This document shows positions 1-64,000 of a stretch of DNA of 64,000 nt, piece after piece. The position numbers were made by a program, and so were the translations under genes. Under the pieces are notes generated by a model. That model had not been told where the DNA came from. It saw only the letters and a list, made by a program, of their open reading frames with translations, and searched no databases. The stretch is from Streptosporangium sandarakinum (GTDB lineage Bacteria > Actinomycetota > Actinomycetes > Streptosporangiales > Streptosporangiaceae): the NCBI RefSeq assembly GCF_013409935.1, contig NZ_JACCCO010000001.1:2852001-2916000 (forward strand), read 5' to 3'. Numbering within the stretch: the first letter of the stretch is position 1; the number at the start of each line of letters is the position of its first letter.

Positions 1-2
1 AC

Positions 3-809
3 GTCCGTCAGGCCGCGGCCGCGATCGAGGACCTCGGTTATGGCGCCCTGTGGATTCCCGAGACCACGGGACGTGAAGCCATCGCGCAGACTGCGATCCT
101 GCTGGCGAGCACCCGGCGGATCACCGTGGCCTCCGGTATGACCGACATCTACGCACGAGACGCGGTCACGGCCGCCGCCGCACAGCGCACCCTGGAGGAG
201 GCCTTTCCCGAACGGTTCCTACTCGGCCTGTGGGACAGCCATCCGAGCCTGGCCGAGGACGTCCGCGGCCACCGCTTCGGCCCTCCCCTGGCAACCATGC
301 GCTCCTACCTCGACGCGCTCGACACCGCCCCGTTCGGGCCGCCCGCCACGACGGCCTCACCCCACCGCGTCCTGGCCGCACTGGATCCCGGCATGCTCGC
401 CCTGGCCGCCGAACGCGCCTGGGGCGCGACCGTACTGGGCATGCCCGTCGAATACACCCGCGCAGCCCGCGAGATCCTCGGAGACGACCGCCTTCTGGCC
501 GTCACCCAGCTCTGCGTGCTCGGCCACGACCGCGCGCACACCGCCGGACCGGCCCGCGCCACGGCCGCGGCCGCCCTGCCCAACCGCCGCGAGTTGCTGC
601 GCGGACTCGGACACCCGTCCCCGGAGGCACTGAGCGACCGGCTCGTCGAGGCGATCGTGGCCCACGGCCGCGCCGAGGACGTCGCCCACCGCGTCCGGCA
701 GCACCTCGACGCCGGAGCCGACCACGTCAGCCTCCACGTTCTGGCCGCCGAATCCCACGCTCCTCCCGCTCAGTGGTGGGAGGAGATCGCTGCGCACCTC
801 CTCGCTTGA
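3..809 (+). CDS. Luciferase-like (LLM class) oxidoreductase, 5' end outside window
   Basis: The frame is already open at the first codon of the window and ends at a TGA, leaving about 268 residues. The visible N-terminal part holds a GYGALWIPE segment followed by ATRRITVASG-like sequence (here STRRITVASGM), which is how a beta-strand/loop of the luciferase-like TIM barrel reads in actinobacterial F420- or flavin-dependent LLM oxidoreductases. The C-terminal part (RLVEAIVAHGRAEDVAHRVRQ and a GADHV turn) fits the end of the same barrel. The true start and the cofactor-binding first strand are missing, so substrate and cofactor (F420 or FMN) cannot be decided. Family call fairly sure; function of this copy unknown. 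Confidence 0.8.
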   Translation, partial: VRQAAAAIEDLGYGALWIPETTGREAIAQTAILLASTRRITVASGMTDIYARDAVTAAAAQRTLEEAFPERFLLGLWDSHPSLAEDVRGHRFGPPLATMRSYLDALDTAPFGPPATTASPHRVLAALDPGMLALAAERAWGATVLGMPVEYTRAAREILGDDRLLAVTQLCVLGHDRAHTAGPARATAAAALPNRRELLRGLGHPSPEALSDRLVEAIVAHGRAEDVAHRVRQHLDAGADHVSLHVLAAESHAPPAQWWEEIAAHLLA

Positions 810-944
810 TCCGGCACCGCCGACCCGCGGTGAACGAACCCCCCGTGGAACCGGCCTGCCGCCCGCCCTCGGCGGGACTCGGCCGGGGCGGCGGGGTACG
901 GCCTGCGCTCCGGGAAGCGGGTTGCGTGCCGTCCCCCTTTTGAC

Positions 945-972
945 GCTATCGTGGTGATATCACTCCGATAGC
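945..972. promoter_or_regulatory. 28-bp dyad upstream of the SPFH/RHH operon
   Basis: A 28-bp near-perfect palindrome (outer arms GCTATCG/CGATAGC, inner core GTGATATCAC; 12 of 14 positions pair) ends 12 nt before the ATG of the SPFH gene and sits just ahead of its ribosome-binding site AAGGGGAG. It looks like an operator. The adjacent ribbon-helix-helix protein is an obvious candidate ligand, but that link is inference. Confidence 0.6.
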
Positions 973-984
973 AAAGGGGAGCAC

Positions 985-1836
985 ATGGAGCGACGCGCCT
1001 TCCACCTCAACGGGTTCGCCGTCCTGGCCGGGCTCGTGCTGCTCGGCGCCGTCCTGGCCGCGGTGGGCCTGGCGGCCGGGCCGGACGTCCTGGTCGCCGC
1101 CGCGATCGCCTGGGGCGTCATCGCGCTCGTCGTGGCCAGCGGTTTCACCGTGGTCAACCCGAACGACGGGATGGTGGTCCAGTTCCTCGGCCGCTACATC
1201 GGATCCCTGCGCGACGCCGGTTTCCAGTGGACCGCGCCGTTCACCAGCAGGCGGCGGATCACGCTGCGGGTGCGCAACTTCGAGACCACCAAGCTCAAGG
1301 TCAACGACGCCGACGGCAACCCGGTGGAGATCGCCGCCGTCGTCGTCTACCGGGTGACCGACACCGCCAAGGCCGCCTTCTCCGTGGACGACTACGAGCA
1401 GTACGTGGCGATCCAGTCGGAGGCCGCCGTCCGGCACCTGGCCACCAGCCACCCATACGACTCCCACGACGACAGCCGCACCAGCCTGCGTGACGGCACC
1501 GAGGTGGCCGCCGAGCTGACCACCGAGCTGAGTGAGCGCACCCACCTCGCCGGGGTGGAGGTGCTGGAGGCGCGCATCACCCACCTCGCCTACGCGCCGG
1601 AGATCGCCCAGGCCATGCTGGTCCGCCAGCAGGCCGCGCAGGTGGTCGCGGCGCGCACGCAGATCGTCGCCGGCGCGGTAGGAATGGTCCAGCTCGCGTT
1701 GAACCGGCTGGCCGAGGAGGATGTGGTGGAGCTCGACGAGGAGCGCAGGGCGCAGATGGTGTCCAACCTGCTGGTGGTCCTGTGCGGTGACCGCGCGACC
1801 CAGCCGGTGGTGAACACCGGCAGCCTGTATGGCTGA
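985..1836 (+). CDS. SPFH/band-7 domain membrane protein
   Basis: 283 residues. Two hydrophobic segments at about residues 11-31 and 34-55 anchor the protein in the membrane. They are followed directly by the SPFH (stomatin/prohibitin) domain, seen in [14 protein letters not shown] and in the strand-rich region that follows ([11 protein letters not shown], then [14 protein letters not shown] and the [14 protein letters not shown] segment). Members organise membrane microdomains. The start is supported by AAGGGGAGCAC just upstream. The stop overlaps the next small gene by 8 nt, so the two are translationally coupled; this SPFH plus RHH-like pair recurs in actinobacteria. No protease partner (NfeD) is next to it. 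Family certain, physiological role unknown. Confidence 0.9.
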
Positions 1837-2047
1837 GCGCAAACGGATCCTGCTCAGGCTCGACCCGGCCGTCTACGAGGCGATCGCCAAGTGGGCGGCC
1901 GACGACCTGCGCAGCGTCAACGCCCAGCTGGAGTACGCCCTGCGCCTGGCCCTGCGCGGGGTGGGCCGCGACGTCAGGCGGGCGGGCCGTGAGGGCCCCG
2001 GCCGAAGCGAACAGAACGAGCGGGACGATTCGGACGAACGCCAGTAA
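1829..2047 (+). CDS. Arc/MetJ-type ribbon-helix-helix protein
   Basis: 72 residues. The first ~45 form a textbook ribbon-helix-helix: strand KRILLRLD (residues 5-12), helix [13 protein letters not shown] (14-26), turn, then helix [15 protein letters not shown] (29-43). The tail (44-72) is Arg/Glu/Asp rich and likely disordered. It begins inside the end of the SPFH gene, so it is co-translated with it. RHH dimers bind short palindromes through the strand, so autoregulation through the dyad at 945-972 is plausible. It could instead be a toxin-antitoxin-like antitoxin, but no toxin gene is adjacent. Confidence 0.8.
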
Positions 2048-2136
2048 CCCCGGATGACACGGACGGTACCCAACAAGTCACCTGATTGAGACGTGGAACA
2101 CTTCCGTCGGCGTGCCGTCCGTACCAGACTCGGGGC

Positions 2137-3543
2137 ATGCCGTGGGTGGGGAAGTCCGCAGGTGAGATCGCGGAGGCCGTTCGACGTGGCAAGACCGGCG
2201 CTCCGGAGGTGGTCGAGGAGCACCTCCGGCTGATCGCCGAGCGCGACGGGCGCATCGGCGCGTTCCGCAAGGTGCGGGCCGAGCGGGCCATGGCCGAGGC
2301 GCGCGCCGTACAGGAGCGGCCCGACCTGGCCGAGCTGCCGCTGGCCGGGGTGCCGGTGGCGGTCAAGGACAACATCCCGGTCCGCGGCGAGGCGACGCGC
2401 AACGGGTCGGCGGCCTCCTCCAGCGAGGCCGCCGCCGCCGACCACCCGGTGGTCGCCCGGCTCAGGGCGGCGGGCGCGGTGGTCGTCGGCATCACCAACG
2501 TCCCGGAGCTGTGCCTGGTCGGGTTCTCCGACAGCACGTACGGCGTGGCACGCAACCCCTGGGACCCGCGGCGCACGCCGGGCGGCTCGTCGGGCGGCGC
2601 CGCCGCCGCGGTGGCCGCCGGGATGGTCCCGCTGGCCCACGGCAACGACGGCCTCGGCTCGTTGCGCATCCCCGCCGCCTGCTGCGGGCTCGTGACGATC
2701 AAACCCGGCACGGGCGTGGTCCCGCCGCCCGGACGCGACTGGCACGGGATGTCGGAGAACGGCCCGCTGGCCACGACCGTGGGCGACCTCGCGCTGGGCC
2801 TGGCGGTGATGGCCGGTGACATGTCCCTCGCGACTCCCGGCGACGGCGAGTACCTGGAGGCCGGCAGCGCCATCGACGACTACCCGGGCGGGCTGACCCC
2901 CTCGGAGCCGGTGCGGCTGCGGATCGCCACGGCGCCGGTGCCGCTGCCGCCGGGGTTCTCGGTGGACCCGGAGCTGCAGCGGGCCGTGGTCGAGGCGGGC
3001 CACACGCTCGCCGCCGTCGGGCACACCGTGGTGGAGCACGAGCCGAAGGTGCCGAGCTGGGTGGGGGCGGCCGCGATCATCGGCTGGTTCGCGTGCGCCC
3101 GTGAGGACGCCGAGGGGCTGGACCCGCGCCGGCTGGAGCGCCGCACCCGGGCGCTGGCCAAGGCCGGCCGGCTGCTCGCCCGGTTCGGGCTGGACGGCTC
3201 GGCGGGCCGGGACCGCTGGCGCGCCCACGGCGCCGACCAGTGGTTCGGCAACGCCGACGTGCTGATCACCCCGACGCTCGCCGCCGTCCCGCCGCCCGCC
3301 GACCGCTGGGGCGACCGCGGGCTGCTGGCCAACGTGCGGGCCAACGTCACGTACGCCCCGGTCACCGCGGCCTGGAACATGGCCGGCTGGCCCGCCATGA
3401 ACGTCCCGTACGGCTGGCACTCCACGGGCATGCCCATCGGGGTTCAGCTCGTCGCGCCCCCGGGAGGCGAACCGCAGCTGCTGGCCCTGGCCGCCCAGCT
3501 GGAGACCGCCCACCCCTGGCTGCGCCACGCGCCGATGGACTGA
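2137..3543 (+). CDS. Amidase (amidase-signature family)
   Basis: 468 residues from the ATG at 2137; an upstream TTG at 2086 is open but precedes the family's usual N-terminus. The amidase-signature Ser-cisSer-Lys triad is visible: Lys77 in VAVKDN, cis-Ser151 in GGSSGG and nucleophile Ser175 in GLGSLRIPA, with spacing (74 and 24 residues) like known members. Such enzymes hydrolyse carboxamides; the substrate here is not predictable. A closing motif NMAGWPAMNVPYG with GMPIGVQLV near the C-terminus is also typical. The gene stands alone and converges on an aldehyde dehydrogenase operon, the two being separated by a strong terminator. Confidence 0.9.
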   Translation: MPWVGKSAGEIAEAVRRGKTGAPEVVEEHLRLIAERDGRIGAFRKVRAERAMAEARAVQERPDLAELPLAGVPVAVKDNIPVRGEATRNGSAASSSEAAAADHPVVARLRAAGAVVVGITNVPELCLVGFSDSTYGVARNPWDPRRTPGGSSGGAAAAVAAGMVPLAHGNDGLGSLRIPAACCGLVTIKPGTGVVPPPGRDWHGMSENGPLATTVGDLALGLAVMAGDMSLATPGDGEYLEAGSAIDDYPGGLTPSEPVRLRIATAPVPLPPGFSVDPELQRAVVEAGHTLAAVGHTVVEHEPKVPSWVGAAAIIGWFACAREDAEGLDPRRLERRTRALAKAGRLLARFGLDGSAGRDRWRAHGADQWFGNADVLITPTLAAVPPPADRWGDRGLLANVRANVTYAPVTAAWNMAGWPAMNVPYGWHSTGMPIGVQLVAPPGGEPQLLALAAQLETAHPWLRHAPMD

Positions 3544-3552
3544 CCCGCCCGC

Positions 3553-3580
3553 CCGGCCCCGGGGCGGACCCCGGGGCCGG
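3553..3580. terminator. Bidirectional hairpin terminator
   Basis: Perfect 12-bp GC-only stem (CCGGCCCCGGGG / CCCCGGGGCCGG) with a CGGA loop, located 10 nt after the amidase stop and 12 nt beyond the stop of the convergent aldehyde dehydrogenase gene. No T-run, as usual in actinomycetes. Confidence 0.8.
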
Positions 3581-3591
3581 TGTGCGGCCCG

Positions 3592-4482
3592 TCAGATACC
3601 GGTGGGGTGCCAGACGGTCTTGGTCTCCAGGAAAGCCGTCAGGCGCCGGGTGCCCGGGTCGGCCGCCCAGTCGGCCGCCCAGTCGGCCGCCCGATCGGCG
3701 GGCGCGGGACGCAGGACCCGCTTGAGGTTCTCGGCCGCCGCCTCCTCGCACGCGACCGCGAGACCGGGGTCGGAGACGCCGGCGAGGTCGAGGGCGTTGA
3801 CGTCCATGTGCCCGGCCAGCCAGGGCGCGATCTCCTTCACCGAGCCGGTGAGGATGTTGACCACGCCGCCCGGCAGGTCGGAGGTGGCGAGCACCTCGGC
3901 CAGGGTGACGGCCGGCAGCGGGGCCCGCTCACTGGCCACGACCACGCAGGTGTTGCCGGTGACGATCACCGGGGCGACCACCGAGACGAGGCCCAGCAGC
4001 GGGTCGTCGGGGGCGACGACCGCCACCACGCCGGTCGGCTCCGGCGAGGAGATGTTGAGGTACGGCCCGGCGACCGGGTTGGCCGCCCCCGCGACCGCGG
4101 CGATCTTGTCGGACCAGCCGGCGTACCAGACGAGCCGGTCCACGGCCGCGTCCACGACGTCCCCCGGGCTCTTGGTCCCGGCGTCGGCCAGCTCGGCGGC
4201 GAACTGCGCCCGGCGGCCCTCCAGCATCTCGGCGATCCGGTAGAGGATCTGCCCGCGGTTGTACGGCGTCGCCCCGGACCAGCCGCCGAACGCCTTGCGC
4301 GCGGCGGCCACCGCGTCGCGGGCGTCCTTGCGGGAAGCCCTGGAGGCGTTGGCCAGGAACTCGCCCTTGGAGGAGGTCACCGCGTAGGACCTTCCGCTCT
4401 CCGAACGCGGGAACGCCCCGCCGATGTACAGCTTGTACGTCTTGCGCACGGCCAGCCGTGCGGGCGACTCGGTCCTACTCAT
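3592..4482 (-). CDS. Aldehyde-dehydrogenase-like protein lacking the catalytic domain
   Basis: 296 residues with the N-terminal NAD-binding half of the aldehyde dehydrogenase fold: KLYIGGAFPRSESGRSY, the AAARKAFGGWSG helix, GVVAVVAPDDPLLG in place of the usual PWN-containing segment, and LPGGVVNILTG. The catalytic Asn position reads Asp (APDDP) and the C-terminal domain with the active-site Cys is absent. The protein ends shortly after EEAAAENLKRV. A 12-bp tandem repeat near the 3' end (3658-3700) codes for a WAAD-repeat. Third gene of the deoC operon. A similar short ALDH homologue beside deoC is known in other actinomycetes, so it is more likely a conserved non-catalytic partner than a fresh truncation. 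Confidence 0.8.
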   Translation of the reverse strand: MSRTESPARLAVRKTYKLYIGGAFPRSESGRSYAVTSSKGEFLANASRASRKDARDAVAAARKAFGGWSGATPYNRGQILYRIAEMLEGRRAQFAAELADAGTKSPGDVVDAAVDRLVWYAGWSDKIAAVAGAANPVAGPYLNISSPEPTGVVAVVAPDDPLLGLVSVVAPVIVTGNTCVVVASERAPLPAVTLAEVLATSDLPGGVVNILTGSVKEIAPWLAGHMDVNALDLAGVSDPGLAVACEEAAAENLKRVLRPAPADRAADWAADWAADPGTRRLTAFLETKTVWHPTGI

Positions 4483-4664
4483 CTCCGCGCCCTCTCCGCG
4501 AGCTCTCCTGCTGTGCCAGCCTGGCCGGCACGAAGATCTGGCCGCACCGGCTCACCCCGCACCGGTGGGCGAACCAGCCGCGCAGCCCCGGACGGCCGAC
4601 GCGGGCGAATCCGTGACCCCGCGTCGCCTGGTCGCGACGGACCCGGCGCCGTGTTCGATCGTTG

Positions 4665-6092
4665 TCACACATCGAGGTACGCCTCCAGTCCGTGCCTGCC
4701 GCCCTCCCGGCCGTAGCCGGACTCCTTGTAGCCGCCGAACGGGGAGGTCGGGTCGAACCGGTTGAAGGTGTTGGCCCACACGACGCCCGCGCGGAGCCGG
4801 TCGGCCATCCACAGGATGCGCGAGCCCTTCTCCGTCCACACGCCCGCCGACAGGCCGTAGGGGGTGTTGTTGGCCTTCTCCACCGCCTCGGCCGGGGTAC
4901 GGAAGGTCAGCACGGACAGCACCGGGCCGAACACCTCCTCCCGGGCGATGCGGTGCGACTGCGCGACACCGGTGAAGATCGTCGGCGGGAACCAGAAGCC
5001 CCGCTCGGGCAGCGCGCACGCCGGGGACCAGCGCTCGGCGCCCTCCAGCTCCCCGTGGTCGGACAGCTCCCGGATCTTCGCGAGCTGGGCGGCGGAGTTG
5101 ATCGCGCCGATGTCGGTGTTCTTGTCCAGCGGGTCGCCCAGGCGCAGCGTGGACAGGCGCCGCTTGAGCGCCTCCAGCAGTTCCTCGGCGATCGACTCCT
5201 GGACCAGCAGCCGGGAGCCCGCACAGCAGACGTGCCCCTGGTTGAAGAAGATGCCGTTGACGATGCCCTCGACCGCCTGGTCGAGCGCGGCGTCGTCGAA
5301 GACGATGTTCGCGGCCTTGCCGCCGAGCTCCAGGGTGACCTTCTTGTGCGTCCCGGCGACGGACCGGGCGATCAGCCGGCCGACCTCGGTGGAGCCGGTG
5401 AAGGCGACCTTGTCGACGTCCGGGTGGTTGACCAGCGCCGCGCCGGTCTCGCCCGCGCCGGTCACGATGTTGACCACGCCCGGCGGCAGGTCGGCCTGCC
5501 GGCAGATCTCGGCGAACAGCAGCGCGGTCAGCGGGGTGGTCTCGGCCGGCTTCAGCACGACCGTGTTGCCGCAGGCCAGCGCCGGGGCGATCTTCCACGC
5601 CAGCATCAGCAGCGGGAAGTTCCACGGGATGACCTGGCCGGCCACGCCCAGCGGCCGGGGGCTGGGACCGTACCCGGCGTAGGGGAGCTTGTCGGCCCAG
5701 CCGGCGTAGTAGAAGAAGTGCGCCGCGACCAGGGGGAGGTCCACGTCGCGCGACTCGCGGATCGGCTTGCCGTTGTCCAGCGACTCCAGCACGGCCAGCT
5801 CGCGGGAGCGCTCCTGGATGATGCGGGCGATCCGGAAGAGGTACTTGGCCCGCTCGGAGCCGGGCATCGCCGACCAGGTGCCGAACGCCTCGCGCGCGGC
5901 CCGGACGGCCCGGTCCACGTCGTCGGCGGACGCGGACGCCACCTCGGACAGGACCTCCTCGGAGGCGGGGTTGACCGTCTTGAACGACGTGCCGGTGCCG
6001 TCGGTGAACTCGCCGCCGATGAACAGCCCGTAGGACGGCTTGATGTCGACGACGTCGCGGGACTCGGGGGCCGGTGCGTATTCGAACATCAC
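4665..6092 (-). CDS. NAD(P)-dependent aldehyde dehydrogenase
   Basis: 475 residues, full length for the family. Visible active-site parts: Asn158 in IPWNFP, Glu255 in LELGGK, nucleophile Cys289 in NQGHVCCAGSR, and the GSTEVGR nucleotide-binding turn at about 233-239. The start is a GTG directly followed by ATG, one base after the deoC stop, so it is coupled to deoC. In this context the likely substrate is acetaldehyde released by deoxyribose-phosphate aldolase, giving acetate or acetyl derivatives; that assignment is inference from the operon. The next gene (short ALDH homologue) lies 182 nt downstream. Confidence 0.9.
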   Translation of the reverse strand: MMFEYAPAPESRDVVDIKPSYGLFIGGEFTDGTGTSFKTVNPASEEVLSEVASASADDVDRAVRAAREAFGTWSAMPGSERAKYLFRIARIIQERSRELAVLESLDNGKPIRESRDVDLPLVAAHFFYYAGWADKLPYAGYGPSPRPLGVAGQVIPWNFPLLMLAWKIAPALACGNTVVLKPAETTPLTALLFAEICRQADLPPGVVNIVTGAGETGAALVNHPDVDKVAFTGSTEVGRLIARSVAGTHKKVTLELGGKAANIVFDDAALDQAVEGIVNGIFFNQGHVCCAGSRLLVQESIAEELLEALKRRLSTLRLGDPLDKNTDIGAINSAAQLAKIRELSDHGELEGAERWSPACALPERGFWFPPTIFTGVAQSHRIAREEVFGPVLSVLTFRTPAEAVEKANNTPYGLSAGVWTEKGSRILWMADRLRAGVVWANTFNRFDPTSPFGGYKESGYGREGGRHGLEAYLDV

Positions 6093-6093
6093 G

Positions 6094-7032
6094 TCAGTCC
6101 AGGGTGAAGTAGTCGGGGCCCGCGTACCGGCCGGTGGCCATCTTCTGGCGCTGCATCAGCAGGTCGTTGAGCACGGAGGAGGCGCCGAGGCGGAACAGGT
6201 CGGGGGCGAGCCAGCGGTCGCCCGCGACCTCGTTGACCAGGACGAGCATCTTGATCGCGTCCTTGGTGGTCCGGATGCCGCCCGCGGGCTTGACGCCGAC
6301 GGCGCGGCCGGTGGCGGCCAGGAAGTCGCGGACCGCCTCCAGCATGACCATCGTCACCGGGAAGGTCGCGGCCGGCTGCACCTTGCCGGTGGAGGTCTTG
6401 ATGAAGTCGCCGCCGGCCAGCATGGCCAGCCAGGACGCCCGCCGTACGTTGTCGTAGGTCGCGAGCTCGCCGGTCTCCAGGATCACCTTCAGGTGCGCCT
6501 CGCCACAGGCCTCCTTGATCGCGGTGATCTCCTCGAAGACCTTGACGTAGTCGCCGGAGAGGAACGCGCCGCGGTCGATCACCATGTCGATCTCGTCGGC
6601 GCCCGCCTCGACGGCCAGCCGGGTGTCGGCCACCTTGACGTCGAGGGAGGAACGCCCGCTGGGGAACGCCGTGGCGACGCTGGCCACCTTCACGCCCGAC
6701 CCGGCGAGCGCGCCGACGGCCTGCGCCACCAGGTCGGGGTAGACGCACACCGCGGCCACCTTGGGGACGGCGGGGTCGGCCGGGTCGGGGTGGACCGCCT
6801 TGGCGCACATCGCGCGGACCTTGCCCGGCGTGTCGGCGCCTTCGAGGGTGGTCAGGTCCACCATGCGGATGGCCAGGTCGATGGCCTCCGCCTTGGCCGT
6901 CGTCTTGATGGAGCGGGTGCCGAGCATCGCGGCCCGCTGGTCGGCGCCGACACGGTCGACGCCGGGCAGGCCGTGGAGGAAGGTTCGCAACGCGACGTTG
7001 GACGAGGCCACGTCGGCGAACGAGGTAGTCAC
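6094..7032 (-). CDS. deoC: Deoxyribose-phosphate aldolase
   Basis: About 312 residues from the GTG at 7032, chosen because GAGGTG precedes it by a good distance and because the open frame upstream (to 7251) is Arg/Pro-rich non-coding-like sequence. The Schiff-base Lys is visible in DFIKTSTGK, together with the family segments DEIDMVID, KVILETGEL and VGVKPAGGIR. The enzyme cleaves 2-deoxyribose-5-phosphate to glyceraldehyde-3-phosphate and acetaldehyde in deoxynucleoside catabolism. It heads a three-gene minus-strand operon with two aldehyde dehydrogenase genes; direct repeats lie upstream at 7243-7275. Confidence 0.95.
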   Translation of the reverse strand: MTTSFADVASSNVALRTFLHGLPGVDRVGADQRAAMLGTRSIKTTAKAEAIDLAIRMVDLTTLEGADTPGKVRAMCAKAVHPDPADPAVPKVAAVCVYPDLVAQAVGALAGSGVKVASVATAFPSGRSSLDVKVADTRLAVEAGADEIDMVIDRGAFLSGDYVKVFEEITAIKEACGEAHLKVILETGELATYDNVRRASWLAMLAGGDFIKTSTGKVQPAATFPVTMVMLEAVRDFLAATGRAVGVKPAGGIRTTKDAIKMLVLVNEVAGDRWLAPDLFRLGASSVLNDLLMQRQKMATGRYAGPDYFTLD

Positions 7033-7242
7033 AGTTGACACCTCTACAGCATGCCGACTGGCGTGATTAGTTCCAAACCGGACACCGCCCAGGTCCGGGT
7101 CCGGGTTTCGGCAATGTTCGCCGAGGACGGCGGGGGCGCCTCCGCGCCCGGGACGGGAACGGGCCGAAACGGGCCGGAACGAGGGTGCGACGAGGGCGGA
7201 ACGGGGTCGCCCGGCCACGGACCCCGGACGACCTAGGTACCC

Positions 7243-7275
7243 CCTAGGCATGCCCGGACCGGCCTAGGCATGCCC
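7243..7275. repeat. Direct repeat CCTAGGCATGCCC x2 upstream of deoC
   Basis: Two identical 13-mers (7243-7255 and 7263-7275) with start-to-start spacing of 20 bp, so on the same face of the helix, plus a partial third CCTAGGTAC at 7232. They lie between the divergent deoC and the small gene at 7393. They look like regulator sites; no binding protein can be named. Confidence 0.5.
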
Positions 7276-7392
7276 ACGGCGCGGAAAGCCCCCGGAGATA
7301 AGGCATCCGCCCGATGTGGGGGTGGGGGCCTTAGGCCGAATCTTGAGAGTGCAAGGAAAAAGCACCTCTCGAAACGCCAGGAGGCGTCAGTC

Positions 7393-7554
7393 ATGAACTC
7401 CGACCTTCACTACCAGCTCATGAACGACCGCACCGCGGAGCTCCAGCGGAAGGCCGGCGAGCACCGCCTCGCCCGCGAGGCGAAGGCCGCCTCGGAGAAC
7501 CGGTCCGGCGGCGAGCGCCGCCGGAGCCTCTTCAGCCGGCTCCTCCCCGCATGA
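7393..7554 (+). CDS. Small charged protein, unknown function (53 aa)
   Basis: 53 residues, rich in Arg, Glu and Lys, largely helical by inspection: AELQRKAGEHRLAREAKAAS then a basic SGGERRRSLFSRLLP end. A clear ribosome-binding site CAGGAGG lies 9 nt before the ATG, and codon third positions are G/C biased, which support a real gene. It stands between deoC (divergent) and a LuxR-type regulator (same strand, 122 nt downstream). No domain is recognised; similar tiny basic proteins are common in actinobacteria. Confidence 0.7.
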   Translation: MNSDLHYQLMNDRTAELQRKAGEHRLAREAKAASENRSGGERRRSLFSRLLPA

Positions 7555-7675
7555 CCACGCCCCGAGAGCCCGGCCGTCCTCCTCAGCCCGGCCGGGCTCC
7601 GCAGCCTCCCTGAGCCGTACGGCAGGCCCGCCCGCCGTACGGCAAATGGGGAGATAACTACCCATAAGGCGTGAC

Positions 7676-10570
7676 ATGCTAGAGCCCATGATGGGTCGGA
7701 CGGTGAGCCCCGTGTTCGTGGGGCGGCAGGCCGAACTCGCGGCGCTGAACGAGGCCTTCGCGCAGGCGTGCGACGGCACGGCCGCGACGGTCCTCCTCGG
7801 CGGCGAGGCGGGCGTCGGCAAGACCCGGCTGACCGCCTCCTTCGCCGAACACGTCACCCGTGACGGCGCCCACGTCCTCCTCGGCGGCTGCGTGGAGCTG
7901 TCCACCGAGGGCCTCGCCTACGCGCCGTTCACCGCCGCGATCCGCCAGCTCGTCCGCGAGTGCGGCGCCGGGAAGGTCGCCGCCCTGCTGCCCGAGGGCG
8001 GCGCGCGCGACCTGGCCAGGCTGCTGCCCGAGTTCGGCGAGCCGAGCGGCGACCACGACGGTGAGACCGCCCGTGCCCGGCTCTTCGAACAGATCCTCAA
8101 CCTGCTGGAACGACTGGCCGAGCACCGCCCGGTCGTCCTGGTCATCGAGGACATCCACTGGGCCGACCGCTCCAGCCGCGACCTGATCGCCTTCCTCAGC
8201 CGCAACCTGCGCGCCGCGCCGGTCCTGATGGTCCTCACCTACCGCTCCGACGAGCTGCACCGCCAGCACCCGCTGCGCCCCGTGCTCGCCGAACTCGGCC
8301 GGGTCGAGGGCGTGCTCCGCCTGGACCTGCCCCGGCTCACCCAGGACGAGGTGGCCGCCCAGATGACCGGCATCCTCGGCACGACACCCGAGTTCGCGCA
8401 GGTCGGCAAGGTCTTCGAACGCAGCGAGGGCATCCCCCTGTTCGTCGAGGCGCTCCTCGAGTGCGGCGGCGAGTGCTCCTTCCCCGACTCCCTGCACGAC
8501 CTGATCATCGGCTCCGTCGAGCAGCTCCCCGACGAGACCCAGCGGGTGCTGCGCATCGCCGCCGCCGGCGGCAACCGGGTGGGCCACGCGCTGCTCGCCG
8601 CGGTCAGCGGCCTGTCCGACACCGACCTGGAGGACGCGCTGCGGCCCGCCGTCGCCGCCAACGTGCTCCAGGTCGCCGACGGCCGCGCCTACGCCTTCCG
8701 GCACGCCCTGATCCGCGAGGCCGTACACGACGAGCTCCTGCCCGGCGAGCACATGCGGCTGCACGCCCGTTTCGCCGAGGAGATCAGCCGGGACCGCACG
8801 ATGGTCCCGCCCGGCCGGGCCGCCGTCGAGATCGCCCACCACTGGTACTCCGCCCGCGACGACAAGTGGGCGCTCATCTCCGCCTGGGAGGCGGCGGGCA
8901 AGGCCGCCAAGAGCTTCGCCTACAACGAGGAGATGCAGCTCCTGGAGCGGGTCCTCATGCTGTGGGGCAAGGTGCCCGACGCCGCCGAGCTGATCGACGC
9001 CGACCACACCACGGTCCTGGAGCAGGCGTCGGCGGCGGCCAACGCCTGCGGCGAGCTGGATCGCGGGACGAAGTTCGTCAAGGCCGCGCTGGCCGAGCTG
9101 GACGAGAAGACCGAACCCGCGCGGGTGGCCGAGCTGGTCGTGCGGCTCTCCCAGTTCAAGATCTCCAAGCGCAGACCCGGTGCGCTCGACGACCTCCGCT
9201 ACGCCGAACGGCTGGTCCCCGGACCCGACCTGCACCGCGCCGCCGTCCTGGTCAGGCTGGGCTCCTACCTGATGTTCAGCGGCGAGGTCGCCGAGGGGAC
9301 CGCGCTCACCGAGGAGGCGCTCGGCATCGCCCGCGAGCACGGGGACGAGCGTCTGGAGGCCGACCTGCTGCTCAACCTCGCCCTCGGCCACTCGATCGCC
9401 GGACGCATCAACGAGACGATCGCCATCAACATGACCGCCAAGGCGATCGGTGAGCGCGTCGGCTCCGCCCGCGTCATCCTGCGGTCGATCGCCAACACCG
9501 TGGACACGCTCAACGACATAGGCCGCTCCGCCGAGGCGGTCGAGCTGGCGCTGGAGGGCGAACGGCTGGCCAGGAAGTACGGCCGCTACCGCACCCAGGG
9601 CACCTTCATCGCCAACAACCGGGCCGAGGCGCTGGAGGCGCTGGGCCGCTTCGACGAGGCCGCCCGGGTCGCCGAGCAGGGGCTCGCCATGGACCCGAGC
9701 CTGCGCACCCGCCACCACCTGCGCAGGATCCGCGCCGACGTGGCGCTCGCCCACGGCGAGACCGACCTGGTCACGTCCGTGCTGAACGAGGTCGGTGCCT
9801 TCTCCACGCAGGAGGAGTTCACCCAGGAGCTGACGGTGAACATCCGGCTCCGGGCCGGGCTGCACCTGCTGCACGGCGAACCGCTCGCCGCCCTGGAGGT
9901 CGCCGAGGAGGCCGTCCGCGCGGCCCTGATCACGAGCAAGCCCATGCTGGGCTGGCGGACGCTCGCCCTGCTGGCCGGGATCTGCGAGATCGCCGAGACC
10001 GTCGCGCCCGAGCGGGCGGCGGCGCTGCGGCCCCAGGTCGAGGGGGCCGCGGCGGCGCTGACCGTGGACAGCCCGGTCGCCGAGGCCTACCGCTTCTCCG
10101 TCAACCGCGACCACGACGCCGCGGCCGCCGTCTGGAAGCGGCTGGACCGCCCCTACCTGCGGGCCAAGTCGCTGCTGCAGGCGGCGCGGGCCGCGGCCGG
10201 CGCCGGTGACCGCGAGGACGCCGCCGTACGGCTGCGCGCGGCGCACCCGGTCGCGGCCGCGCTGGGCACCCCGCCCCTGACCACCGAGATCGAGTCCCTG
10301 GCGCGCCGGCTGGGGGTGACGCTGGACCGCGAACCCGTCACCGGTACGGCCCTCCCCGCGGCGGACGCGCCCACGGCCCCGCTGACCCCGCGCGAGCAGG
10401 AGGTGCTCCGGCTGGTCGCCCAGGGCCGGTCCAACCGCGAGATCGCCGCCGAGCTGTTCATCTCCGCCAAGACGGTCAGCGTCCACGTCTCCAACATCCT
10501 CGCCAAACTGGGCGTCGCCACCCGCGGCGAGGCCGCCGCGGCCGCGCACCGCCTGGCCCTGATCGGCTGA
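7676..10570 (+). CDS. Large ATP-binding LuxR-family regulator (LAL type)
   Basis: 964 residues. Order: N-terminal FVGRQAELAALNEAF; P-loop GGEAGVGKT (about 42-50); Walker B VVLVIEDIHWAD (about 155-166) of a STAND/AAA-like ATPase; long helical TPR-type middle; C-terminal LuxR HTH starting LTPREQEVLRLVAQGRSN and including the recognition helix AKTVSVHVSNIL. LAL/MalT-like regulators activate transcription when ATP and an inducer are bound. Start may be ATG 7676 or 7688; no strong ribosome-binding site decides. No obvious target gene follows: it converges with a P450 gene. Family certain, regulon unknown. Confidence 0.93.
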   Translation: MLEPMMGRTVSPVFVGRQAELAALNEAFAQACDGTAATVLLGGEAGVGKTRLTASFAEHVTRDGAHVLLGGCVELSTEGLAYAPFTAAIRQLVRECGAGKVAALLPEGGARDLARLLPEFGEPSGDHDGETARARLFEQILNLLERLAEHRPVVLVIEDIHWADRSSRDLIAFLSRNLRAAPVLMVLTYRSDELHRQHPLRPVLAELGRVEGVLRLDLPRLTQDEVAAQMTGILGTTPEFAQVGKVFERSEGIPLFVEALLECGGECSFPDSLHDLIIGSVEQLPDETQRVLRIAAAGGNRVGHALLAAVSGLSDTDLEDALRPAVAANVLQVADGRAYAFRHALIREAVHDELLPGEHMRLHARFAEEISRDRTMVPPGRAAVEIAHHWYSARDDKWALISAWEAAGKAAKSFAYNEEMQLLERVLMLWGKVPDAAELIDADHTTVLEQASAAANACGELDRGTKFVKAALAELDEKTEPARVAELVVRLSQFKISKRRPGALDDLRYAERLVPGPDLHRAAVLVRLGSYLMFSGEVAEGTALTEEALGIAREHGDERLEADLLLNLALGHSIAGRINETIAINMTAKAIGERVGSARVILRSIANTVDTLNDIGRSAEAVELALEGERLARKYGRYRTQGTFIANNRAEALEALGRFDEAARVAEQGLAMDPSLRTRHHLRRIRADVALAHGETDLVTSVLNEVGAFSTQEEFTQELTVNIRLRAGLHLLHGEPLAALEVAEEAVRAALITSKPMLGWRTLALLAGICEIAETVAPERAAALRPQVEGAAAALTVDSPVAEAYRFSVNRDHDAAAAVWKRLDRPYLRAKSLLQAARAAAGAGDREDAAVRLRAAHPVAAALGTPPLTTEIESLARRLGVTLDREPVTGTALPAADAPTAPLTPREQEVLRLVAQGRSNREIAAELFISAKTVSVHVSNILAKLGVATRGEAAAAAHRLALIG

Positions 10571-10597
10571 TCCGCCGGACCCGGCGGCGGGATCAGC
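10566..10597. terminator. Bidirectional hairpin between LuxR regulator and P450
   Basis: GCTGATCCGCCGG pairs with CCGGCGGcGGGATCAGC (one bulge) around a short loop; it overlaps the stop of the LuxR gene and ends just before the P450 stop, serving both convergent genes. Confidence 0.7.
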
Positions 10598-10600
10598 CCG

Positions 10601-11827
10601 TCACGTCCACGTCACCGGCAGCGTGGCCACCCCCTTGATGGCGTGCCCGGTCCTGCGGGGGATGTCCTCGGAGGGGACGGCCAGCCGCAGCCGGGGCAGC
10701 TCCCGGGTGAGCAGGCCCAGCGCGACGATGATCTCCAGATGGCCGAGGTGACGGCCGAGGCAGTGGTGCGGGCCGTGCCCGAACGACAGGTGGTGGTTGT
10801 AGGGACGGTCGAAGATCATCCGATGCGGGTCGGGGAAGACCCGCGGGTCGTAGCTGCCCGCGTCGACCGAGGGGATCACTATCTCGCCGGGCTGCAGCTC
10901 GGCGCCACTGGGCAGCGTCACCCGCCGCGTCACCCGGCGGGGCATGGCGTCGGCCCCCGTGGTGGAGAACATCCGCGTGAGCTCGGTGACCGCCGCCGGG
11001 ATCATCTCCGGATGGTCGATGAGGTAGGCGTAGGCGGTCTCGTATCCCTCGTAGGGGTGGGTGAGCAGGACCTGGACGAAGGTCCCGATGGAGCTCGCCG
11101 TGGTCTCCCAGCCGCCCAGCACCAGGGCGATCGGCAGCATGATCTGCTGTGCGGCGGGCAGATCCGCGCCGACGACGGCGATCCGGCCCAGCAGGTCCGG
11201 TTCCGGCCGCTGCCGCCGCTGCTCGATGAGGCCGGCCAGATAGCCCGCCATCGCCGCCGACGACGCCTGGGCCTCCTCGCCGGCCACGACGGTGTGGGCC
11301 AGGAACGCCTCGCCCCACTGGCGGAACCGTGCCCGGTCCCGCTGGGGCAGCCCCAGCAGGTCGCAGATGGTGTCCAGCGCCAGCGGCAGGGCGAAGTCCT
11401 CGATCAGGTCCGCCGGCTCCCCCTTCCCCGTCATCTCCTTCAGCCGCGTCGCCGCGCGCATCTCGACGTCGCTCCGGTGCCGCTCCACGGCCCGCGGGGT
11501 GAACAGCGCCTTGACGACGTTGCGCACGGCCGCGTGACGCTCCCCGTCCAGTCCCAGAATGGTGTCCTCCAGGCCGACGTCGTCGGCGTCGAGGGCGGCC
11601 TCGCGGGAGAACACCGCCTGGTTCCGCAACACCTCCTTGACGTCGTCGTAACGGGTGACGAGCTTGCCCGTGCCGGTGGGACGGATGACCTCGGCGACGC
11701 CCGTCCCCGTCTCGCGGATCCGGTGGTACATCTCGTTCGGATACAGGCCGGGCCGGTTGACTCCGGTGGCGTCCTGGTCGAGCGGATGCCTCGGGCAGGC
11801 GGCGTTCTTTGAGGCGGTGGCGGTCAT
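10601..11827 (-). CDS. Cytochrome P450
   Basis: 408 residues from the ATG at 11827, preceded by GAAGGGATCTCG; a longer open frame to 12175 is rejected. Landmarks: I-helix GGWETT (oxygen-activating acid/Thr pair), K-helix ELTR (ExxR), and the heme loop FGHGPHHCLGRHLG with Cys356 as thiolate ligand. Size and motifs are those of a soluble bacterial class I P450 needing separate ferredoxin and reductase, neither of which is adjacent. The DAMPRR and YDPRVFPDPHR segments are family-typical. Substrate unknown; divergent from a Ser/Thr kinase across an AT-rich intergenic region, so shared control is possible. Confidence 0.93.
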   Translation of the reverse strand: MTATASKNAACPRHPLDQDATGVNRPGLYPNEMYHRIRETGTGVAEVIRPTGTGKLVTRYDDVKEVLRNQAVFSREAALDADDVGLEDTILGLDGERHAAVRNVVKALFTPRAVERHRSDVEMRAATRLKEMTGKGEPADLIEDFALPLALDTICDLLGLPQRDRARFRQWGEAFLAHTVVAGEEAQASSAAMAGYLAGLIEQRRQRPEPDLLGRIAVVGADLPAAQQIMLPIALVLGGWETTASSIGTFVQVLLTHPYEGYETAYAYLIDHPEMIPAAVTELTRMFSTTGADAMPRRVTRRVTLPSGAELQPGEIVIPSVDAGSYDPRVFPDPHRMIFDRPYNHHLSFGHGPHHCLGRHLGHLEIIVALGLLTRELPRLRLAVPSEDIPRRTGHAIKGVATLPVTWT

Positions 11828-12137
11828 CGAGATCCCTTCGTACACATATGAGTGTGTGCAGCGGATCAAAAAAAGATCGTCAAGGCAACCATGGATTACG
11901 GGACCCGTCCCCTGTCTTCCCAGAATCGACTTATCACGAGTTATAAGTCTAAAAGCCGATAAATAGCGATATATGGCAATATGCGAAAGATGGTGGCTCG
12001 CCGGCCGTACCCCGCCCGGACCCGGCCCCCCGGCCGTGACGCCCCTCCGCGACCGCGGGCACATCCGCGGACCGTCCGCGAGAACTTCCCCGCGCCGCCG
12101 CGCATCAAAGATCGTGGAAATCACGAAGGAGCGACGA
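11828..12137. promoter_or_regulatory. AT-rich divergent promoter region, P450 / kinase
   Basis: 310 nt with no gene. It is markedly AT-richer than its surroundings between 11860 and 11985 and contains an inverted repeat CTTAT-N8-ATAAG (11930-11947) and a short palindrome ACACATATGAGTGTGT just upstream of the P450 start. Promoters for both divergent genes must be here; exact boxes are not assigned. Confidence 0.5.
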
Positions 12138-15100
12138 ATGGCGACGGCACTCATCGACGGGGACCCCCGGCGCATCGGGGACTACTGGCTGGCCGGGCGG
12201 CTGGGTGCGGGCGGTCAGGGGGTCGTCTACGAGGCGTACGCCGAGGACGGCCGCCGGGTGGCGATCAAGGTGCTGCACGGCGACCCCGCCGACGATCCCG
12301 ACCTGCGCGACCGGTTCGGCCGGGAGGCCACGGCCGCCCGGCGGGTGGCGTCGTTCTGCACCGCGGCCGTCCTCGCCGCCGAACTCGACGGGCCGCGGCC
12401 GTACATCGTCAGCGAGTACATCGAGGGCCTCAGCCTGCGCCAGGCCGTCACCGGCGGCCACCGGTTCGCCGGCGGCGAGCTGCACCGGCTCGCCACCGCG
12501 ATCGCCACGGCGCTGACCGCGATCCACGACGCCGGCGTGATCCACCGCGACCTCAAACCGGACAACGTGCTGATCGGCACGGACGGCCCCCGCGTCATCG
12601 ACTTCGGCATCGCCAGGACCCTCGACATGTCGCTGACCGCGACGGGCATGGTGACCGGCACGCCCACCTACATGGCCCCCGAGGTCTTCACCGGCCGGCG
12701 CGCCGGCGCCCCGGCCGACGTCTTCGCCTGGGGCGGCGTCGTGCTGTTCGCCGCGACCGGCGAGGACCCCTTCCACGCCGAGAGCCTGGGCGGCGTCATG
12801 CACCGCGTACTGTCGGTCGACCCGGACCTGAGCGTGCTGCCGCCGCCGCTGCGCCCGCTGCTGTCCGCCGCGCTCAGCAAGGACCCGCTGCAGCGGCCCA
12901 CCGCGCGGGCCCTCCTGCTCACCCTGATCAGCGGCGACGGGCAGCTCGGCACCGCGCGACTGCTCGCCGAGGGCAGCCGGGAGGCCGCCCGGATCACCGC
13001 GCCCGCCGACGACCCGGCCCTCGGCACGCTGGCCGAACAGGCGTACGCCCTGCTCTCCCCCGCCGAACGGGAGACCGTCCCGGAGGTGTTCCTGCGGCTC
13101 GTCACCGTGGACGAGCACGGCGACGTCGTGACCCGCCGGGCCGACCTGGCGGAGTTCACCGAGGGCCGGGCACTGCACGAGACCGCCGCCGTCAACCGGG
13201 TACTGGAGGTCTTCGGCCACCTGCTCATCCGGGAGGGACGGCAGATCCGGGCGGCCAGCCCGGCGCTGCCGCACGCCTGGCACCGGCTCCGGGCGTGGAT
13301 CGAGGCCGACCGCGACGGCCTGGCCGTACACCGGCGGATCCTCGACGCGGCGCGGCGCTGGGACGCGGCGGGCCGCCGGGACGGCGACCTCCTCCACGGC
13401 GCCGCACTGGAGGACGCGCTGAGCTGGGCGGCCGGCCCGCACGGGCACATCACCCTCACCCCCGCCGAACGCGGCTTCCTGGAGACGGGCGCCGCGCTCA
13501 ACCGGCGCAGAGCCCGGCGGAACAAACTCATCTCCACCTGCCTCGGCGTGCTGCTGGCGATCTCGCTGGGCGCCGGGGTCTTCGCCGTACGGCAGGGCAC
13601 GCTCGCCGACGCGCGCAACGAGCGGATCACCCAGCAGCGCGACCAGGCGCAGGCGGCGCGGGCCGCCACCCTCGCCGGCCGGGCCCGCGACACCGACCCC
13701 CGGCTCGCGACGCTGCTCAGCGTGGCGGCCTGGCGACTCGACCCGTCCCCGCGATCACGGGCCGCGCTGACGGCCTCGCTCGTCCAGCGGGAGACCGGCG
13801 TGTTCCGGGACCCGGCGTCCGCCGCCGACACCGAGCGCAGGCTCAGCCGCGACGGGCGCACCCTCGTCAGCGTCGACGGGGACGCCGCGCGGCTGTGGGA
13901 CGTGCGCACCGGCAGACAGGTCGGCGGCGTCACCCGGCTGGGCCTGGCCGGCGAGCCGATCCTGAGCGTGGCGCTCGGCCCGACCGGCCGCACCCTGCTC
14001 GTCCTCACCGGCCGGAACGCGCGCGTCTGGGACCTGCGGACCGGCGAGGCGGGCCGGACCTGGCGCTTCCCCAAGGAACTGGACCCCGAGGCCGGATACG
14101 CCATCGCCGCCGACTTCGGCACCGTCGAACGGTACGCGCTCGTCACCGTCGATCAGCGGCTGTACGTGTGGGACCTGCGGACCGGCACGCGGGCCGTGAT
14201 GCGCGACCCCTGGAACCGGGCCATGTCCCCCACGGGCACCTCGATGTACGCGTGGAGCCCCGACGGGCGGTCCCTGCTGCGGTACGACCTGCCCGCGCTG
14301 CGGGTCCAGGGCGACGGCATCCCGGTTCCCGAATCCTGCCGCGACTGCCCCGCCCCCGTCGCGGTCAGCCCGGACGGCCGCCAGGTCGCCCTGCCGTACG
14401 GCAGGCGGCTCTACCTCGTCGACCTCACCGGGCGGATCTCCTCTCCCCTGGGCGGCGAACACGGCCGGTGGAACGAGGGAGCGGTGGCCTTCAGCGCGGA
14501 CGGCCGGCTCGCCGCCTCGGCGGGCGACAGGACCCTCCAGATCTGGCGCGTCGAAGACGGCAGACTCATGGCGACCCTGCCGGTCAGGGGATCCAGGGAG
14601 GTCTCCCAAGGAGACATCCCCCTCGCCGGCTTCGACCCCGACGGCCGGTTCTTCCGCTACCTCGTCGGCGACCGCGTGTTCTCCCTCGACCTCACCGGCC
14701 TGCCGACGACCGTGCCGAAGGAGCAGCTCTCGGAGGGAAGGCTGAGCCCGGACGGGCGACTGGCGCTGACCTCGAAGTCAGGTGACGACGTCGTACTGCG
14801 GAACACCCGGGACGGCCGGCCGGTGGCTTCCCCACTGGCCGCTCGCGACGGCGAGGGCTCGCTCTCCGGCATGGCCTTCTCCCCCGACGGCGAGCTCGCC
14901 GCGATCGGCCGCTACCGCGGCGGGATCACGGTGATGGACACCGCCACCTGGAAGCCGCTCGGTGAGGTGCGCGCCCGGAAGGACGGTCACGATCCGGAGA
15001 TCATGGCCTTCAGCCCCGACGGCACCCGGCTCGCGGTCGGCCTGTCGGGTGAGCTCGCCGGCAGGCCCAACGAGTACCGCGTCCAGGTCTGGGACTGGAA

Positions 15101-15713
15101 GGCCGGACGGCTCCTGTGGAGTGCGGATCTCGGCGAGGTGAGCGCCCTGACCTTCTCTCCCGACGGCGCCCGGCTCGCCATCGCCTCCGATGAGGGGCGC
15201 ATCCTGGACGCGGCCACCGGCAAACCCCTGGGCGACGCCTTCGACGGCGCCGGCCGAGGCTTCAGGATCCTGCAGATGTTCTTCGCCCGCCGGGGCAAGG
15301 CGCTGGCCACCGTGGACTCCCGGGGCCATCTGACCCTGTGGGACGTCGCCACCCACCGCCCCGTCACACCCGCCGCCCGCGGGAAGCTCACCTACGCGCA
15401 GGCCGCCGCCTACTCACCGCGTGAGGACGTCGCCGCGGCCATCACGGACAGCGGCCGGGTGCAGCTCTTCGATCTGACCGCCGGAGCGAGCCTCGGCACG
15501 CTGGAGGCCACCCAGGAGGTGCTGTCCACGGCCTTCACCGCCGACGGCTCGGCCCTCCTCGCGCTGGACCGCGACGGGGCCGTCCACCGGTGGACGGTGT
15601 CGGCCGACGGTCTCGCGAAGGCGGCCTGTGCCCGGGCCGGCCGGACGCTCACCCAGGCGGAGTGGCGGACGAACCTCCCGGAGACGCCGTACCGCGACGT
15701 GTGCGCCTCCTGA
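12138..15713 (+). CDS. Membrane Ser/Thr protein kinase with C-terminal WD40 propeller
   Basis: 1191 residues from the ATG at 12138 (GAAGGAG upstream). Kinase domain at about 15-280: glycine loop GRLGAGGQGVVYEA, Lys44 in VAIKVL, catalytic HRDLKPDN (136-143, Asp138), DFGIAR (155-160) and APE. All catalytic residues are present. A linker of predicted helices follows, then one transmembrane segment (about 464-486, LISTCLGVLLAISLGAGVF). The extracytoplasmic part from ~540 has repeated SPDGR...LWD/VWD blades, at least ten, typical of WD40 propellers. A PknB-type sensor architecture with the propeller as ligand- or protein-binding domain is inferred. No partner gene is adjacent. Confidence 0.93.
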   Translation: MATALIDGDPRRIGDYWLAGRLGAGGQGVVYEAYAEDGRRVAIKVLHGDPADDPDLRDRFGREATAARRVASFCTAAVLAAELDGPRPYIVSEYIEGLSLRQAVTGGHRFAGGELHRLATAIATALTAIHDAGVIHRDLKPDNVLIGTDGPRVIDFGIARTLDMSLTATGMVTGTPTYMAPEVFTGRRAGAPADVFAWGGVVLFAATGEDPFHAESLGGVMHRVLSVDPDLSVLPPPLRPLLSAALSKDPLQRPTARALLLTLISGDGQLGTARLLAEGSREAARITAPADDPALGTLAEQAYALLSPAERETVPEVFLRLVTVDEHGDVVTRRADLAEFTEGRALHETAAVNRVLEVFGHLLIREGRQIRAASPALPHAWHRLRAWIEADRDGLAVHRRILDAARRWDAAGRRDGDLLHGAALEDALSWAAGPHGHITLTPAERGFLETGAALNRRRARRNKLISTCLGVLLAISLGAGVFAVRQGTLADARNERITQQRDQAQAARAATLAGRARDTDPRLATLLSVAAWRLDPSPRSRAALTASLVQRETGVFRDPASAADTERRLSRDGRTLVSVDGDAARLWDVRTGRQVGGVTRLGLAGEPILSVALGPTGRTLLVLTGRNARVWDLRTGEAGRTWRFPKELDPEAGYAIAADFGTVERYALVTVDQRLYVWDLRTGTRAVMRDPWNRAMSPTGTSMYAWSPDGRSLLRYDLPALRVQGDGIPVPESCRDCPAPVAVSPDGRQVALPYGRRLYLVDLTGRISSPLGGEHGRWNEGAVAFSADGRLAASAGDRTLQIWRVEDGRLMATLPVRGSREVSQGDIPLAGFDPDGRFFRYLVGDRVFSLDLTGLPTTVPKEQLSEGRLSPDGRLALTSKSGDDVVLRNTRDGRPVASPLAARDGEGSLSGMAFSPDGELAAIGRYRGGITVMDTATWKPLGEVRARKDGHDPEIMAFSPDGTRLAVGLSGELAGRPNEYRVQVWDWKAGRLLWSADLGEVSALTFSPDGARLAIASDEGRILDAATGKPLGDAFDGAGRGFRILQMFFARRGKALATVDSRGHLTLWDVATHRPVTPAARGKLTYAQAAAYSPREDVAAAITDSGRVQLFDLTAGASLGTLEATQEVLSTAFTADGSALLALDRDGAVHRWTVSADGLAKAACARAGRTLTQAEWRTNLPETPYRDVCAS

Positions 15714-15715
15714 GC

Positions 15716-16162
15716 TACCGGGCTGGGGCTTTTCCCGTTCGGGGGCGTTTCCCGCGGGACCGGGCTGGGGCTTTTCGCGTCGCGGGGCGTTTCCCGGTGT
15801 TCGGGCGGGTCGGTGGTCGCCGGGCCGGTCGTTTGTGCGCGCTGCGGTGGGTGGGTGTTCCGGCCGGCGTTGTGGCTGGGTTCTGGTGTTTCCGGCCTTC
15901 GGCCTGGCCTCGGGCGCGGTGGTTTCCGGCGTTTTGAAGCCGGCCGGAACACCCACCCACCTCCGCGCCATGGCTTGCCCGGCCGTACGGCCCGCCCGCC
16001 GTAGTCGCTCTCTTTCCGCCCGGCCCACGGCCCTCACCGACGCTGAAGCCACCCTGTTTCCCTGGCCGGGGCGGGCCGCCGTAGCCTTGCGGCCACACTG
16101 GCAGGGGAGAGCGCAGGGCCGGGCACCGTAGCTCCTTCCTTCCGGGCCGCTCACGGTCCTCG
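15716..16162. repeat. Arm A of a large inverted repeat (partner 17656-18062)
   Basis: This gene-free stretch is, in reverse complement, nearly identical to 17656-18062. It contains its own nested hairpin: 21-bp perfect arms (15847-15867 and 15940-15960, beginning GTGGGTGGGTGTTCC) with a 72-nt loop. A tandem GGGCTGGGGCTTTTC unit lies at its left end (two copies, 15719-15800). Apparent open frames here run through the repeat on both strands and are not genes. Confidence 0.85.
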
Positions 16163-16205
16163 CCATTGCGGGAGGCCGTGGGCGGCGGGAGCAGGAGGCG
16201 TGAGA

Positions 16206-16370
16206 TCACCTGTCGCCAGGAGCAGGGGAGGGCGGGGCCTGGGAGCGCAGGGCTTGGATGGACCAGTCGAGTACCGGGGCGCGGAAATCGGGGTCCTGGG
16301 ACAGTTCCGCCAGCTCCACCCAGGCCCGGACCTGCTCCGTCCCGGGGTCATCGGGAAGTTCGGGGGTCAT
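16206..16370 (-). pseudogene. Displaced C-terminal part of the MerR regulator (frameshift)
   Basis: 54 codons. MTPELPDDPGTEQVRAWVEL followed by AELSQDPDFRAPV is the tail that normally ends longer MerR-family regulators of this type (PELPDDP...WVELAELVQD). Here it sits in a different frame from the DNA-binding part, and its ATG overlaps that gene's TGA (ATGA). Most simply, a 1-2 nt indel near 16375-16395 split the gene. Translational coupling could still make both halves. Confidence 0.65.
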
Positions 16371-16843
16371 CGAGCGCCTGATCCCGTGAAGTGGGGGTCG
16401 GCGCCGAGACCACCGAAGACGGTGTCGAGGAAGTCGTCGACCAGGCGTCGGCGTTCGTTCTCGGAGAGCTTGGCCAGCTTGTGCATGAGATCCATCTCCT
16501 CGGGGGTGGCCCCGCGCTCGGCCACCGCCGTCAGCACCGCGCGCCGCAGGCGCAGGGCACTGATCTGCGTCGCCAGGGCTTCGGCGTGCGTCGCCGCGAC
16601 CTCGGTGAGCGAGAGCTCCCGGTCCACGACCTTCCGGATCATGGCGAGGCCCAGTCCCAGGTCCCGCAACGTGCACACGAGGTCCAGGCGGGCGGCTGCT
16701 TCGATGTCGTAGCGGCGGTGACCGGCCGGGCTGCGGTCGGTCGGCGTCACGATCCCGCGATCGGAGTAGAACCGGATGGTCTTGACCGTCAGCCCGGTCC
16801 GCCGGGCCAGGTCACCGATCGAGTAGAGCGCACCGCCGTCCAT
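16367..16843 (-). CDS. MerR-family transcriptional regulator (C-terminus cut by frameshift)
   Basis: 158 residues. N-terminal winged helix YSIGDLARRTGLTVKTIRFY with the wing SPAGHRRY, then a dimerisation helix and a helical effector part with MDLMHKLAKLSENERRRLVDDFLDTVFGG. No metal-binding Cys pattern, so a drug/organic effector class rather than metal sensor. The frame ends right after DPHFTGSGAR, where relatives continue into a PELPDDP-containing tail found here in the neighbouring frame. It may still bind DNA. Located inside a large inverted repeat together with a phosphatase gene on the same strand upstream. Confidence 0.85.
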   Translation of the reverse strand: MDGGALYSIGDLARRTGLTVKTIRFYSDRGIVTPTDRSPAGHRRYDIEAAARLDLVCTLRDLGLGLAMIRKVVDRELSLTEVAATHAEALATQISALRLRRAVLTAVAERGATPEEMDLMHKLAKLSENERRRLVDDFLDTVFGGLGADPHFTGSGAR

Positions 16844-16965
16844 GGCCCCTACCTTCGTGCCTCCCCTTGGGGGAGACGCAAGCCCGCGGTCGCCGGCGGG
16901 CGGACCGCCGTTGCCTCATGGATCCCCGCGGTTCCTTGACGGCGGGGTCGTGGGCGGATGGGGCC

Positions 16966-17394
16966 CTACCGGAACCGGGTGACGAACCGGCGCTGCCAGG
17001 GGGTCTCCACGGCGCGAGCCGCGTAGTGCCGCCTGACGTAGGCGACCGCCTCAGCGCCCGGCACCCCGTCCAGTACGGCGAGGCAGGCGAGCGCCGTACC
17101 GGTCCGTCCCTGTCCTCCCGCGCAGGCGACTTCGACGCGTTCGGTTCCGGCCCGCTCCCACGCCTCGTGCAGCGCGTCCCGTGCGGCGGCGCGGTCGGAC
17201 GGCAGCCAGAAGTCCGGCCAGCGCAGCCAGCGGGTCTCCCAAGGAACCGGGGGCGGCTCCTGGCCCAGCAGGTACAGCGCGAAGGTGGGCTCCGGTCCTT
17301 CCGGAAGCGGACGCCTGAGCCCCCGGCCGCGAACGAGCCGGCCTGAGGGCAGCCGCAGCACACCCGCCGTCGTGGACTCCCAAGAGTCGACCAT
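16966..17394 (-). CDS. Protein-tyrosine/dual-specificity phosphatase family protein
   Basis: 142 residues if started at the ATG 17394 (MVDSWESTTAGVLRLPSGRLV), which matches how relatives begin; the frame remains open to 17562. The P-loop is CAGGQGRTG: Cys91 nucleophile and Arg97 give the CX5R signature. A WPDFWLPSD segment (about 59-67) could provide the general-acid Asp. Expected to hydrolyse phosphotyrosine-like substrates in the cytoplasm. Together with the MerR gene it occupies the unique segment between the two inverted-repeat arms, suggesting the pair may have been moved or duplicated as a block. Substrate unknown. Confidence 0.8.
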   Translation of the reverse strand: MVDSWESTTAGVLRLPSGRLVRGRGLRRPLPEGPEPTFALYLLGQEPPPVPWETRWLRWPDFWLPSDRAAARDALHEAWERAGTERVEVACAGGQGRTGTALACLAVLDGVPGAEAVAYVRRHYAARAVETPWQRRFVTRFR

Positions 17395-17655
17395 GAAAAG
17401 AGCGTAGCTTTCCACACCCCGCCCTTTCATCCCCATTCTCCGCAGCCTCCCCGCCCCTCTCGTCCCTGTTCTCGGCGGTCTCCTCGCCCATCGCCGCCTT
17501 TCTCCCTGTTGTTCGCGATTCCTCGCTTCTTGCGGAGAGGAAGTAAGGGTCGAATTCTCCACGCTTCCTTACTTCGGAGACCGTGCGCATACCGGAAAGG
17601 ACGCGGTTGCGGCAGAGACCGTAGGCGGCCCGGAACCGGAGAAGGAGTGGTCACG

Positions 17656-18062
17656 GCGGCGACCGTGAGCGGCCCGGAAAGAAGGAGCTACGGTGCCCGG
17701 CCCTGCGCTCTCCCCTGCCAGTGTGGCCGCAAGGCGACGGCGGCCCGCCCTGAGGCAGGAGCAACGGGTGGCTTCAGCGTCGGTGAGGGCCGTGGGCCGG
17801 GCGGAAAGGGAGCGACTACGGCGGGCGGGCCGTACGGCCGGGCAAGTCATGGCGCGGAGGTGGGTGGGTGTTCCGGCCGGCTTCAAAACGCCGGCAACCG
17901 TCGCGCCCGGGACCAGGCCGGAGGCCGGAGACCACCAGAGCTCAGCCACAACGCCGGCCGGAACACCCACCCACCGCAGCGCGCACAAACGACCGGCCCG
18001 GCAACCACCGACCCGCCCGAACACCGGGAAACGCCCCCAAATGGGAAAGGCCCCAGTCTGAG
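17656..18062. repeat. Arm B of a large inverted repeat (partner 15716-16162)
   Basis: Reverse complement of arm A with roughly nine in ten bases matching by eye. It has the same nested hairpin (21-bp arms 17860-17880 and 17954-17974). Beyond it, 18066-18180 holds further partial units (GGAACACCCACGCACCGCAGCGC and similar), so the element is composed of shorter repeated modules. Together with 17395-17655, which holds only the phosphatase upstream region and a partial repeat start, this covers an 0.8-kb stretch without genes. Confidence 0.85.
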
Positions 18063-18208
18063 CGGCCCGGAACACCCACGCACCGCAGCGCGCGCCACCG
18101 ACCAACCCGGCAAACACCCACCCGTTCACACCGCTGGAAATGCCCCGCAGTGCGAAAAGCCCCAGCATGGATCGGCTGGAACAGCCTTACCGCAGTGCGA
18201 ACGGCCGG

Positions 18209-18778
18209 TCAGGCGAGTACCGGTTCGAGCAGCAGCAGGATGCCGAAGATGGCGAACGCGGCGGCGGCGCCGTACTTGATGACCTTCTCCGGGAGGTGCT
18301 TGCCCAGCATCCGGCCGACGAGGATGGCCAGCGCGTCCGCGGCGACCATGCCGATCGTGGAACCGATCCAGGTGCCGAACCAGCCGTGCTGGGTGGCCAG
18401 GGTGATGGTGGCGAGCATGGTCTTGTCGCCCAGTTCGGAGAGGAAGAAGGCCACGGTCACCGCGATGAGCGCCGACTTGGTGGTCCGCTGCGCCTTCTGT
18501 GACTCCTCCTCGGTCAGTTCGTCACCCCGCAGCGTCCACACGGCGAAGCCCAGGAACGCGATGCCCGCGACGATGGTGATCGCCGTGGTGGGGATCAGGT
18601 CACCGGCGATCCTGCCCAGTCCCACACTGAACAGGTGAACGACGGCGGTGGCCAGGGTGATGCCGGCGAGGACCGGCCACGGCTTGAACCGCGTCGCGAA
18701 GGTCATCGCCATGAGCTGGCTCTTGTCGCCGAGCTCGGCGACGAAGATCACGGCGAGACTGATCCAGAACGCTTCCAA
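18209..18778 (-). CDS. GDT1/TMEM165 (UPF0016) family Mn2+/Ca2+ exporter
   Basis: 189 residues from the TTG at 18778. An in-frame ATG further upstream (18898) is rejected because it lies inside the putative riboswitch; GGAAGGG precedes the TTG. Two family signatures E-x-G-D-K-(S/T) are present: ELGDKSQ at about 15-21 and ELGDKTM in the second half, each on the first helix of a three-helix repeat; six membrane helices in all. The family exports manganese or calcium. The upstream manganese riboswitch supports Mn2+ as the physiological substrate. Monocistronic. Confidence 0.9.
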   Translation of the reverse strand: MEAFWISLAVIFVAELGDKSQLMAMTFATRFKPWPVLAGITLATAVVHLFSVGLGRIAGDLIPTTAITIVAGIAFLGFAVWTLRGDELTEEESQKAQRTTKSALIAVTVAFFLSELGDKTMLATITLATQHGWFGTWIGSTIGMVAADALAILVGRMLGKHLPEKVIKYGAAAAFAIFGILLLLEPVLA

Positions 18779-18865
18779 CGAGAGTGCCCTTCCGCATGCG
18801 CGGCCGGGCCGGAAGGGAGCACCCGGGGAGACGGGCACGGCTTCGGCCCGGCAGCGGGTGTGTAC

Positions 18866-18985
18866 GACTGCCAGGCCGAAGGTCTCGTCCGCCCGCATCC
18901 GCTCGGATGCCGGGCCCGCGTGACCGGGCGCCGGGGGGCGCCAGTATGTCGATCACGCGATTGGGACTACTCCCCTTCGGGTGTT
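18866..18985 (-). promoter_or_regulatory. yybP-ykoY manganese riboswitch
   Basis: On the minus strand, reading toward the exporter: AAGGGGAGTAGTCCC (complement of 18963-18977), then GATCGACATACTGGC, then a GCATCC..GGATGC helix, then GACGAGACCTTCGGCC (around 18877-18892). GGGGAGTAG and CGAGACC are the two conserved docking loops of yybP-ykoY RNAs, which bind Mn2+ and switch on exporters. Location, orientation and the nature of the downstream gene all agree. Whether control is by termination or translation is not clear; about 90 nt separate it from the TTG start. Confidence 0.85.
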
Positions 18986-19141
18986 TCACCTGACCCTAAC
19001 AGGTGAATCCCGGTGTTTGATTCCAGAAAAGGATGGTTTTTACCCGCGACCGTGCCCAGCCGGCCACGGCGGACCTGGCCAAGCACCGCTTACCCGGCCG
19101 GTCGCACACGGACTCCACCGAGCACACGGACCCGGGGCCGG

Positions 19142-20182
19142 TCACAGCCGGACGCCCACCATGACGGGCTCGTTGACCAGCGTGACGCCGAACCTCTCCC
19201 GCACCCCGTCGCGGACCTCCCGAGCCAGGGCGAGCAGGTCGGCGGTCGTGGCCGACAGCTCGGGGTTGGTCAGGGCGAGGGTGTGCTTGGTGGAGATGCG
19301 CGCGGCGCCCCGCCGGTACCCCTTGGGGAACCCGGCGTTCTCGATCAGCCACGCCGCCGGCACCTTGACCGACCCGTCCGGCATGTCGAAGCGGGGGAAC
19401 CCGGGCGCCCGCCGTTCCAGTCCGGCCGCCTCGGCCGCGGACAGCAGCGCGTTGGTGAAGAACGAGCCCGCGCTGCGACTGTCGGGGTCGGCGGCGTCGA
19501 GCACCATCCCCTTGCCACGGCGCAGTTCCAGCACGGCCTCGCGGGCCCGCGCCACCGGTACCCGCTCACCGAGGGCGACGCCCAGCCGTACGGCCAGCTC
19601 ACGGTAGGCGACCGGGCCGGACAGTCCGCCCACCGCCGGCAGCTCGTAGGTGACGGCGAGGACGACGTATCGTCCGGGTTCCTCCTTGAAGACGCTGTGC
19701 CGGTAGGCGAACCGGCACTCGTGCGCGGACAGCTCGGTCACGTCGCCGTTCTTGCGGTCGTAGACCCGGACACCGGCGATGGTCTGCGACACGTCCTGTC
19801 CGTAGGCGCCGACGTTCTGGATCGGGGTGGAGCCGACCTGGCCGGGGATGCCGGCCAGGCACTCGATGCCGGAACGCCCCTCGGCCACCGCGCGGGCGGC
19901 CAGCGCGTCCCAGTCCTCCCCGGCCTGGACGGTGAGCCGGTCGCCGTCGGCCTCGATCCCGCGGGAGGCGACCCGGACGACCAGCCCGTCGAAGCCGTCG
20001 TCGGACACGACGAGGTTGCTGCCGCCGCCGAGCACCAGGACCGGCTCACCGGCCCGGTCCGCGGCGGCGACCAGCTCGACGATCTCCTCCGCCGACCCCG
20101 CCTCCGCGAACGCCCCGGCCGGTCCGCCCAGCCCCAACGTCGTGTACGGCGCCAGCCGTACCCCTGCCACCCGCTCAGCCAT
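19142..20182 (-). CDS. murB: UDP-N-acetylenolpyruvoylglucosamine reductase
   Basis: 346 residues from the ATG at 20182 (MAERVAGVRLAPYTTLGLGG); the frame stays open much further upstream through the neighbouring gene and that extension is rejected. FAD-binding landmarks: PVLVLGGGSNLVVSDDGFDG and GIECLAGIPGQVGSTPIQNVGAYGQ. Catalytic features: YRHS Arg, Ser of SAGSFFTN and Glu of WLIENAGFPKG. Uses NADPH to make UDP-MurNAc in peptidoglycan synthesis, cytoplasmic. Its neighbourhood with hadAB, rpmG and tRNA-Met/Thr is conserved in actinobacteria. Confidence 0.96.
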   Translation of the reverse strand: MAERVAGVRLAPYTTLGLGGPAGAFAEAGSAEEIVELVAAADRAGEPVLVLGGGSNLVVSDDGFDGLVVRVASRGIEADGDRLTVQAGEDWDALAARAVAEGRSGIECLAGIPGQVGSTPIQNVGAYGQDVSQTIAGVRVYDRKNGDVTELSAHECRFAYRHSVFKEEPGRYVVLAVTYELPAVGGLSGPVAYRELAVRLGVALGERVPVARAREAVLELRRGKGMVLDAADPDSRSAGSFFTNALLSAAEAAGLERRAPGFPRFDMPDGSVKVPAAWLIENAGFPKGYRRGAARISTKHTLALTNPELSATTADLLALAREVRDGVRERFGVTLVNEPVMVGVRL

Positions 20183-20223
20183 GCACTTTCCCCAAAAACG
20201 CCGGTCCTGGACCCGCGACCAGC

Positions 20224-21525
20224 CTACGGGGAACCCAACAGCCTCAGCACGCGCTCGTAGGTCCGGCGCGACTCGCGCTCGCGGTATTCGGGATCGACGT
20301 CGTGGTAGCCGCGGTGGCGTCCCTCGTGGACCGGGAGCTCGTCGCCGAGGGCGACGACGTTGCCGGGGATGGTGAGGGAGAACTCCAGGTCGGCGTTGCG
20401 GTAGTAGCGCGCCCCGGAGGGGAAGCCGCCCACCGACAGCGCGGCGTCCCGGCGGACCGCGAACAGGTGGCCGAGCACCGCCCGGACGTCGCCGGGCCCG
20501 GCGTCCTTCCACTCCTGGCGGTTCTCGCCCGGGTCGACGCCCTTCCAGCCCGCGGCGCTCACCTTGTCGCTCAGTGCCCCGACCAGCGGGGTGATCGCGT
20601 CGCCGTCGAGGACGGTCGAGGTCTCCATCACCACGTGCACGTCGGAGTCGTCGAGCTCCAGCAGCTTGTTGCGGCTCTCGCCCCAGCCGGCCGTGCCGCC
20701 CCGCCAGTGCGGGGTCTCGGCCACGTGCCACGCCTGGATCCGTCCGGGGTTGTCGTCGGCGAGCTCCTGCAGGACGGCGCCGGAGCCGTCCACGTCGCCC
20801 AGGTCCAGCGCGACGATCTTCGCGTCGGTGTGGGTGAGCAGGGCGCGGACGCACTCGCGCAGGTCGTCGGGCCAGCCGTCCACGACGAGTCCGATCGTGA
20901 CGGTCGGCGAGGTCATCGGCTTGCGGCCCTCGACCGGGGTGACCTCCTCGTCCACCCGGGAGACGGCCAGGCTCGCGTCCCACAGCAGTTGCGAGGAGAC
21001 CATGCGCTCGGGGGCGCGTTCGACGTCGTCGGACCGGCCGAGGAGCTCGGCGCCCTCGGGCCGCGGACGGGGGGCCGCCTCGGCCTCGCCGATCCGTTCG
21101 GCGTCGAGCTGCCCCACCCCCTCGGGACGGGCGCCCGGCTCGGCGGCCGCGGCGACCCGTTCGGCGTCGGGCGCGTCGCCCCGGCCGACGTCCGCGGTAC
21201 CCGCGGCGGCGTCACGGCCGGTGCCGGCGTCGGTGTCGCGGTTCGTGGACGCGGGGATGCCGTGCCCCTCCGGGCGGAGCCCCGCCTCGGCGGATCGCTC
21301 GGGCGGCCTGCCGCCCGCGCCCGTCACCGGTACGGAGCTCACCGTGGGCCAGACCTTGAAGGACGGCCTGGGGGTGAGCTCGAACCCGTCGTCGGTGTCG
21401 CGGACGGCCCAGCCCTCGGCTTCGATGTCGTCGCGGAGCGCGTCCGCCCCGGCGTAGTCGCGGTCGGCGCGCGCCCTGGCCCGCCGCTCGGCGAGCTCCG
21501 TCACGTGAGGTGGTACATCGCTCAT
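20224..21525 (-). CDS. Fusion: CysRS C-terminal-like domain plus family-2 type glycosyltransferase
   Basis: 433 residues in three parts. Residues ~8-50 (ELAERRARARADRDYAGADALRDDIEAEGW) closely resemble the C-terminal helical tail of cysteinyl-tRNA synthetase. Residues ~55-170 are low complexity, Ala/Glu/Pro/Arg-rich and probably disordered. From ~175 a Rossmann-like glycosyltransferase A domain begins (VTIGLVVDGWPDDLRECVRALL; acidic region VVMETSTVLDGDAIT; FAVRRDAALSVGGFP, a common GT2 acceptor-loop pattern). No TM segment. Stop lies 42 nt before murB, so probably one transcript with it. Role unknown; a cell-envelope sugar transfer is inferred from the murB link. Confidence 0.75.
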   Translation of the reverse strand: MSDVPPHVTELAERRARARADRDYAGADALRDDIEAEGWAVRDTDDGFELTPRPSFKVWPTVSSVPVTGAGGRPPERSAEAGLRPEGHGIPASTNRDTDAGTGRDAAAGTADVGRGDAPDAERVAAAAEPGARPEGVGQLDAERIGEAEAAPRPRPEGAELLGRSDDVERAPERMVSSQLLWDASLAVSRVDEEVTPVEGRKPMTSPTVTIGLVVDGWPDDLRECVRALLTHTDAKIVALDLGDVDGSGAVLQELADDNPGRIQAWHVAETPHWRGGTAGWGESRNKLLELDDSDVHVVMETSTVLDGDAITPLVGALSDKVSAAGWKGVDPGENRQEWKDAGPGDVRAVLGHLFAVRRDAALSVGGFPSGARYYRNADLEFSLTIPGNVVALGDELPVHEGRHRGYHDVDPEYRERESRRTYERVLRLLGSP

Positions 21526-21732
21526 GCCGGGACGCTACCCACGGACCGGGCGAAGTATCGCCCGGCCCGTCCACCGGCGGATCTTTCCGCGCGGCGGGAC
21601 CGGGACGTGCCCGCCGTACGAACCCGCAGACCTGGAAAAGCCCGCCGTACGGATCCGCCGGCCCGGGAGAAGACCCCGGGACGCCCGCCGTACGGCCCGC
21701 GCCCCGGACGACCCGGCGCGGGCCGGGAGCGG

Positions 21733-22161
21733 TCAGGAGAGCTGGACCACCGCGCGGGCCCGGGAGAGCACGCGGGAGTCGCCGGACCGGGCGGTCAGCC
21801 CGACCAGCACGCGCTTGTCGTCGAGCTTCTCCTCGACGACGCCGCTCACCGTGATGGTCGCCCCCTCGTCGTCGTCCGGGACGACGACCATGGAGGAGAA
21901 GCGCACGCCGTAGTCGACGACCGCGCCGGGGTCACCGGCCCAGTCGGTGAGGAACCGGCCCGCCTGCGCCATGGTGTACATCCCGTGCGCGATGACGTCG
22001 GGCAGGCCGACCGCCTTGGCGAACCGCTCGTTCCAGTGGATGGGGTTGAAGTCGCCGGAGGCCCCCGCGTACATCACCAGGTTGGCGCGGCGGACCTGGT
22101 AGTCGGCGGCCGGGATCTCCTGGCCCTGCTCGACCTCGTCGTACCTGACAGTCGCGGCCAT
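21733..22161 (-). CDS. hadB: (3R)-hydroxyacyl-ACP dehydratase subunit, catalytic HadB-like
   Basis: 142 residues of the MaoC hotdog fold. The hydratase motif is complete: Asp37 and His42 in GDFNPIHWNERF, with GLPDVIAHGMYTMAQAGRF following. Dehydrates 3-hydroxyacyl-ACP in type II fatty-acid (in mycobacteria, mycolic-acid) elongation as a heterodimer. It starts one base after the stop of the upstream partner gene, so the two are coupled. In this non-mycolate lineage the acyl substrate is likely an ordinary long-chain intermediate. Confidence 0.9.
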   Translation of the reverse strand: MAATVRYDEVEQGQEIPAADYQVRRANLVMYAGASGDFNPIHWNERFAKAVGLPDVIAHGMYTMAQAGRFLTDWAGDPGAVVDYGVRFSSMVVVPDDDEGATITVSGVVEEKLDDKRVLVGLTARSGDSRVLSRARAVVQLS

Positions 22162-22162
22162 C

Positions 22163-22609
22163 TCAGCTCGCCCCTCCGCGCTCGACGATGGTGTTGTAGG
22201 TCGTGCAGACGGACTCGCCGTCGACCGTGGTGACGTCGCTCCTGACCGTGATGAGCTCGTTGCGGCCCACGCTGCGGATGTCGGTCACGGTGGAGACGCT
22301 GACCAGCTCGTCACCGGCGTGGATCGGCCGGTGGTACTCGAAGCGCTGCTCGCCGTGGACCACCATGGCGAAGTTCAGGCCCAGCTCGGGATCGGCCAGG
22401 ATCGACCCGCCGGAGAGGCTGAACACGATGGGGAAGGTGGGCGGCGCGATCACGTCGGGGTGGCCGGCGGCCTGGGCGGCCTCCCGGTCGCGGTAGACCG
22501 GGTTGTTGTCACCGATCGCCGCCGCGAACTCCTTGATCTTCACGCGGCTGACCTCGTAGGGCGGGGAGGGCGCGGACGCCCGACCGACGAAATCACGGTT
22601 CAGAGCCAT
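22163..22609 (-). CDS. hadA: (3R)-hydroxyacyl-ACP dehydratase subunit, non-catalytic HadA-like
   Basis: About 148 residues; the second of two adjacent ATGs (22609) is preferred because AAAGGAG sits too close to the first. N-terminal MaoC-like hotdog with IGDNNPVYRDREAA: the Asp is kept but the catalytic His is replaced by Tyr, as expected for the stabilising subunit that pairs with HadB. IAPPTFPIVFS and GEQRFEYHRPIHAGDEL are typical of the family. First gene of the hadA-hadB pair, downstream of rpmG. Confidence 0.9.
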   Translation of the reverse strand: MALNRDFVGRASAPSPPYEVSRVKIKEFAAAIGDNNPVYRDREAAQAAGHPDVIAPPTFPIVFSLSGGSILADPELGLNFAMVVHGEQRFEYHRPIHAGDELVSVSTVTDIRSVGRNELITVRSDVTTVDGESVCTTYNTIVERGGAS

Positions 22610-22739
22610 CATGCTCCTTTACGGTTACCGAGCTGGTGAGACCGACGGTAACAAGAGTCCTGCGCTCCCGCCCCGTGACCGGTCATCCAGAAACCTAGCC
22701 CGGTCCGCGGGCGGCACCGGCTGTCGGGCGCGGTCAACG

Positions 22740-22915
22740 CCCGGCCGGGAAAGCTGTCCGGACACGACAACCTCCGGATACGACGGTCTCCGGACACGAC
22801 ACCGACCGGGCATGACAACCGGCCGGACACGATGATCCGTACGAACGCGGTGACCGCCTCGGACGGGACGACCGCCTCGGGGAGGATGACCGGCCGAACA
22901 CGACGACCGTCCGGA
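22740..22915. repeat. Degenerate tandem CCGGACACGAC-like repeats
   Basis: About ten imperfect iterations of a (C/T)CCGGA-CACGAC-N4-8 unit between hadA and rpmG (for example CCGGACACGAC at 22759 and 22794). Unit length varies from ~13 to ~22 nt and spacers are not unique-length, so this is simple degenerate repetition in a gene-free stretch of about 400 nt (22610-23020). The hadA promoter, if separate, should also lie here. Confidence 0.5.
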
Positions 22916-22917
22916 CG

Positions 22918-22956
22918 CGACGAACCGGCGCCCGATGTCGGGACGCCGGTTCGTCG
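22918..22956 (-). terminator. Hairpin terminator after rpmG
   Basis: Perfect 13-bp stem CGACGAACCGGCG / CGCCGGTTCGTCG around a 13-nt loop, about 65 nt beyond the rpmG stop on the minus strand. Separates the tRNA-Met/rpmG transcript from hadAB. Confidence 0.75.
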
Positions 22957-23020
22957 TCGGTATGGAATGCCGCTGAAGCGGGCCTCACCCGGTGGGGACC
23001 GGTGGGCCTCGCCGGGAGAC

Positions 23021-23185
23021 CTAGCGGGTCTCGCGGTGCGCCTGGTGCGTCTTGCAGTTGGGGCAGTACTTCTTCAGCTCAAGCCGATCCGGGTCGTTGC
23101 GCCGGTTCTTCCGCGTGATGTAGTTGCGGTGCTTGCACTCCTGGCAGGCCAGCGTGATCTTCGGCCTAACGTCGGTGGCAGCCAC
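23021..23185 (-). CDS. rpmG: 50S ribosomal protein L33 (zinc-binding type)
   Basis: 54 residues from a GTG at 23185 ([17 protein letters not shown]); AAAGG lies 11 nt upstream. Two CxxC pairs (CQEC and CPNC) form the zinc ribbon of the C+ paralogue, so translation should depend on zinc supply. The rest ([20 protein letters not shown]) is diagnostic for L33. Lies 74 nt downstream of tRNA-Met on the same strand, the usual actinobacterial arrangement. A zinc-independent second L33 is expected elsewhere in the genome. Confidence 0.97.
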
Positions 23186-23258
23186 TTGGGAGTGCCTTTC
23201 TACGTTCGGGACTGGGACAACCCACACCGGTGCCCCTGCTGGGAGACCGGGAGGGTAG

Positions 23259-23332
23259 TAGCGGAGGCCGGACTTGAACCGGCGACACAACGATTATGAG
23301 CCGTTTGCTCTGCCTGACTGAGCTACTCCGCC
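23259..23332 (-). tRNA. tRNA-Met (anticodon CAT)
   Basis: Minus strand 5' GGCGGAGTAGCTCAGTCAGG, anticodon loop CTCATAA giving CAT, T-arm GCCGG-TTCAAGT-CCGGC, and a 7-bp acceptor stem with a terminal G-U. CCA is not encoded. Elongator type by its position beside rpmG and by lack of the initiator's C1-A72 mismatch. Confidence 0.95.
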
Positions 23333-23755
23333 TTGAGGCCGACTGACATCGGCCGACCCCGATAGGATACCCGACCCGCGGAGTGACTGCGCACTCGTGC
23401 AGGTCGGGGCACTCTTTTCTGGGTTTCCCCAGTATGACCGCCCGCACGCCGGGAGTCACGGGAGTTTTCCGGCCTCGCGAGCCGCGCCCGGATCGGGCCC
23501 CCGCCCATCGGCGGGTCCTCCCTGATCACAGGCCAGGCTACCAGCGGCCGGAGGCCGGCGCGAACCACCCGGCCCCACCGGACCGGCGGACGCCCACCGG
23601 GCACCGGACCGGCACCGCGCGCCCGGCACCGCGCCCCCGGAACCCGGGGCCGGCGCACGGCGGGCACCCGCCCCGTGAGCCGCCGGTCGATAGGATCCGG
23701 CCGTACACGATCAAGGAATCCGGCGTGAAGCCGAAGGTCCCACCGGGAGGTCACC
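23333..23755. promoter_or_regulatory. Gene-free region between tRNA-Met and the deaminase gene
   Basis: 423 nt carrying the minus-strand promoter of tRNA-Met/rpmG (a TATCCT box, complement of 23363-23368, about 30 nt before the tRNA) and the upstream region of the plus-strand deaminase. The rest is GC-rich with no convincing ORF. Confidence 0.45.
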
Positions 23756-24235
23756 GTGATCGACGAGGCCGAGCTGCGGCACCTGCGCCGCTGCGTGGAG
23801 CTGGCCGCCGAGGCCCTGGAGGAGGGGGACGAGCCGTTCGGTTCCGTGCTCGTCGCCGCCGACGGCACCGTCCTCGGCGAGGACCACAACCGGGTGGCCT
23901 CCGGCGACCACACCCGCCACCCCGAGTTCGAGCTGGCGCGCTGGGCCGCGGCGAACATGACCCCCGAGGAGCGGGCGGCCGCGACCGTCTACACCTCGGG
24001 TGAACACTGCCCGATGTGCGCCGCCGCGCACGCCTGGGTCGGCCTGGGCCGCATCGTCTACGTGAGCTCCTCCGAGCAGCTGTCGGCCTGGCTCGCCGAG
24101 CTCGGGGTCCCCGCGCCCCCGGTGCGGACCCTGCCGATCCACGAGATCGCCCCGGGCGTCGTCGTGGAGGGCCCGGTCCCCGCCCTGGCGGAACAGGTAC
24201 ACGACCTCCACCGCCGCTTCCACTCCCCCCGCTGA
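23756..24235 (+). CDS. Nucleoside/nucleobase deaminase (CMP/dCMP-type zinc deaminase fold)
   Basis: 159 residues from a GTG with GGGAGG upstream. The zinc site reads His55-Pro56-Glu57 (HPE in place of HAE) and Cys85/Cys88 in SGEHCPMCAAAHAW. The Glu is the proton shuttle. N-terminal EEGDEPFGSVLVAADGTVLGEDHNR matches guanine deaminase/tRNA-adenosine deaminase-like proteins. Hydrolytic deamination of a free base (guanine or cytosine-like) is more likely than tRNA editing, since a tadA would be elsewhere. Inserted between tRNA-Thr and tRNA-Met, transcribed opposite to both. Confidence 0.85.
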   Translation: MIDEAELRHLRRCVELAAEALEEGDEPFGSVLVAADGTVLGEDHNRVASGDHTRHPEFELARWAAANMTPEERAAATVYTSGEHCPMCAAAHAWVGLGRIVYVSSSEQLSAWLAELGVPAPPVRTLPIHEIAPGVVVEGPVPALAEQVHDLHRRFHSPR

Positions 24236-24443
24236 CCGGCCACCGCCGCCCACCCGGCTCCAGCCGTACGGCGAGCGGCGGGATGGCGGCCTACCGGCAT
24301 CGGAGGCCGGGTCGCGGGCGAACCCTGCCGGCTCCGGCTCCCGCTCCGCGCGGGCCCCGGCCGTGAGCCACGCCGCGGGGGTCGGCGCACGGCCCCCACA
24401 GAGGCCGGGCCGGATCCCACGGGATCCCGCCCGAAACGAGAAA

Positions 24444-24474
24444 CGCCCGGCCCCGCGATCTCGCGGTCCGGGCG
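24444..24474 (-). terminator. Hairpin terminator after tRNA-Thr
   Basis: CGCCCGGcCCCGCGA pairs with TCGCGGtCCGGGCG across a TC turn, starting about 20 nt past the tRNA 3' end. Confidence 0.75.
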
Positions 24475-24492
24475 ATCTTTCCTGCTGGGTGG

Positions 24493-24565
24493 AGCCCCTT
24501 TACGGAATCGAACCGTAGACCTTCTCCTTACCATGGAGACGCTCTGCCGACTGAGCTAAAGGGGC
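24493..24565 (-). tRNA. tRNA-Thr (anticodon GGT)
   Basis: Minus strand GCCCCTTTAGCTCAGTCGGC, anticodon stem TCTCC/GGAGA with loop ATGGTAA (GGT), T-arm CTACGG-TTCGATT-CCGTA and a complete acceptor stem GCCCCTT/AAGGGGC. CCA not encoded. Confidence 0.96.
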
Positions 24566-24777
24566 CTGTCCGCTTCGCTTTCGCGCTTGCCGACAGGTGT
24601 AACCATACACGGCTCCGGACCAGGATGCGAAATCAAACGGGAGCCGCCCGATCAGGGGGATCCCGGGGGGCTTCGCCCCTGAGTGACCTCCTTAAGTGGC
24701 CGACAAGTAGTCCATAAGTGGATCTCCGCAATCTGGACCGGCGACCCCATCCGGACCGATCGAGGAGAACCTCCGAC

Positions 24778-25416
24778 ATGGCCCCCGAACTTCTTGGCTT
24801 CCAGCTCACCCACCGCACCATGCGGGGCGACACCCGCCGTCTGGCCACGCTGGCGGCGGAGCTGGCCGAAGGCCGCCAGACCGCCGACCCGGCCCGCGCC
24901 CGGGCCGTCTCCGAGTACGTCAGGGCCCTGTGCGCGGGCATCCACCACCATCACACGATGGAGGACCGCGTCCTGTGGCCCGTCCTTGAGCGGTCCGCCG
25001 GGGCCGAGGTGGACCTGCGCGACCTGAGCGACGACCACTCCGCGCTGGACCCGCTGCTGAACGAGATCGACGGCCAGGCCGTCGCGTTCGCCACGACCCG
25101 TGACGCCTCCGCTCTGGCCTCGTCGCTGGCCCGGCTCGCCGACATGCTCGACGAGCACATCGAGGAGGAGGAGCGGCTGCTCTTCCCGGTCATCATGAAG
25201 TACGTCTCCGCGGCCGACTGGAAGAAGGTCGAGGACGCGGTCCGCAAGGGCACCAAGGCCAGCGTCGAGCTGCCCAGGATCGAGCAGTACGCCCGGCCCG
25301 AGGAGCTGGCCCGGCTGCGCAGGCTGGCCGGGCCGGTGCTGTCGGTGCTGCTCGCGCTGTTCCGCGGCGGCCACCGCCGCCGGCAGCGACTGGTCTTCGG
25401 CCCTCTGGCCGCATGA
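24778..25416 (+). CDS. Hemerythrin HHE-domain protein
   Basis: 212 residues from the ATG at 24778 (GAGGAGAACC upstream). A four-helix bundle with the di-iron ligand pattern: His in QLTHRTMRGD, HHHHTMEDRVLWPVLE (His and Glu ligands), DDHSALD and EHIEEEERLLFPVI. C-terminal ~60 residues are helical with a hydrophobic stretch PVLSVLLALF. Such proteins bind O2, NO or sense redox stress. Converges with the AfsR-like regulator; no partner gene. Role unknown. Confidence 0.88.
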   Translation: MAPELLGFQLTHRTMRGDTRRLATLAAELAEGRQTADPARARAVSEYVRALCAGIHHHHTMEDRVLWPVLERSAGAEVDLRDLSDDHSALDPLLNEIDGQAVAFATTRDASALASSLARLADMLDEHIEEEERLLFPVIMKYVSAADWKKVEDAVRKGTKASVELPRIEQYARPEELARLRRLAGPVLSVLLALFRGGHRRRQRLVFGPLAA

Positions 25417-25471
25417 GCCGGAAGTCGAAGGCCGGGAGCCAGGAGCCGGGTGACCGTACCCGCCCGGCTCG

Positions 25472-28400
25472 TCACCCGCCCGGACGGATCCCGTCCGAAC
25501 GGCCGAGGCGGCCCCCGCCCCGACGGGCCGCCTCGGACGCCCGGACGGCCCAGTGCGGGGAGCCGAGCCGCTCGGCGACCCGCTCCGCCGTGGCGTAGTG
25601 GGCGGACCCGTCCCGGCCCAGCGCCTCGGCGAGATCGCCCAGGATATGGGCGACCGGCCCGAGGGTGACCGACCCGCAGTGCAGCCCGGCCGCCTCGCCG
25701 TCCCAGGGCAGCAGTTCCTCGTAGCACCGCTCGGCCGTCGGCCGGTCGCCCAGCGCGACGGCGTTCTCGGCCCGCAGCGCCGTCTGGATCAGCCAGTAGT
25801 AGTCCTTCCTGATCCGCCGGTCCGGCTCCCAGAACGTCCGGGCCTCATCGAGCCGCCCTTCGGCCACCAGGGCCCGGGTCAGGATCTCCGAGGCGTCGGA
25901 CGGGACGAGGCGGTACATCGCCATGATCTCCGGGATGTCCTGCGGCAGGCCGCCCGCCAGGCGGGCGACGAAGCGGCCCATGACGCCCGCGCCGGCCGCG
26001 TTGGCGCCGCCGGCCGCCGCCATCCGCTCGGCCGCCGCCGCGTAGGACCGCTCGGCCCCCGCGAAGTCGCCTCCGATCAGCAGGAGCAGGGTGTCGAGCA
26101 TCGACAGCACGCTCAGCGCCAGCCCGAGCTGTCCGCCGGTGGAGTGTTCGAGCGCCCGGTCGGCGTGGTGGCGGGCGGCGGCGAGGTCGCCGCGGCCCAG
26201 GCTCACCATGTACAGCGCGTGGTGGCCCTGCATCTCGTAGCCGGGCAGCCCGGCCTCGCCGCCCAGTTCCACCAGTTCCCTGCCCACCGCCTCCAGCTCG
26301 TCGCGCCGGTGCGGCGTCAGCAGGACGAAGTAGCGGGCGTTGAGCGCCAGGCAGACCAGCTCGGCGCGGCCCAGCCGCCGGGCCAGCCGCAGCGCCTCGG
26401 CGCCGGCCCGCTCGCAGGTGTCGTCGTCGTGCCCCTCCAGTTCGAAGGTGAGGGTGGCGAGCAGCCGGCAGCGGGTCTCGTCGTCGGTCCCGGCGGGGTC
26501 CGCCAGCGCCTCCCGGACCGCCGCGACGAACGCCTCGTCGACCTGCCGGTACGGCTGGATCGACCAGGTCACCGGGGCCTCGTAGCAGGTCAGCGCCCGG
26601 GTCATGCCGGTGCCGAGCCGCCGCGCCGCCTCCATCGCCCGCTCCCGGTTGCCCCGGGCCGCCATCACGTCACCCTCGTGGGCCTGGACGCCGACCAGGC
26701 CGCAGAGCAGGTCGAGCCGCCGGTGGTCGTCGTCGCCTCCGACGAGGTCGAGCGCGCCCCGGTAGAGGAACCCCGCCTCCCGGTAGGCGTGCATGGCCGC
26801 CGCCTTCCGGGCCGCCGCCACCACGTACGGCACGGCCCGTCCGGCCGTGCCCGGCGTGGCCGCGGCGAGCGCGTGGTGTCCCAGCGCCGAGACGTCCCCC
26901 GGCCGGACCCGCTCCAGCGCGTCGAAGACCCTGCCGTGCAGCCGGGTACGGCGGATGCGGGGGGTGTCCTCGTAGAGCGTCTCGCGCACCAGCACGTGGG
27001 CGAACCGGACCCGGCCCGGGGCGGGCTCGTCCAGCAGCCCGGTGAGCACGCCGGCCTCCATCCCCTCCAGCAGCGCGTCCTCGTCGGCGCCCGCCATCGC
27101 CAGCAGCACGTCCACGTCCACGTCCCGGCCGATGATCGCCGCGTCCCGCAGCGCGGTCTGGGCCGTGGCGGGCAGCCGGGCGATCCTGCGCCGGATCAGG
27201 TCGCGCACCCCGGGCGGCAGCGCCCTGGCCGCCGCCATCCCGTCCGTGCTGATCAGCCGGGCGGTCTCGGACACGAAGAGGGGGTTGCCTCCGGTCCGCT
27301 CGGCCACCGTACGGGCGATGACCGGGTCCACGTCCAGCCCGGAGCGCTCCCGCAGCAGCCGGGCCACCTCGTCTCCGTCCAGCCCGCCCAGGTCGAGCCG
27401 GTGGGTGTCGTGCCCGGCCAGCGCCGCCCAGGTCGCGCCGAGGTGGTCGGTGGCCTCGGCCGGGCGGTAGGTGGCCAGGAACGTGATCCGCTCGGCGGCG
27501 GGCCGTACCGCCAGGTGGCGCAGCAGGCCGAGCGTCTCCTCGTCGGCGCGGTGCACGTCCTCCAGGACGACCAGCACGCGGACGTCCTCCCGTACGGCCC
27601 GCGCCAGGTAGTCCTCCACCGCCCTGGCGAGGTGGAACCGGCCCGTGGCCGGGGCGTCGTCGGTCAGCAGCGGCGCGAGCCGCGCCGCCACGTCGTCGCC
27701 GGGGGGCAGCTCCGCGGTCAGACGGCGCAGGACCTCGCTCCACGCCCACGCGGGCGGCGCCCCGCCGTCGGTCTCCGGGCACTGCCCGGTGGCGGTCAGC
27801 CATCCGCGGCCCGCCAGCCTCCGTGCGAACGCGCCGGCCAGGGCGCTCTTGCCCGCCCCCGCCTCGCCGCCCAGCCAGACCGTGCTCGGCCCGGGGGTTC
27901 CGGCGACGGCTTCCAGCCGGGCGAGCTCCGCCGTACGGCCGACCAGACCGCCCGGTTTCCCCGGCTCCGGGGCGCGCCGCGCGGCCGGGGACGGGGCGGG
28001 CGGGTCCCGGCGGGGGAAGACGGCCACCCCCCGGCCGTGCGGGGGGACGTCGGAGTCGCGGCGGCGCGGGAGCACGGCCCGTTCCCGGGGGCGCAGGGAG
28101 TCGGCGTGGCGCAGGATGTCGGCCTCCAGCGCGCGCAGCGCGGGCCCGGGATCGACCCCCAGTTCGTCGGCGAGGGTCGCGCGGGCCCGGCGCAGCGCGG
28201 CCAGCGCGTCGGCCTGCCGTCCGGCCCGGTAGTGCGCCAGCGCGAGCAGCCGGACGGCGTTCTCCCGCAGCGGATGGGCGCGGACGTGTCGTTCGAGCTC
28301 GATCCCGGCCTCGCGGCCGAGCGCCAGCAACGCCTCGGCCCGGTGCTCCACCGCGACCAGGCGCAGTTCCTCCAGCCGCGCCGCCTCCGGTTCGGCCCAC

Positions 28401-28843
28401 CGCTCGTCGGCGAACTCGGCGTAGGCCGGCCCCTGCCACAGGGCCAGTGCCCGGTCCGCGAGGTCGAGCGCCCGGTCCCCGTCGTCCTCGGTGAGGGCGG
28501 CCGCGGCCGACTCGATCAGTCCCGGCAGCAGCCAGGCGTCCACCCGCTCCGGCTCCAGGCGGAGGCGGTAGCCCGGCGCGGCGCTGACCAGGAGGGTGGC
28601 GGGTGCCCGGGGCGGGCGGTCGGGTTCGAGGGCCCTGCGCAGGTTGGACACGTACACCTGGAGGGCGGCCAGGGCTCTGGGAGGGGGCTGCCCGCGCCAG
28701 AGGTCGTCGATGAAACGATCGGTGGAGACCACGTGCCCGCCCGCGGCGACGAGCCGGGCCACCACGGCTCGCTGCCGGAAGGGGCCGAGGTCCGCCCGAC
28801 GACCGTTGATCTCCGCCTGGAGCGGACCGAGAACACGCAACAT
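25472..28843 (-). CDS. AfsR/SARP-type regulator: winged helix, BTAD, AAA-like ATPase, TPR
   Basis: 1123 residues from the ATG at 28843 (MLRVLGPLQAEINGRRADLG), where OmpR-like winged-helix SARPs start; the frame is open to 29152 but that part is implausible. Order: winged helix (1-95, YVSNLRRAL), BTAD helical domain (~100-245, ELGVDPGPALRALEADIL), Pro/Arg linker, STAND ATPase (GLVGRTAELARLE; P-loop GGEAGAGKSAL; VLVVLEDVHRADEETL; LPPGVRDLIRRRI), then TPR-like repeats to the end. No LuxR HTH at the C-terminus. Such regulators usually control secondary metabolism; no biosynthetic cluster adjoins it. Confidence 0.9.
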   Translation of the reverse strand: MLRVLGPLQAEINGRRADLGPFRQRAVVARLVAAGGHVVSTDRFIDDLWRGQPPPRALAALQVYVSNLRRALEPDRPPRAPATLLVSAAPGYRLRLEPERVDAWLLPGLIESAAAALTEDDGDRALDLADRALALWQGPAYAEFADERWAEPEAARLEELRLVAVEHRAEALLALGREAGIELERHVRAHPLRENAVRLLALAHYRAGRQADALAALRRARATLADELGVDPGPALRALEADILRHADSLRPRERAVLPRRRDSDVPPHGRGVAVFPRRDPPAPSPAARRAPEPGKPGGLVGRTAELARLEAVAGTPGPSTVWLGGEAGAGKSALAGAFARRLAGRGWLTATGQCPETDGGAPPAWAWSEVLRRLTAELPPGDDVAARLAPLLTDDAPATGRFHLARAVEDYLARAVREDVRVLVVLEDVHRADEETLGLLRHLAVRPAAERITFLATYRPAEATDHLGATWAALAGHDTHRLDLGGLDGDEVARLLRERSGLDVDPVIARTVAERTGGNPLFVSETARLISTDGMAAARALPPGVRDLIRRRIARLPATAQTALRDAAIIGRDVDVDVLLAMAGADEDALLEGMEAGVLTGLLDEPAPGRVRFAHVLVRETLYEDTPRIRRTRLHGRVFDALERVRPGDVSALGHHALAAATPGTAGRAVPYVVAAARKAAAMHAYREAGFLYRGALDLVGGDDDHRRLDLLCGLVGVQAHEGDVMAARGNRERAMEAARRLGTGMTRALTCYEAPVTWSIQPYRQVDEAFVAAVREALADPAGTDDETRCRLLATLTFELEGHDDDTCERAGAEALRLARRLGRAELVCLALNARYFVLLTPHRRDELEAVGRELVELGGEAGLPGYEMQGHHALYMVSLGRGDLAAARHHADRALEHSTGGQLGLALSVLSMLDTLLLLIGGDFAGAERSYAAAAERMAAAGGANAAGAGVMGRFVARLAGGLPQDIPEIMAMYRLVPSDASEILTRALVAEGRLDEARTFWEPDRRIRKDYYWLIQTALRAENAVALGDRPTAERCYEELLPWDGEAAGLHCGSVTLGPVAHILGDLAEALGRDGSAHYATAERVAERLGSPHWAVRASEAARRGGGRLGRSDGIRPGG

Positions 28844-28952
28844 AGCAGGGGCAGCGTAAGCGGTCCGGATTGCCGATGGATTGACGTCGTCCGGCAGCAT
28901 GATTCCGTACGGCGCCGGGATTCGGCCCGGGGATTCGACAGCGAGGAGCGAG

Positions 28953-29264
28953 ATGCCGCACGACCGGCGCGTGGAGACGATCCGGGCGCTCGACGAGAGC
29001 GACCGGCGGCACTGGTACTGGCACGGCGTGGACGGCGACGGCCACGTGTGGCTGTTCGAGGCCGTCATCGACGACGGCGGGGAGTACTGGCCGGTCAGGC
29101 ATGCCGAGCTGGGGTCCGACGGGGTGGCCCGGAGGTACTCGTGGCGGCACATCGAGGACGAGCACGGCTTCCTGGCCGAGGGCCCGATCTATCCCGACGA
29201 CTTCGGCCTGAACCAGGTGACCGCCGAGGAGTTCGCCACGCTGTGGGCCGCGTTCGACCGTTGA
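28953..29264 (+). CDS. Small acidic protein of unknown function
   Basis: 103 residues, start supported by GCGAGGAG. Aromatic, acidic and hydrophilic: YWHGVDGDGHVWLFEAVIDDGG then GPIYPDDFGLNQVTAEEFATLW. The pattern of short beta strands ending in a D/E-rich helix EEFATLWAAF resembles small actinobacterial DUF6881-like proteins, but this is weak. Divergent from the AfsR-type regulator with only 109 nt between, so their promoters overlap. No TM segment or Cys. Confidence 0.7.
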   Translation: MPHDRRVETIRALDESDRRHWYWHGVDGDGHVWLFEAVIDDGGEYWPVRHAELGSDGVARRYSWRHIEDEHGFLAEGPIYPDDFGLNQVTAEEFATLWAAFDR

Positions 29265-29393
29265 CGCGCCGGACGGCGACGGCGGGAGGCGGAACCCGGC
29301 GGGGGCCCGGAAACCGGTGACGAGACGCGATGACCGGTGACGGAGCACGGACGGAGAGGGGAGACAGGTCGCGGAGGAGGAGACGGGGAGATC

Positions 29394-29981
29394 TCACCTC
29401 TTTCCGGTGACGACTCCGTTCTCGAAGGTCCGGATCACGGTCGAGGTGACGCCGTGGCGGGGCAGCTGCCCCTTCTCGGCCGCCTCCCAGCCGGTGTAGA
29501 CGAGCGCCCAGAGCACCTGCTGGATCCACTCCGCGCCGAGTTCAGGGTCGAAGACCCCCTCGGCCTGGCCGCGTTCGATGAGGCCGATCGTGGTCGGCAC
29601 CGACGGGTCGGGCTCGAACGGGTCGGGTTCGGAGCAGCCCGCCTCCTCCAGCACGCGCGGGTCGCCGAACAGGAACGCCAGCCGGTCGCCGACGTCCACC
29701 ATGGCCGCGATCAGTCGGCGCATGGCCTCCAGCGGCGGCCCCTGGTCGATCGCCGCCTCCGCCGTCGACCGCTCGACCACCCGGAAGGAGTCGGCGACGG
29801 CCGCGTCGACGAGCACCTTGCGGTCGGGGAAGTAGCGGTGCAGCGTGCTGCGGCCGACCTGGGCGGCCTCGGCGATGTCGGCCAGGGTGGCGCCGCGGTC
29901 GCGGGCGAGGACCGAAGCCGCGGCGCCGAGGATGGCGCGGCGCGTGCGGCTGCGGGTTCCGGACTCCGGGGTGTCGCTCAC
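29394..29981 (-). CDS. TetR-family regulator, probable repressor of the adjacent ABC exporter
   Basis: 195 residues. N-terminal HTH TLADIAEAAQVGRSTLHRYF (about 32-51) preceded by RAILGAAASVLARDRGA; C-terminal ligand domain (~70-195) helical. Divergent from drrAB-like genes; an 18-bp palindrome lies between the two starts. Typical drug-efflux control: ligand binding would release the operator. The ligand is unknown. Confidence 0.9.
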   Translation of the reverse strand: MSDTPESGTRSRTRRAILGAAASVLARDRGATLADIAEAAQVGRSTLHRYFPDRKVLVDAAVADSFRVVERSTAEAAIDQGPPLEAMRRLIAAMVDVGDRLAFLFGDPRVLEEAGCSEPDPFEPDPSVPTTIGLIERGQAEGVFDPELGAEWIQQVLWALVYTGWEAAEKGQLPRHGVTSTVIRTFENGVVTGKR

Positions 29982-30030
29982 CTGCGAAGAGTAGCATCAC
30001 GCCCCATAAAGAGATTTCGACGCTTGTTTT

Positions 30031-30048
30031 TGAGACATTGAAGTCTCA
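30031..30048. promoter_or_regulatory. Palindromic operator between tetR and the ABC exporter
   Basis: TGAGAC-ATTGAA-GTCTCA: perfect 6-bp arms with a 6-bp spacer, 11 nt before the exporter ATG and 50 nt before the tetR start, in an AT-rich patch. Confidence 0.65.
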
Positions 30049-30058
30049 TTATGGAGCA

Positions 30059-31042
30059 ATGACATCCTTCGCAGTCGTCGCCGAGGGGTTGCGCAAGCGC
30101 TACGGCGACGCCGACGCCCTCGACGGATTCGACCTGACCGTGCCGGAGGGCACGGTGTACGGCCTGCTCGGGCCGAACGGCGCCGGGAAGACCACGGCCG
30201 TCCGGATCCTGACCACGCTGCTGCGCCCCGACGCGGGCCGCGCCGTCGTCGCCGGGTTCGACGTGGTCGCGCAGCCCGACCGGGTACGGCACGCCATCGG
30301 CCTGGCCGGGCAGCAGCCGACCGTGGACGAGATCCTCACCGGCCGGGAGAACCTGGAGATGTGGGGGCGGCTCCGCCACCTCGGCGCGACCGCCGCCCAC
30401 CGCCGGGCCGGGGAACTGCTGGAGCGGTTCGGGCTGGCCGAGGCGGCCGGGAAGCGGGTCAGGCACTACTCCGGCGGCATGCGCCGCCGCCTCGACCTGG
30501 CCGCCGCCTTCGTCCTGGCCCCGCGCGTGCTGTTCCTCGACGAGCCCACCACCGGCCTGGACCCGCGCAACCGCAACGAGGTGTGGCAGGCCATACGCGG
30601 CCTGGCCGAGGCGGGCAGCACGGTGCTGATGACCACGCAGTACCTGTTCGAGGCCGACCGGCTCGCCCATCGGATCGCGGTGGTCGACACGGGCCGGGTG
30701 ATCGCCGAGGACACCCCCGAGCGGCTCAAGTCCACGGTCGGCGGCGACCACGTCGACCTGGTCCTGCGTTACGCCGCCGACCTGGCCGAGGCCGCGCGCG
30801 TCCTGGCCGGGGCCGCCGGCGCCGAACCGGTGGCCGACCACGACACCCGGCGCCTGACCGTCCCCGTCCGCGACCGGATCGGCGCCCTGACACGGATCAT
30901 GCGGGAGCTGCAGGAGCGCGGCGTCGAGGTGGAGGACGTCACCCTGCGCCGCCCGACGCTGGACGAGGTGTTCCTCAGCATCACCGGCACCGCCGGCGTC
31001 CCCGGCGTCACCGGTGTCGCCGGGGAGAGGACCGTGGCATGA
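30059..31042 (+). CDS. ABC transporter ATPase, daunorubicin-resistance (DrrA) type
   Basis: 327 residues from the ATG at 30059 (GGAG just upstream; a TTG at 30038 inside the operator is rejected). Walker A GPNGAGKTT (38-46), signature YSGGMRRRL, Walker B VLFLDEPTTGLDP, and the DrrA-type C-terminal extension ending LRRPTLDEVFLSITG. Energises export with the permease encoded by the overlapping next gene (ATGA overlap). Drug, lipid or secondary-metabolite efflux is likely; the substrate is not readable. Confidence 0.93.
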   Translation: MTSFAVVAEGLRKRYGDADALDGFDLTVPEGTVYGLLGPNGAGKTTAVRILTTLLRPDAGRAVVAGFDVVAQPDRVRHAIGLAGQQPTVDEILTGRENLEMWGRLRHLGATAAHRRAGELLERFGLAEAAGKRVRHYSGGMRRRLDLAAAFVLAPRVLFLDEPTTGLDPRNRNEVWQAIRGLAEAGSTVLMTTQYLFEADRLAHRIAVVDTGRVIAEDTPERLKSTVGGDHVDLVLRYAADLAEAARVLAGAAGAEPVADHDTRRLTVPVRDRIGALTRIMRELQERGVEVEDVTLRRPTLDEVFLSITGTAGVPGVTGVAGERTVA

Positions 31043-31869
31043 CCGCCCTCCCCCTCACCCCCGCGCTCCCCCGCACGCACCGCGAGCGGCTGCGCTGGAC
31101 GCTGACCGACGGGTGGACGATCGCCCGCAGCAACCTCGTCCACTGGACGCGCAACCCCGCCGCCGTCCTCAACGCGCTGCTGTACCCGATCGTGATGGTG
31201 CTGCTGTTCGGCTACGTCTTCGGCAGCGCGATGAACGTCGCCGGGGGCGGCGACTACCGCGAGTTCCTGATGCCCGGGATGTACGCCCAGTCGATGACCA
31301 TGGGCGTGATGACCACCATGATCATCATCGCCACGAGCTCCGCCCGCGGCGTCACCGACCGGTTCCGGTCGATGCCGATATCCCAGGCCGCGGTGGTGCT
31401 GGGCCGCTCCTTCGCCGACATGGTCAACTCCGTGCTGGAGCTGGCCGTCCTGCTCGCCTGCGGCCTGGTGGTCGGCTGGGGCTGGCACCGGGGCGCGGGC
31501 GCCGCCCTGGCCGCCGTCGGACTGCTGCTCCTGTTGCGCTTCGCGCTCATCTGGGTCGGCATCTACGTCGGGCTGGCGCTCACCCCCGAGTCGGCGAGCG
31601 CGGCCTGGATGCCGCTGCTGCCGATCACCATGCTCGCCAACACCTTCGTCTCCCCCGCCCTGATGCCCGGCTGGATGAGGGTGATCGCCGAATGGAACCC
31701 GCTGTCGGCCACGGTGGCCGCCTGCCGGGAGCTGTTCGGCAACCCGGGCTGGGGCGGCGACTCCTGGGCCGCCCAGCACGCGCTGTGGCTGGCGATCGGC
31801 TGGCCCGTGCTGATCACGCTGGTCTTCCTGCCGCTGTCGGCACGCCGCTACCGGCGGCTGAACCGCTGA
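31039..31869 (+). CDS. ABC-2 type permease (DrrB family)
   Basis: 276 residues, six hydrophobic segments; the first is VLNALLYPIVMVLLFGYVFG. The ABC-2 hallmark DRFRSMPISQAAVVLGRSFAD precedes TM3, and the EWNPLSATVAACRELFGNP loop lies before the last TM, both typical of DrrB. Its ATG overlaps the ATPase stop, so stoichiometric expression is expected. Confidence 0.92.
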   Translation: MTALPLTPALPRTHRERLRWTLTDGWTIARSNLVHWTRNPAAVLNALLYPIVMVLLFGYVFGSAMNVAGGGDYREFLMPGMYAQSMTMGVMTTMIIIATSSARGVTDRFRSMPISQAAVVLGRSFADMVNSVLELAVLLACGLVVGWGWHRGAGAALAAVGLLLLLRFALIWVGIYVGLALTPESASAAWMPLLPITMLANTFVSPALMPGWMRVIAEWNPLSATVAACRELFGNPGWGGDSWAAQHALWLAIGWPVLITLVFLPLSARRYRRLNR

Positions 31870-31947
31870 CCCACCGCTCCGGCGGCCCGAGGACATCGCG
31901 AGGCCGCGGCCATGGTCCCGTGCGGGGAGCGGCATAGCCTGTCCTCC

Positions 31948-32484
31948 GTGAGCATCGAGGTGACCTATGACGAGCGCCTCCGCGCCGTCCCGGCCGATCG
32001 GGAGGCCTACGCCGCCATGGTCGGCGGGCTGAAGGCGGACCTGGCGCGGCTGGACGCGGAGGGGGCGGCCGATCCGTCCGAGGTGTTCCGGCTGCTGCGG
32101 CGCGTCGGTTTCGGCCTGGTCGTCCTCGGCGAGCACGGCGAGGCCGTCTCCCACCTGGAGCGCGCGCTGCTCCTGGCGGGAGAGAGTCCCGCCGCGCGGA
32201 CGGCCGTACGGATCAACCTCGCCGACGCCCACCGCCACGCGGGCGACCTCGGCCGCGCCGAGCCGCTCTACCTGGAGGCGCTCGCGATCGCCCCGTCGGA
32301 CATGCGCGACTTCGCCCTCCAGCACCTGGCCAAGCACCGCATCGACCAGAACCGCCTGGACGAGGCGGAGTCCCTGCTCCGCGAGACGCTCGAACTGCGC
32401 GAGGCCAAAGGGGACCCGGAGCTGATCGCGTCGACGGAACGGGCCCTCGCCCACTGCCGCCGCCACACCGAGAACCCGGACTGA
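31948..32484 (+). CDS. Tetratricopeptide-repeat protein
   Basis: 178 residues from a GTG at 31948 (VSIEVTYDERLRAVPADREAY). Four TPR-like helix pairs: LRRVGFGLVVLGEHGEAVSHLERAL, INLADAHRHAGDLGRAEPLYLEAL, FALQHLAKHRIDQNRLDEAESLL, and a closing ALAHCRRH. No signal peptide or catalytic domain, so a protein-binding scaffold. Stands alone, followed by a strong terminator. Partner unknown. Confidence 0.85.
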   Translation: MSIEVTYDERLRAVPADREAYAAMVGGLKADLARLDAEGAADPSEVFRLLRRVGFGLVVLGEHGEAVSHLERALLLAGESPAARTAVRINLADAHRHAGDLGRAEPLYLEALAIAPSDMRDFALQHLAKHRIDQNRLDEAESLLRETLELREAKGDPELIASTERALAHCRRHTENPD

Positions 32485-32521
32485 GACCTCCGGACGGCGT
32501 TCACGTCCGCCCGGAGGTCTC
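32483..32521. terminator. Hairpin terminator after the TPR gene
   Basis: GAGACCTCCGG / CCGGAGGTCTC 11-bp perfect stem with a 17-nt loop that can pair internally. The same stem sequence recurs in the terminator at 37100-37138. Confidence 0.8.
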
Positions 32522-32662
32522 GTTCAACCACCGGCCACCGGCGCGGCAGGCGACGCTTCGGCTCCGTTCCCCGGCTCTCCTTCGCGCGGGAGGCTTCGGC
32601 GCGGGCGAACACGGCCGGACCCGGTGGCGCTTCCCGTGACCTACCTGGTGCGGTGTGTCTGC

Positions 32663-32719
32663 CTACCGTCACGTTGACGGATTTGCCGCGACGAGGATCG
32701 GCCTAATTTCGGTGGCACC
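32663..32719 (+). promoter_or_regulatory. Shared promoter/operator element, copy 1
   Basis: 57 nt that align without gaps to 36533-36589 (about 45 identical). Core is the inverted repeat CCGTCA-cgt-TGACGG at 32667-32681, followed by TAATTTCG (32704-32711), 35 nt before the ATG of the secreted NTF2-like gene. Because the only other copy precedes the gene on the far side of the intervening LuxR regulator, it is best read as that regulator's site. Confidence 0.65.
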
Positions 32720-32745
32720 TGAAAGAACACCGAAAGGGGCAGGTC

Positions 32746-33759
32746 ATGACGGCGATGCGGATGGCGGGGATGGGGCTCGCGGTCGGGGCGGTGCTGACGC
32801 TGTGCACCGTCACAGGGCCGGCGCAGGCGGCCGAGCAAGGCTGGGACAGAACGGCGGGCTGCGCGGAGGCGCGGCCGGAGGTCACATCCATCAGCGGCTG
32901 GGTGTCGCCCAGCGCCTGCGCCTTCATCAAGCGGCAGATCAGGTTCGGCAAGGTCACCACCCCCGACCGGGTGGACGCCTACGTCGAAATGTGGTCCAAG
33001 GACGCGACGCTGTGGGAGCCGGCGAAGGCGAGCAAGCCGCTTCTCCAGGGTGAGGAGGCCATCAGGCAGGCGATCAGCGGATCGCTCGGCCTGGTCCCCG
33101 ACTTCCGCTTCCGCGGCACGCGCATCGCTGTGAACGGTCCCGCCGTGATGTTCGAAGCGCACAACGAGGCCACGATCAAGGGACACGAGGTCGACTACGC
33201 CGCGGTCTACCGGGTCCTGCTGACCGACGACGGCAAGGTCGTCCAGGGCCGCCGCTACTACGACCGGCACACCTGGTTCAAGCCGCTCGACCCCGAGCTG
33301 CCCGACCTGTTCGCCGGCGTCGCCGACGGCGGCGCCCCCGACCGGAGCCGCAGGCCCGTCCTCGCCCCCGACGAGCTCGTCGCCCGCGCCGAGGCATGGA
33401 ACGACGAGGACGCGGAGGCCCTGGTGGAACGGCTCACCGGCGCGCCGCTGTCCGCCCCCGGCCTGAACGGCACGCTGCGCACCACGCAGGGCAAGCTCGC
33501 CTACCTGAAGAGGTTCTTCGAACAGGTCAGCGATGTCCGGCTGCAGCCGGGCCAGACCGTCAAGGTCGACGGCGCGACGTACCTCGAATGGCACGGCACG
33601 CTCCTGCCCAAGGGCCAGGCCGACCCGGTCAGCTTCGGCGTCATCGAGCGCGTCGGCGACACCGGCGGCGTCTCGAACGACTGGACCCTGACCTTCGACC
33701 AGCTGCCGCTCGTCGCCGACGAAGCCAAGATCACCGAGCTGTACGGCAGGCTCAGGTAG
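32746..33759 (+). CDS. Secreted protein with two NTF2/SnoaL-like domains
   Basis: 337 residues with GAAAGGGGCAGGTC before the ATG. Signal peptide 1-28 (GMGLAVGAVLTLCTVTGPAQA, cut after AQA). First NTF2-like domain ~60-185 (VDAYVEMWSKDATLWEP...GEEAIRQAI), second ~205-335 (LVARAEAWNDEDAEALVERLTG...YLEWHGTLLP). These cone-shaped domains bind small ligands or act as isomerases/cyclases; no catalytic residues can be named. Converges and overlaps by 8 nt with the LuxR regulator gene. Its upstream region is duplicated before the membrane-protein gene at 36625, suggesting coordinated control. Confidence 0.75.
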   Translation: MTAMRMAGMGLAVGAVLTLCTVTGPAQAAEQGWDRTAGCAEARPEVTSISGWVSPSACAFIKRQIRFGKVTTPDRVDAYVEMWSKDATLWEPAKASKPLLQGEEAIRQAISGSLGLVPDFRFRGTRIAVNGPAVMFEAHNEATIKGHEVDYAAVYRVLLTDDGKVVQGRRYYDRHTWFKPLDPELPDLFAGVADGGAPDRSRRPVLAPDELVARAEAWNDEDAEALVERLTGAPLSAPGLNGTLRTTQGKLAYLKRFFEQVSDVRLQPGQTVKVDGATYLEWHGTLLPKGQADPVSFGVIERVGDTGGVSNDWTLTFDQLPLVADEAKITELYGRLR

Positions 33760-36430
33760 CGATCGCGGCCAGCTCCGCCCGCGAGGAGACCCCCAGCTTG
33801 GGGAAGGCCTTGTAGAGGTGGTAGCCGACGGTGCGCGGGCTGAGGTACAGCTGGGCCGCGATGTCGCGGTTGGACGCGCCCGCGGCGGCCAGCCGTACCA
33901 CCTGCCTCTCCTGCGTGGTGAGGACGCTGAGTGGATCGTCCGCCTGGCGCGGGGCCGCGGGGACGTCGCCGGTGGCGCGCAGCTCCGTGCGGGCACGCTC
34001 GGCCCACAGCGCCATGCCGAGCCGGTCGAAGGTCTCCAGGGCGGCGCGCAGCTGGGCGCGGGCTGCGGCGCGCTTGCGCGCCCGCCGCAGCCACTCGCCG
34101 TAGAGCAGCCGCGTACGGGCCTGCTCGTGCGGCTGCCCGCCCTGCTCGTGCGCCCGCATGGCCTCCTCGTACAGGCCCTCGTCGTTCTCGACGAGGGCGC
34201 GGCAGCGCAGTGCGACCGCGTCGGCGGACGGCACGCCGACGCCGGCCGCCCAGTTCAGGTAGTACGCCAGGGGCTCGCGCGCCCGCTCGGGCTCCCTGGC
34301 CCTGACGGCGGCCTCGATCCTGTCGGGGGCGAAGAAGAGCGCGTTGGCGGCCGAAATCCTCTCCAGGATCTCCAGCGACGCCTCTGGACGGCCCAGCGCG
34401 AGCTCCAGCCGGCCGAGCACGGCCATCGCGGCCGCCTCGGCCACGCGGAGCCCGCGCGTTCCCGCCTGTTCGAAGACGGCCGCGGCCGCCGTCCGGCACC
34501 CCTGCTCGTCGCCCAGCTCGCCGCGTGCCAAGGCGAGCGACGCGGTGAGCACGACCGCTCCGTTCCGCTGCCCCAGGTCGCCGACCATGGGGATGATCTC
34601 CTCCAGCTCGGTCACGGCCTCGCGATACCTGCCCATCAGCATCTGCGCCTGCAGCCGGGTCTCCACGGCGATGGCCAGCCAGCCGCCCATGTCGTGGGCC
34701 CTGCACTCGGCCTCGACGCGCGCCGCGGCGGCCTCGCCCTGACCGTAGCGTCCGATCGGCGCGCACAGCTGGGCCACGAAGAGCATGCCCGGCACCCGGA
34801 GCGCGGACAGATCCGGAGCGAGCACCAGCTCCCGCATGAGTGTGACCGCGTCCTTCAGGTCGCCGTTGACCAGTGCGGCCAGCCCGAGCGCGCCGCTCAC
34901 CAGCGGAGAGCCGATTTCGGGCAGGGTCCTGAGCAGCCTCGCCGCCCGCTCCGCCAGGCCCGGGTCACTGGCGTACCACGCGCAGCGCACCGCCTCCACG
35001 AGCAGGTAGGCCGCCCGCTCGGCGTCCAGCGGGGCGACCCGCTCCGCGCCGGCGATGATGAGCTCGCCGGCCGCGGCCGGGCTGCCCTGCTCGAACTCCC
35101 GATGGGCGCGCACCTGGGTCAGGTGGGCGAGGGCCGACGGGTCCTGGATCTCCTCGCTGGCCCGGTCGGCCAGCGAGCCCGCACGGGCCGGCTGGCCCGC
35201 GTCGCTGGCCGCCACGGCCGCCGCGGCCAGCCGTACCGACCGTTTGGCGGCGTCGGGGGTGACCTCCGCGGCCCGCTCGTAGGCCGCGGCCATGGCCGCA
35301 TAGCCGGAACGGGTGCGCGCCCGCTCCGCGGCCAGCTCCAGCTCGCGCGCCACGTCCTCGTCGGGCGTGGTCGTCGCCGCGGCCAGATGCCAGGCCCGGC
35401 GGTCGGCGTGCTCGTCGCCGTCGAGCACCCCGGCGAGCGCACGCCGTACGACCAGCCGCGAGGTCAACGGCATGTTCTGGTAGGCGGCGGCTCTGATGAG
35501 CGGGTGCCTGAAGGTCACCACGGCACCGTTCACCGTGACCAGCTTGGCCTGCTCCGCCGCCTCCAGGTCCGTCAGCTCGGCGGAGAAGGACTCCGCGGCG
35601 CGCAGCACGATGCCGAGGTCGCCCGTGTCGTCGGCGGCGAGCACCGCGAGCAGGGCCTGAGCCGTGTCGGGCAGCGCCCTGATCTGCTGCTGGAAGGCCT
35701 CCTGCACCCGGTTGGCGACCGGAATCGTGGTGAACGGGTTCAGCTGCCCGGCCTGCTGCTCCGCGGTGAGCGTGGACGGCAGCTCGATGAGCGCGAGGGG
35801 ATTGCCGCCCGCCTCGTCCAGGACGCGGTCACGCACCTTCGGCGCCAGATCCCGGGTCGACTCGGCCAGCAGCGCGATGGCGGCGTCGCGGTCCACACCG
35901 TCCAGCCACAGCTCGGGCAACCCCTGCGGGCGGAACTCCTCCCTGCCCGCGAACACCAGCGCGATGCCTTCCGCGTCCAGCCGCCGCGCCACGAACACCA
36001 GCGCGTCGATGGACGCCTGATCGAACCACTGCGCGTCGTCGATCAGGCAGAGCAGCGCCCCGTCGCCCGCGACCTCGGCCAGCAGGCTGAGCACGGCCAG
36101 CCCGACGAGGAACCGGTTCTCCGGAGCCGCCGCCCCCAGCCCCAGCGCGCCCTGCAGCGCCGCCGCCTGTGCCTCGGGCAGCATGTCGATCCGGTCGAGT
36201 TCGGAACGCAGGAGCAGATGCAGGGCGGCATACGGCAGCTCCGCCTCGGACTCGATGCCGACCCCGTGGAGCACCCGCACCCCCGCGGCCTGCTCCGTCA
36301 GGTGGCCGAGCAACGCGGTCTTCCCGATACCCGGCTGGCCGCGTACCACCAGCACACCACTGCGCCCGGACCGCGCGTTCGCCAGCAGCCGGTCCACCTG
36401 AGCCTGCTCCGCAGCCCGCCCATACAACAT
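33752..36430 (-). CDS. Large ATP-binding LuxR-family regulator (LAL type)
   Basis: 892 residues. P-loop GQPGIGKTAL (31-40), Walker B ALLCLIDDAQWFDQASIDAL, STAND-type helices (LPSTLTAEQQAGQL), long TPR-like middle, C-terminal LuxR HTH beginning LTTQERQVVRLAAAGASNRD with recognition helix PRTVGYHLYKAFPKLG. It lies between two genes carrying the same 57-bp upstream element, one of which (36533-36589) is in its own divergent promoter region, pointing to local regulation and autoregulation. The inducer is unknown. Confidence 0.93.
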   Translation of the reverse strand: MLYGRAAEQAQVDRLLANARSGRSGVLVVRGQPGIGKTALLGHLTEQAAGVRVLHGVGIESEAELPYAALHLLLRSELDRIDMLPEAQAAALQGALGLGAAAPENRFLVGLAVLSLLAEVAGDGALLCLIDDAQWFDQASIDALVFVARRLDAEGIALVFAGREEFRPQGLPELWLDGVDRDAAIALLAESTRDLAPKVRDRVLDEAGGNPLALIELPSTLTAEQQAGQLNPFTTIPVANRVQEAFQQQIRALPDTAQALLAVLAADDTGDLGIVLRAAESFSAELTDLEAAEQAKLVTVNGAVVTFRHPLIRAAAYQNMPLTSRLVVRRALAGVLDGDEHADRRAWHLAAATTTPDEDVARELELAAERARTRSGYAAMAAAYERAAEVTPDAAKRSVRLAAAAVAASDAGQPARAGSLADRASEEIQDPSALAHLTQVRAHREFEQGSPAAAGELIIAGAERVAPLDAERAAYLLVEAVRCAWYASDPGLAERAARLLRTLPEIGSPLVSGALGLAALVNGDLKDAVTLMRELVLAPDLSALRVPGMLFVAQLCAPIGRYGQGEAAAARVEAECRAHDMGGWLAIAVETRLQAQMLMGRYREAVTELEEIIPMVGDLGQRNGAVVLTASLALARGELGDEQGCRTAAAAVFEQAGTRGLRVAEAAAMAVLGRLELALGRPEASLEILERISAANALFFAPDRIEAAVRAREPERAREPLAYYLNWAAGVGVPSADAVALRCRALVENDEGLYEEAMRAHEQGGQPHEQARTRLLYGEWLRRARKRAAARAQLRAALETFDRLGMALWAERARTELRATGDVPAAPRQADDPLSVLTTQERQVVRLAAAGASNRDIAAQLYLSPRTVGYHLYKAFPKLGVSSRAELAAIAT

Positions 36431-36532
36431 GGCTGAAATCTAATCCAGCGGAACGCGGATCAGATCTCCGGCCTGGCGGCGGCGGCGAATGACGGATGCC
36501 CGCCGGGTGTGAGCGGGTGAGCGTGACCGGGC

Positions 36533-36589
36533 ACTACCGTCACGATGACAGATTCGGCGCGGCGTCGACCTGCGTAATTTCGTTGACAC
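36533..36589 (+). promoter_or_regulatory. Shared promoter/operator element, copy 2
   Basis: Copy of 32663-32719, with the inverted repeat CCGTCA-cga-TGACaG and TAATTTCG at 36575-36582. It lies between the divergent LuxR regulator (start 36430) and the small membrane-protein gene (start 36625), so it can serve both. Confidence 0.65.
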
Positions 36590-36624
36590 AGGGACGACAG
36601 CGTTCCGCACGAAAGGATCTGATC

Positions 36625-37044
36625 ATGGCCGCCATCGCCACCGCGCCCACCACCACCGCCAACTCCAACTCCGAGGCCAAGCTGCTGCGGTTCGCGCTCA
36701 AGCTGGACGCCATCGCGTCGGGTGCCATCGGCCTCGTCCTCCTGGCCGTCGCAGCGATCTCCGGCTCGATGTTCGGTCTGCCCGCCGCCTTCCTCGTGCC
36801 GGTCGGCGCGTTCCTGGCCGTCTTCGCCGCGGACCTCCTCTACTTTGCCACCCGTCCGGCGCTGAACAGGGCGGTGGTGATCGCGGTGATGGTGGTCAAC
36901 GTGGCCTGGGTGGTGGCCAGCGTGGAGATGCTGATCGCCGGATGGTTCCCGGTGTCCGGTCTGGGCACGGCCTTCGTGATCTTCCAGGCGGCAGGGGTGG
37001 CGGGCTTCACGGGCCTGCAGTTCGCCGGGCTCCGGAAGGCCTGA
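36625..37044 (+). CDS. Small four-TM membrane protein, unknown function
   Basis: 139 residues; start follows GAAAGGATCTGATC. After a Thr/Ala/Asn-rich N-terminus come four hydrophobic helices (about 28-48, 53-74, 79-103, 112-135; e.g. AVVIAVMVVNVAWVVASVEML). No charged residues inside the membrane apart from Asp29/Asp70 flanks, and no known motif. Shares its promoter element with the secreted NTF2-like gene on the other side of the LuxR regulator. Ends before a strong terminator. Confidence 0.75.
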   Translation: MAAIATAPTTTANSNSEAKLLRFALKLDAIASGAIGLVLLAVAAISGSMFGLPAAFLVPVGAFLAVFAADLLYFATRPALNRAVVIAVMVVNVAWVVASVEMLIAGWFPVSGLGTAFVIFQAAGVAGFTGLQFAGLRKA

Positions 37045-37099
37045 GCGAGCTGCGTGGCAAGGCACGCCTGCGATGCGCCCACGGGAAGTAGCCGGACCA

Positions 37100-37138
37100 T
37101 GAGACCTCCGGGCAGCGCCGCGCTGCCCGGAGGTCTCA
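37100..37138. terminator. 18-bp perfect hairpin terminator
   Basis: TGAGACCTCCGGGCAGCG and its exact complement around a CCG loop, about 55 nt after the membrane-protein stop. Shares GAGACCTCCGG with the terminator at 32483-32521. Confidence 0.85.
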
Positions 37139-37259
37139 TACATGGGCGAACCTCGATGGCCCACGGTGAGCCGGGGCGCCTGTCGTGGGCCCGGACGGCG
37201 GGAGCGCACCCGTGAAATCCCGTGGAGCCGGAGCGTCCCGCCGAACTAGGTTTCCCGTC

Positions 37260-37808
37260 ATGTCCGAACTTGAGCGGCTCCGCTGGCAGCTGAACGTGTC
37301 CTGGTCGCTGCTGTCCCTTCACCTGGAGCGGGTGACCGACGAGGAGGCCCTGTGGGAACCCGCGTCGAACTGCTGGAACGTCCGCCGCCGTCCGGACGGG
37401 ACATGGGCGGCCGACTGGGTCGTGCCGGAGCCCGAGCCGATCCCGGTGACATCGGTCGGGTGGGTGATGTGGCACATCGGCTTCTGGTGGAGTCACGCAC
37501 ATGAGCGGTGCTTCGGGGAGCCCGGCGCGGTGGCCGCCGAACTCGACTGGTCGGAGGCCGCGGCGGCGACACCGTGGCCGGGGGACGCGGCGTCGGCGAT
37601 CGGATGGCTGAACGAGTGCCGTGACCGGTGGGCCGGCGCACTGGAGTCCCTGAACGAGGCGGAACTGGACTCCACCGAGCGAAGCCGCTGGTTCGCCGAC
37701 GGGACCCTCTCCCTGGGGCACGTGCTCGCGTGGGCGAACATCGAGCTGATGAAGAACGCCGCGGAGATCGGATCGCTGCGCCACCTGTACAACGCCGACC
37801 GGGGCTGA
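37260..37808 (+). CDS. DinB-superfamily protein
   Basis: 182 residues from the ATG at 37260. Four-helix DinB fold: ELERLRWQLNVSWSLLSLHLERVTDEEALW, then GWVMWHIGFWWSHAHERCF, and LSLGHVLAWANIELMKNAAEIG. The three metal-ligand histidines correspond to His in WHIGFWW, and HAHE/GHVLAW. DinB proteins include thiol transferases (mycothiol-, bacillithiol-linked) and uncharacterised metalloproteins. In an actinomycete a mycothiol-dependent role is possible but not shown. Monocistronic. Confidence 0.8.
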   Translation: MSELERLRWQLNVSWSLLSLHLERVTDEEALWEPASNCWNVRRRPDGTWAADWVVPEPEPIPVTSVGWVMWHIGFWWSHAHERCFGEPGAVAAELDWSEAAAATPWPGDAASAIGWLNECRDRWAGALESLNEAELDSTERSRWFADGTLSLGHVLAWANIELMKNAAEIGSLRHLYNADRG

Positions 37809-37834
37809 CGGCGGCGCGGCCGTATCACGGCAGG

Positions 37835-38308
37835 TCACCCGGAGGAGCCGGCCGCCGGCCCGCCGGGCTCCCGGGAACGTCCCGGGGAAAGGCGGGCGGC
37901 GACGGTCTCCAGCAGGGCGACCACCTCGGCGACCCGCGCCGGGTCGTCCGTGCCCAGCGCCTTCGCGAGCGGGCCGTCGATCGGTGCGGCTCGCACCTCG
38001 GTCACCCTCTCCGGCACCTCGGGAGCGACTTTGACCAGGGTGCGGCGGCGGTCGACGGGGTCGGGGCCGGTCACGACGGCGCCGACCGTTCGCAGCCGGC
38101 CCACGGCGGCGGAGACGGCGCTCTGCGGCAGGCCGGTGCGCGCGGCGATCTCGCCGATGGAGGTCTCGGCATGGCCGCGCAGGTCGGCGACGACCACCAG
38201 GACGGTGCGGGTGCTGGTGGTCTGCGGCCCGATGCTCTCGGTGGGCATGGCCTCCTCGCCGATCTTCATCAGCGTCCGGCCGAGCAGGAATAGGTCGACT
38301 CCGTTCAC
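37835..38308 (-). CDS. MarR-family regulator
   Basis: 157 residues. Winged helix: TSIGEIAARTGLPQSAVSAAVGRLRTVGAVVTGPDPVDRRRTLVKV, with the DRR of the wing tip, flanked by dimerisation helices at both ends (LGRTLMKIGEEAM and ARVAEVVALLETVAARL). Divergent from the hydrolase gene with operator-like repeats between. It likely represses that gene. The ligand is unknown. Confidence 0.88.
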   Translation of the reverse strand: MNGVDLFLLGRTLMKIGEEAMPTESIGPQTTSTRTVLVVVADLRGHAETSIGEIAARTGLPQSAVSAAVGRLRTVGAVVTGPDPVDRRRTLVKVAPEVPERVTEVRAAPIDGPLAKALGTDDPARVAEVVALLETVAARLSPGRSREPGGPAAGSSG

Positions 38309-38321
38309 GCCACCAAATTTA

Positions 38322-38348
38322 CATCAAAAAAGATGCATCAATTCTGAT
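38322..38348. promoter_or_regulatory. Twin small palindromes in the marR / hydrolase intergenic region
   Basis: CATC-AAAAAA-GATG (38322-38335) and ATCA-ATTC-TGAT (38337-38348) in an AT-rich 51-nt gap between divergent starts; typical place and form for MarR sites. Confidence 0.5.
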
Positions 38349-38359
38349 ACGTTCAGGAC

Positions 38360-39184
38360 ATGAACGGAATCCTCCACGTCCCGGGCGCCCGCCTCTACTA
38401 CGAGATCCGCGGCACCGGCCCGGTGCTGCTCATCTCCCAGAGCGGCGAGGGAGACGCCCGCCGTACGGTCGACCTGGTGGATCGGCTCGTCGCCGACCAC
38501 ACCGTGGTCACCTACGACCGGCGGGGCCTGTCGCGCAGCGTCCTGGACGACCCTGACGCCGGCGCCACCATGGCCGAGCACGCCGACGACGTCCACCGGC
38601 TGCTCGCGGAGGTCACGGACGCGCCCGCCGACATGCTCGGCTGCAGCTTCGGCGCGGTCCTCGGCCTGCACGTGGCCATCGACCACCCCGGCCGGCTCGG
38701 CACGCTCATCGCCCACGAGCCCGTCGCGCCCGCCCTGCTCCCCCTCGCCGAACGCGAGCACCACCGGCGGGAGCTCGCGGACCTGCAGCGGCTCTACCGC
38801 GACCGGGGACTCGCCGAAGCCATCACCGGGATCGCCGGAGTCCTCGGCATCGAGCTCGGTGAACAGCAGACCGAGCCGGGACTCACCCCGCACCCGATGG
38901 ACGACCGGCGCCGGGCCGGCTTCGACTTCTTCATCCGCAACGACTTCAGCGCGGTCATCGACGACACGCTGGACGTCACCAGGCTCAAGGACACCGCCAC
39001 CCGCGTCGTCCCCGCCGCCGGGCGCACCACCCCGCGCCACGTGTTCGACCACCGATGCGCACACGAACTGGCGGCGCTCATCGGCACCGAGGTGGCGGAG
39101 TTCCCCGGCGGGCACAACGGCAACCTCACCCACCCGCGCGCCTACGCCGCACGCATCCGTGACCTGCTCCGCCCCCGCTCCTGA
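38360..39184 (+). CDS. Alpha/beta hydrolase
   Basis: 274 residues. Nucleophile elbow GCSFG with Ser96 (MLGCSFGAVLGLH), oxyanion region near ISQSGEGDARRT, strand VVTYDRRGLSRS, catalytic Asp probably in the region before TTPRHVFDH, and His in FPGGHNGN. Compact lid (~125-190). Resembles the MhpC/esterase-like group. Directly downstream of the MarR operator region. Substrate unknown. Confidence 0.88.
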   Translation: MNGILHVPGARLYYEIRGTGPVLLISQSGEGDARRTVDLVDRLVADHTVVTYDRRGLSRSVLDDPDAGATMAEHADDVHRLLAEVTDAPADMLGCSFGAVLGLHVAIDHPGRLGTLIAHEPVAPALLPLAEREHHRRELADLQRLYRDRGLAEAITGIAGVLGIELGEQQTEPGLTPHPMDDRRRAGFDFFIRNDFSAVIDDTLDVTRLKDTATRVVPAAGRTTPRHVFDHRCAHELAALIGTEVAEFPGGHNGNLTHPRAYAARIRDLLRPRS

Positions 39185-39232
39185 TCCGGCCCCCGCCGGA
39201 CCGACCTCGGCTTCCTCATCCGCCCTGGTCGA

Positions 39233-39988
39233 TCACCGGACAGGCATCAGAGGAGCCGGTCGTCCCGGAGTGGGAGAGACGAGCAGGTCGTCGAGACCGG
39301 CTTCGGAGAAGGCGGCGTGCACGTCCGACTGGTTCTCGGTGAAGTGGGTCCAGCCCTCGACGTGGAGCGGCACGACGTACCGGGCTTTCAGCAGGCGCGC
39401 GGCGATCACCATGTCGGCGGCGTTCAGGGTGAGCCGCTCGTCGATCAGGGGTGTGCGGACGGCACCGCCGAACAGCAACGCGACATCGACGGCCGGGTAC
39501 CGCTCGGCTATGAGTTCCACGCACTCCAGCGAGGCGTTGTCCCCGCTGATGTAGACGGTGGGCAGCCCGTCGCCGGTGAGCACGAAGCCGGTGACCTGAC
39601 CGACGATGGGCTCGCATCCCGGCGGGCCGTGCAGGGCGGGAACGGCGGTGACGCGGACCCCGCCGACGTCGTGGTGCCGCCAGGGGTGCATCGGGGTGAC
39701 GCCGGTACGCTCCGCGGCCTCGGGAGTGCTCAGGGTCAGCGGCGCGGCGGACATCACCTGGCGCCCCAGCCTGTCCAGGTTGTCGGGATGCTGGTCATGG
39801 CTGAGCAGCACCAGATCCACCTGGCCGACGTCGGTGTGGGAGAGGGCCGGGCCGATGGTCTTGGTGAGCGTGAGCGGCCCGACGGGGTGATCTCCCGGCG
39901 GATCGAAGGTCGGATCGGTGAGGATCCGCAGCCCGCCGAGCTCCAGCAGGGCCGTCGGGCCGCCGATCGTGGTGATGGTGGGCTGCAT
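39233..39988 (-). CDS. MBL-fold metallohydrolase (UlaG-like)
   Basis: 251 residues. Begins TITTIGGPTALLELGGLRILTDPTFD, as in UlaG-like lactonases/hydrolases. Metal motif reads SHDQHPDNLDR, where the usual HxHxDH becomes H-D-Q-H-x-D-N, a common variant in this subgroup. Further ligands: His in VPALHGPPG, Asp in YISGDNASLE and His in VVPLHVEGW. Hydrolysis of a lactone, phosphoester or related bond is expected. The stop lies 48 nt from the convergent hydrolase gene. Start has no strong ribosome-binding site. Confidence 0.85.
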   Translation of the reverse strand: MQPTITTIGGPTALLELGGLRILTDPTFDPPGDHPVGPLTLTKTIGPALSHTDVGQVDLVLLSHDQHPDNLDRLGRQVMSAAPLTLSTPEAAERTGVTPMHPWRHHDVGGVRVTAVPALHGPPGCEPIVGQVTGFVLTGDGLPTVYISGDNASLECVELIAERYPAVDVALLFGGAVRTPLIDERLTLNAADMVIAARLLKARYVVPLHVEGWTHFTENQSDVHAAFSEAGLDDLLVSPTPGRPAPLMPVR

Positions 39989-40199
39989 GGGCGGCTCCGT
40001 TCGCCACGCTGTCGGGCATCGTCCGGATCACGCTAACCGAACGGGGCGCGGAACACCCCCCGATCGGGTGCACCACCTGGTGTTTCGCCCTTCCCGACCG
40101 GAAGGTCACCGAGGTCCCGCTCATCCCGGACACGCCGAACCCGTACCGATGACGATCGGGCGGTGCCCGCGTCCACGGGATCGGGCCGCGCGCCGGTCG

Positions 40200-40230
40200 G
40201 TCATGGTCGCCGTCCGCCGGCGACCATGAC
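40200..40230 (-). terminator. Terminator of the decarboxylase / AidA-like operon
   Basis: Perfect 13-bp stem GTCATGGTCGCCG / CGGCGACCATGAC with a TCCGC loop, 39 nt beyond the last stop of the minus-strand operon. Confidence 0.8.
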
Positions 40231-40268
40231 CTCCACCTTCACCGCACCGCGCGCGGCCCCGAAGGCCG

Positions 40269-40817
40269 TCAGACGGGCAGTACCCGCAGGGCGGGGTGGC
40301 GGACCGAGTTCAGATACAGCTTGTCGGTGCCGTGCTCCTTCTCCAGCTCCAGGACGAGCCGGTAGCGGTAGAGCCCCGGCCGGGCCTCGCTCATCACCGC
40401 CCCGGCCCAGTAGTAGTAGACGGCGGTGTACTGGTCGCGCATCCGGTCGGGAGCGCCGTAGACCTTGAGCTCGGTCATCATCCGTCGTTCGGCGACGTCC
40501 TCCTCGTCGCCCTTCTCGACGTCGAGGAAGACCAGATTGTTGATCTTCGGCATCGGAGGCCAGGTGCCGTCCGGACGGCGGTGCATGTCGATCGGGCGGA
40601 TGATCCAGTTGATCACCTGCCCCTGCTTGCAGACGGTCTCCAGATGGTCGGTGCCCTGCCCGACCCCGCCGACGCTGTTGTCCATCATGTAGAGGCAGCC
40701 GTCCAGAGACTTCGTCGCGGCGGCCCTCTCCATGTCGACGAGGGTCACCACGTTCAGCTGGACGGAGTTGAGCTGGCCGCGATCGGCGAAGTCCGTGGCC
40801 GCGTACGCCTGGGTCAT
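40269..40817 (-). CDS. AidA/PixA-like inclusion-body family protein, paralogue 4
   Basis: 182 residues from the ATG at 40817, overlapping the previous gene by 4 nt. N-terminal beta strand LNVVTLVDMERA, then the hallmark LDGCLYMMDNSVGG-VGQGT-DHLETVCKQG-QVINW, and a C-terminal EARPGLYRYRLVLELE strand pair. The D-N / G-x-G-T / G-x-x-I-x-W pattern is how AidA/PixA (inclusion-body) proteins read. Those are abundant beta-rich cytoplasmic proteins of unclear function, quorum-controlled in some proteobacteria. Longest middle loop of the four is Pro/Arg rich (RRPDGTWPPMPK). Last gene of the operon. Confidence 0.7.
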   Translation of the reverse strand: MTQAYAATDFADRGQLNSVQLNVVTLVDMERAAATKSLDGCLYMMDNSVGGVGQGTDHLETVCKQGQVINWIIRPIDMHRRPDGTWPPMPKINNLVFLDVEKGDEEDVAERRMMTELKVYGAPDRMRDQYTAVYYYWAGAVMSEARPGLYRYRLVLELEKEHGTDKLYLNSVRHPALRVLPV

Positions 40818-41272
40818 CGGCCTCCCCTTTCCTCGTCGGCGGGACCGGCCAGGGCCGGCCGGGCGGTGGGGGTGAACGGCGTGCTGACGGTGCCGAGCAG
40901 GAACGAGAGCCGGTACGGGACCGGTTCGGTGATGTCCTGCTTGACCTCGGCGGTCCAGAACACGATGTCGGTGCCGGGATACACCTTCCGCGTGGGCTCG
41001 GCGATCCGCGGGTCGATCTCGATGTCGATGAGGGCCACGTAGGTCTCGCACTCCAGCGGGAGCACGTTCCACAGCAGGGTGTCGCCCTTGCGCACCCGGC
41101 TGTGCAGCTCAGGGGTGCCGAAACCGGTGGACCCCACGGTCTTGTTGGTGTCGTAGAGATAGAGGTTGTCGTCCAGGTTCTCCGACGCCAGGGCGGCCAC
41201 GGGGTCGACCACCGCGGTGATCGTCACGGGCCGGGTGGGCCGGCGTTCGGACTGTCTGTTCCTCGGGGGCAT
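40814..41272 (-). CDS. AidA/PixA-like inclusion-body family protein, paralogue 3
   Basis: 152 residues, the shortest of the four. Basic N-terminus MPPRNRQSERRPTRP, then VTITAVVDPVAAL and the family core LDDNLYLYDTNKT-GSTGFGT-ELHSRVRKGDTLLW, followed by YVALIDIEIDP and EPVPYRLSFLLG. The tail is Pro/Ala rich. It is separated from paralogue 2 by 39 nt and overlaps paralogue 4 by 4 nt. Sequence identity among paralogues is low outside the core, so they are old duplications rather than a recent tandem array. Confidence 0.65.
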   Translation of the reverse strand: MPPRNRQSERRPTRPVTITAVVDPVAALASENLDDNLYLYDTNKTVGSTGFGTPELHSRVRKGDTLLWNVLPLECETYVALIDIEIDPRIAEPTRKVYPGTDIVFWTAEVKQDITEPVPYRLSFLLGTVSTPFTPTARPALAGPADEERGGR

Positions 41273-41311
41273 GCGGCTCCTCCGCTCGAAAATGCTCCGG
41301 CTCGGACCGGG

Positions 41312-42094
41312 TCAGCCTGCGGCCGGGACGGGCGGAAGGGGGAGCACGCCCAGCCCGGCGCCGGTGAACCCGTTGCGCTTCGGATCGTTGGTGATCTTGA
41401 GACTGGACCCGCAGGTCAGGTCCACGGACTCCCAGACCAGCTCGTCGTTCCGCTCGACCAGCTCGTGGAGCTGGACGTGCATCGTGTACGGGTAGACCCC
41501 GGGCCGGCTCGTGTCCACGGTCGCGGCCCAGTACCAGCCGTCGTAGATCATGTCGGGTGACCCGTACTGGGCCGGATACATGATCTTCTCGGCGACGGCC
41601 GGTCCGGTGATATCGGTGATCACCGGAGCCGGATAGTTGTACGCGCCGGAGTCACTCGTGGTCCTGCCGGTGACGTCCAGCAGCTTGGACTCGGTGAGAC
41701 CGCGCCCGCCGCCCGACTTGCGGGCGCGCTTGCCGACCCGCCGCTGCAACCGCTTGATGTCGGCGTCGCTCACACCGCCCTCGCCGTCGAGCGAGGCCAG
41801 TTCCCTCAGCGTGCGCCGGTCGTCGGCGCGTTCCTGCTCGGCCAGGTAGTTGCGCGGCACCGTCGGGGGGATCGCTCCCAGCACCGCGGGCAGCCAGTTC
41901 AGCACCTGCTCGGTCGCCTGCGACCCGTCGGAGAAATGGGTGCCGGGCACGATCGTCACCAGTTGCTCGGTGCCCACCCCGGCCGAGCCGAGGAACTTCA
42001 TGTTGTCGAACCAGTACGTGTTGCCGTCGAGCGATCGCGTCCGGAGCGCGTTCTCGACGTCGAAGAGCACGATGATCCCGTGTTGCTGGGCCAT
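41312..42094 (-). CDS. AidA/PixA-like inclusion-body family protein, paralogue 2 (long form)
   Basis: 260 residues from the ATG at 42094. Core: IIVLFDVENALRTRSLDGNTYWFDN, GSAGVGTEQLVTIVPGT, QVLNWLP. It differs by a ~95-residue insertion after QVLNWLPAVLG (about 70-165), which is charged and helical (YLAEQERADDRRTLRELASLDG, KRLQRRVGKRARKSGGGRG). Then the C-terminal strands SRPGVYPYTMHVQLHEL and VDLTCGSSLKI. The insertion could be a regulatory or interaction module. The separation of 25 nt from paralogue 1 indicates one transcript. Confidence 0.65.
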   Translation of the reverse strand: MAQQHGIIVLFDVENALRTRSLDGNTYWFDNMKFLGSAGVGTEQLVTIVPGTHFSDGSQATEQVLNWLPAVLGAIPPTVPRNYLAEQERADDRRTLRELASLDGEGGVSDADIKRLQRRVGKRARKSGGGRGLTESKLLDVTGRTTSDSGAYNYPAPVITDITGPAVAEKIMYPAQYGSPDMIYDGWYWAATVDTSRPGVYPYTMHVQLHELVERNDELVWESVDLTCGSSLKITNDPKRNGFTGAGLGVLPLPPVPAAG

Positions 42095-42119
42095 GAGACC
42101 GCCTTTCGCAGAACGTGGC

Positions 42120-42620
42120 TCACACGCGCAGCAGCGCGGGCGAGTCGATGTGCAGCACGCTGTTGGATCCCTCGTGGAGCTTGAGGGAGAGCCGGTACCG
42201 GTACGGGACACCGGGCGTCATGTCGTAGGGCACGATGCCCTCCCACACCAGCAGGTCGTGGTTCTCGTAGCCGCCGGAACCCATGGCGTCGCCCTCCGTC
42301 CCGGGCACGGCGCCGGGTGCCGGGAAGGGGGCGGAGTCCACCGGATGCGGCGGCACGGTCTGGCCGGCCGGGGGCGGGGCGGTCACGCCGGACAGGAACT
42401 CGATGGACTCGATCTCGACCGGAGTCTGCACGTCCACGTGGATGGGCGTCCACTGGATGACCTGTCCCGGGACCACCGCCGTGACGAGGTCGGGGGTCCC
42501 CTGGTGCATGCTTCCCGCCGAACTGTCGTCGACCAGCGAGAGGTTGCCGTTGTGCAGCGTCCGGTCGGACAGCGCCCCGACCGCGTCGACCATCACGACG
42601 ATGCTGACCCTGTGTTTCAT
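42120..42620 (-). CDS. AidA/PixA-like inclusion-body family protein, paralogue 1
   Basis: 166 residues from the ATG at 42620, chosen over 42644 because AAGGGAGG ends 4 nt before it. Core: VSIVVMVDAVGALSDRTLHNG, NLSLVDDSSAG, HQGTPDLVTAVVPGQVIQW, closing MTPGVPYRYRLSLKLHEG and LHIDSPALLRV. A Pro/Gly/Ala loop (~88-115) separates the halves. First of four tandem paralogues downstream of the PaaK-like ligase gene (48 nt gap). Confidence 0.7.
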   Translation of the reverse strand: MKHRVSIVVMVDAVGALSDRTLHNGNLSLVDDSSAGSMHQGTPDLVTAVVPGQVIQWTPIHVDVQTPVEIESIEFLSGVTAPPPAGQTVPPHPVDSAPFPAPGAVPGTEGDAMGSGGYENHDLLVWEGIVPYDMTPGVPYRYRLSLKLHEGSNSVLHIDSPALLRV

Positions 42621-42668
42621 CGTTCCTCCCTTGTCGTGTGTCATTCGGGCGTACGGGCCACCACGCGC

Positions 42669-44210
42669 TCAGCCCCGATCCCTGACCAGCGGTGTCTTGC
42701 CGACGGTGGTCCGCTCGATCTGTGGTGAGGAGCGCGGCACGAACACCAGCCGGAACCCGTATCCGGTCTGCTCGATGGCCGCAGCGTTGGCCTCCCGGTC
42801 GTTGAAGAGCGACAGGGAGCTCGGCAGTGCGTGGACGAACAGATTCCGCATCCCGTTCGGGCCGAGGGCGTGCTCGACGGCCGCGGCCGTGCCCTCGGCA
42901 TCGTCCACCGCCGCGAGCAGGGTGAGGGTCCGGTCCTCACGGTGGTTGTGGAACTGGACCTCGTGCGCGACCAGGTCCAGGTCGACGCCGGTCGTCGAGC
43001 GCAGCCGCCCGCGCAGGGCCGCGTAGGCCAGCGTCGCCGAGTACTGGCTGTCGTTGAGGTGCAGCACGTCGGCGGTGCGCCCGGCGAACTCGAACCGCTC
43101 GGTGCGCAGCCCGGGTCCGTTCAGTGCGGGGCGGCGGATCATCCGATCGCCGAGCTTGAGCCGGAGCAGCGGCGTCTCGCCGGCGTGCAGCCGGGTGACG
43201 ACCAGCTCGCCCTCCTCGCCTTCGGCGACGGCACGGCCGTGCTCGTCCACGATCTCCACCAGGTGCAGCCCCGGCACGGCGGACAGCGCCGGCGAGGTGT
43301 GGTCGAGCTGGAGCCCGACGCACTCGGCCTGGGTCGCGGCGAAGTAGCTGAGGATCGACACGTTGGGGAAGAACGCCTGCAGCTCGTCGCGCTTGCGCTG
43401 CGGCAGGGAGCCGCTGCCGTACATGGCGACCCGGAAGCTCGCCCTGGCCTGCGGGGACAGCCCCGCGCCCAGCTCGGGCAGGAGCGCGATGCCGGCGGTG
43501 ATGCCCATCAGCGCCTTGTGGCCGGGGTAGGAGAACATGTGCTCCAGCACCGGCGCGCTCACCGGTCCCGCGCCGATGTAGTTGACCCCCGGGACCTGGG
43601 ACAGGACGCCGCCGACCATGGTCCCGCTGCTCCACATCTGGTAGTCGGCCAAGGTGGTGAACAGCCAGCGCGGCGCGGGGCCGCGCAGGTAGCGGCCGAG
43701 CTGGTAGGCCCCCATGAACGCCCCGGCGATGCGGTAGGTGTCGCGCAGCTCCCGCAGGGAGTACACGATCTCCAGGGGCATGCCGTCACCGGTGCCGCCG
43801 CTGGCCACCACCTCGAATCCGCCGTGTTCGAGCGGCACGACCATCCCGGCCCGGGCGCCCATGAACATGTCCCGCTGCACGGTCTTGTCCGAGAGGGGGA
43901 TCCGCTCCCACTCGGACATGTCGGCGGGGGCGCTGCGGATCCCGAAGTAGTGCAGCCGCTCGCGCCACAGCGGGTTGAGCAGGGCGACGCCGACGAGCTG
44001 CTGAAGCCGGCGGAACACCAGCGCGTTCTGGAGGTCGAGCGGGGACTCGCAGTACGGGGTTCCGGTGAGCCGCCCGCACTCCTCCAGTTTCTCCGCGAAC
44101 GACGGCAGCCGGATGACGTCGTCCACCGAGCGGGGCCGCAGTTCCTCCTCGGGGATCAGCCGTGCCGCCAGCTCCGCCGGGGCGGCGACGTCCGAACTCG
44201 TCATGGTCAT
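42669..44210 (-). CDS. PaaK-like adenylate-forming enzyme
   Basis: 513 residues from the ATG at 44210, which overlaps the upstream decarboxylase stop (ATGA); GGGAG precedes it. Landmarks of the phenylacetate-CoA ligase/F390-synthetase group: WERIPLSDKTVQRDMF, nucleotide loop ASGGTGDGMPLEI, YFAATQAECVG (the YGxTE-like adenine loop), EGEEGELVVTRL, and RLKLGDRM. The C-terminal mobile domain runs to TTVGKTPLV, with the likely catalytic Lys. It should activate a carboxylic acid as acyl-AMP. Whether the acceptor is CoA or an amine is unknown. The pairing with an amino-acid decarboxylase is unusual. Confidence 0.8.
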   Translation of the reverse strand: MTMTSSDVAAPAELAARLIPEEELRPRSVDDVIRLPSFAEKLEECGRLTGTPYCESPLDLQNALVFRRLQQLVGVALLNPLWRERLHYFGIRSAPADMSEWERIPLSDKTVQRDMFMGARAGMVVPLEHGGFEVVASGGTGDGMPLEIVYSLRELRDTYRIAGAFMGAYQLGRYLRGPAPRWLFTTLADYQMWSSGTMVGGVLSQVPGVNYIGAGPVSAPVLEHMFSYPGHKALMGITAGIALLPELGAGLSPQARASFRVAMYGSGSLPQRKRDELQAFFPNVSILSYFAATQAECVGLQLDHTSPALSAVPGLHLVEIVDEHGRAVAEGEEGELVVTRLHAGETPLLRLKLGDRMIRRPALNGPGLRTERFEFAGRTADVLHLNDSQYSATLAYAALRGRLRSTTGVDLDLVAHEVQFHNHREDRTLTLLAAVDDAEGTAAAVEHALGPNGMRNLFVHALPSSLSLFNDREANAAAIEQTGYGFRLVFVPRSSPQIERTTVGKTPLVRDRG

Positions 44211-45781
44211 GAATGACTCCCGTTCCGTTGGCCGGGCCGGACCGCGACGCTCTCGCGCAGCACCCGTTGCCCGATGTCCCTGATCTCGGCGATGAGCATG
44301 GTCAGGTGGTCGGCGTCGATCAGGTGGTTCATCACCACCACGCGCAGCGCCGCCACCCCGTCGATGTCGACCTTGGAGATGAAGAAGCGCCCGCCGCCCC
44401 GGATCCGGTTGCGGATCTCCAGCTGCAGGCGGTGTACGGTCGCCGGCTCCAGGCCGTCCGGCCGGTACCGGAAGCACAGGATGTTGGACTCCGGCTCGTG
44501 TGCCACCGCGAAGTCCGGCTCGGCGGCGAGCATCCGGTACGCCTGCCGGGCCACCGCGCACAGCCGGTCGATCTTCTGTGAGAACAGCGCCGGGCCGTAG
44601 ACCGACCAGACCGTCCAGAGCGGCATGATCATCGGGCGTTTCGTGCACTCGAGGTTCTTGTCCGCGCTGTCGTAGGCGCTGTAGACGTCCGGTTCCTCGT
44701 CGAAGACGTAACTGGCGCGCTGCCGGAACGCACCGCGCGCCGTCGCGCCGTCGCGGTAGAAGAGCAGCGTGCACGGCGCCGGCATGAACAGCATCTTGTG
44801 GGCGTCCCAGGTCAGCGAGTCAGCCTGCTCGATGCCGCGCAGCCTGCCCCGGTGCCGGTCCGACAGCAGCAGGCTCGCCCCGTGCGCCCCGTCCACATGG
44901 AGCCAGAGCCCGTACCGGCGTGCCACGGCCGCGAGCTCCTCCAGCGGGTCGAAGGCGCCCATCGACGTGGTCCCGGCCGAGGCGACCAGGCAGAACGGTC
45001 GCAGACCGCGCCGGCGCGCCTCGTCCAGCACCGGGCCGGCCGTATCGGGACGGATCCGCCCGCCCCGGTCGACCGGGAGCCGGACGAGCTGCCGTTCCCC
45101 GATGCCGAGCACCCCGGCCGCCCGGGTCACGCTGTAGTGGGCCTCCTCGCTGATCGCGATGGCCGGGGAACCCGGCACACTGCCGGCTCCACGCGTCCAG
45201 ATCTGCGGGAAGGCGCGGTTGCGGGCGGCCAGCAGCGCGGTCAGGTTGGCCAGGGAGCCCCCCGAGGTCGTCACCATGGCGAACCGGTCGCGGTCCCAGC
45301 CGATGAACCGGTTGAGCTCCTCGGCCATGAGCCGCTCGGCGACGTTGGGGAGTTGCCCGGCCTCGTAGAAGGAGGAGGGCTGGTTGACCACCGAGCCGAC
45401 CAGGTCGATAAGGCCGGCCAGCGGCACCACGCCGGAGAACTGCCGTCCCATGTAACCGGGTGAGTAGACCGGGATGCCGGTCCCCGTGTACAGGTCGACG
45501 ATCTGGTTCACCCGGTCGGCGTCGAAGTCGGCGATGCGCTGCCGTTCCGGGGTCATCAGCGCCCGCGCGGCCTTCAGCAGCACCGCCGGATCGAGGAGGT
45601 CGAGTCCCCGGACCGACCGGTCGCCCAGATACGTCGTCAGGCGGCTGACGATGCCCGCGGCGCCGTCGTGGAAACGTCCGGGGTCGAAGGCCGCGGTGAG
45701 ACCCGGCGTGGGTGACCGGGAGCCTTCGCCGGTCGCCGGCTCCGGAAGGGGGCCCTGGCCATCGGAAAGTGAACTCGTCAC
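44207..45781 (-). CDS. PLP-dependent group II amino-acid decarboxylase
   Basis: 524 residues from the GTG at 45781 (GGAG 9 nt upstream); the frame stays open to 46000, so the start is uncertain. Fold-type I landmarks: VTTSGGSLANLTALLAAR, HYSVTRAAGVLGIG, VASAGTTSMGAFDPLEELA, the HVDGAHGASLL Asp that pairs with the PLP ring nitrogen, and DAHKMLFMPAPC with the Schiff-base Lys. Closest in feel to aspartate/glutamate/diaminobutyrate decarboxylases. Product would be an amine. First gene of a six-gene operon with a PaaK-like ligase and four AidA-like proteins. Confidence 0.88.
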   Translation of the reverse strand: MTSSLSDGQGPLPEPATGEGSRSPTPGLTAAFDPGRFHDGAAGIVSRLTTYLGDRSVRGLDLLDPAVLLKAARALMTPERQRIADFDADRVNQIVDLYTGTGIPVYSPGYMGRQFSGVVPLAGLIDLVGSVVNQPSSFYEAGQLPNVAERLMAEELNRFIGWDRDRFAMVTTSGGSLANLTALLAARNRAFPQIWTRGAGSVPGSPAIAISEEAHYSVTRAAGVLGIGERQLVRLPVDRGGRIRPDTAGPVLDEARRRGLRPFCLVASAGTTSMGAFDPLEELAAVARRYGLWLHVDGAHGASLLLSDRHRGRLRGIEQADSLTWDAHKMLFMPAPCTLLFYRDGATARGAFRQRASYVFDEEPDVYSAYDSADKNLECTKRPMIMPLWTVWSVYGPALFSQKIDRLCAVARQAYRMLAAEPDFAVAHEPESNILCFRYRPDGLEPATVHRLQLEIRNRIRGGGRFFISKVDIDGVAALRVVVMNHLIDADHLTMLIAEIRDIGQRVLRESVAVRPGQRNGSHS

Positions 45782-46877
45782 GGAGGGTACTCCAAACGGT
45801 CCGGAGTTGAGAACGCTCACCTGGTCGCGCCCGGGATAATTCGCACGCGGCGAACCGGACTCCCGGTCGATCAAATGAAGGTTCTCGCGAGTGAATGCGT
45901 GATCTGTGATGGTGCGTCGAGCAAAAGAGGCCCTCGACACTCGGGGGCACGGGACGGAATTCGTACCACCGGGTCGTCGCGACTCTTTGGAACGATCCAA
46001 TTTCGAGAGGCAACGTCGATCAGCAACAGCGGGAGACGGCGCGAGAGGGCGCCTTCGCCCCTGCTCACATCCTGTTCAGGCGGCTCGGGTCGGTCCGGCG
46101 ACGACATCGCCGACGATCATGATCTGGGGGGGACCCGTCGTGGACGAATCACGATCGATTCAGCCTGAATTTCGCCCGACGCATACGTTGGAACACCCGT
46201 CATGCAGTTGACCTAATCATTGATGACAGGAGGGGCGCAAGACCCGGGGCACAGGTGGAGTGGCAGATTCCGGCCACAGTTACACATGGCCCTTGAGACG
46301 GATAGATGTTCGCCTGATATCAGTTGCCGAATGCCTCGTGAATTTTTCTCGTGAACCCGGATCAAGCTCGGCGTTCGAGGCCGCCGCCCCGACAGGAGAT
46401 CCCACTGACAGCACATTCTAATTATATATATCTATATTCGATTAAATGCGATAGAAGCGCAGATGGACTGATCTTTGCAGGCGTAAGCACTAAAGCAGGA
46501 TTTATGCTATTTACAGCCGATGCCGGATCCGCTGAGGCTCCGGACGGCGGCGCCCCCGAACCGGCCGTCCCGGACCGGCGGATGATCACCGATGACGCCG
46601 GGCGTCACCGGACCGGCAGAGGGCGGCCCTTCGCATCCGGTACGGCCGGGCCCGTGCCTGCGCGCCCTGCTGGAGCACCGCCGGATCCGCCATGCGCCGG
46701 CCATCGCGGGCAACCGGCGGGTGAACTTGGACGGGGCGCCGGAGTACCGGCCCCGCGAAGCGCCATCGGGATGGCCGCCGTCGCCTCCGGCCACATCCTG
46801 CGTGGGGAGAGGATCCCGTTTCCCCACAGCGGCGTCAGGCGGGTGCGCGCCGACCGGAAAACGATCGGCCTGGCCGT
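45782..46877. other. 1.1-kb gene-poor region with an AT-rich island
   Basis: Upstream of the decarboxylase operon. 45782-46210 should hold its promoter. 46410-46520 is a marked AT-rich island (TAATTATATATATCTATATTC at 46420) in otherwise GC-rich DNA. 46520-46870 is again GC-rich, with short frame-interrupted coding-like pieces (for example LRALLEHRRIRHAPAIAGNRR, then SAIGMAAVASGHILRGER in another frame) that may be a decayed gene; no family is recognised. Small ORFs on both strands here are not convincing. Confidence 0.5.
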
Positions 46878-47510
46878 TCAGGGCCTGTGGCCGCACTCCA
46901 TTCCGCGCAATATGGCGGCCAGGCCGTCATCGAACTCGGCCTCGGCCTCGGCGCCGACGCCGACGCCGCGAGCCTCCCGGGCGGTCTCGGCCATGAGGGG
47001 GAACTCCGGCAGGTCGGCGATGACGCTCGTACCAGGACCGGCCAGCGGGCCGAGGTGGTCGAGCTGAAGCGCTCCGATGACGTAGGCGAGCAGGCAGCGC
47101 AGCGCGACCACCCGCCGAGGCCCGTCGAGGCCCGCCTCCTTGAGGATTCCGACGAGCGTCTCCGACCATCCCAGCAGCCGCTCGGACCGGTGCCGGTGGG
47201 CGACGATCAGGGGAATCACCGATGGATGCGTCCCCACGGCGCCGCGCAGCCGTCGGACCATGGCGGCCACCCGGTCGGTCCAGGGCGCGGCGGGATCGGG
47301 TGGGGCGGTGTCCACCTGGGACAGGACCAGATCGACGACGAGTCGTTCCAGTTCTGCGCGGTCGGTGACGTACCGGTAGAGACCCATGGTGCTCATGCCG
47401 ACCTCTTTGGCGACGGTGCGCATCGTGAGGCCGGCGAGACCGTCGCGGTCGATGACGGCGAGCGCGGCGGTGGCCAGCGTGGTCGGAGTGAGCGAGCGAG
47501 GACGAGGCAT
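46878..47510 (-). CDS. TetR-family regulator
   Basis: 210 residues from the ATG at 47510 (MPRPRSLTPTTLATAALAV). HTH GLTMRTVAKEVGMSTMGLYRYV, then a TetR_C-type helical domain (MVRRLRGAVGTHPSVIPLIVAHRH). The tail has a GVGVGAEAEAEFDDG stretch. Divergent from the peroxiredoxin-like gene, with a 16-bp inverted repeat between the two starts that it most likely binds. Confidence 0.9.
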   Translation of the reverse strand: MPRPRSLTPTTLATAALAVIDRDGLAGLTMRTVAKEVGMSTMGLYRYVTDRAELERLVVDLVLSQVDTAPPDPAAPWTDRVAAMVRRLRGAVGTHPSVIPLIVAHRHRSERLLGWSETLVGILKEAGLDGPRRVVALRCLLAYVIGALQLDHLGPLAGPGTSVIADLPEFPLMAETAREARGVGVGAEAEAEFDDGLAAILRGMECGHRP

Positions 47511-47523
47511 GACGCTTGACAGC

Positions 47524-47561
47524 GTACTGCGTACGCCTATCCTCGTAGGCGTACGCAGTAC
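47524..47561. promoter_or_regulatory. Perfect 16-bp inverted repeat, TetR operator
   Basis: GTACTGCGTACGCCTA, 6-nt spacer TCCTCG, then the exact reverse complement. Lies 14 nt from the tetR start and 20 nt from the peroxiredoxin start, covering both promoters. Inner GCGTACGC repeats could allow two dimers to bind. Confidence 0.85.
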
Positions 47562-47580
47562 TCCAAAAAGCGGGAAGGCC

Positions 47581-48240
47581 ATGAGCACGTTCATTCATCC
47601 CCGGACCATCAGCTCTCGCGTGCTGACCCCCGTCAACCAGCCGCCGCTCGCCGTCCCCGACCCCGACCGGCTGATCCACCTGCAGTTCCGGCGGTTCGCC
47701 GGTTGCCCGGTCTGCAATCTGCACCTGCGCTCGGTGGCGCGGCGACACGACGAGATCGAGGCGGCCGGCATCCGCGAGATCGTGGTGTTCCACTCGCCGG
47801 CGGACGAGCTGGCACGGCACGCCGAAGGACTGCCATTCGCCATGGTCGCCGATCCGGACCAGCGGCTCTACAGGGAGTTCGGCGTGGAGCCGTCCATCCG
47901 CGCGCTGTTCGACCCGCGCGTGTGGCCGGCGATCGTCCGCGGCGTCGCGGTGAGCCTGTGGCGGATGCCCCGGGGACTGGACCGCGCGCCGTCGGCCGTC
48001 CCGCATGGCGGACGATTCGGCCTTCCCGGAGACTTCCTGATCGCCGGTGACGGCCGGGTGCTGGCCGCCAGGCTCGGCCGCCACGCCTATGACCAGTGGT
48101 CGGTCGACGAGCTGCTCGCGCTCGCCGCCCGCGCTCCCCGGTCCACGCCGGAGGCCGGCGTCACGTGGGACGCCTCCGGTGAGGACGCCGCTCAGAAGGA
48201 GATGACGACCTTGCCGGGGACGTGGCCCCCCTCCAGGTAG
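47581..48240 (+). CDS. Peroxiredoxin-like (AhpC/TSA, thioredoxin-fold) protein
   Basis: 219 residues from the ATG at 47581. Thioredoxin-fold start LIHLQFRRFAGCPVCNLHLRSVARRHDEIEAAGIREIVVFHS with a CPVC redox pair, then DELARHAEGLPFAMVADPDQRLYREFGVE and FGLPGDFLIAGDGRVLAARLGRH, the AhpC/TSA layout. Expected to reduce peroxides or act as thiol oxidoreductase in the cytoplasm. Its 3' end overlaps the convergent dehydrogenase gene by 49 nt, so the last ~16 residues are encoded antisense to it. Likely TetR-controlled. Confidence 0.85.
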   Translation: MSTFIHPRTISSRVLTPVNQPPLAVPDPDRLIHLQFRRFAGCPVCNLHLRSVARRHDEIEAAGIREIVVFHSPADELARHAEGLPFAMVADPDQRLYREFGVEPSIRALFDPRVWPAIVRGVAVSLWRMPRGLDRAPSAVPHGGRFGLPGDFLIAGDGRVLAARLGRHAYDQWSVDELLALAARAPRSTPEAGVTWDASGEDAAQKEMTTLPGTWPPSR

Positions 48241-49178
48241 CCGATCGCCCTGGGGATCTCCTCGAAGGGGTAGTGACGGTCGATGACCGGGATCACTCGT
48301 TTGTCGTTCAGGAACCCGCTCAACGTCTGCAGGTTCTGTCTGGGGCTGGGGCACTTGAGGGCGTCGGCCACCGATATCCGCCGGCCGACGAAGGGGGACA
48401 ACGCCAGGGCGGAGAGCACCTGGCCCATGGGTTGTATCCAGCGGCCGGGCGGACCGCCGACCACCACGTAGGTCCCCTTGGGGTGCAGGGTGCGGCGGGA
48501 GACGGAGACCGGCCGGCTCCCGGCGATGTCCAGGAACAGGTCGTAGCGCCGGGTCTCGCGGGTGAAGTCCTGGGTGGTGTAGTCGATGACCCTGGTCGCG
48601 CCGAGGGAGTGGACCAGGTCCACGTTCCGGGCGCTGCAGACGCCGGTGACCTCGGCGCCGAGGGCACGGGCGAGTTGCACGGCGAACGTGCCGACCCCAC
48701 CGGACGCGCCGTTGATGAGAACACGCTGGCCGGGCAGGATATGACCCTCGTCGCGCAGGGCGAGGAGGGCGGTGTTGGCGGCCATGGGAACCGCGGCGGC
48801 CTCCTCGTACGAGAGGTTCTCCGGCTTCGGGGCGAGGTCGGATTCGCGGACGCAGACATATTCGGCGAAGCCGCCACCGCTGATGACGGCGAAGACGTCG
48901 TCGCCGGGGCGGAATTCCGTGACGTTTCCGCCGACGGATTCGACCTGGCCGGAGATGTCGGCGCCCAGGATGGTGATCTTGGGGGTGCGGAGCGCGAGAC
49001 CGCCGGGCATCAGGCGGGCCAGGTACGGCTCGCCGCGCATGTTGTGCCAGTCGTACGGATTCACGGAGCCGGCACGTACCCGGACCAGGACCTCGTCGTC
49101 GCGAGGAACGGGGACGGGGATTTCAGTGAGCGTCAGGACATCGGGTGGCCCGTACGAGCGTGAGACGAACGCCTTCAT
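48192..49178 (-). CDS. Zinc-free MDR-family quinone/alcohol dehydrogenase-like oxidoreductase
   Basis: 328 residues from the ATG at 49178 (MKAFVSRSYGPPDVLTLTEIPVP; GGGAG 6 nt upstream). GroES-like N-terminal domain with VRVRAGSVNPYDWHNMRGE and LGADISGQVESVG; Rossmann motif NGASGGVGTFAVQLARALGAEVTGVCS. Structural-zinc cysteines are absent, as in the quinone-oxidoreductase subgroup. NADPH-dependent reduction of a quinone or enal is expected. Convergent with the peroxiredoxin gene. Confidence 0.9.
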   Translation of the reverse strand: MKAFVSRSYGPPDVLTLTEIPVPVPRDDEVLVRVRAGSVNPYDWHNMRGEPYLARLMPGGLALRTPKITILGADISGQVESVGGNVTEFRPGDDVFAVISGGGFAEYVCVRESDLAPKPENLSYEEAAAVPMAANTALLALRDEGHILPGQRVLINGASGGVGTFAVQLARALGAEVTGVCSARNVDLVHSLGATRVIDYTTQDFTRETRRYDLFLDIAGSRPVSVSRRTLHPKGTYVVVGGPPGRWIQPMGQVLSALALSPFVGRRISVADALKCPSPRQNLQTLSGFLNDKRVIPVIDRHYPFEEIPRAIGYLEGGHVPGKVVISF

Positions 49179-49344
49179 CGCCATCTCCCTATGCGAGTTC
49201 AATGCGGAGGCGGTTGAAAGACTAAGAAATGCGACCGGACCAGCGAATCAGCCGAAAGTACGCCTGATCGCTGGATGATCGGCTGAGCTGAATCGGGCCT
49301 TTCGCGCGATGAACAGACATGGGGGAGAAAGCCACGATCCCCTC

Positions 49345-50016
49345 ATGACCGAAAGCGGTGTGAGGGGCGCCAAGCCCCAGAGGGTACGGCCCGGCGGACG
49401 GGGCGCCAGAGTCCCCGGATGGATGGTGCCCACCGGCCTGATCATGCTCAGCGCGATTCCGGTGGTCGCCGGTGCGCTGCGTCTGGGGGAACTGGCAGGT
49501 GGCGCGGCGGTCACCCCCGCCAACGCGCGATTCTTCGCGACACCGCTACCCGTGGTGTCACACGTCATCGGAGCGTCGCTCTACGGCATCGTGGGCGCCT
49601 TCCAGTTCGCGAAGAGGTTCCGTCGCCGGAGGCCGGCCTGGCATCGCATGACAGGACGGATTCTCGTCGTATGCGGACTCGTCGCCGCACTCTCCGGCCT
49701 GTGGATGACCGTGTTCCATCCTCGCCCGGAAGGCGACGGCGATCTCCTCGCGGCGTTCCGGCTCGTGTTCGGCACGGCGATGGCGGTCTCCCTCGTGCTC
49801 GGCTTCGCCGCCGTCCGGCGGAGAGATTTCCGCCGTCACCACGACTGGATGATCCGCGCCTACGCGATCGGCGTGGCCGCCGGCACCCAGGCGTTCACCC
49901 AGCTCCCCTGGATGCTCCTCGTCGGCCCCCTCGGCGAGACCCCCAGAGCCCTGCTCGTGACCGCCGGATGGGTCATCAACCTCGCCGTGGCCGAGTGGAT
50001 CATCCGCAGACCCTAG
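49345..50016 (+). CDS. DUF2306-type membrane protein
   Basis: 223 residues from the ATG at 49345 (an ATG at 49309 is also possible). Basic N-terminus, then five to six hydrophobic helices (WMVPTGLIMLSAIPVVAGALRLG; HVIGASLYGIVGAFQFAKRFR; MTGRILVVCGLVAALSGLWMT; LVFGTAMAVSLVLGFAAVRRR). Conserved His in PLPVVSHVIGAS, HRMTGR and RRHHDWMIRAYAIG fits the DUF2306 pattern. Function unknown. Its stop overlaps the response-regulator stop by 4 nt, convergent. Confidence 0.8.
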   Translation: MTESGVRGAKPQRVRPGGRGARVPGWMVPTGLIMLSAIPVVAGALRLGELAGGAAVTPANARFFATPLPVVSHVIGASLYGIVGAFQFAKRFRRRRPAWHRMTGRILVVCGLVAALSGLWMTVFHPRPEGDGDLLAAFRLVFGTAMAVSLVLGFAAVRRRDFRRHHDWMIRAYAIGVAAGTQAFTQLPWMLLVGPLGETPRALLVTAGWVINLAVAEWIIRRP

Positions 50017-50669
50017 TTCCTGACCCGATGGGTCTCGTACGCCCACATGGCGATCTCCACCCGGTTCCGGGCGCCGAGCTTGGCCATCAGGCTGGCGATA
50101 TGGGTCTTGACGGTGCTGAGTGAGATGTGAAGTTCGTCAGCGATCTCACTGTTGGTGCGCCCCCGGGCCACCGTGACGAGGATCTGCTCCTCACGCTCGG
50201 TGAGCGCCTCGATGGGACGGACCGGCGGCGCGGCGGGCCCGGCGTGCGCGAAGGCGGTGAGCAGGCGGGCGGTGACGCTCGGAGCGATGAGGGCGTCACC
50301 GGCCGCCGCGGCGTGAACGGCCTGGGAGAGCAGCTCGGCGCCGGCGTTCTTCAGCAGGAACCCCCGGGCCCCCGCGCGCAGCGCCGCGTAGACGTACTCG
50401 TCGAGGTCGAAGGTGGTGATGACCACGACGGCGAGTGGGTCGTCGACGGTGGGCCCGGCGAGCATCCGGGTGGCCTCGATGCCGTTGAGCACGGGCATCC
50501 GGATGTCGAAAAGACACACGTCCGGTCGGAGCCGCCGGGCGAGTTCGACCGCTCGCCGCCCGTCGGCGGCCTCGCCGACCACCTCGATCCCCGGCTGCGC
50601 ATCGAGGATCATCACCAGTCCGGTACGGACGATCTCCTGGTCGTCGGCGACCAGCACCCGGACGCTCAT
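50013..50669 (-). CDS. NarL/LuxR-type response regulator
   Basis: 218 residues from the ATG at 50669, overlapping the kinase gene by 4 nt. Receiver: VADDQEIVRTGL acidic pocket, phospho-acceptor Asp55 in CLFDIRMP, Thr in VITTFD and Lys in LLKNAG. LuxR HTH at about 150-212 (LTEREEQILVTVARGRTNSE, recognition helix LSTVKTHIASLMAKLG). Output of the adjacent DesK-like kinase. Regulon unknown; a neighbouring DUF2306 or dehydrogenase gene could be a target. Confidence 0.95.
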   Translation of the reverse strand: MSVRVLVADDQEIVRTGLVMILDAQPGIEVVGEAADGRRAVELARRLRPDVCLFDIRMPVLNGIEATRMLAGPTVDDPLAVVVITTFDLDEYVYAALRAGARGFLLKNAGAELLSQAVHAAAAGDALIAPSVTARLLTAFAHAGPAAPPVRPIEALTEREEQILVTVARGRTNSEIADELHISLSTVKTHIASLMAKLGARNRVEIAMWAYETHRVRN

Positions 50670-51829
50670 CCGGCCACCCCGGTACGCGGCAGCACGGCGG
50701 TGACGCTCCATCCCCGGTCGGGATCGGGGCCCGCCGCACAGGTGCCCCCGAGAAGATCAGCCCGTTCGATCATGCCGATGATCCCGTAACCGGGTGTCCC
50801 CGCGGGGCGAACGGGATCACCGTCATCGCTCACGCGCAGACGGACCGACGTGTCGTCGGCGCTGACCCGGACCAGGACGCGGGTGGCGTGCCGCGCGTGG
50901 CGCCGGGCGTTGGTGACCGACTCCTGGGCGAGGCGGTAGATCGCGGCCTCGACGGAAGGGGAGAGGCCGGCGGTGTCGCCCTCGATCTCCACCTGGACGG
51001 ACGGGCCGGATCGTCCCGGGCTTTCGAGCTGGGAGAGATCGGCGATGCTCCGCCCAGGCGCCAGGTCCGCGGGCGCGTTCCGGCGGAGGACGTGAACCAT
51101 GGCGCGCATCTCGGCGAGCGCCTGGGCCGCCTCAGCCTCGATCACCCGCAACGCCTCGGTGGCGGCGTCCGGCCGCGACGCCGCCGTCGCCAACCCCGCC
51201 TGTGCCCGGATCGCCATCGCCGAGACGTGATGGGCGACGGTGTCATGCAGGTCTCGGGCCAGTTGCTCACGTTCGAGCAGTTTGACCTGGTCAAGCTCCC
51301 GCGTCCGCGCCCTCGTCCGATAGCGGAACGCCGTTCCCACGGCGATCGCCGCGAGCACGACGGCGAAGGCGGCGGCGGTGTCGGCTGGACCGGAATAGTC
51401 CACGACCACGGAGAACGTGGCTTTGACGAGAATGATCGCCAACCCGATGATCGCCTCTCGCCCGGACCCCCACCGGAACAGCGCATAAGGCAGGAGAAGC
51501 AGATAAATCATGGTGTTGGACTCGGGCGAGACGCCACCCGTCAGCACCTGGGCCACACCCGACACGCCGAACGCGATCGCGACCATCAGCAGCGGCCGGG
51601 TGCGGCGCCACAACAAGGTGGGCACCAACCCGACCGCGAGGCTCACCGAGATGACCCGTGAGGGCATGTCCGGCCGCACCACTCCTTCGAGCAGCGCGAC
51701 CGGCAGCAACACCCCTACGAGCACCCAGTCTCGCCACACCCGCCGTGGCGCGTCGGGGGAACGGGGCTCATGCCACACGGAGCGAATAAGGCCGTGCACG
51801 AAGTCATGGTACGAGAGCCCCCACCACAA
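50666..51829 (-). CDS. Sensor histidine kinase (HisKA_3, DesK/NarX-like)
   Basis: 387 residues. Five or six membrane helices between ~33 and 170 with little extracytoplasmic sequence, so probably an intramembrane sensor. HisKA_3 motif EREQLARDLHDTVAHHVSAM with phosphorylated His195; HATPase segment AIYRLAQESVTNARRHARHA (N-box) and GYGIIGMIERADLLGG (G-box). Co-transcribed with the response regulator. Signal unknown; membrane or envelope stress is a usual class for this type. Confidence 0.94.
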   Translation of the reverse strand: MWWGLSYHDFVHGLIRSVWHEPRSPDAPRRVWRDWVLVGVLLPVALLEGVVRPDMPSRVISVSLAVGLVPTLLWRRTRPLLMVAIAFGVSGVAQVLTGGVSPESNTMIYLLLLPYALFRWGSGREAIIGLAIILVKATFSVVVDYSGPADTAAAFAVVLAAIAVGTAFRYRTRARTRELDQVKLLEREQLARDLHDTVAHHVSAMAIRAQAGLATAASRPDAATEALRVIEAEAAQALAEMRAMVHVLRRNAPADLAPGRSIADLSQLESPGRSGPSVQVEIEGDTAGLSPSVEAAIYRLAQESVTNARRHARHATRVLVRVSADDTSVRLRVSDDGDPVRPAGTPGYGIIGMIERADLLGGTCAAGPDPDRGWSVTAVLPRTGVAG

Positions 51830-51940
51830 ACAATCAGCCCAAAGTACGAGACATTCGGCTCGCCGGCTCAGATCCTTCCGCTTCTCGCCCGTAATCGAAG
51901 TACCGGATTCACCTGTCCGCTCCCCGCGACCCCCCGGCTG

Positions 51941-52261
51941 TCACGCGCCAGGAGCCCGGTATGCCACCTCCATCCGCGCGGCGTCGTCGATCTCCTCCGG
52001 CGTCAGCAGGACAGCCGTCTTCGTCCGTACCGCCCCGGACGCCGATATCGTGAAACCCACGGCGGCCGAAGCCACATTGTTCGGCAGGTCGACGATCACA
52101 TACGTGTCCGCCTCGCCGAACGCGAAGTACATCTGCTCGACCCGGCCGCCGACGCTTTCCGCCATGCGCTCCACCGCCTGCCGTCGCCCGGTGCCGCCAT
52201 CCTGCAACACTCCCTTGAGGCCGTCCGCGGTGTAGGTCGCCTGAATCAGGTACTTGGGCAT
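51941..52261 (-). CDS. GYD-domain protein
   Basis: 106 residues. MPKYLIQATYTADGLKGVLQDGG, RRQAVERMAESVGGRVEQMYFAFGEADTYVIVDLPNN and TVLLTPEEIDDAARM-like end (here AVLLTPEEIDDAARM) match GYD-domain proteins, ferredoxin-like small proteins of unknown role. The GEADTYVIVD segment occupies the GxYD position. Monocistronic, AT the boundary where the chromosome gives way to integrative-element remains. Confidence 0.88.
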   Translation of the reverse strand: MPKYLIQATYTADGLKGVLQDGGTGRRQAVERMAESVGGRVEQMYFAFGEADTYVIVDLPNNVASAAVGFTISASGAVRTKTAVLLTPEEIDDAARMEVAYRAPGA

Positions 52262-52499
52262 GATCGGCCCCTCTTCTCATGCCGCACCCTGCGCTGGGGC
52301 GGCCATTGCGGTCACGGGGTCGAAATTCTCGACTTAGAGTGACGGTAACCCCACCCGCTGTACTGGTTTTCCCTGTCGCGGTCTTACGCCGCGAAGCCCG
52401 CAGTGGTCTCACAGCGCATGCCCGCAGGCTCGGGAACCGCTGATCATGGTCACGCCGGGGCCGACGGCTCATGGTGTTGTTCGGCTGCATGTACCACGT

Positions 52500-52850
52500 G
52501 AAGATGGGCGCCTTTTCCGCAGCGAGCGCGGCGGAGTGGTCGCCTCGACGGCCTGCACCGAGGTCTGGCAGGAAGCCCGAAGACCGGCCTTCGCTCCCGC
52601 ACAGGTGGCCTCTCCCCTGGCCCATAGGCCGTACGACCTGAGGCACGCGGCGGTGTCGCTCCGGCTCAACGCGGGCGTCTCGGCTCCCGACGTGGCAGAG
52701 CGTGCCGGGCACAGCGTGGACGTGCTCCTACGGGTCCACGCCAAGTGCCTCGACGGGCACAAGGACGGGCGAACAAGCGGATCGATGACGCGCTGACCGC
52801 GTGAGGCGCATGCCGTACGACCAGCGGAAGCACTTCGGGGTCCTTCAGCG
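52500..52850 (+). pseudogene. Truncated integrase 3' end, duplicate of 58813-59171
   Basis: A direct repeat, about nine in ten bases matching, of the last ~100 codons and 3' flank of the tyrosine recombinase at 58168. It retains RLFRSERGGVVAS, YDLRHAAVSLRLNAGV and AERAGHSVDVLL, but the nucleophile Tyr reads His (LLRVHAKC). A 1-nt deletion in GGGCACAAGGACG-GGCG shifts the frame before the normal end, and the N-terminal two thirds are missing. It cannot be an active recombinase. Confidence 0.85.
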
Positions 52851-53000
52851 AGCATGCAGCCTTGGCGGCCAGTCACGGCTGGCACCGGTTGCGGCTGATC
52901 CGTCACCCCGAGTCCTCGCCTGATTTCCCGGCTCACGCTGGTTCCGGGCGGCTATGGTGCGCCGTACCCGATTTGATCTAGATAGCAGGAGCGCGCAGTG

Positions 53001-53915
53001 ATGAACGTGAGGGAGCCCGACTGGGCGTACGTGGCCAGGTCCCTCCTCAAGGTCCTGGCCGTCACCGCGGCATTGTTCCTGGCTCTCAGCGCGGCCGAAC
53101 GAGTTCTGACGATGTTCATCGACTTCGACGACGAGCGGATGGCCCAGGTGTACGGCACGGCCGCTCGCGTCGCGAACCCGGATATGCGCCTGACGGACGG
53201 CCACGGCGATGACGAGGGGCTACTGGAGACGACCTACACGCTGTGGGGGGAGCCGCGCCGGGCCGGTCGCGGCGAGGGCTGGGCAGGGTACGAAATCACG
53301 AAGAACCTGTTCGGCACCGTCCGGGCCTCCTCCCTCGGCGAGTCATCCGGCAGCCTGGGCGGCGCGATCACCTCCATGGAGGCAGACCTCGGCGTCGACA
53401 GGGAACTTACGGAGAAGGCCCGAAAGACCATCGATGGGCTCCCCCAGACACTCGACGCCGTCGCTGTCGTGGAGTTCGCACACGTGATGACCACCGAGCA
53501 ACTCGTCGCCTTCAACCGGAGGCACGGACTCTGCGGAGGAGCGGACGTCGCCTACATTTACTCCCCGTCCTTCTACGACGACTCCAGCGACGATCCCTCG
53601 TTGAACGCGGTCGTCTGGAACCGCGCCATGACCGAGGACCGCATCCGGGCGGATCTCACATATCAGTGCGAGACCGAGCCCGAGGCGGCGCTGAAGGAGT
53701 TCCGCAGATGGGTAGGGCTGCTTGACGAGGGGGACGACCTCAGCGATTTCGAGCTGAACTACGAGTGGCTCAACGGGACGGCCAAGGAGGGTGTCGTGTA
53801 CGGGCTCGTGGCCGACCGCTGGAAGCTCGCCGACCTGCGCAAGCTCCTCGACGACCCGGAGGTGCGGACGATTCACCTCACCGACGTCGCCTTCGACCTC
53901 GGCGAGATCAAATAG
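53001..53915 (+). CDS. Single-pass membrane-anchored protein, unknown function
   Basis: 304 residues from the ATG at 53001 (a GTG directly precedes it; GCAGGAGC upstream). Short cytoplasmic start, one TM helix at about 15-33 (LLKVLAVTAALFLALSAAE), then a ~270-residue extracytoplasmic region, acidic and well ordered by inspection (ELTEKARKTIDGLPQTLDAVAVVEFAHVMTTEQLVAF). Two Cys (in HGLCGG and TYQCETE) could form a disulfide. Ends with a DDPEVRTIHLTDVAFDLGE segment. Resembles hypothetical anti-sigma-like or lipoprotein-like secreted proteins only in layout; no family recognised. Intact gene among element remains. Confidence 0.75.
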   Translation: MNVREPDWAYVARSLLKVLAVTAALFLALSAAERVLTMFIDFDDERMAQVYGTAARVANPDMRLTDGHGDDEGLLETTYTLWGEPRRAGRGEGWAGYEITKNLFGTVRASSLGESSGSLGGAITSMEADLGVDRELTEKARKTIDGLPQTLDAVAVVEFAHVMTTEQLVAFNRRHGLCGGADVAYIYSPSFYDDSSDDPSLNAVVWNRAMTEDRIRADLTYQCETEPEAALKEFRRWVGLLDEGDDLSDFELNYEWLNGTAKEGVVYGLVADRWKLADLRKLLDDPEVRTIHLTDVAFDLGEIK

Positions 53916-54317
53916 CAGTCTTCGATGGGTTTCAGCGGCGTGGATGCGAGCCCCAGCGCCCACACCGCCCAGGGTTGTGCATGATCTAGCCGCTGCATGC
54001 CCGGTGCGCCTGATCGACGTGCTCACCCATGCCAACATGCCGGCCTTCGCCGGCCAGGGAGTCCCAGGGCTCGGGCGGCATGATCCACATGCTGTTCGAG
54101 CGCCACCGGTGTCGACCCCTCCCGTCCTGCGGCCAAAGATCCGTCAATCGCGTCCATGCCCGCACCTGTGCGATCGATGAGCGTGTCGTCGCGCTACCGA
54201 GGGCAGGAGGGCACCGGTCCGGCTCCGTTGCCATCTCCGTCGCGCTACCGCGATCGTTGGGCCGTTCTCGTTCCGCAGGCGATCGAAGCCGATCACCACT
54301 CGGCCGGAAAAGCAAAA
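53916..54317. other. Gene-free junction between the membrane protein and tRNA-like copy 1
   Basis: About 400 nt with no convincing ORF; contains degenerate AT-containing pieces and ends at the terminator hairpin of the tRNA-like sequence. No homology to the corresponding region before the second copy except the last ~20 nt. Confidence 0.4.
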
Positions 54318-54335
54318 GAGGCCCCGTAGGGCCTC
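54318..54335 (-). terminator. Terminator hairpin linked to tRNA-like copy 1
   Basis: GAGGCCC-cgta-GGGCCTC followed on the minus strand by TTTTGCTTTT, a real intrinsic terminator. The same 18-mer plus flanks recurs at 59318-59335. Confidence 0.8.
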
Positions 54336-54351
54336 TGAGCCGCCGTTTGCC

Positions 54352-54444
54352 TGGTGGCAGGTGCAGGACTTGAACCTGCACAGGCTGAACCGACGGTTTT
54401 GCAAGTCATGATCGTTCCCGCCGAGATATGGCCTCTCACCTGCG
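54352..54444 (-). other. tRNA-like sequence / tRNA 3' half (attachment-site scar), copy 1
   Basis: Minus strand. The 3' part is fully tRNA: loop TTGCAAA (GCA in the anticodon position), a long variable arm GGTTCAGCC, T-arm GCAGG-TTCAAGT-CCTGC, acceptor ACCTGCC, then ACCA. The 5' part is not a normal D-arm or anticodon stem, yet CGCAGGT at the expected distance can pair with six of seven acceptor positions. It is followed by its own terminator. Either an att remnant carrying the 3' half of a tRNA or a degenerate tRNA gene. Confidence 0.6.
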
Positions 54445-54661
54445 GCGCAGCCATGTCTACCTGCCACGACTTCCATGATCATTGCATATATGTCGTACGA
54501 CGAGCCGATCACGGCTTGTCCGGAGCGGACGCACAGGAACCCTGGATCACCCGGTTTGCTTGGTCCGACCGCGGACGTTGATCAGGTTCTTGCCCGGCCC
54601 TCTCGCGGGCAAGCCGCCCCAGCGGGATGCGCCGGCCTCCTCCGACAGGCAGCATGGCAGA

Positions 54662-55147
54662 ATGCCGGATCTGCTGTGGGATGAGGTCAGGAGCTTCTTC
54701 GACCCCGATCTGATGGGGAGCCTGCCGGATGTCTGGGTTGCGGATGCCTCGGTCGACGACTGGCAGGCGGTCCTCGATCTGATCGAGGTCCATGGTTGGA
54801 GGAGCGAGTACTCCGAGGGCGACATCGTCCTGCCGCTGCCTCACGCCGAGCAGGTGTTGTCCCTACCTGCGGATGCCGACTACCCAAGCCTGCGCGTCTG
54901 GCCGGCTCCGGATGTGCTGGCGATCTTCCGGTTTCTGTCGGAGGACATGATCGACTTCGATGTCGATCTGCGGGAGCTGCAGGGGCAGGAGCGGCTGGAC
55001 CTTCTGTGCGGATTCTTCGTAGAGATCGGGCGGAAGCTGGGCAAGCCGGTGCTGATATCGCCGGAGGGTGACCCGGACCGTCCAGTGCTCGGGTTCGATG
55101 TCCGGGCCGACCGTGTGGTGCTGCTGACGGACCCTTGGGCCGGCTGA
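54662..55147 (+). CDS. Hypothetical cytoplasmic protein (161 aa)
   Basis: 161 residues from the ATG at 54662. Acidic, no TM: LWDEVRSFFDPDLMGSLPDVWV, DDWQAVLDLIEVHGWRSEY, LRVWPAPDVLAIFRFLSEDMIDFDVDLRELQGQERLDLLCGFFVEIGRKLGKPV, ending GFDVRADRVVLLTDPWAG. This layout is familiar from widespread actinomycete hypothetical proteins often found near mobile elements or toxin-immunity arrays, but no function is established. Codon use is like the chromosome's. Start has only a weak ribosome-binding site. Confidence 0.75.
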   Translation: MPDLLWDEVRSFFDPDLMGSLPDVWVADASVDDWQAVLDLIEVHGWRSEYSEGDIVLPLPHAEQVLSLPADADYPSLRVWPAPDVLAIFRFLSEDMIDFDVDLRELQGQERLDLLCGFFVEIGRKLGKPVLISPEGDPDRPVLGFDVRADRVVLLTDPWAG

Positions 55148-55164
55148 CCACCACTGCGGAACGG

Positions 55165-55205
55165 ACGTCCCGCAAGATTCGAACCCACGACCATCGGATC
55201 AGAGG
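55165..55205 (-). other. tRNA T-arm fragment
   Basis: Minus strand CCGATGGTCGTGGGTTCGAAT then CTTGCGGGACGT: a T-arm (GTGGG-TTCGAAT-CTTGC, with wobble pairs) and possible acceptor strand, no matching 5' half within 100 nt. Third tRNA-like scrap in 1 kb; identity not assignable. Confidence 0.5.
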
Positions 55206-55340
55206 CGGATCGGTCGTTGAGGGCTCCGTAATGCGGTGGCCTACGGCTGTGGGCTATGGGACGGTGAGTGGGATGAAGATCGTTCCGTGCAGGCTCCGCA
55301 GCAGTTGCACTCGGGCCATCCCTCCGGATGCGGTCGACGC

Positions 55341-55838
55341 ATGAGGTACGTCGATCTCAACGCCTCGATGACCCTGCCCGGTGGTGTCGTTCACGGTGTC
55401 ATCAGCCCGGCCGAGTACCTGGAACGGCTTCCCGAGTTCGCCGACGTACTGCCGGCGGGCGCTCGGGCGTTCGCAGCAGATCCCCAGCACTACGACTTCC
55501 ACGGTCCGCGATGCGTGAAGGACCTCAACCTGGAGCGGATCTCGTTCGCCGAGACCGGCGGTGAGAACCGCATGGAACTCGCGTTCCGGCACAACTGCTG
55601 GAAGCACGAAGAGGACCTCGTCATCCGCTATGAGGGCGTGACGGGCTACAGACTCGACATCGCCGCCCCCTCCGGGATCGAACCGCGCAGCGTGGTGATC
55701 CTCGATGAGATCCTGCCGCACCCCGACGGATGCAGCCACGAGATCGCCTTCCGGCCCGGAACGACCATGGTGGTCTGCCGGGACCTGACCGCCACGTGGG
55801 TGGATATCGACTGCCCCGAGAAGCCCTCTCGCGCCTGA
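55341..55838 (+). CDS. Hypothetical protein (165 aa)
   Basis: 165 residues from the ATG at 55341. Beta-rich, acidic, no TM: MRYVDLNASMTLPGGVVHGV, YLERLPEFADVLPAGARAFAADPQHYDFHGPRCVKDL, RMELAFRHNCWKHEEDLVIRYEGVTGYRLDI, VVILDEILPHPDGCSHEIAFRPGTTMVVCRDLTATWVDI. The latter half resembles small actinomycete proteins with a PH-like or immunity-protein fold, but only by impression. Cys and His residues are scattered without a metal motif. Coding-like GC3 supports a real gene. Confidence 0.7.
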   Translation: MRYVDLNASMTLPGGVVHGVISPAEYLERLPEFADVLPAGARAFAADPQHYDFHGPRCVKDLNLERISFAETGGENRMELAFRHNCWKHEEDLVIRYEGVTGYRLDIAAPSGIEPRSVVILDEILPHPDGCSHEIAFRPGTTMVVCRDLTATWVDIDCPEKPSRA

Positions 55839-56085
55839 GGTCATCGGCAGAGCGTCCTGCTGGTCAACGGTGGCAGCGGTTTTCAAGAGGGCCGTATTCC
55901 AGATGGCGGCAGAGCCTCTGATCAGGGCGGGAGCACCTTCCGGCACCTCAACCACAGAAGATCATCCCGCATATGTCCCGCGCACTTCTCAATCCTCGCC
56001 TACCAGGACCCTGCGGTGGCCGCACATGTCGCGGGCGAGGACTTCCCTCCCAGCTCTTGACCTGTCCCGTCCACCATCCGAGAGC

Positions 56086-56280
56086 ATGTCGATCATGCTG
56101 TTTCTCCGTTTCTCGGCCATCGGGCTTCTCTGCGGAGTCGTGCTGATCCCCCTCTTCTAGATCCAGCGGGGCGATGAATTCGAGCATCTGCGCCTGGCCG
56201 CACTGATGGGCTTGGACGTCGCCCAGGTCGTCACGGTCCCGATCGCGCTGGCGGTCGGAGCCTGGAAGGCTCGCCCTTGA
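56086..56280 (+). pseudogene. Two-TM small membrane protein ORF with in-frame TAG
   Basis: Reads MSIMLFLRFSAIGLLCGVV-LIPLF, TAG at 56158-56160, then IQRGDEFEHLRLAALMGL and DVAQVVTVPIALAVGAWKA to a TGA. Both halves are coherent membrane protein in one frame, so a single amber codon interrupts an otherwise intact 64-codon gene. Same phenomenon as at 57765, 58029 and 62581. Confidence 0.6.
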
Positions 56281-56786
56281 AGCAAGCGCCCTCGGCCGTC
56301 GCCTCCAGGCTTCGTCCTCCTCATAGCTGTCGACCTCCCAGGACGGGACCGCTGTGTCAAGGGTCAGCGAAGCTGATCGTGAGGCAACGGCGCAGGCGCC
56401 CTCGACTCGGCGAGCACGAGACACCTGGGCGGCAAGGAGGACGAAGGGCCATCGGATTAGAAGTGGATGACCCTTCATGGGCTTCGCGTAGCCTCTGATC
56501 CGCGGAATGAGACGTCGGGGGTCAGCCGAAGACGGAGATCATCCCGTGCATATCCCGCAACGCCTATTGAGTAGCCACGGCTCCCTATGAGTCCCTCATG
56601 GTCTCCTCACCGACGGGCATGCAACGGGCACGGGGCATGGCTTCTGCTTCCTCGCGGCATGCCTATGGTCGTATGGCCGGGCCGAGGAAGGAACGTCTCC
56701 ACACGGTCCTGCGGACGCCGGCTCGGCCGAGCTAGACGCTGGCATGGATGTGCTCGCGCTGTGTGCTTTCCCGCATGACAGCGGTC
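56281..56786. other. Gene-free stretch with repeat motif
   Basis: About 500 nt without a supportable gene. Contains one copy of the repeated 10-mer GATCATCCCG (56537) in the longer context GAGATCATCCCGTGCATAT, similar to GAAGATCATCCCGCATATG at 55957. Confidence 0.4.
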
Positions 56787-57014
56787 TCAGAGTTTGTACA
56801 GCCTGTTGAACGGTGTAGTGATTCGTTGCTGCCGCGATCCGAAATCGATGAACACGGCGATCTCGTCTTCTACAGCGATGACGACGCCGAGACCATACCG
56901 ATCATGGGTCACTTGGTCGTTCACGCTGAACCGCTCGGCAGGCGGGGCGGGGGGCGGGGGCTTGAAGGGACTTGTGGACAGGTGGCGACGGGGCGCGCCG
57001 CTGGCTGACTTCAT
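56787..57014 (-). CDS. Small CarD/tudor-like actinobacterial protein
   Basis: 75 residues from an ATG at 57014. A Pro-rich N-terminal linker (SPFKPPPPAPPAERF) leads to FSVNDQVTHDRYGLGVVIAV, EDEIAVFIDFGSRQQRI and TPFNRLYKL. This compact beta domain (V-x-H-D-x-Y-G-L-G-x-V ... V-x-V-D-F-G) resembles tudor-like CarD/UvrD C-terminal modules that contact RNA polymerase. It is conserved as a small stand-alone protein in actinomycetes. Located beside a tRNA-Gly 3' half, so it may belong to an integrated element. Function unproven. Confidence 0.75.
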   Translation of the reverse strand: MKSASGAPRRHLSTSPFKPPPPAPPAERFSVNDQVTHDRYGLGVVIAVEDEIAVFIDFGSRQQRITTPFNRLYKL

Positions 57015-57125
57015 CCCCACCAGTATGTGCCGCCTGTTAGAACGCTCGCAACGGGACATGGACATGGCCCTAAAAATGACCAAGGTGCGAGTCTGGATCA
57101 GCGTCCTGACCTGGGCCTTCGCGCG

Positions 57126-57169
57126 TGGAGCGGATGACGGGAATCGAACCCGCGCTGTCAGCTTGGGAA
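57126..57169 (-). other. tRNA-Gly(CCC) 3' half, attachment-site remnant
   Basis: Minus strand TTCCCAAGCTGACAGCGCGG through TTCGATTCCCGTCATCCGCTCCA: anticodon loop TTCCCAA (CCC), variable loop, T-arm, acceptor 3' strand and TCCA exactly as in actinomycete tRNA-Gly. The 5' half is missing; sequence identity stops at the anticodon loop, the classic crossover region of tyrosine-recombinase att sites. Confidence 0.8.
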
Positions 57170-57325
57170 CTGCATCGATCATGGCCTACTGGAACCCTGA
57201 GCTGGGCAGCGAGCCGGTCCTGAGTGACCGTGGCGGACCCCTCGTCCCCCTCTTAATGGCCCGCTAATGGCCCAACGATCAGCCAGCGACCTGGCATTTC
57301 TCGCGCAACGCGCGTACCCCGGCCC

Positions 57326-57481
57326 GCCTGATCATCCCGTCCGCCTTCGACCCGCCCGAAGGGGAAGCGGGCCAGGGCCACGGGGACAAGGTGGAGCCCC
57401 CAACCGCAGGAACGACCTTGGCCCCGTGGCCCTGGTCTGCTCGGCTTGTCCCGGGTCGATGGTGGGCGGGATGATCAGGCT
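57326..57481. repeat. ~156-bp long inverted repeat (hairpin)
   Basis: Outer 29-bp arms (57326-57354 and 57453-57481, beginning GCCTGATCATCCCG) match at 26 of 29 positions. Inner 21-bp arms (CCAGGGCCACGGGG...) match at 20 of 21 around a 22-nt loop. Two ~16-nt poorly paired segments lie between. No coding frame runs through it convincingly. Could be a MITE-like element or a structured regulatory/terminator region; lies downstream of the LigT-like pseudogene. Confidence 0.75.
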
Positions 57482-57584
57482 TCCACCTCAGCCACCCACG
57501 AACCTCAGGCCCGAACGGCGATCATCCCGGAGCCGGAGCGCCCCCGCCGGAGGCGATCTTTTCCATGAGGTACGGGTGGAGAGA

Positions 57585-58124
57585 TCATCCGAGTAGCGGG
57601 AACTCGGCACGTGAGTGCCAGCGGTCTCCGTCGCTGACGAAGAGGCTGACCAACGTGACGTTGGCTGTGATGGGCAGTCGTGCGGTCAGCGCGGCTTCCG
57701 CCTCGTCGAGCACATGCGCCTGTTGGCCGTGGGCGACGGTCAGGCGCGGGATGACCTCCGTGAACTATCCACCGTAGGGCAGCGCTTCGGGCCACCGTGC
57801 CACGACGGCCTCGGTCAGGGCGTGAAAGGGCTGGTCAGGTGTCGACGCGAGGTAGAGCACGTCGGGGAAACGCTGGCACTTGTCGAACCGGACAGTGAAC
57901 GGCCTGTGCTCGCCGAGCAGTGCCCTGAGTTCGTCGAACATTGCAGTGTCGATGCGATCAATGTCCAGGAAGGGCACGAGCACCGTCACATGCGCGGGAA
58001 CCCCGGCCGAGGCGAAGGAATCAAAACGCTACCGCCAGCGTCCGACCACTGGCTCAGCTTCCTTCACCACGGCCAGCAAGGCCGTCTCGCCTGCTCGGTA
58101 CTGTCCTGAAGTGCCGTCCGACAT
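57585..58124 (-). pseudogene. 2'-5' RNA ligase (LigT-like) ORF with two in-frame TAG codons
   Basis: From the ATG at 58124 to a TGA at 57585 the frame holds 179 codons, full length for the family, interrupted only by TAG at 58029-58031 and 57765-57767. Readable family parts: VPAHVTVLVPFLDI (first HxT motif), DVLYLASTPDQPFHALTEAV, TEVIPRLTVAHGQ (second motif, RLT instead of HLT), and VSLFVSDGDRWHSRAEFPLLG. One TAG falls at a position (YGG-x-F) where relatives often have Gln. Probably a decaying gene; suppression is the alternative. Confidence 0.7.
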
Positions 58125-58167
58125 GGTCGGATGATCTCAAGCTTCAAGGCATGCCTGCTACCTCTTT

Positions 58168-59118
58168 ATGTCGCAGTCGCCTCGCATACCGAACGGCCCG
58201 GGCCGCTGCCGCCCGGGACCGACCCCCAGGCCGCACACCCGGGCGGCGGAGGGCCGTCGGCGGCGCGCAGCGCCGCCGCTTGACGCGCTCGCCCTCCGCC
58301 TCGACGGCAAGGCGGCGGCGCCGAACACGATCGCCCGTAAGCGGGCCGTCTTCCATGCCGTTCTTGAGTACGCGGCGGAGCTGGAAGAGCTGTCGGCCAA
58401 TCCGCTGCACAAGGTCAAGTGGAAACCACCCAAGGTCACCGAGACCGTGGACCCTCGCGTGGCGGTCAATCCGCGGCAGGCCCAGGAACTTCTGACCATG
58501 GTCACCTACGTGGGTGGCCGGGGCAGGGGCCGGCGGCTCATGGCGCTGTTCGCCTGTATGTACTACGCGGCGCTGCGCCCGGCTGAAGCGGTCGGCCTGC
58601 GTATCCAGGACTGCCACCTGCCGCTCAAGGGCTGGGGGCGGCTGACGGTCGATGTCTCCCGGCCGGAGGTCAACACTCAGTGGACCGACAGCGGGGACGC
58701 CCACGAGGAACGCGGGCTCAAGCATCGGGGCCGTGACGACGTGCGTCCGGTGCCGATCCCGCCGACGTTGGTCAAGATCCTTCGGGAGCACATCGCCGAG
58801 TACGGCACCGGTGAAGATGGGCGCCTTTTCCGCAGCGAGCGCGGCGGAGTGGTCGCCTCGACGGCCTACACCGAGGTCTGGCAGGAAGCTCGAAGACTGG
58901 CCTTCACTCCCGCCCAGGTGGCCTCCCCCCTGGCCCGCAGGCCGTACGACCTGAGGCACGCGGCGGTGTCGCTCTGGCTCAACGCGGGTGTCTCGGCTCC
59001 CGACGTGGCGGAGCGAGCCGGGCACAGCGTGGATGTGCTCCTACGGGTCTACGCCAAGTGCCTCGACGGGCACAAGGACGTGGCGAACAAGCGGATCGAT
59101 GACGCGCTGACCGCGTGA
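58168..59118 (+). CDS. int: Tyrosine recombinase / integrase, N-terminus doubtful
   Basis: 316 residues in frame, but the first ~45 are low-complexity Arg/Pro and the usual core-binding domain is shortened; recognisable sequence starts at ALRLDGKAAAPNTIARKRAVF. Catalytic domain complete: Arg in YAALRPAEAVGL, central DVRPVPIPPTL Lys/His region, YDLRH (Tyr in place of the first His of HxxR, as in relatives), AERAGHS His and nucleophile Tyr in LLRVYAKC. The tRNA-like site lies 230 nt downstream, the standard int-att arrangement. A defective copy of its 3' end is at 52500. Possibly N-terminally truncated and inactive. Confidence 0.75.
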   Translation: MSQSPRIPNGPGRCRPGPTPRPHTRAAEGRRRRAAPPLDALALRLDGKAAAPNTIARKRAVFHAVLEYAAELEELSANPLHKVKWKPPKVTETVDPRVAVNPRQAQELLTMVTYVGGRGRGRRLMALFACMYYAALRPAEAVGLRIQDCHLPLKGWGRLTVDVSRPEVNTQWTDSGDAHEERGLKHRGRDDVRPVPIPPTLVKILREHIAEYGTGEDGRLFRSERGGVVASTAYTEVWQEARRLAFTPAQVASPLARRPYDLRHAAVSLWLNAGVSAPDVAERAGHSVDVLLRVYAKCLDGHKDVANKRIDDALTA

Positions 59119-59317
59119 GGCGCATGCCGTACGGCCAAGGCCCCGGAAGCGCTCCGGGGTCCTTCGGCGTTTCGGGGCCGGTCCCCGTCTCCAAGACGAC
59201 CGAAAAGCCCGGCACGACCTGGGGAAACACGGCCAAGATCATTGCACGTATATTGGTGGACCGGCGACAGGCGGCGGCTCAGAGCGGCACACGGCTGCAT
59301 GGCCCGGAAAAGCAAAA

Positions 59318-59335
59318 GAGGCCCCGTAGGGCCTC
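59318..59335 (-). terminator. Terminator hairpin linked to tRNA-like copy 2
   Basis: Identical 18-mer to 54318-54335 (GAGGCCC-cgta-GGGCCTC with a following T-rich tract on the minus strand). Confidence 0.8.
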
Positions 59336-59351
59336 TGAGCTGCCAGTTGGC

Positions 59352-59444
59352 TGGTGGCAGGTGCAGGACTTGAACCTGCGTAGGCTGAGCCGACGGTTTT
59401 ACAGAGCCCTGCCGATGGCTCCTCTACATAGCTTCTGACCTGCA
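59352..59444 (-). other. tRNA-like sequence / tRNA-Tyr 3' half (attachment-site scar), copy 2
   Basis: Minus strand. Anticodon-loop CTGTAAA (GTA, Tyr), variable arm CGGCTCAGCC, T-arm GCAGG-TTCAAGT-CCTGC, acceptor ACCTGCC, ACCA: a good tRNA-Tyr 3' half. As in copy 1 the 5' portion is abnormal, but TGCAGGT at exactly the same distance (93 nt overall) can close six acceptor pairs. It separates integrase from the low-GC cargo, so it probably marks one end of the element to its right. Confidence 0.65.
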
Positions 59445-59593
59445 GAAAGCTAAGTCTTCTCTTTCCCGGAACGACCAAGGCGACGCGCATCCGACGCAAC
59501 GCTCACATCAGAGTGATCTTCTTGGTCTCAAGTGACAACTAGTTGCATTCCACGAACGTCATGTAACACAGTTACGTACCAGTCGGCGGCATA

Positions 59594-60595
59594 GTGGAGG
59601 TGGTGATTCGGGTGGCACCATCCGGAGAAGTTCAGGGGCACAGGGCTCCAGAACCATGGTTCACAGGAAAAATAGGAACAGTCCTCTTATATCGGGTAAA
59701 TCGGAGACCCAGGACAAATCAGACTCTTGGTGCTGAACAGCCCTCTTCGGTTATGGTGCACATCTCAGAAGTCCTTAGCTTCGGCCAGTCAGTGACAGCA
59801 GGGCGTCAAACCAACGCTCGCGACTGGATCTTAGGGAATGAGACAATCTCGGACGATCAAACGGTTCTTACCGGTCAGATTGGGTGGCACAGGTCTAGCG
59901 AGCGAACAACAGATAAATTTGATCCGGTAACAAAGACTTGGATAGACTCCGTAGAATCTTCGGAGATATCCGCAAGAGCACCCTTCATTTTTCATAGCCC
60001 CAGTCGGATTTTAGGTGTATTAAAACATCCAACGTTCACCGAGAAAACCATCTCTCTAGTCTTTGAAACACTGCTTCGACAAGGAGAAGAGAGGCGAGAT
60101 TGGCCGTCCACTGAATGGTCAGTAGAGCCCATACTAGATGAGATAGATTTCATAAACTGGCTGCACAGCGTTGAGTCCGTTCAGCGGGTTAATCTAGTGG
60201 CTAGGATGCCCAACCCGGATGGACTAGACGAGTTCGGTTCGGTCTGGCAAGAGATGGAGAGACACAAAGCACGCCTTCTCAAACAGATCATGGAAGCAGC
60301 AGACGAACGTGAAGGTCTTATTGACATCGAAGAAGACGAACGCGTGAAAGCGCACATCGCGATGAGCGCAAACGGCTTCGGATACATAACAGCAAAGGGA
60401 ATTAGGAATGGCAGGGAGACCAAATACGATCAGAGAGAGAAGGTCGCCCGAGAAACAACAGAAGAACTTGGCCCCAACTGGATAGAGACCGCACAAGAGG
60501 TACTAGAGGTTGTGCGTAGGAGACATGCCCGAGCAGCACGCAGAAGGGAGTCGCAATCCGCAGAGAGGAGAACGTTAGGTGAACCTCAATCGTAG
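59594..60595 (+). CDS. Low-GC cargo gene, unknown soluble protein (333 aa), putative defence component
   Basis: Up to 333 residues; start uncertain among several GTGs after GGAGG (59594, 59603 or 59612). GC is visibly far below the surroundings and AT-ending codons are frequent (ATA, AAA, AGA). N-terminal half is mixed alpha/beta (PWFTGKIGTVLLYRV; RAPFIFHSPSRILGVLKHPTFTEKTISLVFETLL). The middle WLHSVESVQRVNLVARMPNPDGLDEFG and a C-terminal charged helical region (HKARLLKQIMEAADEREGL, AMSANGFGYITAKGIRNG) resemble soluble partners of membrane effectors in abortive-infection pairs, by impression only. Overlaps the TM-protein gene by 17 nt. Confidence 0.8.
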   Translation: MEVVIRVAPSGEVQGHRAPEPWFTGKIGTVLLYRVNRRPRTNQTLGAEQPSSVMVHISEVLSFGQSVTAGRQTNARDWILGNETISDDQTVLTGQIGWHRSSERTTDKFDPVTKTWIDSVESSEISARAPFIFHSPSRILGVLKHPTFTEKTISLVFETLLRQGEERRDWPSTEWSVEPILDEIDFINWLHSVESVQRVNLVARMPNPDGLDEFGSVWQEMERHKARLLKQIMEAADEREGLIDIEEDERVKAHIAMSANGFGYITAKGIRNGRETKYDQREKVARETTEELGPNWIETAQEVLEVVRRRHARAARRRESQSAERRTLGEPQS

Positions 60596-61133
60596 CGACT
60601 TCGGCTTTTGGAAAAATGCCAAAGACATGCCAGCTGGACAACTGATAGGAATCGAGGGGATATTCGCCCTAATATTAGGCGGCCTCGGGTGCGGCCTACT
60701 AATTCCCTCAACAAAAATAGCCGACCGCGTCGTGATTGCTGGCGACTTCTTAACTCTCATAGGGGCGCTCTTAGGAGTGATGGTCGCCGCATTCGCTTTA
60801 GTAATAACTTTATTTTCAGACAGTTATCTGCTTCAACTGAAGACACACCCTAGCGGGGTGAGGATCTTTCTTGCACCGTTCGTGGTGAACATTGGATTTA
60901 ACGTTGGTGCCGTTATTGGAGCAGTGGCCTACCGGTCAACAGCATCGCATCTTCCCGCGACTCTTGAGCAGTCATTTTTTGTAGCAATAGGAACGATGTT
61001 TGTTTTTGTACTGTTGAAGATAGTAGCGATCTCCCGGAATGTCCTAGCTCATGGAGTAACGAGGGCAGAGGTGGCCGAAATCGAGCAGATGCAGCGGATG
61101 ATAGACAAACCCAACCGGGACAAAGACCTCTAA
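60579..61133 (+). CDS. Low-GC cargo gene, four-TM membrane protein, putative effector
   Basis: 184 residues from a GTG at 60579 inside the end of the preceding gene, so strictly coupled. Four hydrophobic helices at about 23-42, 52-79, 95-117 and 131-151; a short basic N-terminus and a ~30-residue charged C-terminal helix (VTRAEVAEIEQMQRMIDKPNRDK) likely cytoplasmic. No transporter or enzyme motif. Small multi-TM proteins encoded with a soluble sensor are a frequent effector layout in phage defence, where they perturb the membrane; that role is inference here. Same low GC as its partner. Confidence 0.8.
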   Translation: MNLNRSDFGFWKNAKDMPAGQLIGIEGIFALILGGLGCGLLIPSTKIADRVVIAGDFLTLIGALLGVMVAAFALVITLFSDSYLLQLKTHPSGVRIFLAPFVVNIGFNVGAVIGAVAYRSTASHLPATLEQSFFVAIGTMFVFVLLKIVAISRNVLAHGVTRAEVAEIEQMQRMIDKPNRDKDL

Positions 61134-61149
61134 GCCCTCCAACACCTCC

Positions 61150-61470
61150 TTACATCTCTTCGTCCAAGACATCAGCCGCGAGGCTAATGGAGACGCCTTC
61201 TTCATCAGTTATTGCAGAGTGGAGATGCACACCGCTCCCTCTGCGAATACCGTGCGGCCATGCTTCCGCGCCAAGAGCGTTGCGCCATGCCTCAAAATCA
61301 TCCTGGCGTTGGATGGGATCGGCCGCATTGCATTCCCCCACCAGCGTGGGACCAGAACCACCATCCGTGATGGTCCATGAAATAGCCGGAAGCCGTTCCG
61401 TGTTTGCCTGCCCCAGAAGCCTTCCAAGAGCTGCGTAGGCTCGCTGCTGCGCCTTCTGCTGGTTGTCCAT
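61150..61470 (-). CDS. Hypothetical protein (106 aa)
   Basis: 106 residues. Starts MDNQQKAQQRAYAALGRLLGQ, then SWTITDGGSGPTLVGECNAADPIQRQDDFEAWRNALGA, ending GVHLHSAITDEEGVSISLAADVLDEEM. No TM or known motif; mixed alpha/beta. GC returns to host level. Same strand as two upstream genes (61500-62373) with 29 nt between, so probably one operon. Similar small proteins are common in Streptomyces-type integrative elements and phages. Confidence 0.75.
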   Translation of the reverse strand: MDNQQKAQQRAYAALGRLLGQANTERLPAISWTITDGGSGPTLVGECNAADPIQRQDDFEAWRNALGAEAWPHGIRRGSGVHLHSAITDEEGVSISLAADVLDEEM

Positions 61471-61499
61471 GGCTACCTCCGTATTCGTGCTCGTGCCGC

Positions 61500-62057
61500 T
61501 CAGGACAGAACGCTCGCGTCAGGCAGCGTGATCGGTGCCTCTCCGCGGTCGTGGTCGTACATGCCAGCCAGGGCGGGGAGGAACGCCTGAAGGTGCGTCT
61601 TCCACCGGCCGCACAGCGCCGACCGCGCGGCGGAGTCGGTGTGAAGCAGGAACCGCAAGTGCCTCAGTCCATGCATGAGCACGTCGATGTACCGGGGAAT
61701 CGGCGCCTCGGTGGCTTCCACCGGAATGGGCTTACCGACCGCATCGGGCAGTGCGGGATTGATCGGCGAAGCGTCCGGCCACTGTTCACGGGCCAGGTCT
61801 GAGCAGCCGACGATGGCCACGTACGTCAGGATCACATCGCCGTCCTCCGCACGCCACGAGGTGGAGTGCAGGAGCGTCACGTCGGCCGATGCCGAGTGGT
61901 CCGCAAGGAGCGTTTCGACAGTGGTGTGCGGATCGCTGTCCTGGGTGATGGGGCCTGAGCGCCATGCGTCGGCCCCGCTGATCAGCCAGAGCCCGACAGC
62001 GTCCGCCGTCACCGGCCAGACCTCTACGCGGACCCCTGCGCGGTCAGACATGTTCAT
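61500..62057 (-). CDS. Hypothetical protein of the HTH-regulator operon (185 aa)
   Basis: 185 residues; overlaps the HTH gene by 14 nt. Beta-rich N-terminal half (VRVEVWPVTADAVGLWLISGADAWRSGPI, DVTLLHSTSWRAEDGDVILTYVAIV), Pro-rich middle, then helical end IPRYIDVLMHGLRHLRFLLHTDSAARSALCGRWKTHLQAFLPALAGMYD. No catalytic motif. Recurs, by impression, next to small HTH regulators in actinomycete mobile elements. Function unknown. Confidence 0.75.
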   Translation of the reverse strand: MNMSDRAGVRVEVWPVTADAVGLWLISGADAWRSGPITQDSDPHTTVETLLADHSASADVTLLHSTSWRAEDGDVILTYVAIVGCSDLAREQWPDASPINPALPDAVGKPIPVEATEAPIPRYIDVLMHGLRHLRFLLHTDSAARSALCGRWKTHLQAFLPALAGMYDHDRGEAPITLPDASVLS

Positions 62058-62373
62058 CCTCCGATGTCTTCGGCCGGCCTACGCTCCTGGCCGTCTTGAC
62101 CAACTGAGCCGCCCTCGCTTTGGACACTCCGATCCGGTCGGCGAGGCCAGCCAGCGACATGCGTTCGGTCTCGAAGATTCGAGCCGCTTGCTCAGCTCGT
62201 AGGTCTGCGGAGGCTTCGTAAAGCTTCCGCAGGGTCTCTACCAGCTCTGTCGCCTGCTGGAACGCCTGGTTGGGGTCGCCAATCTCTCGAACGGCGCCCG
62301 CTGCCGCCTCGGAGTCGCGCTCAAGAGCCGCCAGGGCAGCGGCGACGGCCTTGGTCGCATCCTCCTCTGTCAT
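62044..62373 (-). CDS. Small HTH regulator of the element
   Basis: 109 residues from the ATG at 62373 (MTEEDATKAVAAALAALERD). Long helical N-terminal region, then a C-terminal helix-turn-helix ERMSLAGLADRIGVSKARAAQLVKTA (about 74-99), sigma-70 region 4 / RHH-independent type. The tail is basic (RSVGRPKTSED). Palindromes lie in the divergent region 62408-62491 in front of it, so it probably represses its own operon and the rightward small-gene array. Confidence 0.75.
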   Translation of the reverse strand: MTEEDATKAVAAALAALERDSEAAAGAVREIGDPNQAFQQATELVETLRKLYEASADLRAEQAARIFETERMSLAGLADRIGVSKARAAQLVKTARSVGRPKTSEDEHV

Positions 62374-62407
62374 GAGACCCAGCGTACGCCGCTTCGTCAA
62401 GGACCCC

Positions 62408-62491
62408 CTACACAAATCGTGTAGCACCCCCTTGACGTTCGTGCAGGGGGCTCTGTACGGTCGTTCGTGTAGCACCCCCTAGACGAACGAC
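62408..62491. promoter_or_regulatory. Operator/promoter cluster between divergent element operons
   Basis: Contains the palindrome CTACAC-AAATC-GTGTAG (62408-62424), a 20-nt direct repeat (62418-62437 and 62466-62485, one mismatch, starting CGTGTAGCACCCCC) and the inverted repeat GTCGTTCGT-N14-ACGAACGAC (62460-62491). Placed like KorSA-type control regions of actinomycete integrative elements. Confidence 0.7.
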
Positions 62492-62505
62492 TTGGAGGGA
62501 GCACT

Positions 62506-62676
62506 GTGATCCCGACCCCGAAGCCCCGCCGCTTCATCGCTGCCCTGTTGATGGCCCTCGCGGCCTTCTACATCGTCACCTAGCCCGAGAAGGCCGCCGC
62601 TGCGGTCACGAGCGCCACGCACGGCGCGGCCAAGGTCGCGGACGCGCTGATGACCTTCGCCAACGCTCTGGGCTGA
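62506..62676 (+). CDS. Small single-TM protein ORF with in-frame TAG at codon 26
   Basis: GTG start at 62506 with GGAGGGA upstream at ideal spacing. Codons 1-25 read VIPTPKPRRFIAALLMALAA then FYIVT; codon 26 is TAG (62581-62583); codons 27-56 continue PEKAAAAVTSATHGAAKVAD then ALMTFANALG to TGA. The two halves together match the layout of small actinomycete element proteins (basic start, one TM, then T-(Q/E)-P-E-x-A-A-D tail). Ribosome-binding site and frame are intact on both sides, so either a single nonsense mutation or readthrough. Confidence 0.6.
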
Positions 62677-62760
62677 CTTCTCCGCTTCACATAAGCGGGG
62701 CGACCCCCATCCGCCAAGACGCAGGGCCGCCCCTCACTCCCGCAAAGGAGCACAACCATC

Positions 62761-62901
62761 ATGACCCGCCCGTTCGCCGCGGCCAAGTCGGACTGCTGCC
62801 CGTCGGACTGCCGCAACGGCCAGATCTGGAACCCCGGCTCCGGCTCCTACCCGTGCCCGATCTGCCAGGGCTCCACCGGCGCAAGCAAGGTCACCCGATG
62901 A
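62761..62901 (+). CDS. Small zinc-ribbon-like protein (46 aa)
   Basis: 46 residues, AAAGGAG upstream. Cys pattern SDCCPSDCRNG-N-YPCPICQGSTG: pairs CxxxC and CPIC could bind zinc. Too short for the usual gene-calling limit but with good start signals and ATGA overlap with the next gene. Function unknown; typical of the small-gene arrays in integrative elements. Confidence 0.65.
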   Translation: MTRPFAAAKSDCCPSDCRNGQIWNPGSGSYPCPICQGSTGASKVTR

Positions 62902-63014
62902 GAGGCCAGTGGCCGGCCGGGGCCAACGACATCACGCCCGGCAAGCCGCTCCACACCTGCGTCTGCGGAGCGATCAGCTCCAGCCCGATCAACCACGACC
63001 ACTCCCGGAAGTAA
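62898..63014 (+). CDS. Small protein with CxC motif (38 aa)
   Basis: 38 residues, MRGQWPAGANDITPGKPLHT then CVCGAISSSPINHDHSRK; overlaps the preceding gene by ATGA and ends 10 nt before the next ATG (TAAGGAGAG serves as its ribosome-binding site). CVC with later His residues might bind a metal. Function unknown. Confidence 0.6.
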   Translation: MRGQWPAGANDITPGKPLHTCVCGAISSSPINHDHSRK

Positions 63015-63024
63015 GGAGAGAGCG

Positions 63025-63186
63025 ATGTCTCAGACCGACAAGTGCGGCGGCTCATTCGCCAACGGAGAGGAGCTGTTCGTCTGCGACCGCGACAACGACC
63101 GGCACCTGGTCCACCGCGACGCCAGCGGCACCACGGCCGTGAAGGTGCCTGGTGGGTTCCTGGTCAGCAAGCCGAAGCGCGCGTAG
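63025..63186 (+). CDS. Small hypothetical protein (53 aa)
   Basis: 53 residues, AAGGAGAG upstream. MSQTDKCGGSFANGEELFVC then DRDNDRHLVHRDASGTTAVK and VPGGFLVSKPKRA. Two Cys, no other motif. Ends at a TAG that is its genuine stop. Part of the co-directional small-gene array of the element. Confidence 0.65.
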   Translation: MSQTDKCGGSFANGEELFVCDRDNDRHLVHRDASGTTAVKVPGGFLVSKPKRA

Positions 63187-63271
63187 CGGCGTTGCGGGTG
63201 CTCGCCCGGTCCCCGAGGTCGGGCGGGTGCCCGGAGCAGCCAGCTCCGTCACCCCGAAAGGAAGCAACAGC

Positions 63272-63487
63272 GTGAGCAAGCGCAAGAGCACCACGAACGT
63301 CACCACCAGTGGCTGGACCGCCGTCCAGGTCGGCAGGGTCGTCGACTCCGGCGAGGAGCCGACGACGCTGACTCCCCCCAGGGGGGCCGCCTCCGGCACC
63401 GTGACCAACGTCCGGTCCGGTAACGCCCGGGTCGGTCTCCAGGCCGACGAGGTCCGCGGCGGGCTGACCATCCGGATGCCGCGGTGA
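63272..63487 (+). CDS. Small hypothetical protein (71 aa)
   Basis: 71 residues from a GTG with GAAAGGAAG upstream. Ser/Thr-rich beta-like sequence: MSKRKSTTNVTTSGWTAVQV, then SGNARVGLQADEVRGGLTIRMPR. Its TGA overlaps the NUDIX ATG (TGATG), so translation is coupled. Function unknown. Confidence 0.65.
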   Translation: MSKRKSTTNVTTSGWTAVQVGRVVDSGEEPTTLTPPRGAASGTVTNVRSGNARVGLQADEVRGGLTIRMPR

Positions 63488-64000
63488 TGACGATGACCGA
63501 GTACACGCACCCCGACGTGCTGACCATCGGCGTCCGGGACGGCTGGGCCGAGGCGGAGACCGACCCAAGCCGCATCGACTGGCCCGCCCGGCAGATCACT
63601 GCGGCGATCCCGTTCGAGGTCATCGACGGCCGCCCGGTCAACCCCTGCGAGAAGACCAGCATCCAGCGTGGACGCAATGAACTCGGCCACTGGGGCGAGA
63701 AGCAGGCGGCCGACGCGATCGTCACCGCCGACCACGCCGGCAACCGATGGCTGCTCATGGTGGAGCGGGACGACAACCACGGCTGGGCCATCCCCGGCGG
63801 CTGCCTCGACCCGGGGGAGGACTCGCTGAGCGCTGCGATCCGGGAACTGGAGGAGGAGACCTGCTTGGTCATCGAGGGCGCCGCCTGGCAGGTCCTCCCG
63901 GCTCGGTACGTGCCGGACCCGAGGGCCAGCGATGAAGCGTGGATGGTGACCTGGCCCGCCATGGCCGATCTGGGCGACGTCGCCGAGCTACCCGCCGTGG
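63487..64000 (+). CDS. NUDIX hydrolase, 3' end outside window
   Basis: At least 171 residues. N-terminal MTMTEYTHPDVLTIGVRDGW, then RNELGHWGEKQAADAIVTAD and the NUDIX box GGCLDPGEDSLSAAIRELEE-ETCLV with the RELEEE metal ligands. Expected to hydrolyse a nucleoside-diphosphate derivative. In the Streptomyces element pSAM2 the immunity factor Pif, which blocks redundant transfer, is a NUDIX protein in the KorSA region. The position near an HTH/operator region here suggests an analogous role, by inference. Coupled to the preceding small gene. Confidence 0.88.
   Translation, partial: MTMTEYTHPDVLTIGVRDGWAEAETDPSRIDWPARQITAAIPFEVIDGRPVNPCEKTSIQRGRNELGHWGEKQAADAIVTADHAGNRWLLMVERDDNHGWAIPGGCLDPGEDSLSAAIRELEEETCLVIEGAAWQVLPARYVPDPRASDEAWMVTWPAMADLGDVAELPAV

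What the first reader, a model, noticed from the sequence alone, without database searches (positions are those of the whole stretch)
40269..45781. Six-gene operon: PLP decarboxylase, PaaK-like ligase and four AidA/PixA-like proteins
Seen: 4-nt overlaps, short gaps and one terminator bind the six genes in one transcript; the last four share D-N / G-x-G-T / G-x-x-I-x-W cores but are well diverged. Known: AidA/PixA proteins form abundant inclusions and are quorum-linked in proteobacteria, function unclear. Inference: a decarboxylated amino acid and an adenylated acid may yield a small molecule that the AidA-like proteins bind, store or protect. I know of no described system with this combination.
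Basis: partly seen in the sequence, partly recalled or inferred. Interest (0 to 1): 0.85.

Follow-up and report, generated by a model that had tools for sequence, protein, structure and literature searches.

The report
Travelling six-gene decarboxylase-ligase-PixA cassette
A fixed set of six neighbouring genes, two enzymes and four related PixA-like proteins, recurs in the same order in distantly related bacteria and on plasmids, so it looks like a self-contained but so far undescribed molecular system.

Summary
Window 40269-45781 (minus strand, a Streptosporangium-like genome) is one tight operon: a PLP decarboxylase (DEC), a PaaK-like adenylating ligase (LIG) and four PixA/AidA/MakC-like paralogues (PIX1-4), followed by a perfect 14-bp hairpin. 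It is not a strain oddity. A genome-contig scan with ligase peptides alone gave 71 loci; 70 carry DEC-LIG-PIX1-2-3-4 in that order and one ends inside LIG at its contig end. They include Actinomycetota, Pseudomonadota, Bacteroidota and Acidobacteriota isolates and Chloroflexota and Aminicenantes MAGs; rhizobial plasmids carry it too. In 200 genomes of the window's family, the 17 with the ligase are the 17 with PIX4. The PIX are positional orthologues across phyla, and key active-site residues of both enzymes are invariant (one decarboxylase loop Tyr is not). A hydrolase (isochorismatase-type or MBL-fold) often lies beside it. Mechanism (inferred): the enzymes make and activate a small amino-acid-derived product, and the PIX quartet is an obligate hetero-oligomeric partner that binds, holds or completes it. 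Substrate, product, assembly and phenotype are unknown. The paper searches made found no description of this combination.

The parts
44207..45781 (-). DEC: group II PLP-dependent decarboxylase, 524 aa, GTG start
   Evidence: PF00282 194.4 bits; best PDB matches glutamate decarboxylases 1 and 2, GADL1 and CSAD. R113-Q114-F115, H215, T272, D297, A299 and H300 in 73 of 74 rows (the other row is cut there), K329 and R480 in 74 of 74
42669..44210 (-). LIG: PaaK-like adenylate-forming ligase, 511-513 aa
   Evidence: Weak PaaK/ANL matches; SGGT..G, YFAATQAE, GD, GR..D and the C-terminal GK in 73 of 73 rows apart from A289 (71) and T291 (70); the cut-off LIG of L109 was not among the rows
42120..42620 (-). 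PIX1 (P0003): PixA/MakC-like paralogue 1
   Evidence: NF049870 39.5 bits, below cut-off; best hit in other loci at the same position in 4546 of 4692 comparisons; not modelled
41312..42094 (-). PIX2 (P0004): PixA/MakC-like paralogue 2, 78-108 aa longer than the other three
   Evidence: AlphaFold2 model pLDDT 84.4; the 10 Foldseek hits at E<=0.001 are MakD, MakC, 4lzk PixA and 4q52; 4692 of 4692 best hits at the same position
40814..41272 (-). PIX3 (P0005): PixA/MakC-like paralogue 3
   Evidence: NF049870 58.5 bits, below cut-off; PDB 8rqy 'Inclusion body protein' E 5e-12, MakD 6tct E 1.7e-5; 4691 of 4692; not modelled
40269..40817 (-). PIX4 (P0006): PixA/MakC-like paralogue 4, the most conserved of the four
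   Evidence: AlphaFold2 model pLDDT 82.6; the 12 Foldseek hits at E<=0.001 are MakD, MakC, PixA (4lzk, 4pib) and 4q52; 4655 of 4692; mean pairwise identity 0.56 against 0.46-0.48 for PIX1-3
40199..40231 (-). Perfect inverted repeat (14-bp arms, 5-nt loop) after PIX4, probable T-tract-less terminator
39233..39988 (-). Facultative neighbour: MBL-fold metal-dependent hydrolase behind PIX4
   Evidence: PF12706. Of 16 genomes searched (12 with the cassette, 4 without), 8 with the cassette hold a 78-100% identical copy, each beside it (one, in G129, with a stop inside); the other 4 with it and the 4 without it hold no such copy

Best explanation
Shown: this is a discrete six-gene module (DEC-LIG-PIX1-PIX2-PIX3-PIX4) found in several phyla and on plasmids, whose parts occur together. 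Inferred mechanism: DEC decarboxylates an amino acid, most likely an acidic one (GAD/CSAD-like enzyme with an extra invariant Arg), to an amine. LIG activates a carboxylate as adenylate and passes it on to an amine or thiol. The four PixA-fold proteins form a dedicated cytosolic hetero-oligomer that binds this product or intermediate and holds, matures or delivers it. A facultative hydrolase (isochorismatase-like or MBL-fold) and, in a few lineages, an aminotransferase or an efflux pump adapt the precursor or product. The PIX quartet is thus a working partner of the enzymes, not a bystander.
For: Order kept in 70 of 71 loci found with ligase peptides only, the last cut by its contig end. All-or-none in 200 family genomes: the same 17 handles carry LIG and PIX4, and every PIX hit listed lies in the cassette. 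Distance matrices of the six proteins correlate at 0.87-0.97 over 68 loci. Four positional orthologue lines across phyla: 4546, 4692, 4691 and 4655 of 4692 best hits stay at their own position; PIX2, PIX3 and PIX4 each form one clade at SH-aLRT 100, 100 and 99. Key residues of both active sites are invariant. Two Tenacibaculum loci carry DEC-LIG twice before one PIX set, so DEC and LIG duplicate as a pair. Paralogue-specific invariant residues near the shared Trp: PIX1 D63 and Q65, PIX3 E74 and E76, PIX2 N66, PIX4 N70, each 69 of 69. In MakD the strand beta5 (with Cys59, which the alignment puts at Trp+3) takes part in the dimer, and a MakC-MakD heterodimer was predicted (PMC11484084 section 13). 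Hydrolases recur beside the cassette in different layouts; aminotransferase in 3 of 71 loci; DHA2-type MFS upstream in L096 (profiled) and apparently in L098 (by sequence start).
Against: No substrate, product, complex or phenotype was observed. I know of no ligand for PixA-family proteins. LIG is far from every ligase of solved structure (53.5 bits to 4r1l with a profile), so even thioester or amide formation is a guess. The loop position that aligns with the catalytic Tyr of GAD67 is F in 26, L in 25, Y in 19, M in 2 and V in 2 of 74 rows (the role of that Tyr is recalled), so simple decarboxylation is not assured. The isochorismatase-like gene is near the cassette in only 13 of 71 loci and the aminotransferase in 3. 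Correlated distances are expected of any genes inherited together and do not show contact. The tree does not resolve PIX pairing: FastTree put PIX1+3 against PIX2+4, IQ-TREE did not. PIX1 is not one clade in either tree.
Confidence: 0.4

Rival explanations
1. Protein-based compartment: the four PIX proteins co-assemble into an intracellular inclusion or lattice, as PixA does in Xenorhabdus, and DEC and LIG are its cargo, so the module is a small enzymatic organelle.
For: PixA proteins are described as inclusion-body proteins of cells entering stationary phase (PMC9060813 passages). Four co-inherited paralogue lines in fixed order are what a mixed lattice would need. MakC and MakD crystals show dimers, and the two stay in the cell.
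Against: The two models look like single-domain mainly-beta proteins; no lattice surface was tested. The passages and section that I read on MakC/MakD, the nearest by sequence, do not mention inclusions. No targeting tag on DEC or LIG was looked for.
Confidence: 0.2
2. The PIX proteins are themselves tailoring enzymes, the paralogue-specific polar residues (PIX1 D63/Q65, PIX3 E74/E76) being catalytic.
For: Invariant polar residues specific to each paralogue, 69 of 69. The P0004 model also resembles the aspartic peptidase SO1698 (3njm, E 1.3e-3).
Against: I know of no catalytic activity for the PixA proteins. The residues sit on or next to the strand that takes part in the dimer in MakC/MakD, so an interface role is as likely. 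The SO1698 match is weak and is not among the 50 rows listed for P0006.
Confidence: 0.12
3. The enzymes act on the PIX proteins: LIG and DEC make and attach a small group to one or more PIX proteins (post-translational modification).
For: Obligate linkage of both enzymes with the four proteins; PIX4 has a near-invariant C63 and an N-terminal Q-L-N motif.
Against: Across all four paralogues only D28, D46, L59, W71, W137 and Y152 (P0006 numbering) are kept in more than 105 of 116 rows, and part of that core is shared with MakC/MakD, so no obvious common acceptor. LIG and DEC resemble small-molecule enzymes.
Confidence: 0.1
4. Anti-predator or toxin accessory module: the PIX proteins are MakC/MakD-like helpers, and the small molecule is a deterrent.
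For: Nearest relatives of solved structure are MakC/MakD, encoded with the MakABE toxin. AidA is needed for virulence of Burkholderia to nematodes (PMC9060813 passages).
Against: No pore-forming-toxin domain among 10 Pfam-scanned window neighbours, one of which has no family, nor by name in the two annotated plasmid loci. The other loci were not profile-scanned for such genes.
Confidence: 0.12
5. Two unrelated transcription neighbours: an ordinary amine/acyl metabolic pair and a PixA cluster that merely share a promoter.
For: DEC and LIG alone could be a metabolic pair, as the Tenacibaculum duplication shows.
Against: Same six genes in one order over at least four phyla; presence and absence of LIG and PIX4 identical in 200 genomes; no LIG other than the window's own at E<=1e-20 in 396 genomes of the phylum.
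Confidence: 0.04

Closest known systems
MakC/MakD, accessory proteins of the Vibrio cholerae makDCBAE operon (NF049870, PDB 8rqy and 6tct)
   Same: Same fold and nearest by sequence; two paralogues encoded side by side and, in the paper, not secreted
   Different: Four paralogue lines instead of two, scores below the family cut-off, encoded with a decarboxylase and a ligase instead of a tripartite toxin
PixA/AidA inclusion-body family (PF12306; PDB 4lzk, 4pib; relative 4q52)
   Same: Same fold by Foldseek, E 1.5e-6 to 7.6e-5 for the P0006 model; in Burkholderia and Ralstonia two members can be encoded side by side (PMC9060813, PMC10143992 passages)
   Different: PF12306 matches none of the four at E<=1; 8-12% identity of P0006 to those structures; no inclusion or quorum link tested
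Glutamate / cysteine sulfinate / aspartate decarboxylases (PF00282; GAD67, CSAD, GADL1, PanP)
   Same: Homology over most of the length; PLP-lysine, stacking His, Asp and C-terminal Arg kept (their roles are recalled)
   Different: HVDGAH or HVDAAH with invariant H300 where glutamate decarboxylase 1 has HVDAAW; invariant R113 beside Q114; loop Tyr not kept; far below the NCBIfam equivalog cut-offs of all matched models
Phenylacetate-CoA ligase PaaK and FlxY (ANL superfamily)
   Same: Adenylation motifs recognisable (by recalled ANL motifs) and invariant within the family
   Different: 33.9 bits to FlxY (cut-off 520) and 18.2 to PaaK (cut-off 646.3); an altered phosphate loop SGGT
Photorhabdus pcfABCDEF clumping operon
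   Same: Six genes, quorum-controlled (passages of PMC5407808 and PMC4235431)
   Different: The passages seen do not say what the six genes encode; not compared by sequence here, so this is an open lead only

Membership tests
PixA/AidA (PF12306) | Match to the PF12306 profile | tested here: not met
   P0003-P0006: no Pfam family at E<=1
PixA/AidA (PF12306) | PixA fold | tested here: met
   P0006 and P0004 models match 4lzk and 4q52 (and 4pib for P0006) after MakD and MakC; P0003 and P0005 were not modelled
PixA/AidA (PF12306) | Forms inclusions; stationary-phase or quorum control | not testable with these tools
   Needs microscopy and expression data
MakCD (NF049870) | Score above the curated cut-off of 110 bits | tested here: not met
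   39.5, 36.1, 58.5 and 52.7 bits for P0003-P0006
MakCD (NF049870) | Encoded with MakABE-type alpha-pore-forming toxin genes | tested here: not met
   None among 10 Pfam-scanned window neighbours, one of which has no family; other loci not scanned with such profiles
Group II PLP decarboxylase (PF00282) | Profile match and PLP-binding Lys/His/Asp | tested here: met
   194.4 bits against 27; H215 and D297 in 73 of 74 rows (one row cut there), K329 in 74 of 74
Group II PLP decarboxylase (PF00282) | Decarboxylation of a defined amino acid | not testable with these tools
   No equivalog cut-off reached; loop Tyr in only 19 of 74
PaaK phenylacetate-CoA ligase (TIGR02155) | Equivalog cut-off of 646.3 bits | tested here: not met
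   18.2 bits
ANL adenylate-forming superfamily (PF00501) | Gathering score of 29.9 bits | tested here: not met
   17.5 bits for P0002 alone
ANL adenylate-forming superfamily (PF00501) | Conserved adenylation motifs incl. C-terminal Lys (motifs recalled) | tested here: met
   SGGT, YFAATQAE (A289 71, T291 70 of 73), R348, GD, GR, D379 and GK503 otherwise 73 of 73; profile E 1.3e-13 to 4r1l
Known anti-phage defence system | Match to PADLOC models | tested here: not met
   Six proteins: one match only, P0001 to SspA at E 0.0098, 13.2 bits

The most novel reading that the evidence does not exclude
The module is a new kind of self-contained metabolic machine: two enzymes plus an obligate heteromeric assembly of four PixA-fold proteins that captures, compartmentalises or completes an otherwise unstable amino-acid-derived product, and that travels between phyla as one unit. 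It would give the PixA/AidA/MakC fold its first biochemical role.
Probability: 0.3. Interest if true: 0.9.

Novelty: categorically new. Interest (0 to 1): 0.77.

Why it matters
PixA, AidA, MakC and MakD have been known for years, some with crystal structures, and the papers I saw (passages of PMC9060813 and PMC11484084) still call them poorly understood or of unknown function. Here four such proteins are locked to two enzymes whose chemistry can be assayed, in culturable Streptomyces and rhizobia as well as Streptosporangium. That makes the question 'what do PixA-fold proteins do?' directly testable by metabolomics of a six-gene deletion. The cassette's spread over at least four phyla and onto plasmids of root-nodule bacteria, where five of its six genes are annotated as hypothetical proteins, implies a useful and shared trait.

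Tried and rejected
PF12306 in the own genome found nothing, but its control rang nowhere, so this says little. The idea that PIX1+PIX3 and PIX2+PIX4 are two sister pairs came from a FastTree split (0.83-0.87); IQ-TREE did not recover it, so it is not claimed. A first position matrix and the position labels in the tree came from a faulty sort, corrected. A chance-neighbour origin was rejected. Phage carriage: no match to LIG in 50,697 phage records at E<=1e-10. A defence role by PADLOC: no useful match. Photorhabdus pcfABCDEF was considered as the same operon, but the passages read do not name the gene products; open. Other flank clusters were set aside: an ATP-binding-cassette-like one (17 loci) and two others (14 and 13 loci) were not identified, and many of the rest come from five related Streptomyces loci.
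Full report
WHAT IS THERE. The window belongs to a Streptosporangium-like genome of 7.65 Mb in 4 contigs; the nearest named relative of its ligase is that of S. pseudovulgare at 98%. On the minus strand lie DEC 44207-45781, LIG 42669-44210, PIX1 42120-42620, PIX2 41312-42094, PIX3 40814-41272 and PIX4 40269-40817. DEC-LIG and PIX3-PIX4 overlap by four bases; the other gaps are 48, 25 and 39 nt. A perfect 14-bp inverted repeat with a 5-nt loop follows PIX4 after 37 nt; the stretch with it folds far better than shuffles (z -4.16, 0 of 200 as good). It has no T tract, so the terminator scan did not list it. The own genome has no PIX match outside the cassette at E<=1.

GENE IDENTITY. DEC is a group II PLP decarboxylase (PF00282, 194.4 bits) closest in the PDB to glutamate, acidic amino acid and cysteine sulfinate decarboxylases. 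LIG is an ANL-type ligase only at the level of weak profile matches (FlxY 33.9 bits, PaaK 18.2 bits; 4r1l E 1.3e-13 with a family profile). The four small proteins have no Pfam match at E<=1 but all match NCBIfam MakCD below its cut-off (39.5, 36.1, 58.5, 52.7 bits against 110). PIX3 matches 8rqy (named Inclusion body protein in the table; its entry title is the MakC/MakD paper) at E 5e-12 and MakD at 1.7e-5.

STRUCTURE. AlphaFold2 models of PIX4 (43-row alignment, mean pLDDT 82.6) and PIX2 (43 rows, 84.4) both find MakD and MakC first. The 12 PIX4 hits at E<=0.001 are MakD, MakC, PixA (4lzk, 4pib) and the Chitinophaga protein 4q52. The 10 PIX2 hits at that level are MakD, MakC, 4lzk and 4q52.

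CONSERVATION. A scan of genome contigs with two ligase peptides (LADYQMW, EIVYSLRE) gave 71 loci. Iterated profiles of DEC, LIG and PIX found DEC-LIG-PIX-PIX-PIX-PIX on one strand in 70 of 71; the exception, L109, ends inside LIG at its contig end. Of these 70, three have one gene between LIG and PIX1 (L081, L082, L084), two have the DEC-LIG pair twice (L100, L104), two have one PIX frame broken (L074, L108), and in L088 DEC is cut by the contig start. DEC and PIX were not part of the scan patterns, so their presence is not built in; but the patterns sample near kin, so 71 is a lower bound and other arrangements with divergent ligases could have been missed. Named isolates outside Actinomycetota include Andreprevotia, Rhodopseudomonas, Sphingomonas, Azospirillum, Cereibacter, Bradyrhizobium, Insolitispirillum, Ensifer, Saccharicrinis, Filimonas, Tenacibaculum and Granulicella; the Chloroflexota and Aminicenantes members are MAGs.

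ALL OR NONE. In 200 genomes of the window's family, 17 have LIG at E<=1e-10 and 17 have PIX4 at E<=0.001: the same 17 handles. Every listed PIX hit lies beside the ligase. Of the 11 same-genus genomes listed, 7 have it. In 396 genomes across the phylum only the own genome has LIG at E<=1e-20. All 16 family loci read in detail have the six genes in order. These 16 and the 71 partly overlap in species (equal contig lengths, for example G005 C9 and the L039 contig), so they are not independent sets. The same test outside the family could not be run.

FOUR FIXED PARALOGUES. Among 276 PIX sequences (window plus the 68 loci with exactly four hits; L074, L108 and L109 left out), the best match in another locus lies at the same position in 4546, 4692, 4691 and 4655 of 4692 comparisons for PIX1-4. 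In a tree of 29 sets, PIX2, PIX3 and PIX4 are each one clade at SH-aLRT 100, 100 and 99; PIX1 is not resolved as one. I conclude that the four lines parted before the cassette spread. Pairwise distance matrices of all six proteins correlate at 0.87-0.97 over 68 loci, as expected of genes inherited together.

MOVEMENT. In the LIG tree (68 loci and the window, quick method) two deep sides, parted at SH-aLRT 100, each mix phyla: one holds Acidobacteriota 1, Chloroflexota 1, an Actinomycetota MAG and six Pseudomonadota; the other holds 45 Actinomycetota, seven Bacteroidota, six Pseudomonadota, the window and the Aminicenantes MAG. The tree needs more than one change for Actinomycetota (2) and Pseudomonadota (4); the tool warns of long branches, mixed bins and paralogues, so this suggests transfer and does not prove it. 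Flanks differ even within the family: in the 18-kb stretches of 16 loci, apart from the MBL gene, the window genes between 33.7 and 39.2 kb have a homologue only in L022, the closest relative. Seven records of the plasmid collection carry LIG, six of them rhizobial, among them a conjugative plasmid of Bradyrhizobium elkanii from soybean nodules and a Sinorhizobium alkalisoli plasmid with nearby transposases; the seventh, Nonomuraea gerenzanensis, is 11.85 Mb long and thus chromosome-sized. Profiles confirm all six genes plus the isochorismatase-like gene in the three of these seven that I fetched. In the two that carry annotation, LIG and the four PIX are all called hypothetical protein. No phage record matches.

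ACCESSORY GENES. An isochorismatase-family cysteine hydrolase (PF00857 in the three profiled) lies within 1.5 kb of the cassette in 13 of 71 loci, in four layouts: downstream on the same strand (6), downstream on the opposite strand (4), upstream on the same strand (2) and upstream on the opposite strand (1). It is also there in the three plasmid-collection loci. An aligned set of 15 such proteins keeps one K in 15, one D in 15 and one C in 14. A class I/II aminotransferase sits between LIG and PIX1 in 3 of 71 loci. A DHA2-type MFS pump stands upstream in L096, and a similar frame in L098 was seen by its sequence start. In the window an MBL-fold hydrolase follows PIX4. Of 16 genomes searched, 12 with the cassette and 4 without, close copies (78-100%) occur in 8, every time beside the cassette (one, in G129, with a stop inside); the 4 without the cassette have none, though G170 has a 56% relative elsewhere.

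ENZYME SITES. Over 74 DEC rows the PLP-lysine K329 and R480 are invariant, and R113-Q114-F115, H215, T272, D297, A299 and H300 are invariant in the 73 rows that cover them. The motif HVDGAH differs from the HVDAAW of glutamate decarboxylase 1 (alignment). The loop residue aligned with its catalytic Tyr (role recalled) is F 26, L 25, Y 19, M 2, V 2; the window has Y370. Over 73 LIG rows the phosphate-loop SGGT, the YFAATQAE motif (apart from A289 71 and T291 70), R348, GD352-353, GR375-376, D379 and GK502-503 are invariant. Both enzymes therefore look active; their substrates cannot be read off.

PIX SITES. The four share an Asp before the first helix, a second Asp, two Trp and a Tyr (P0006 numbering D28, D46, W71, W137, Y152: 110, 113, 115, 114 and 113 of 116 rows). 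Near the shared first Trp each paralogue has its own invariant residues: PIX1 D63 and Q65, PIX3 E74 and E76, PIX2 N66, PIX4 N70, all 69 of 69. In MakD the strand beta5 carries Cys59, which the alignment places three residues after the Trp, and beta5-1-2-3 forms the head-to-tail dimer; the authors also predicted a MakC-MakD heterodimer and caution that it is only a prediction (PMC11484084, section 13 read). I infer that the paralogue-specific residues shape a hetero-oligomer interface; this is not shown.

MECHANISM. Shown: a co-inherited six-gene module with intact enzyme sites and four non-interchangeable PixA-like lines. Inferred: DEC supplies an amine from an acidic amino acid, LIG activates a carboxylate, and the PIX quartet assembles and holds or completes the product; hydrolases, aminotransferase and pump are lineage options. 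I put 0.4 on this reading as a whole, 0.2 on a compartment or inclusion with enzyme cargo, and less on PIX as enzymes, on PIX as substrates of modification, and on a predator-defence accessory role.

LITERATURE. Paper searches (listings) found no paper on a decarboxylase-ligase-PixA combination in the held library, which lacks most subscription papers. Passages of PMC9060813 report that AidA and PixB relatives occur in Actinobacteria. Passages of PMC10143992 describe aidA genes beside LuxR receptors. Passages of PMC10455584 report an AidA-annotated protein strongly raised on chitin in Jeongeupia; whether that gene lies in a cassette is not known.

Noticed in passing
window 39233-39988 (-): MBL-fold hydrolase just behind PIX4; close copies (78-100%) in 8 of 16 genomes searched, all 8 with the cassette and each copy beside it.
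   Followed up: partly
L081 15142-15738, L103 14079-14624, L090 13961-14506 and 10 further loci: Isochorismatase-family cysteine hydrolase within 1.5 kb of the cassette in 13 of 71 loci, in four layouts, in Actinomycetota and Pseudomonadota.
   Followed up: partly
L140 (NZ_CP126037.1, Bradyrhizobium elkanii pS15H), L141 (NZ_CP034911.1, Sinorhizobium alkalisoli): Cassette on plasmids of root-nodule bacteria, the first typed as conjugative, with transposase genes near by.
   Followed up: partly
L100 5268-11494 and L104 5262-11494: Tenacibaculum loci have the DEC-LIG pair twice in a row before a single set of four PIX genes.
   Followed up: no
L074 11525-12132; L108 12107-12896: One PIX gene (PIX1 and PIX2 respectively) is split between two frames, from a frameshift or an assembly error.
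   Followed up: no
window P0004 (41312-42094): The PIX2 model weakly resembles SO1698, an aspartic peptidase of Shewanella (3njm, E 1.3e-3).
   Followed up: no
window 33755-36430 (-) and 50016-50711 (-): A large AAA/LuxR-type (GerE) regulator and a response regulator with a LuxR-type domain lie about 4 kb beyond either end of the cassette; no link to it was tested.
   Followed up: no
L036 (G131), DEC reading frame: The translated stretch taken from a tblastn match holds one stop codon; whether it lies before the true start was not examined.
   Followed up: no
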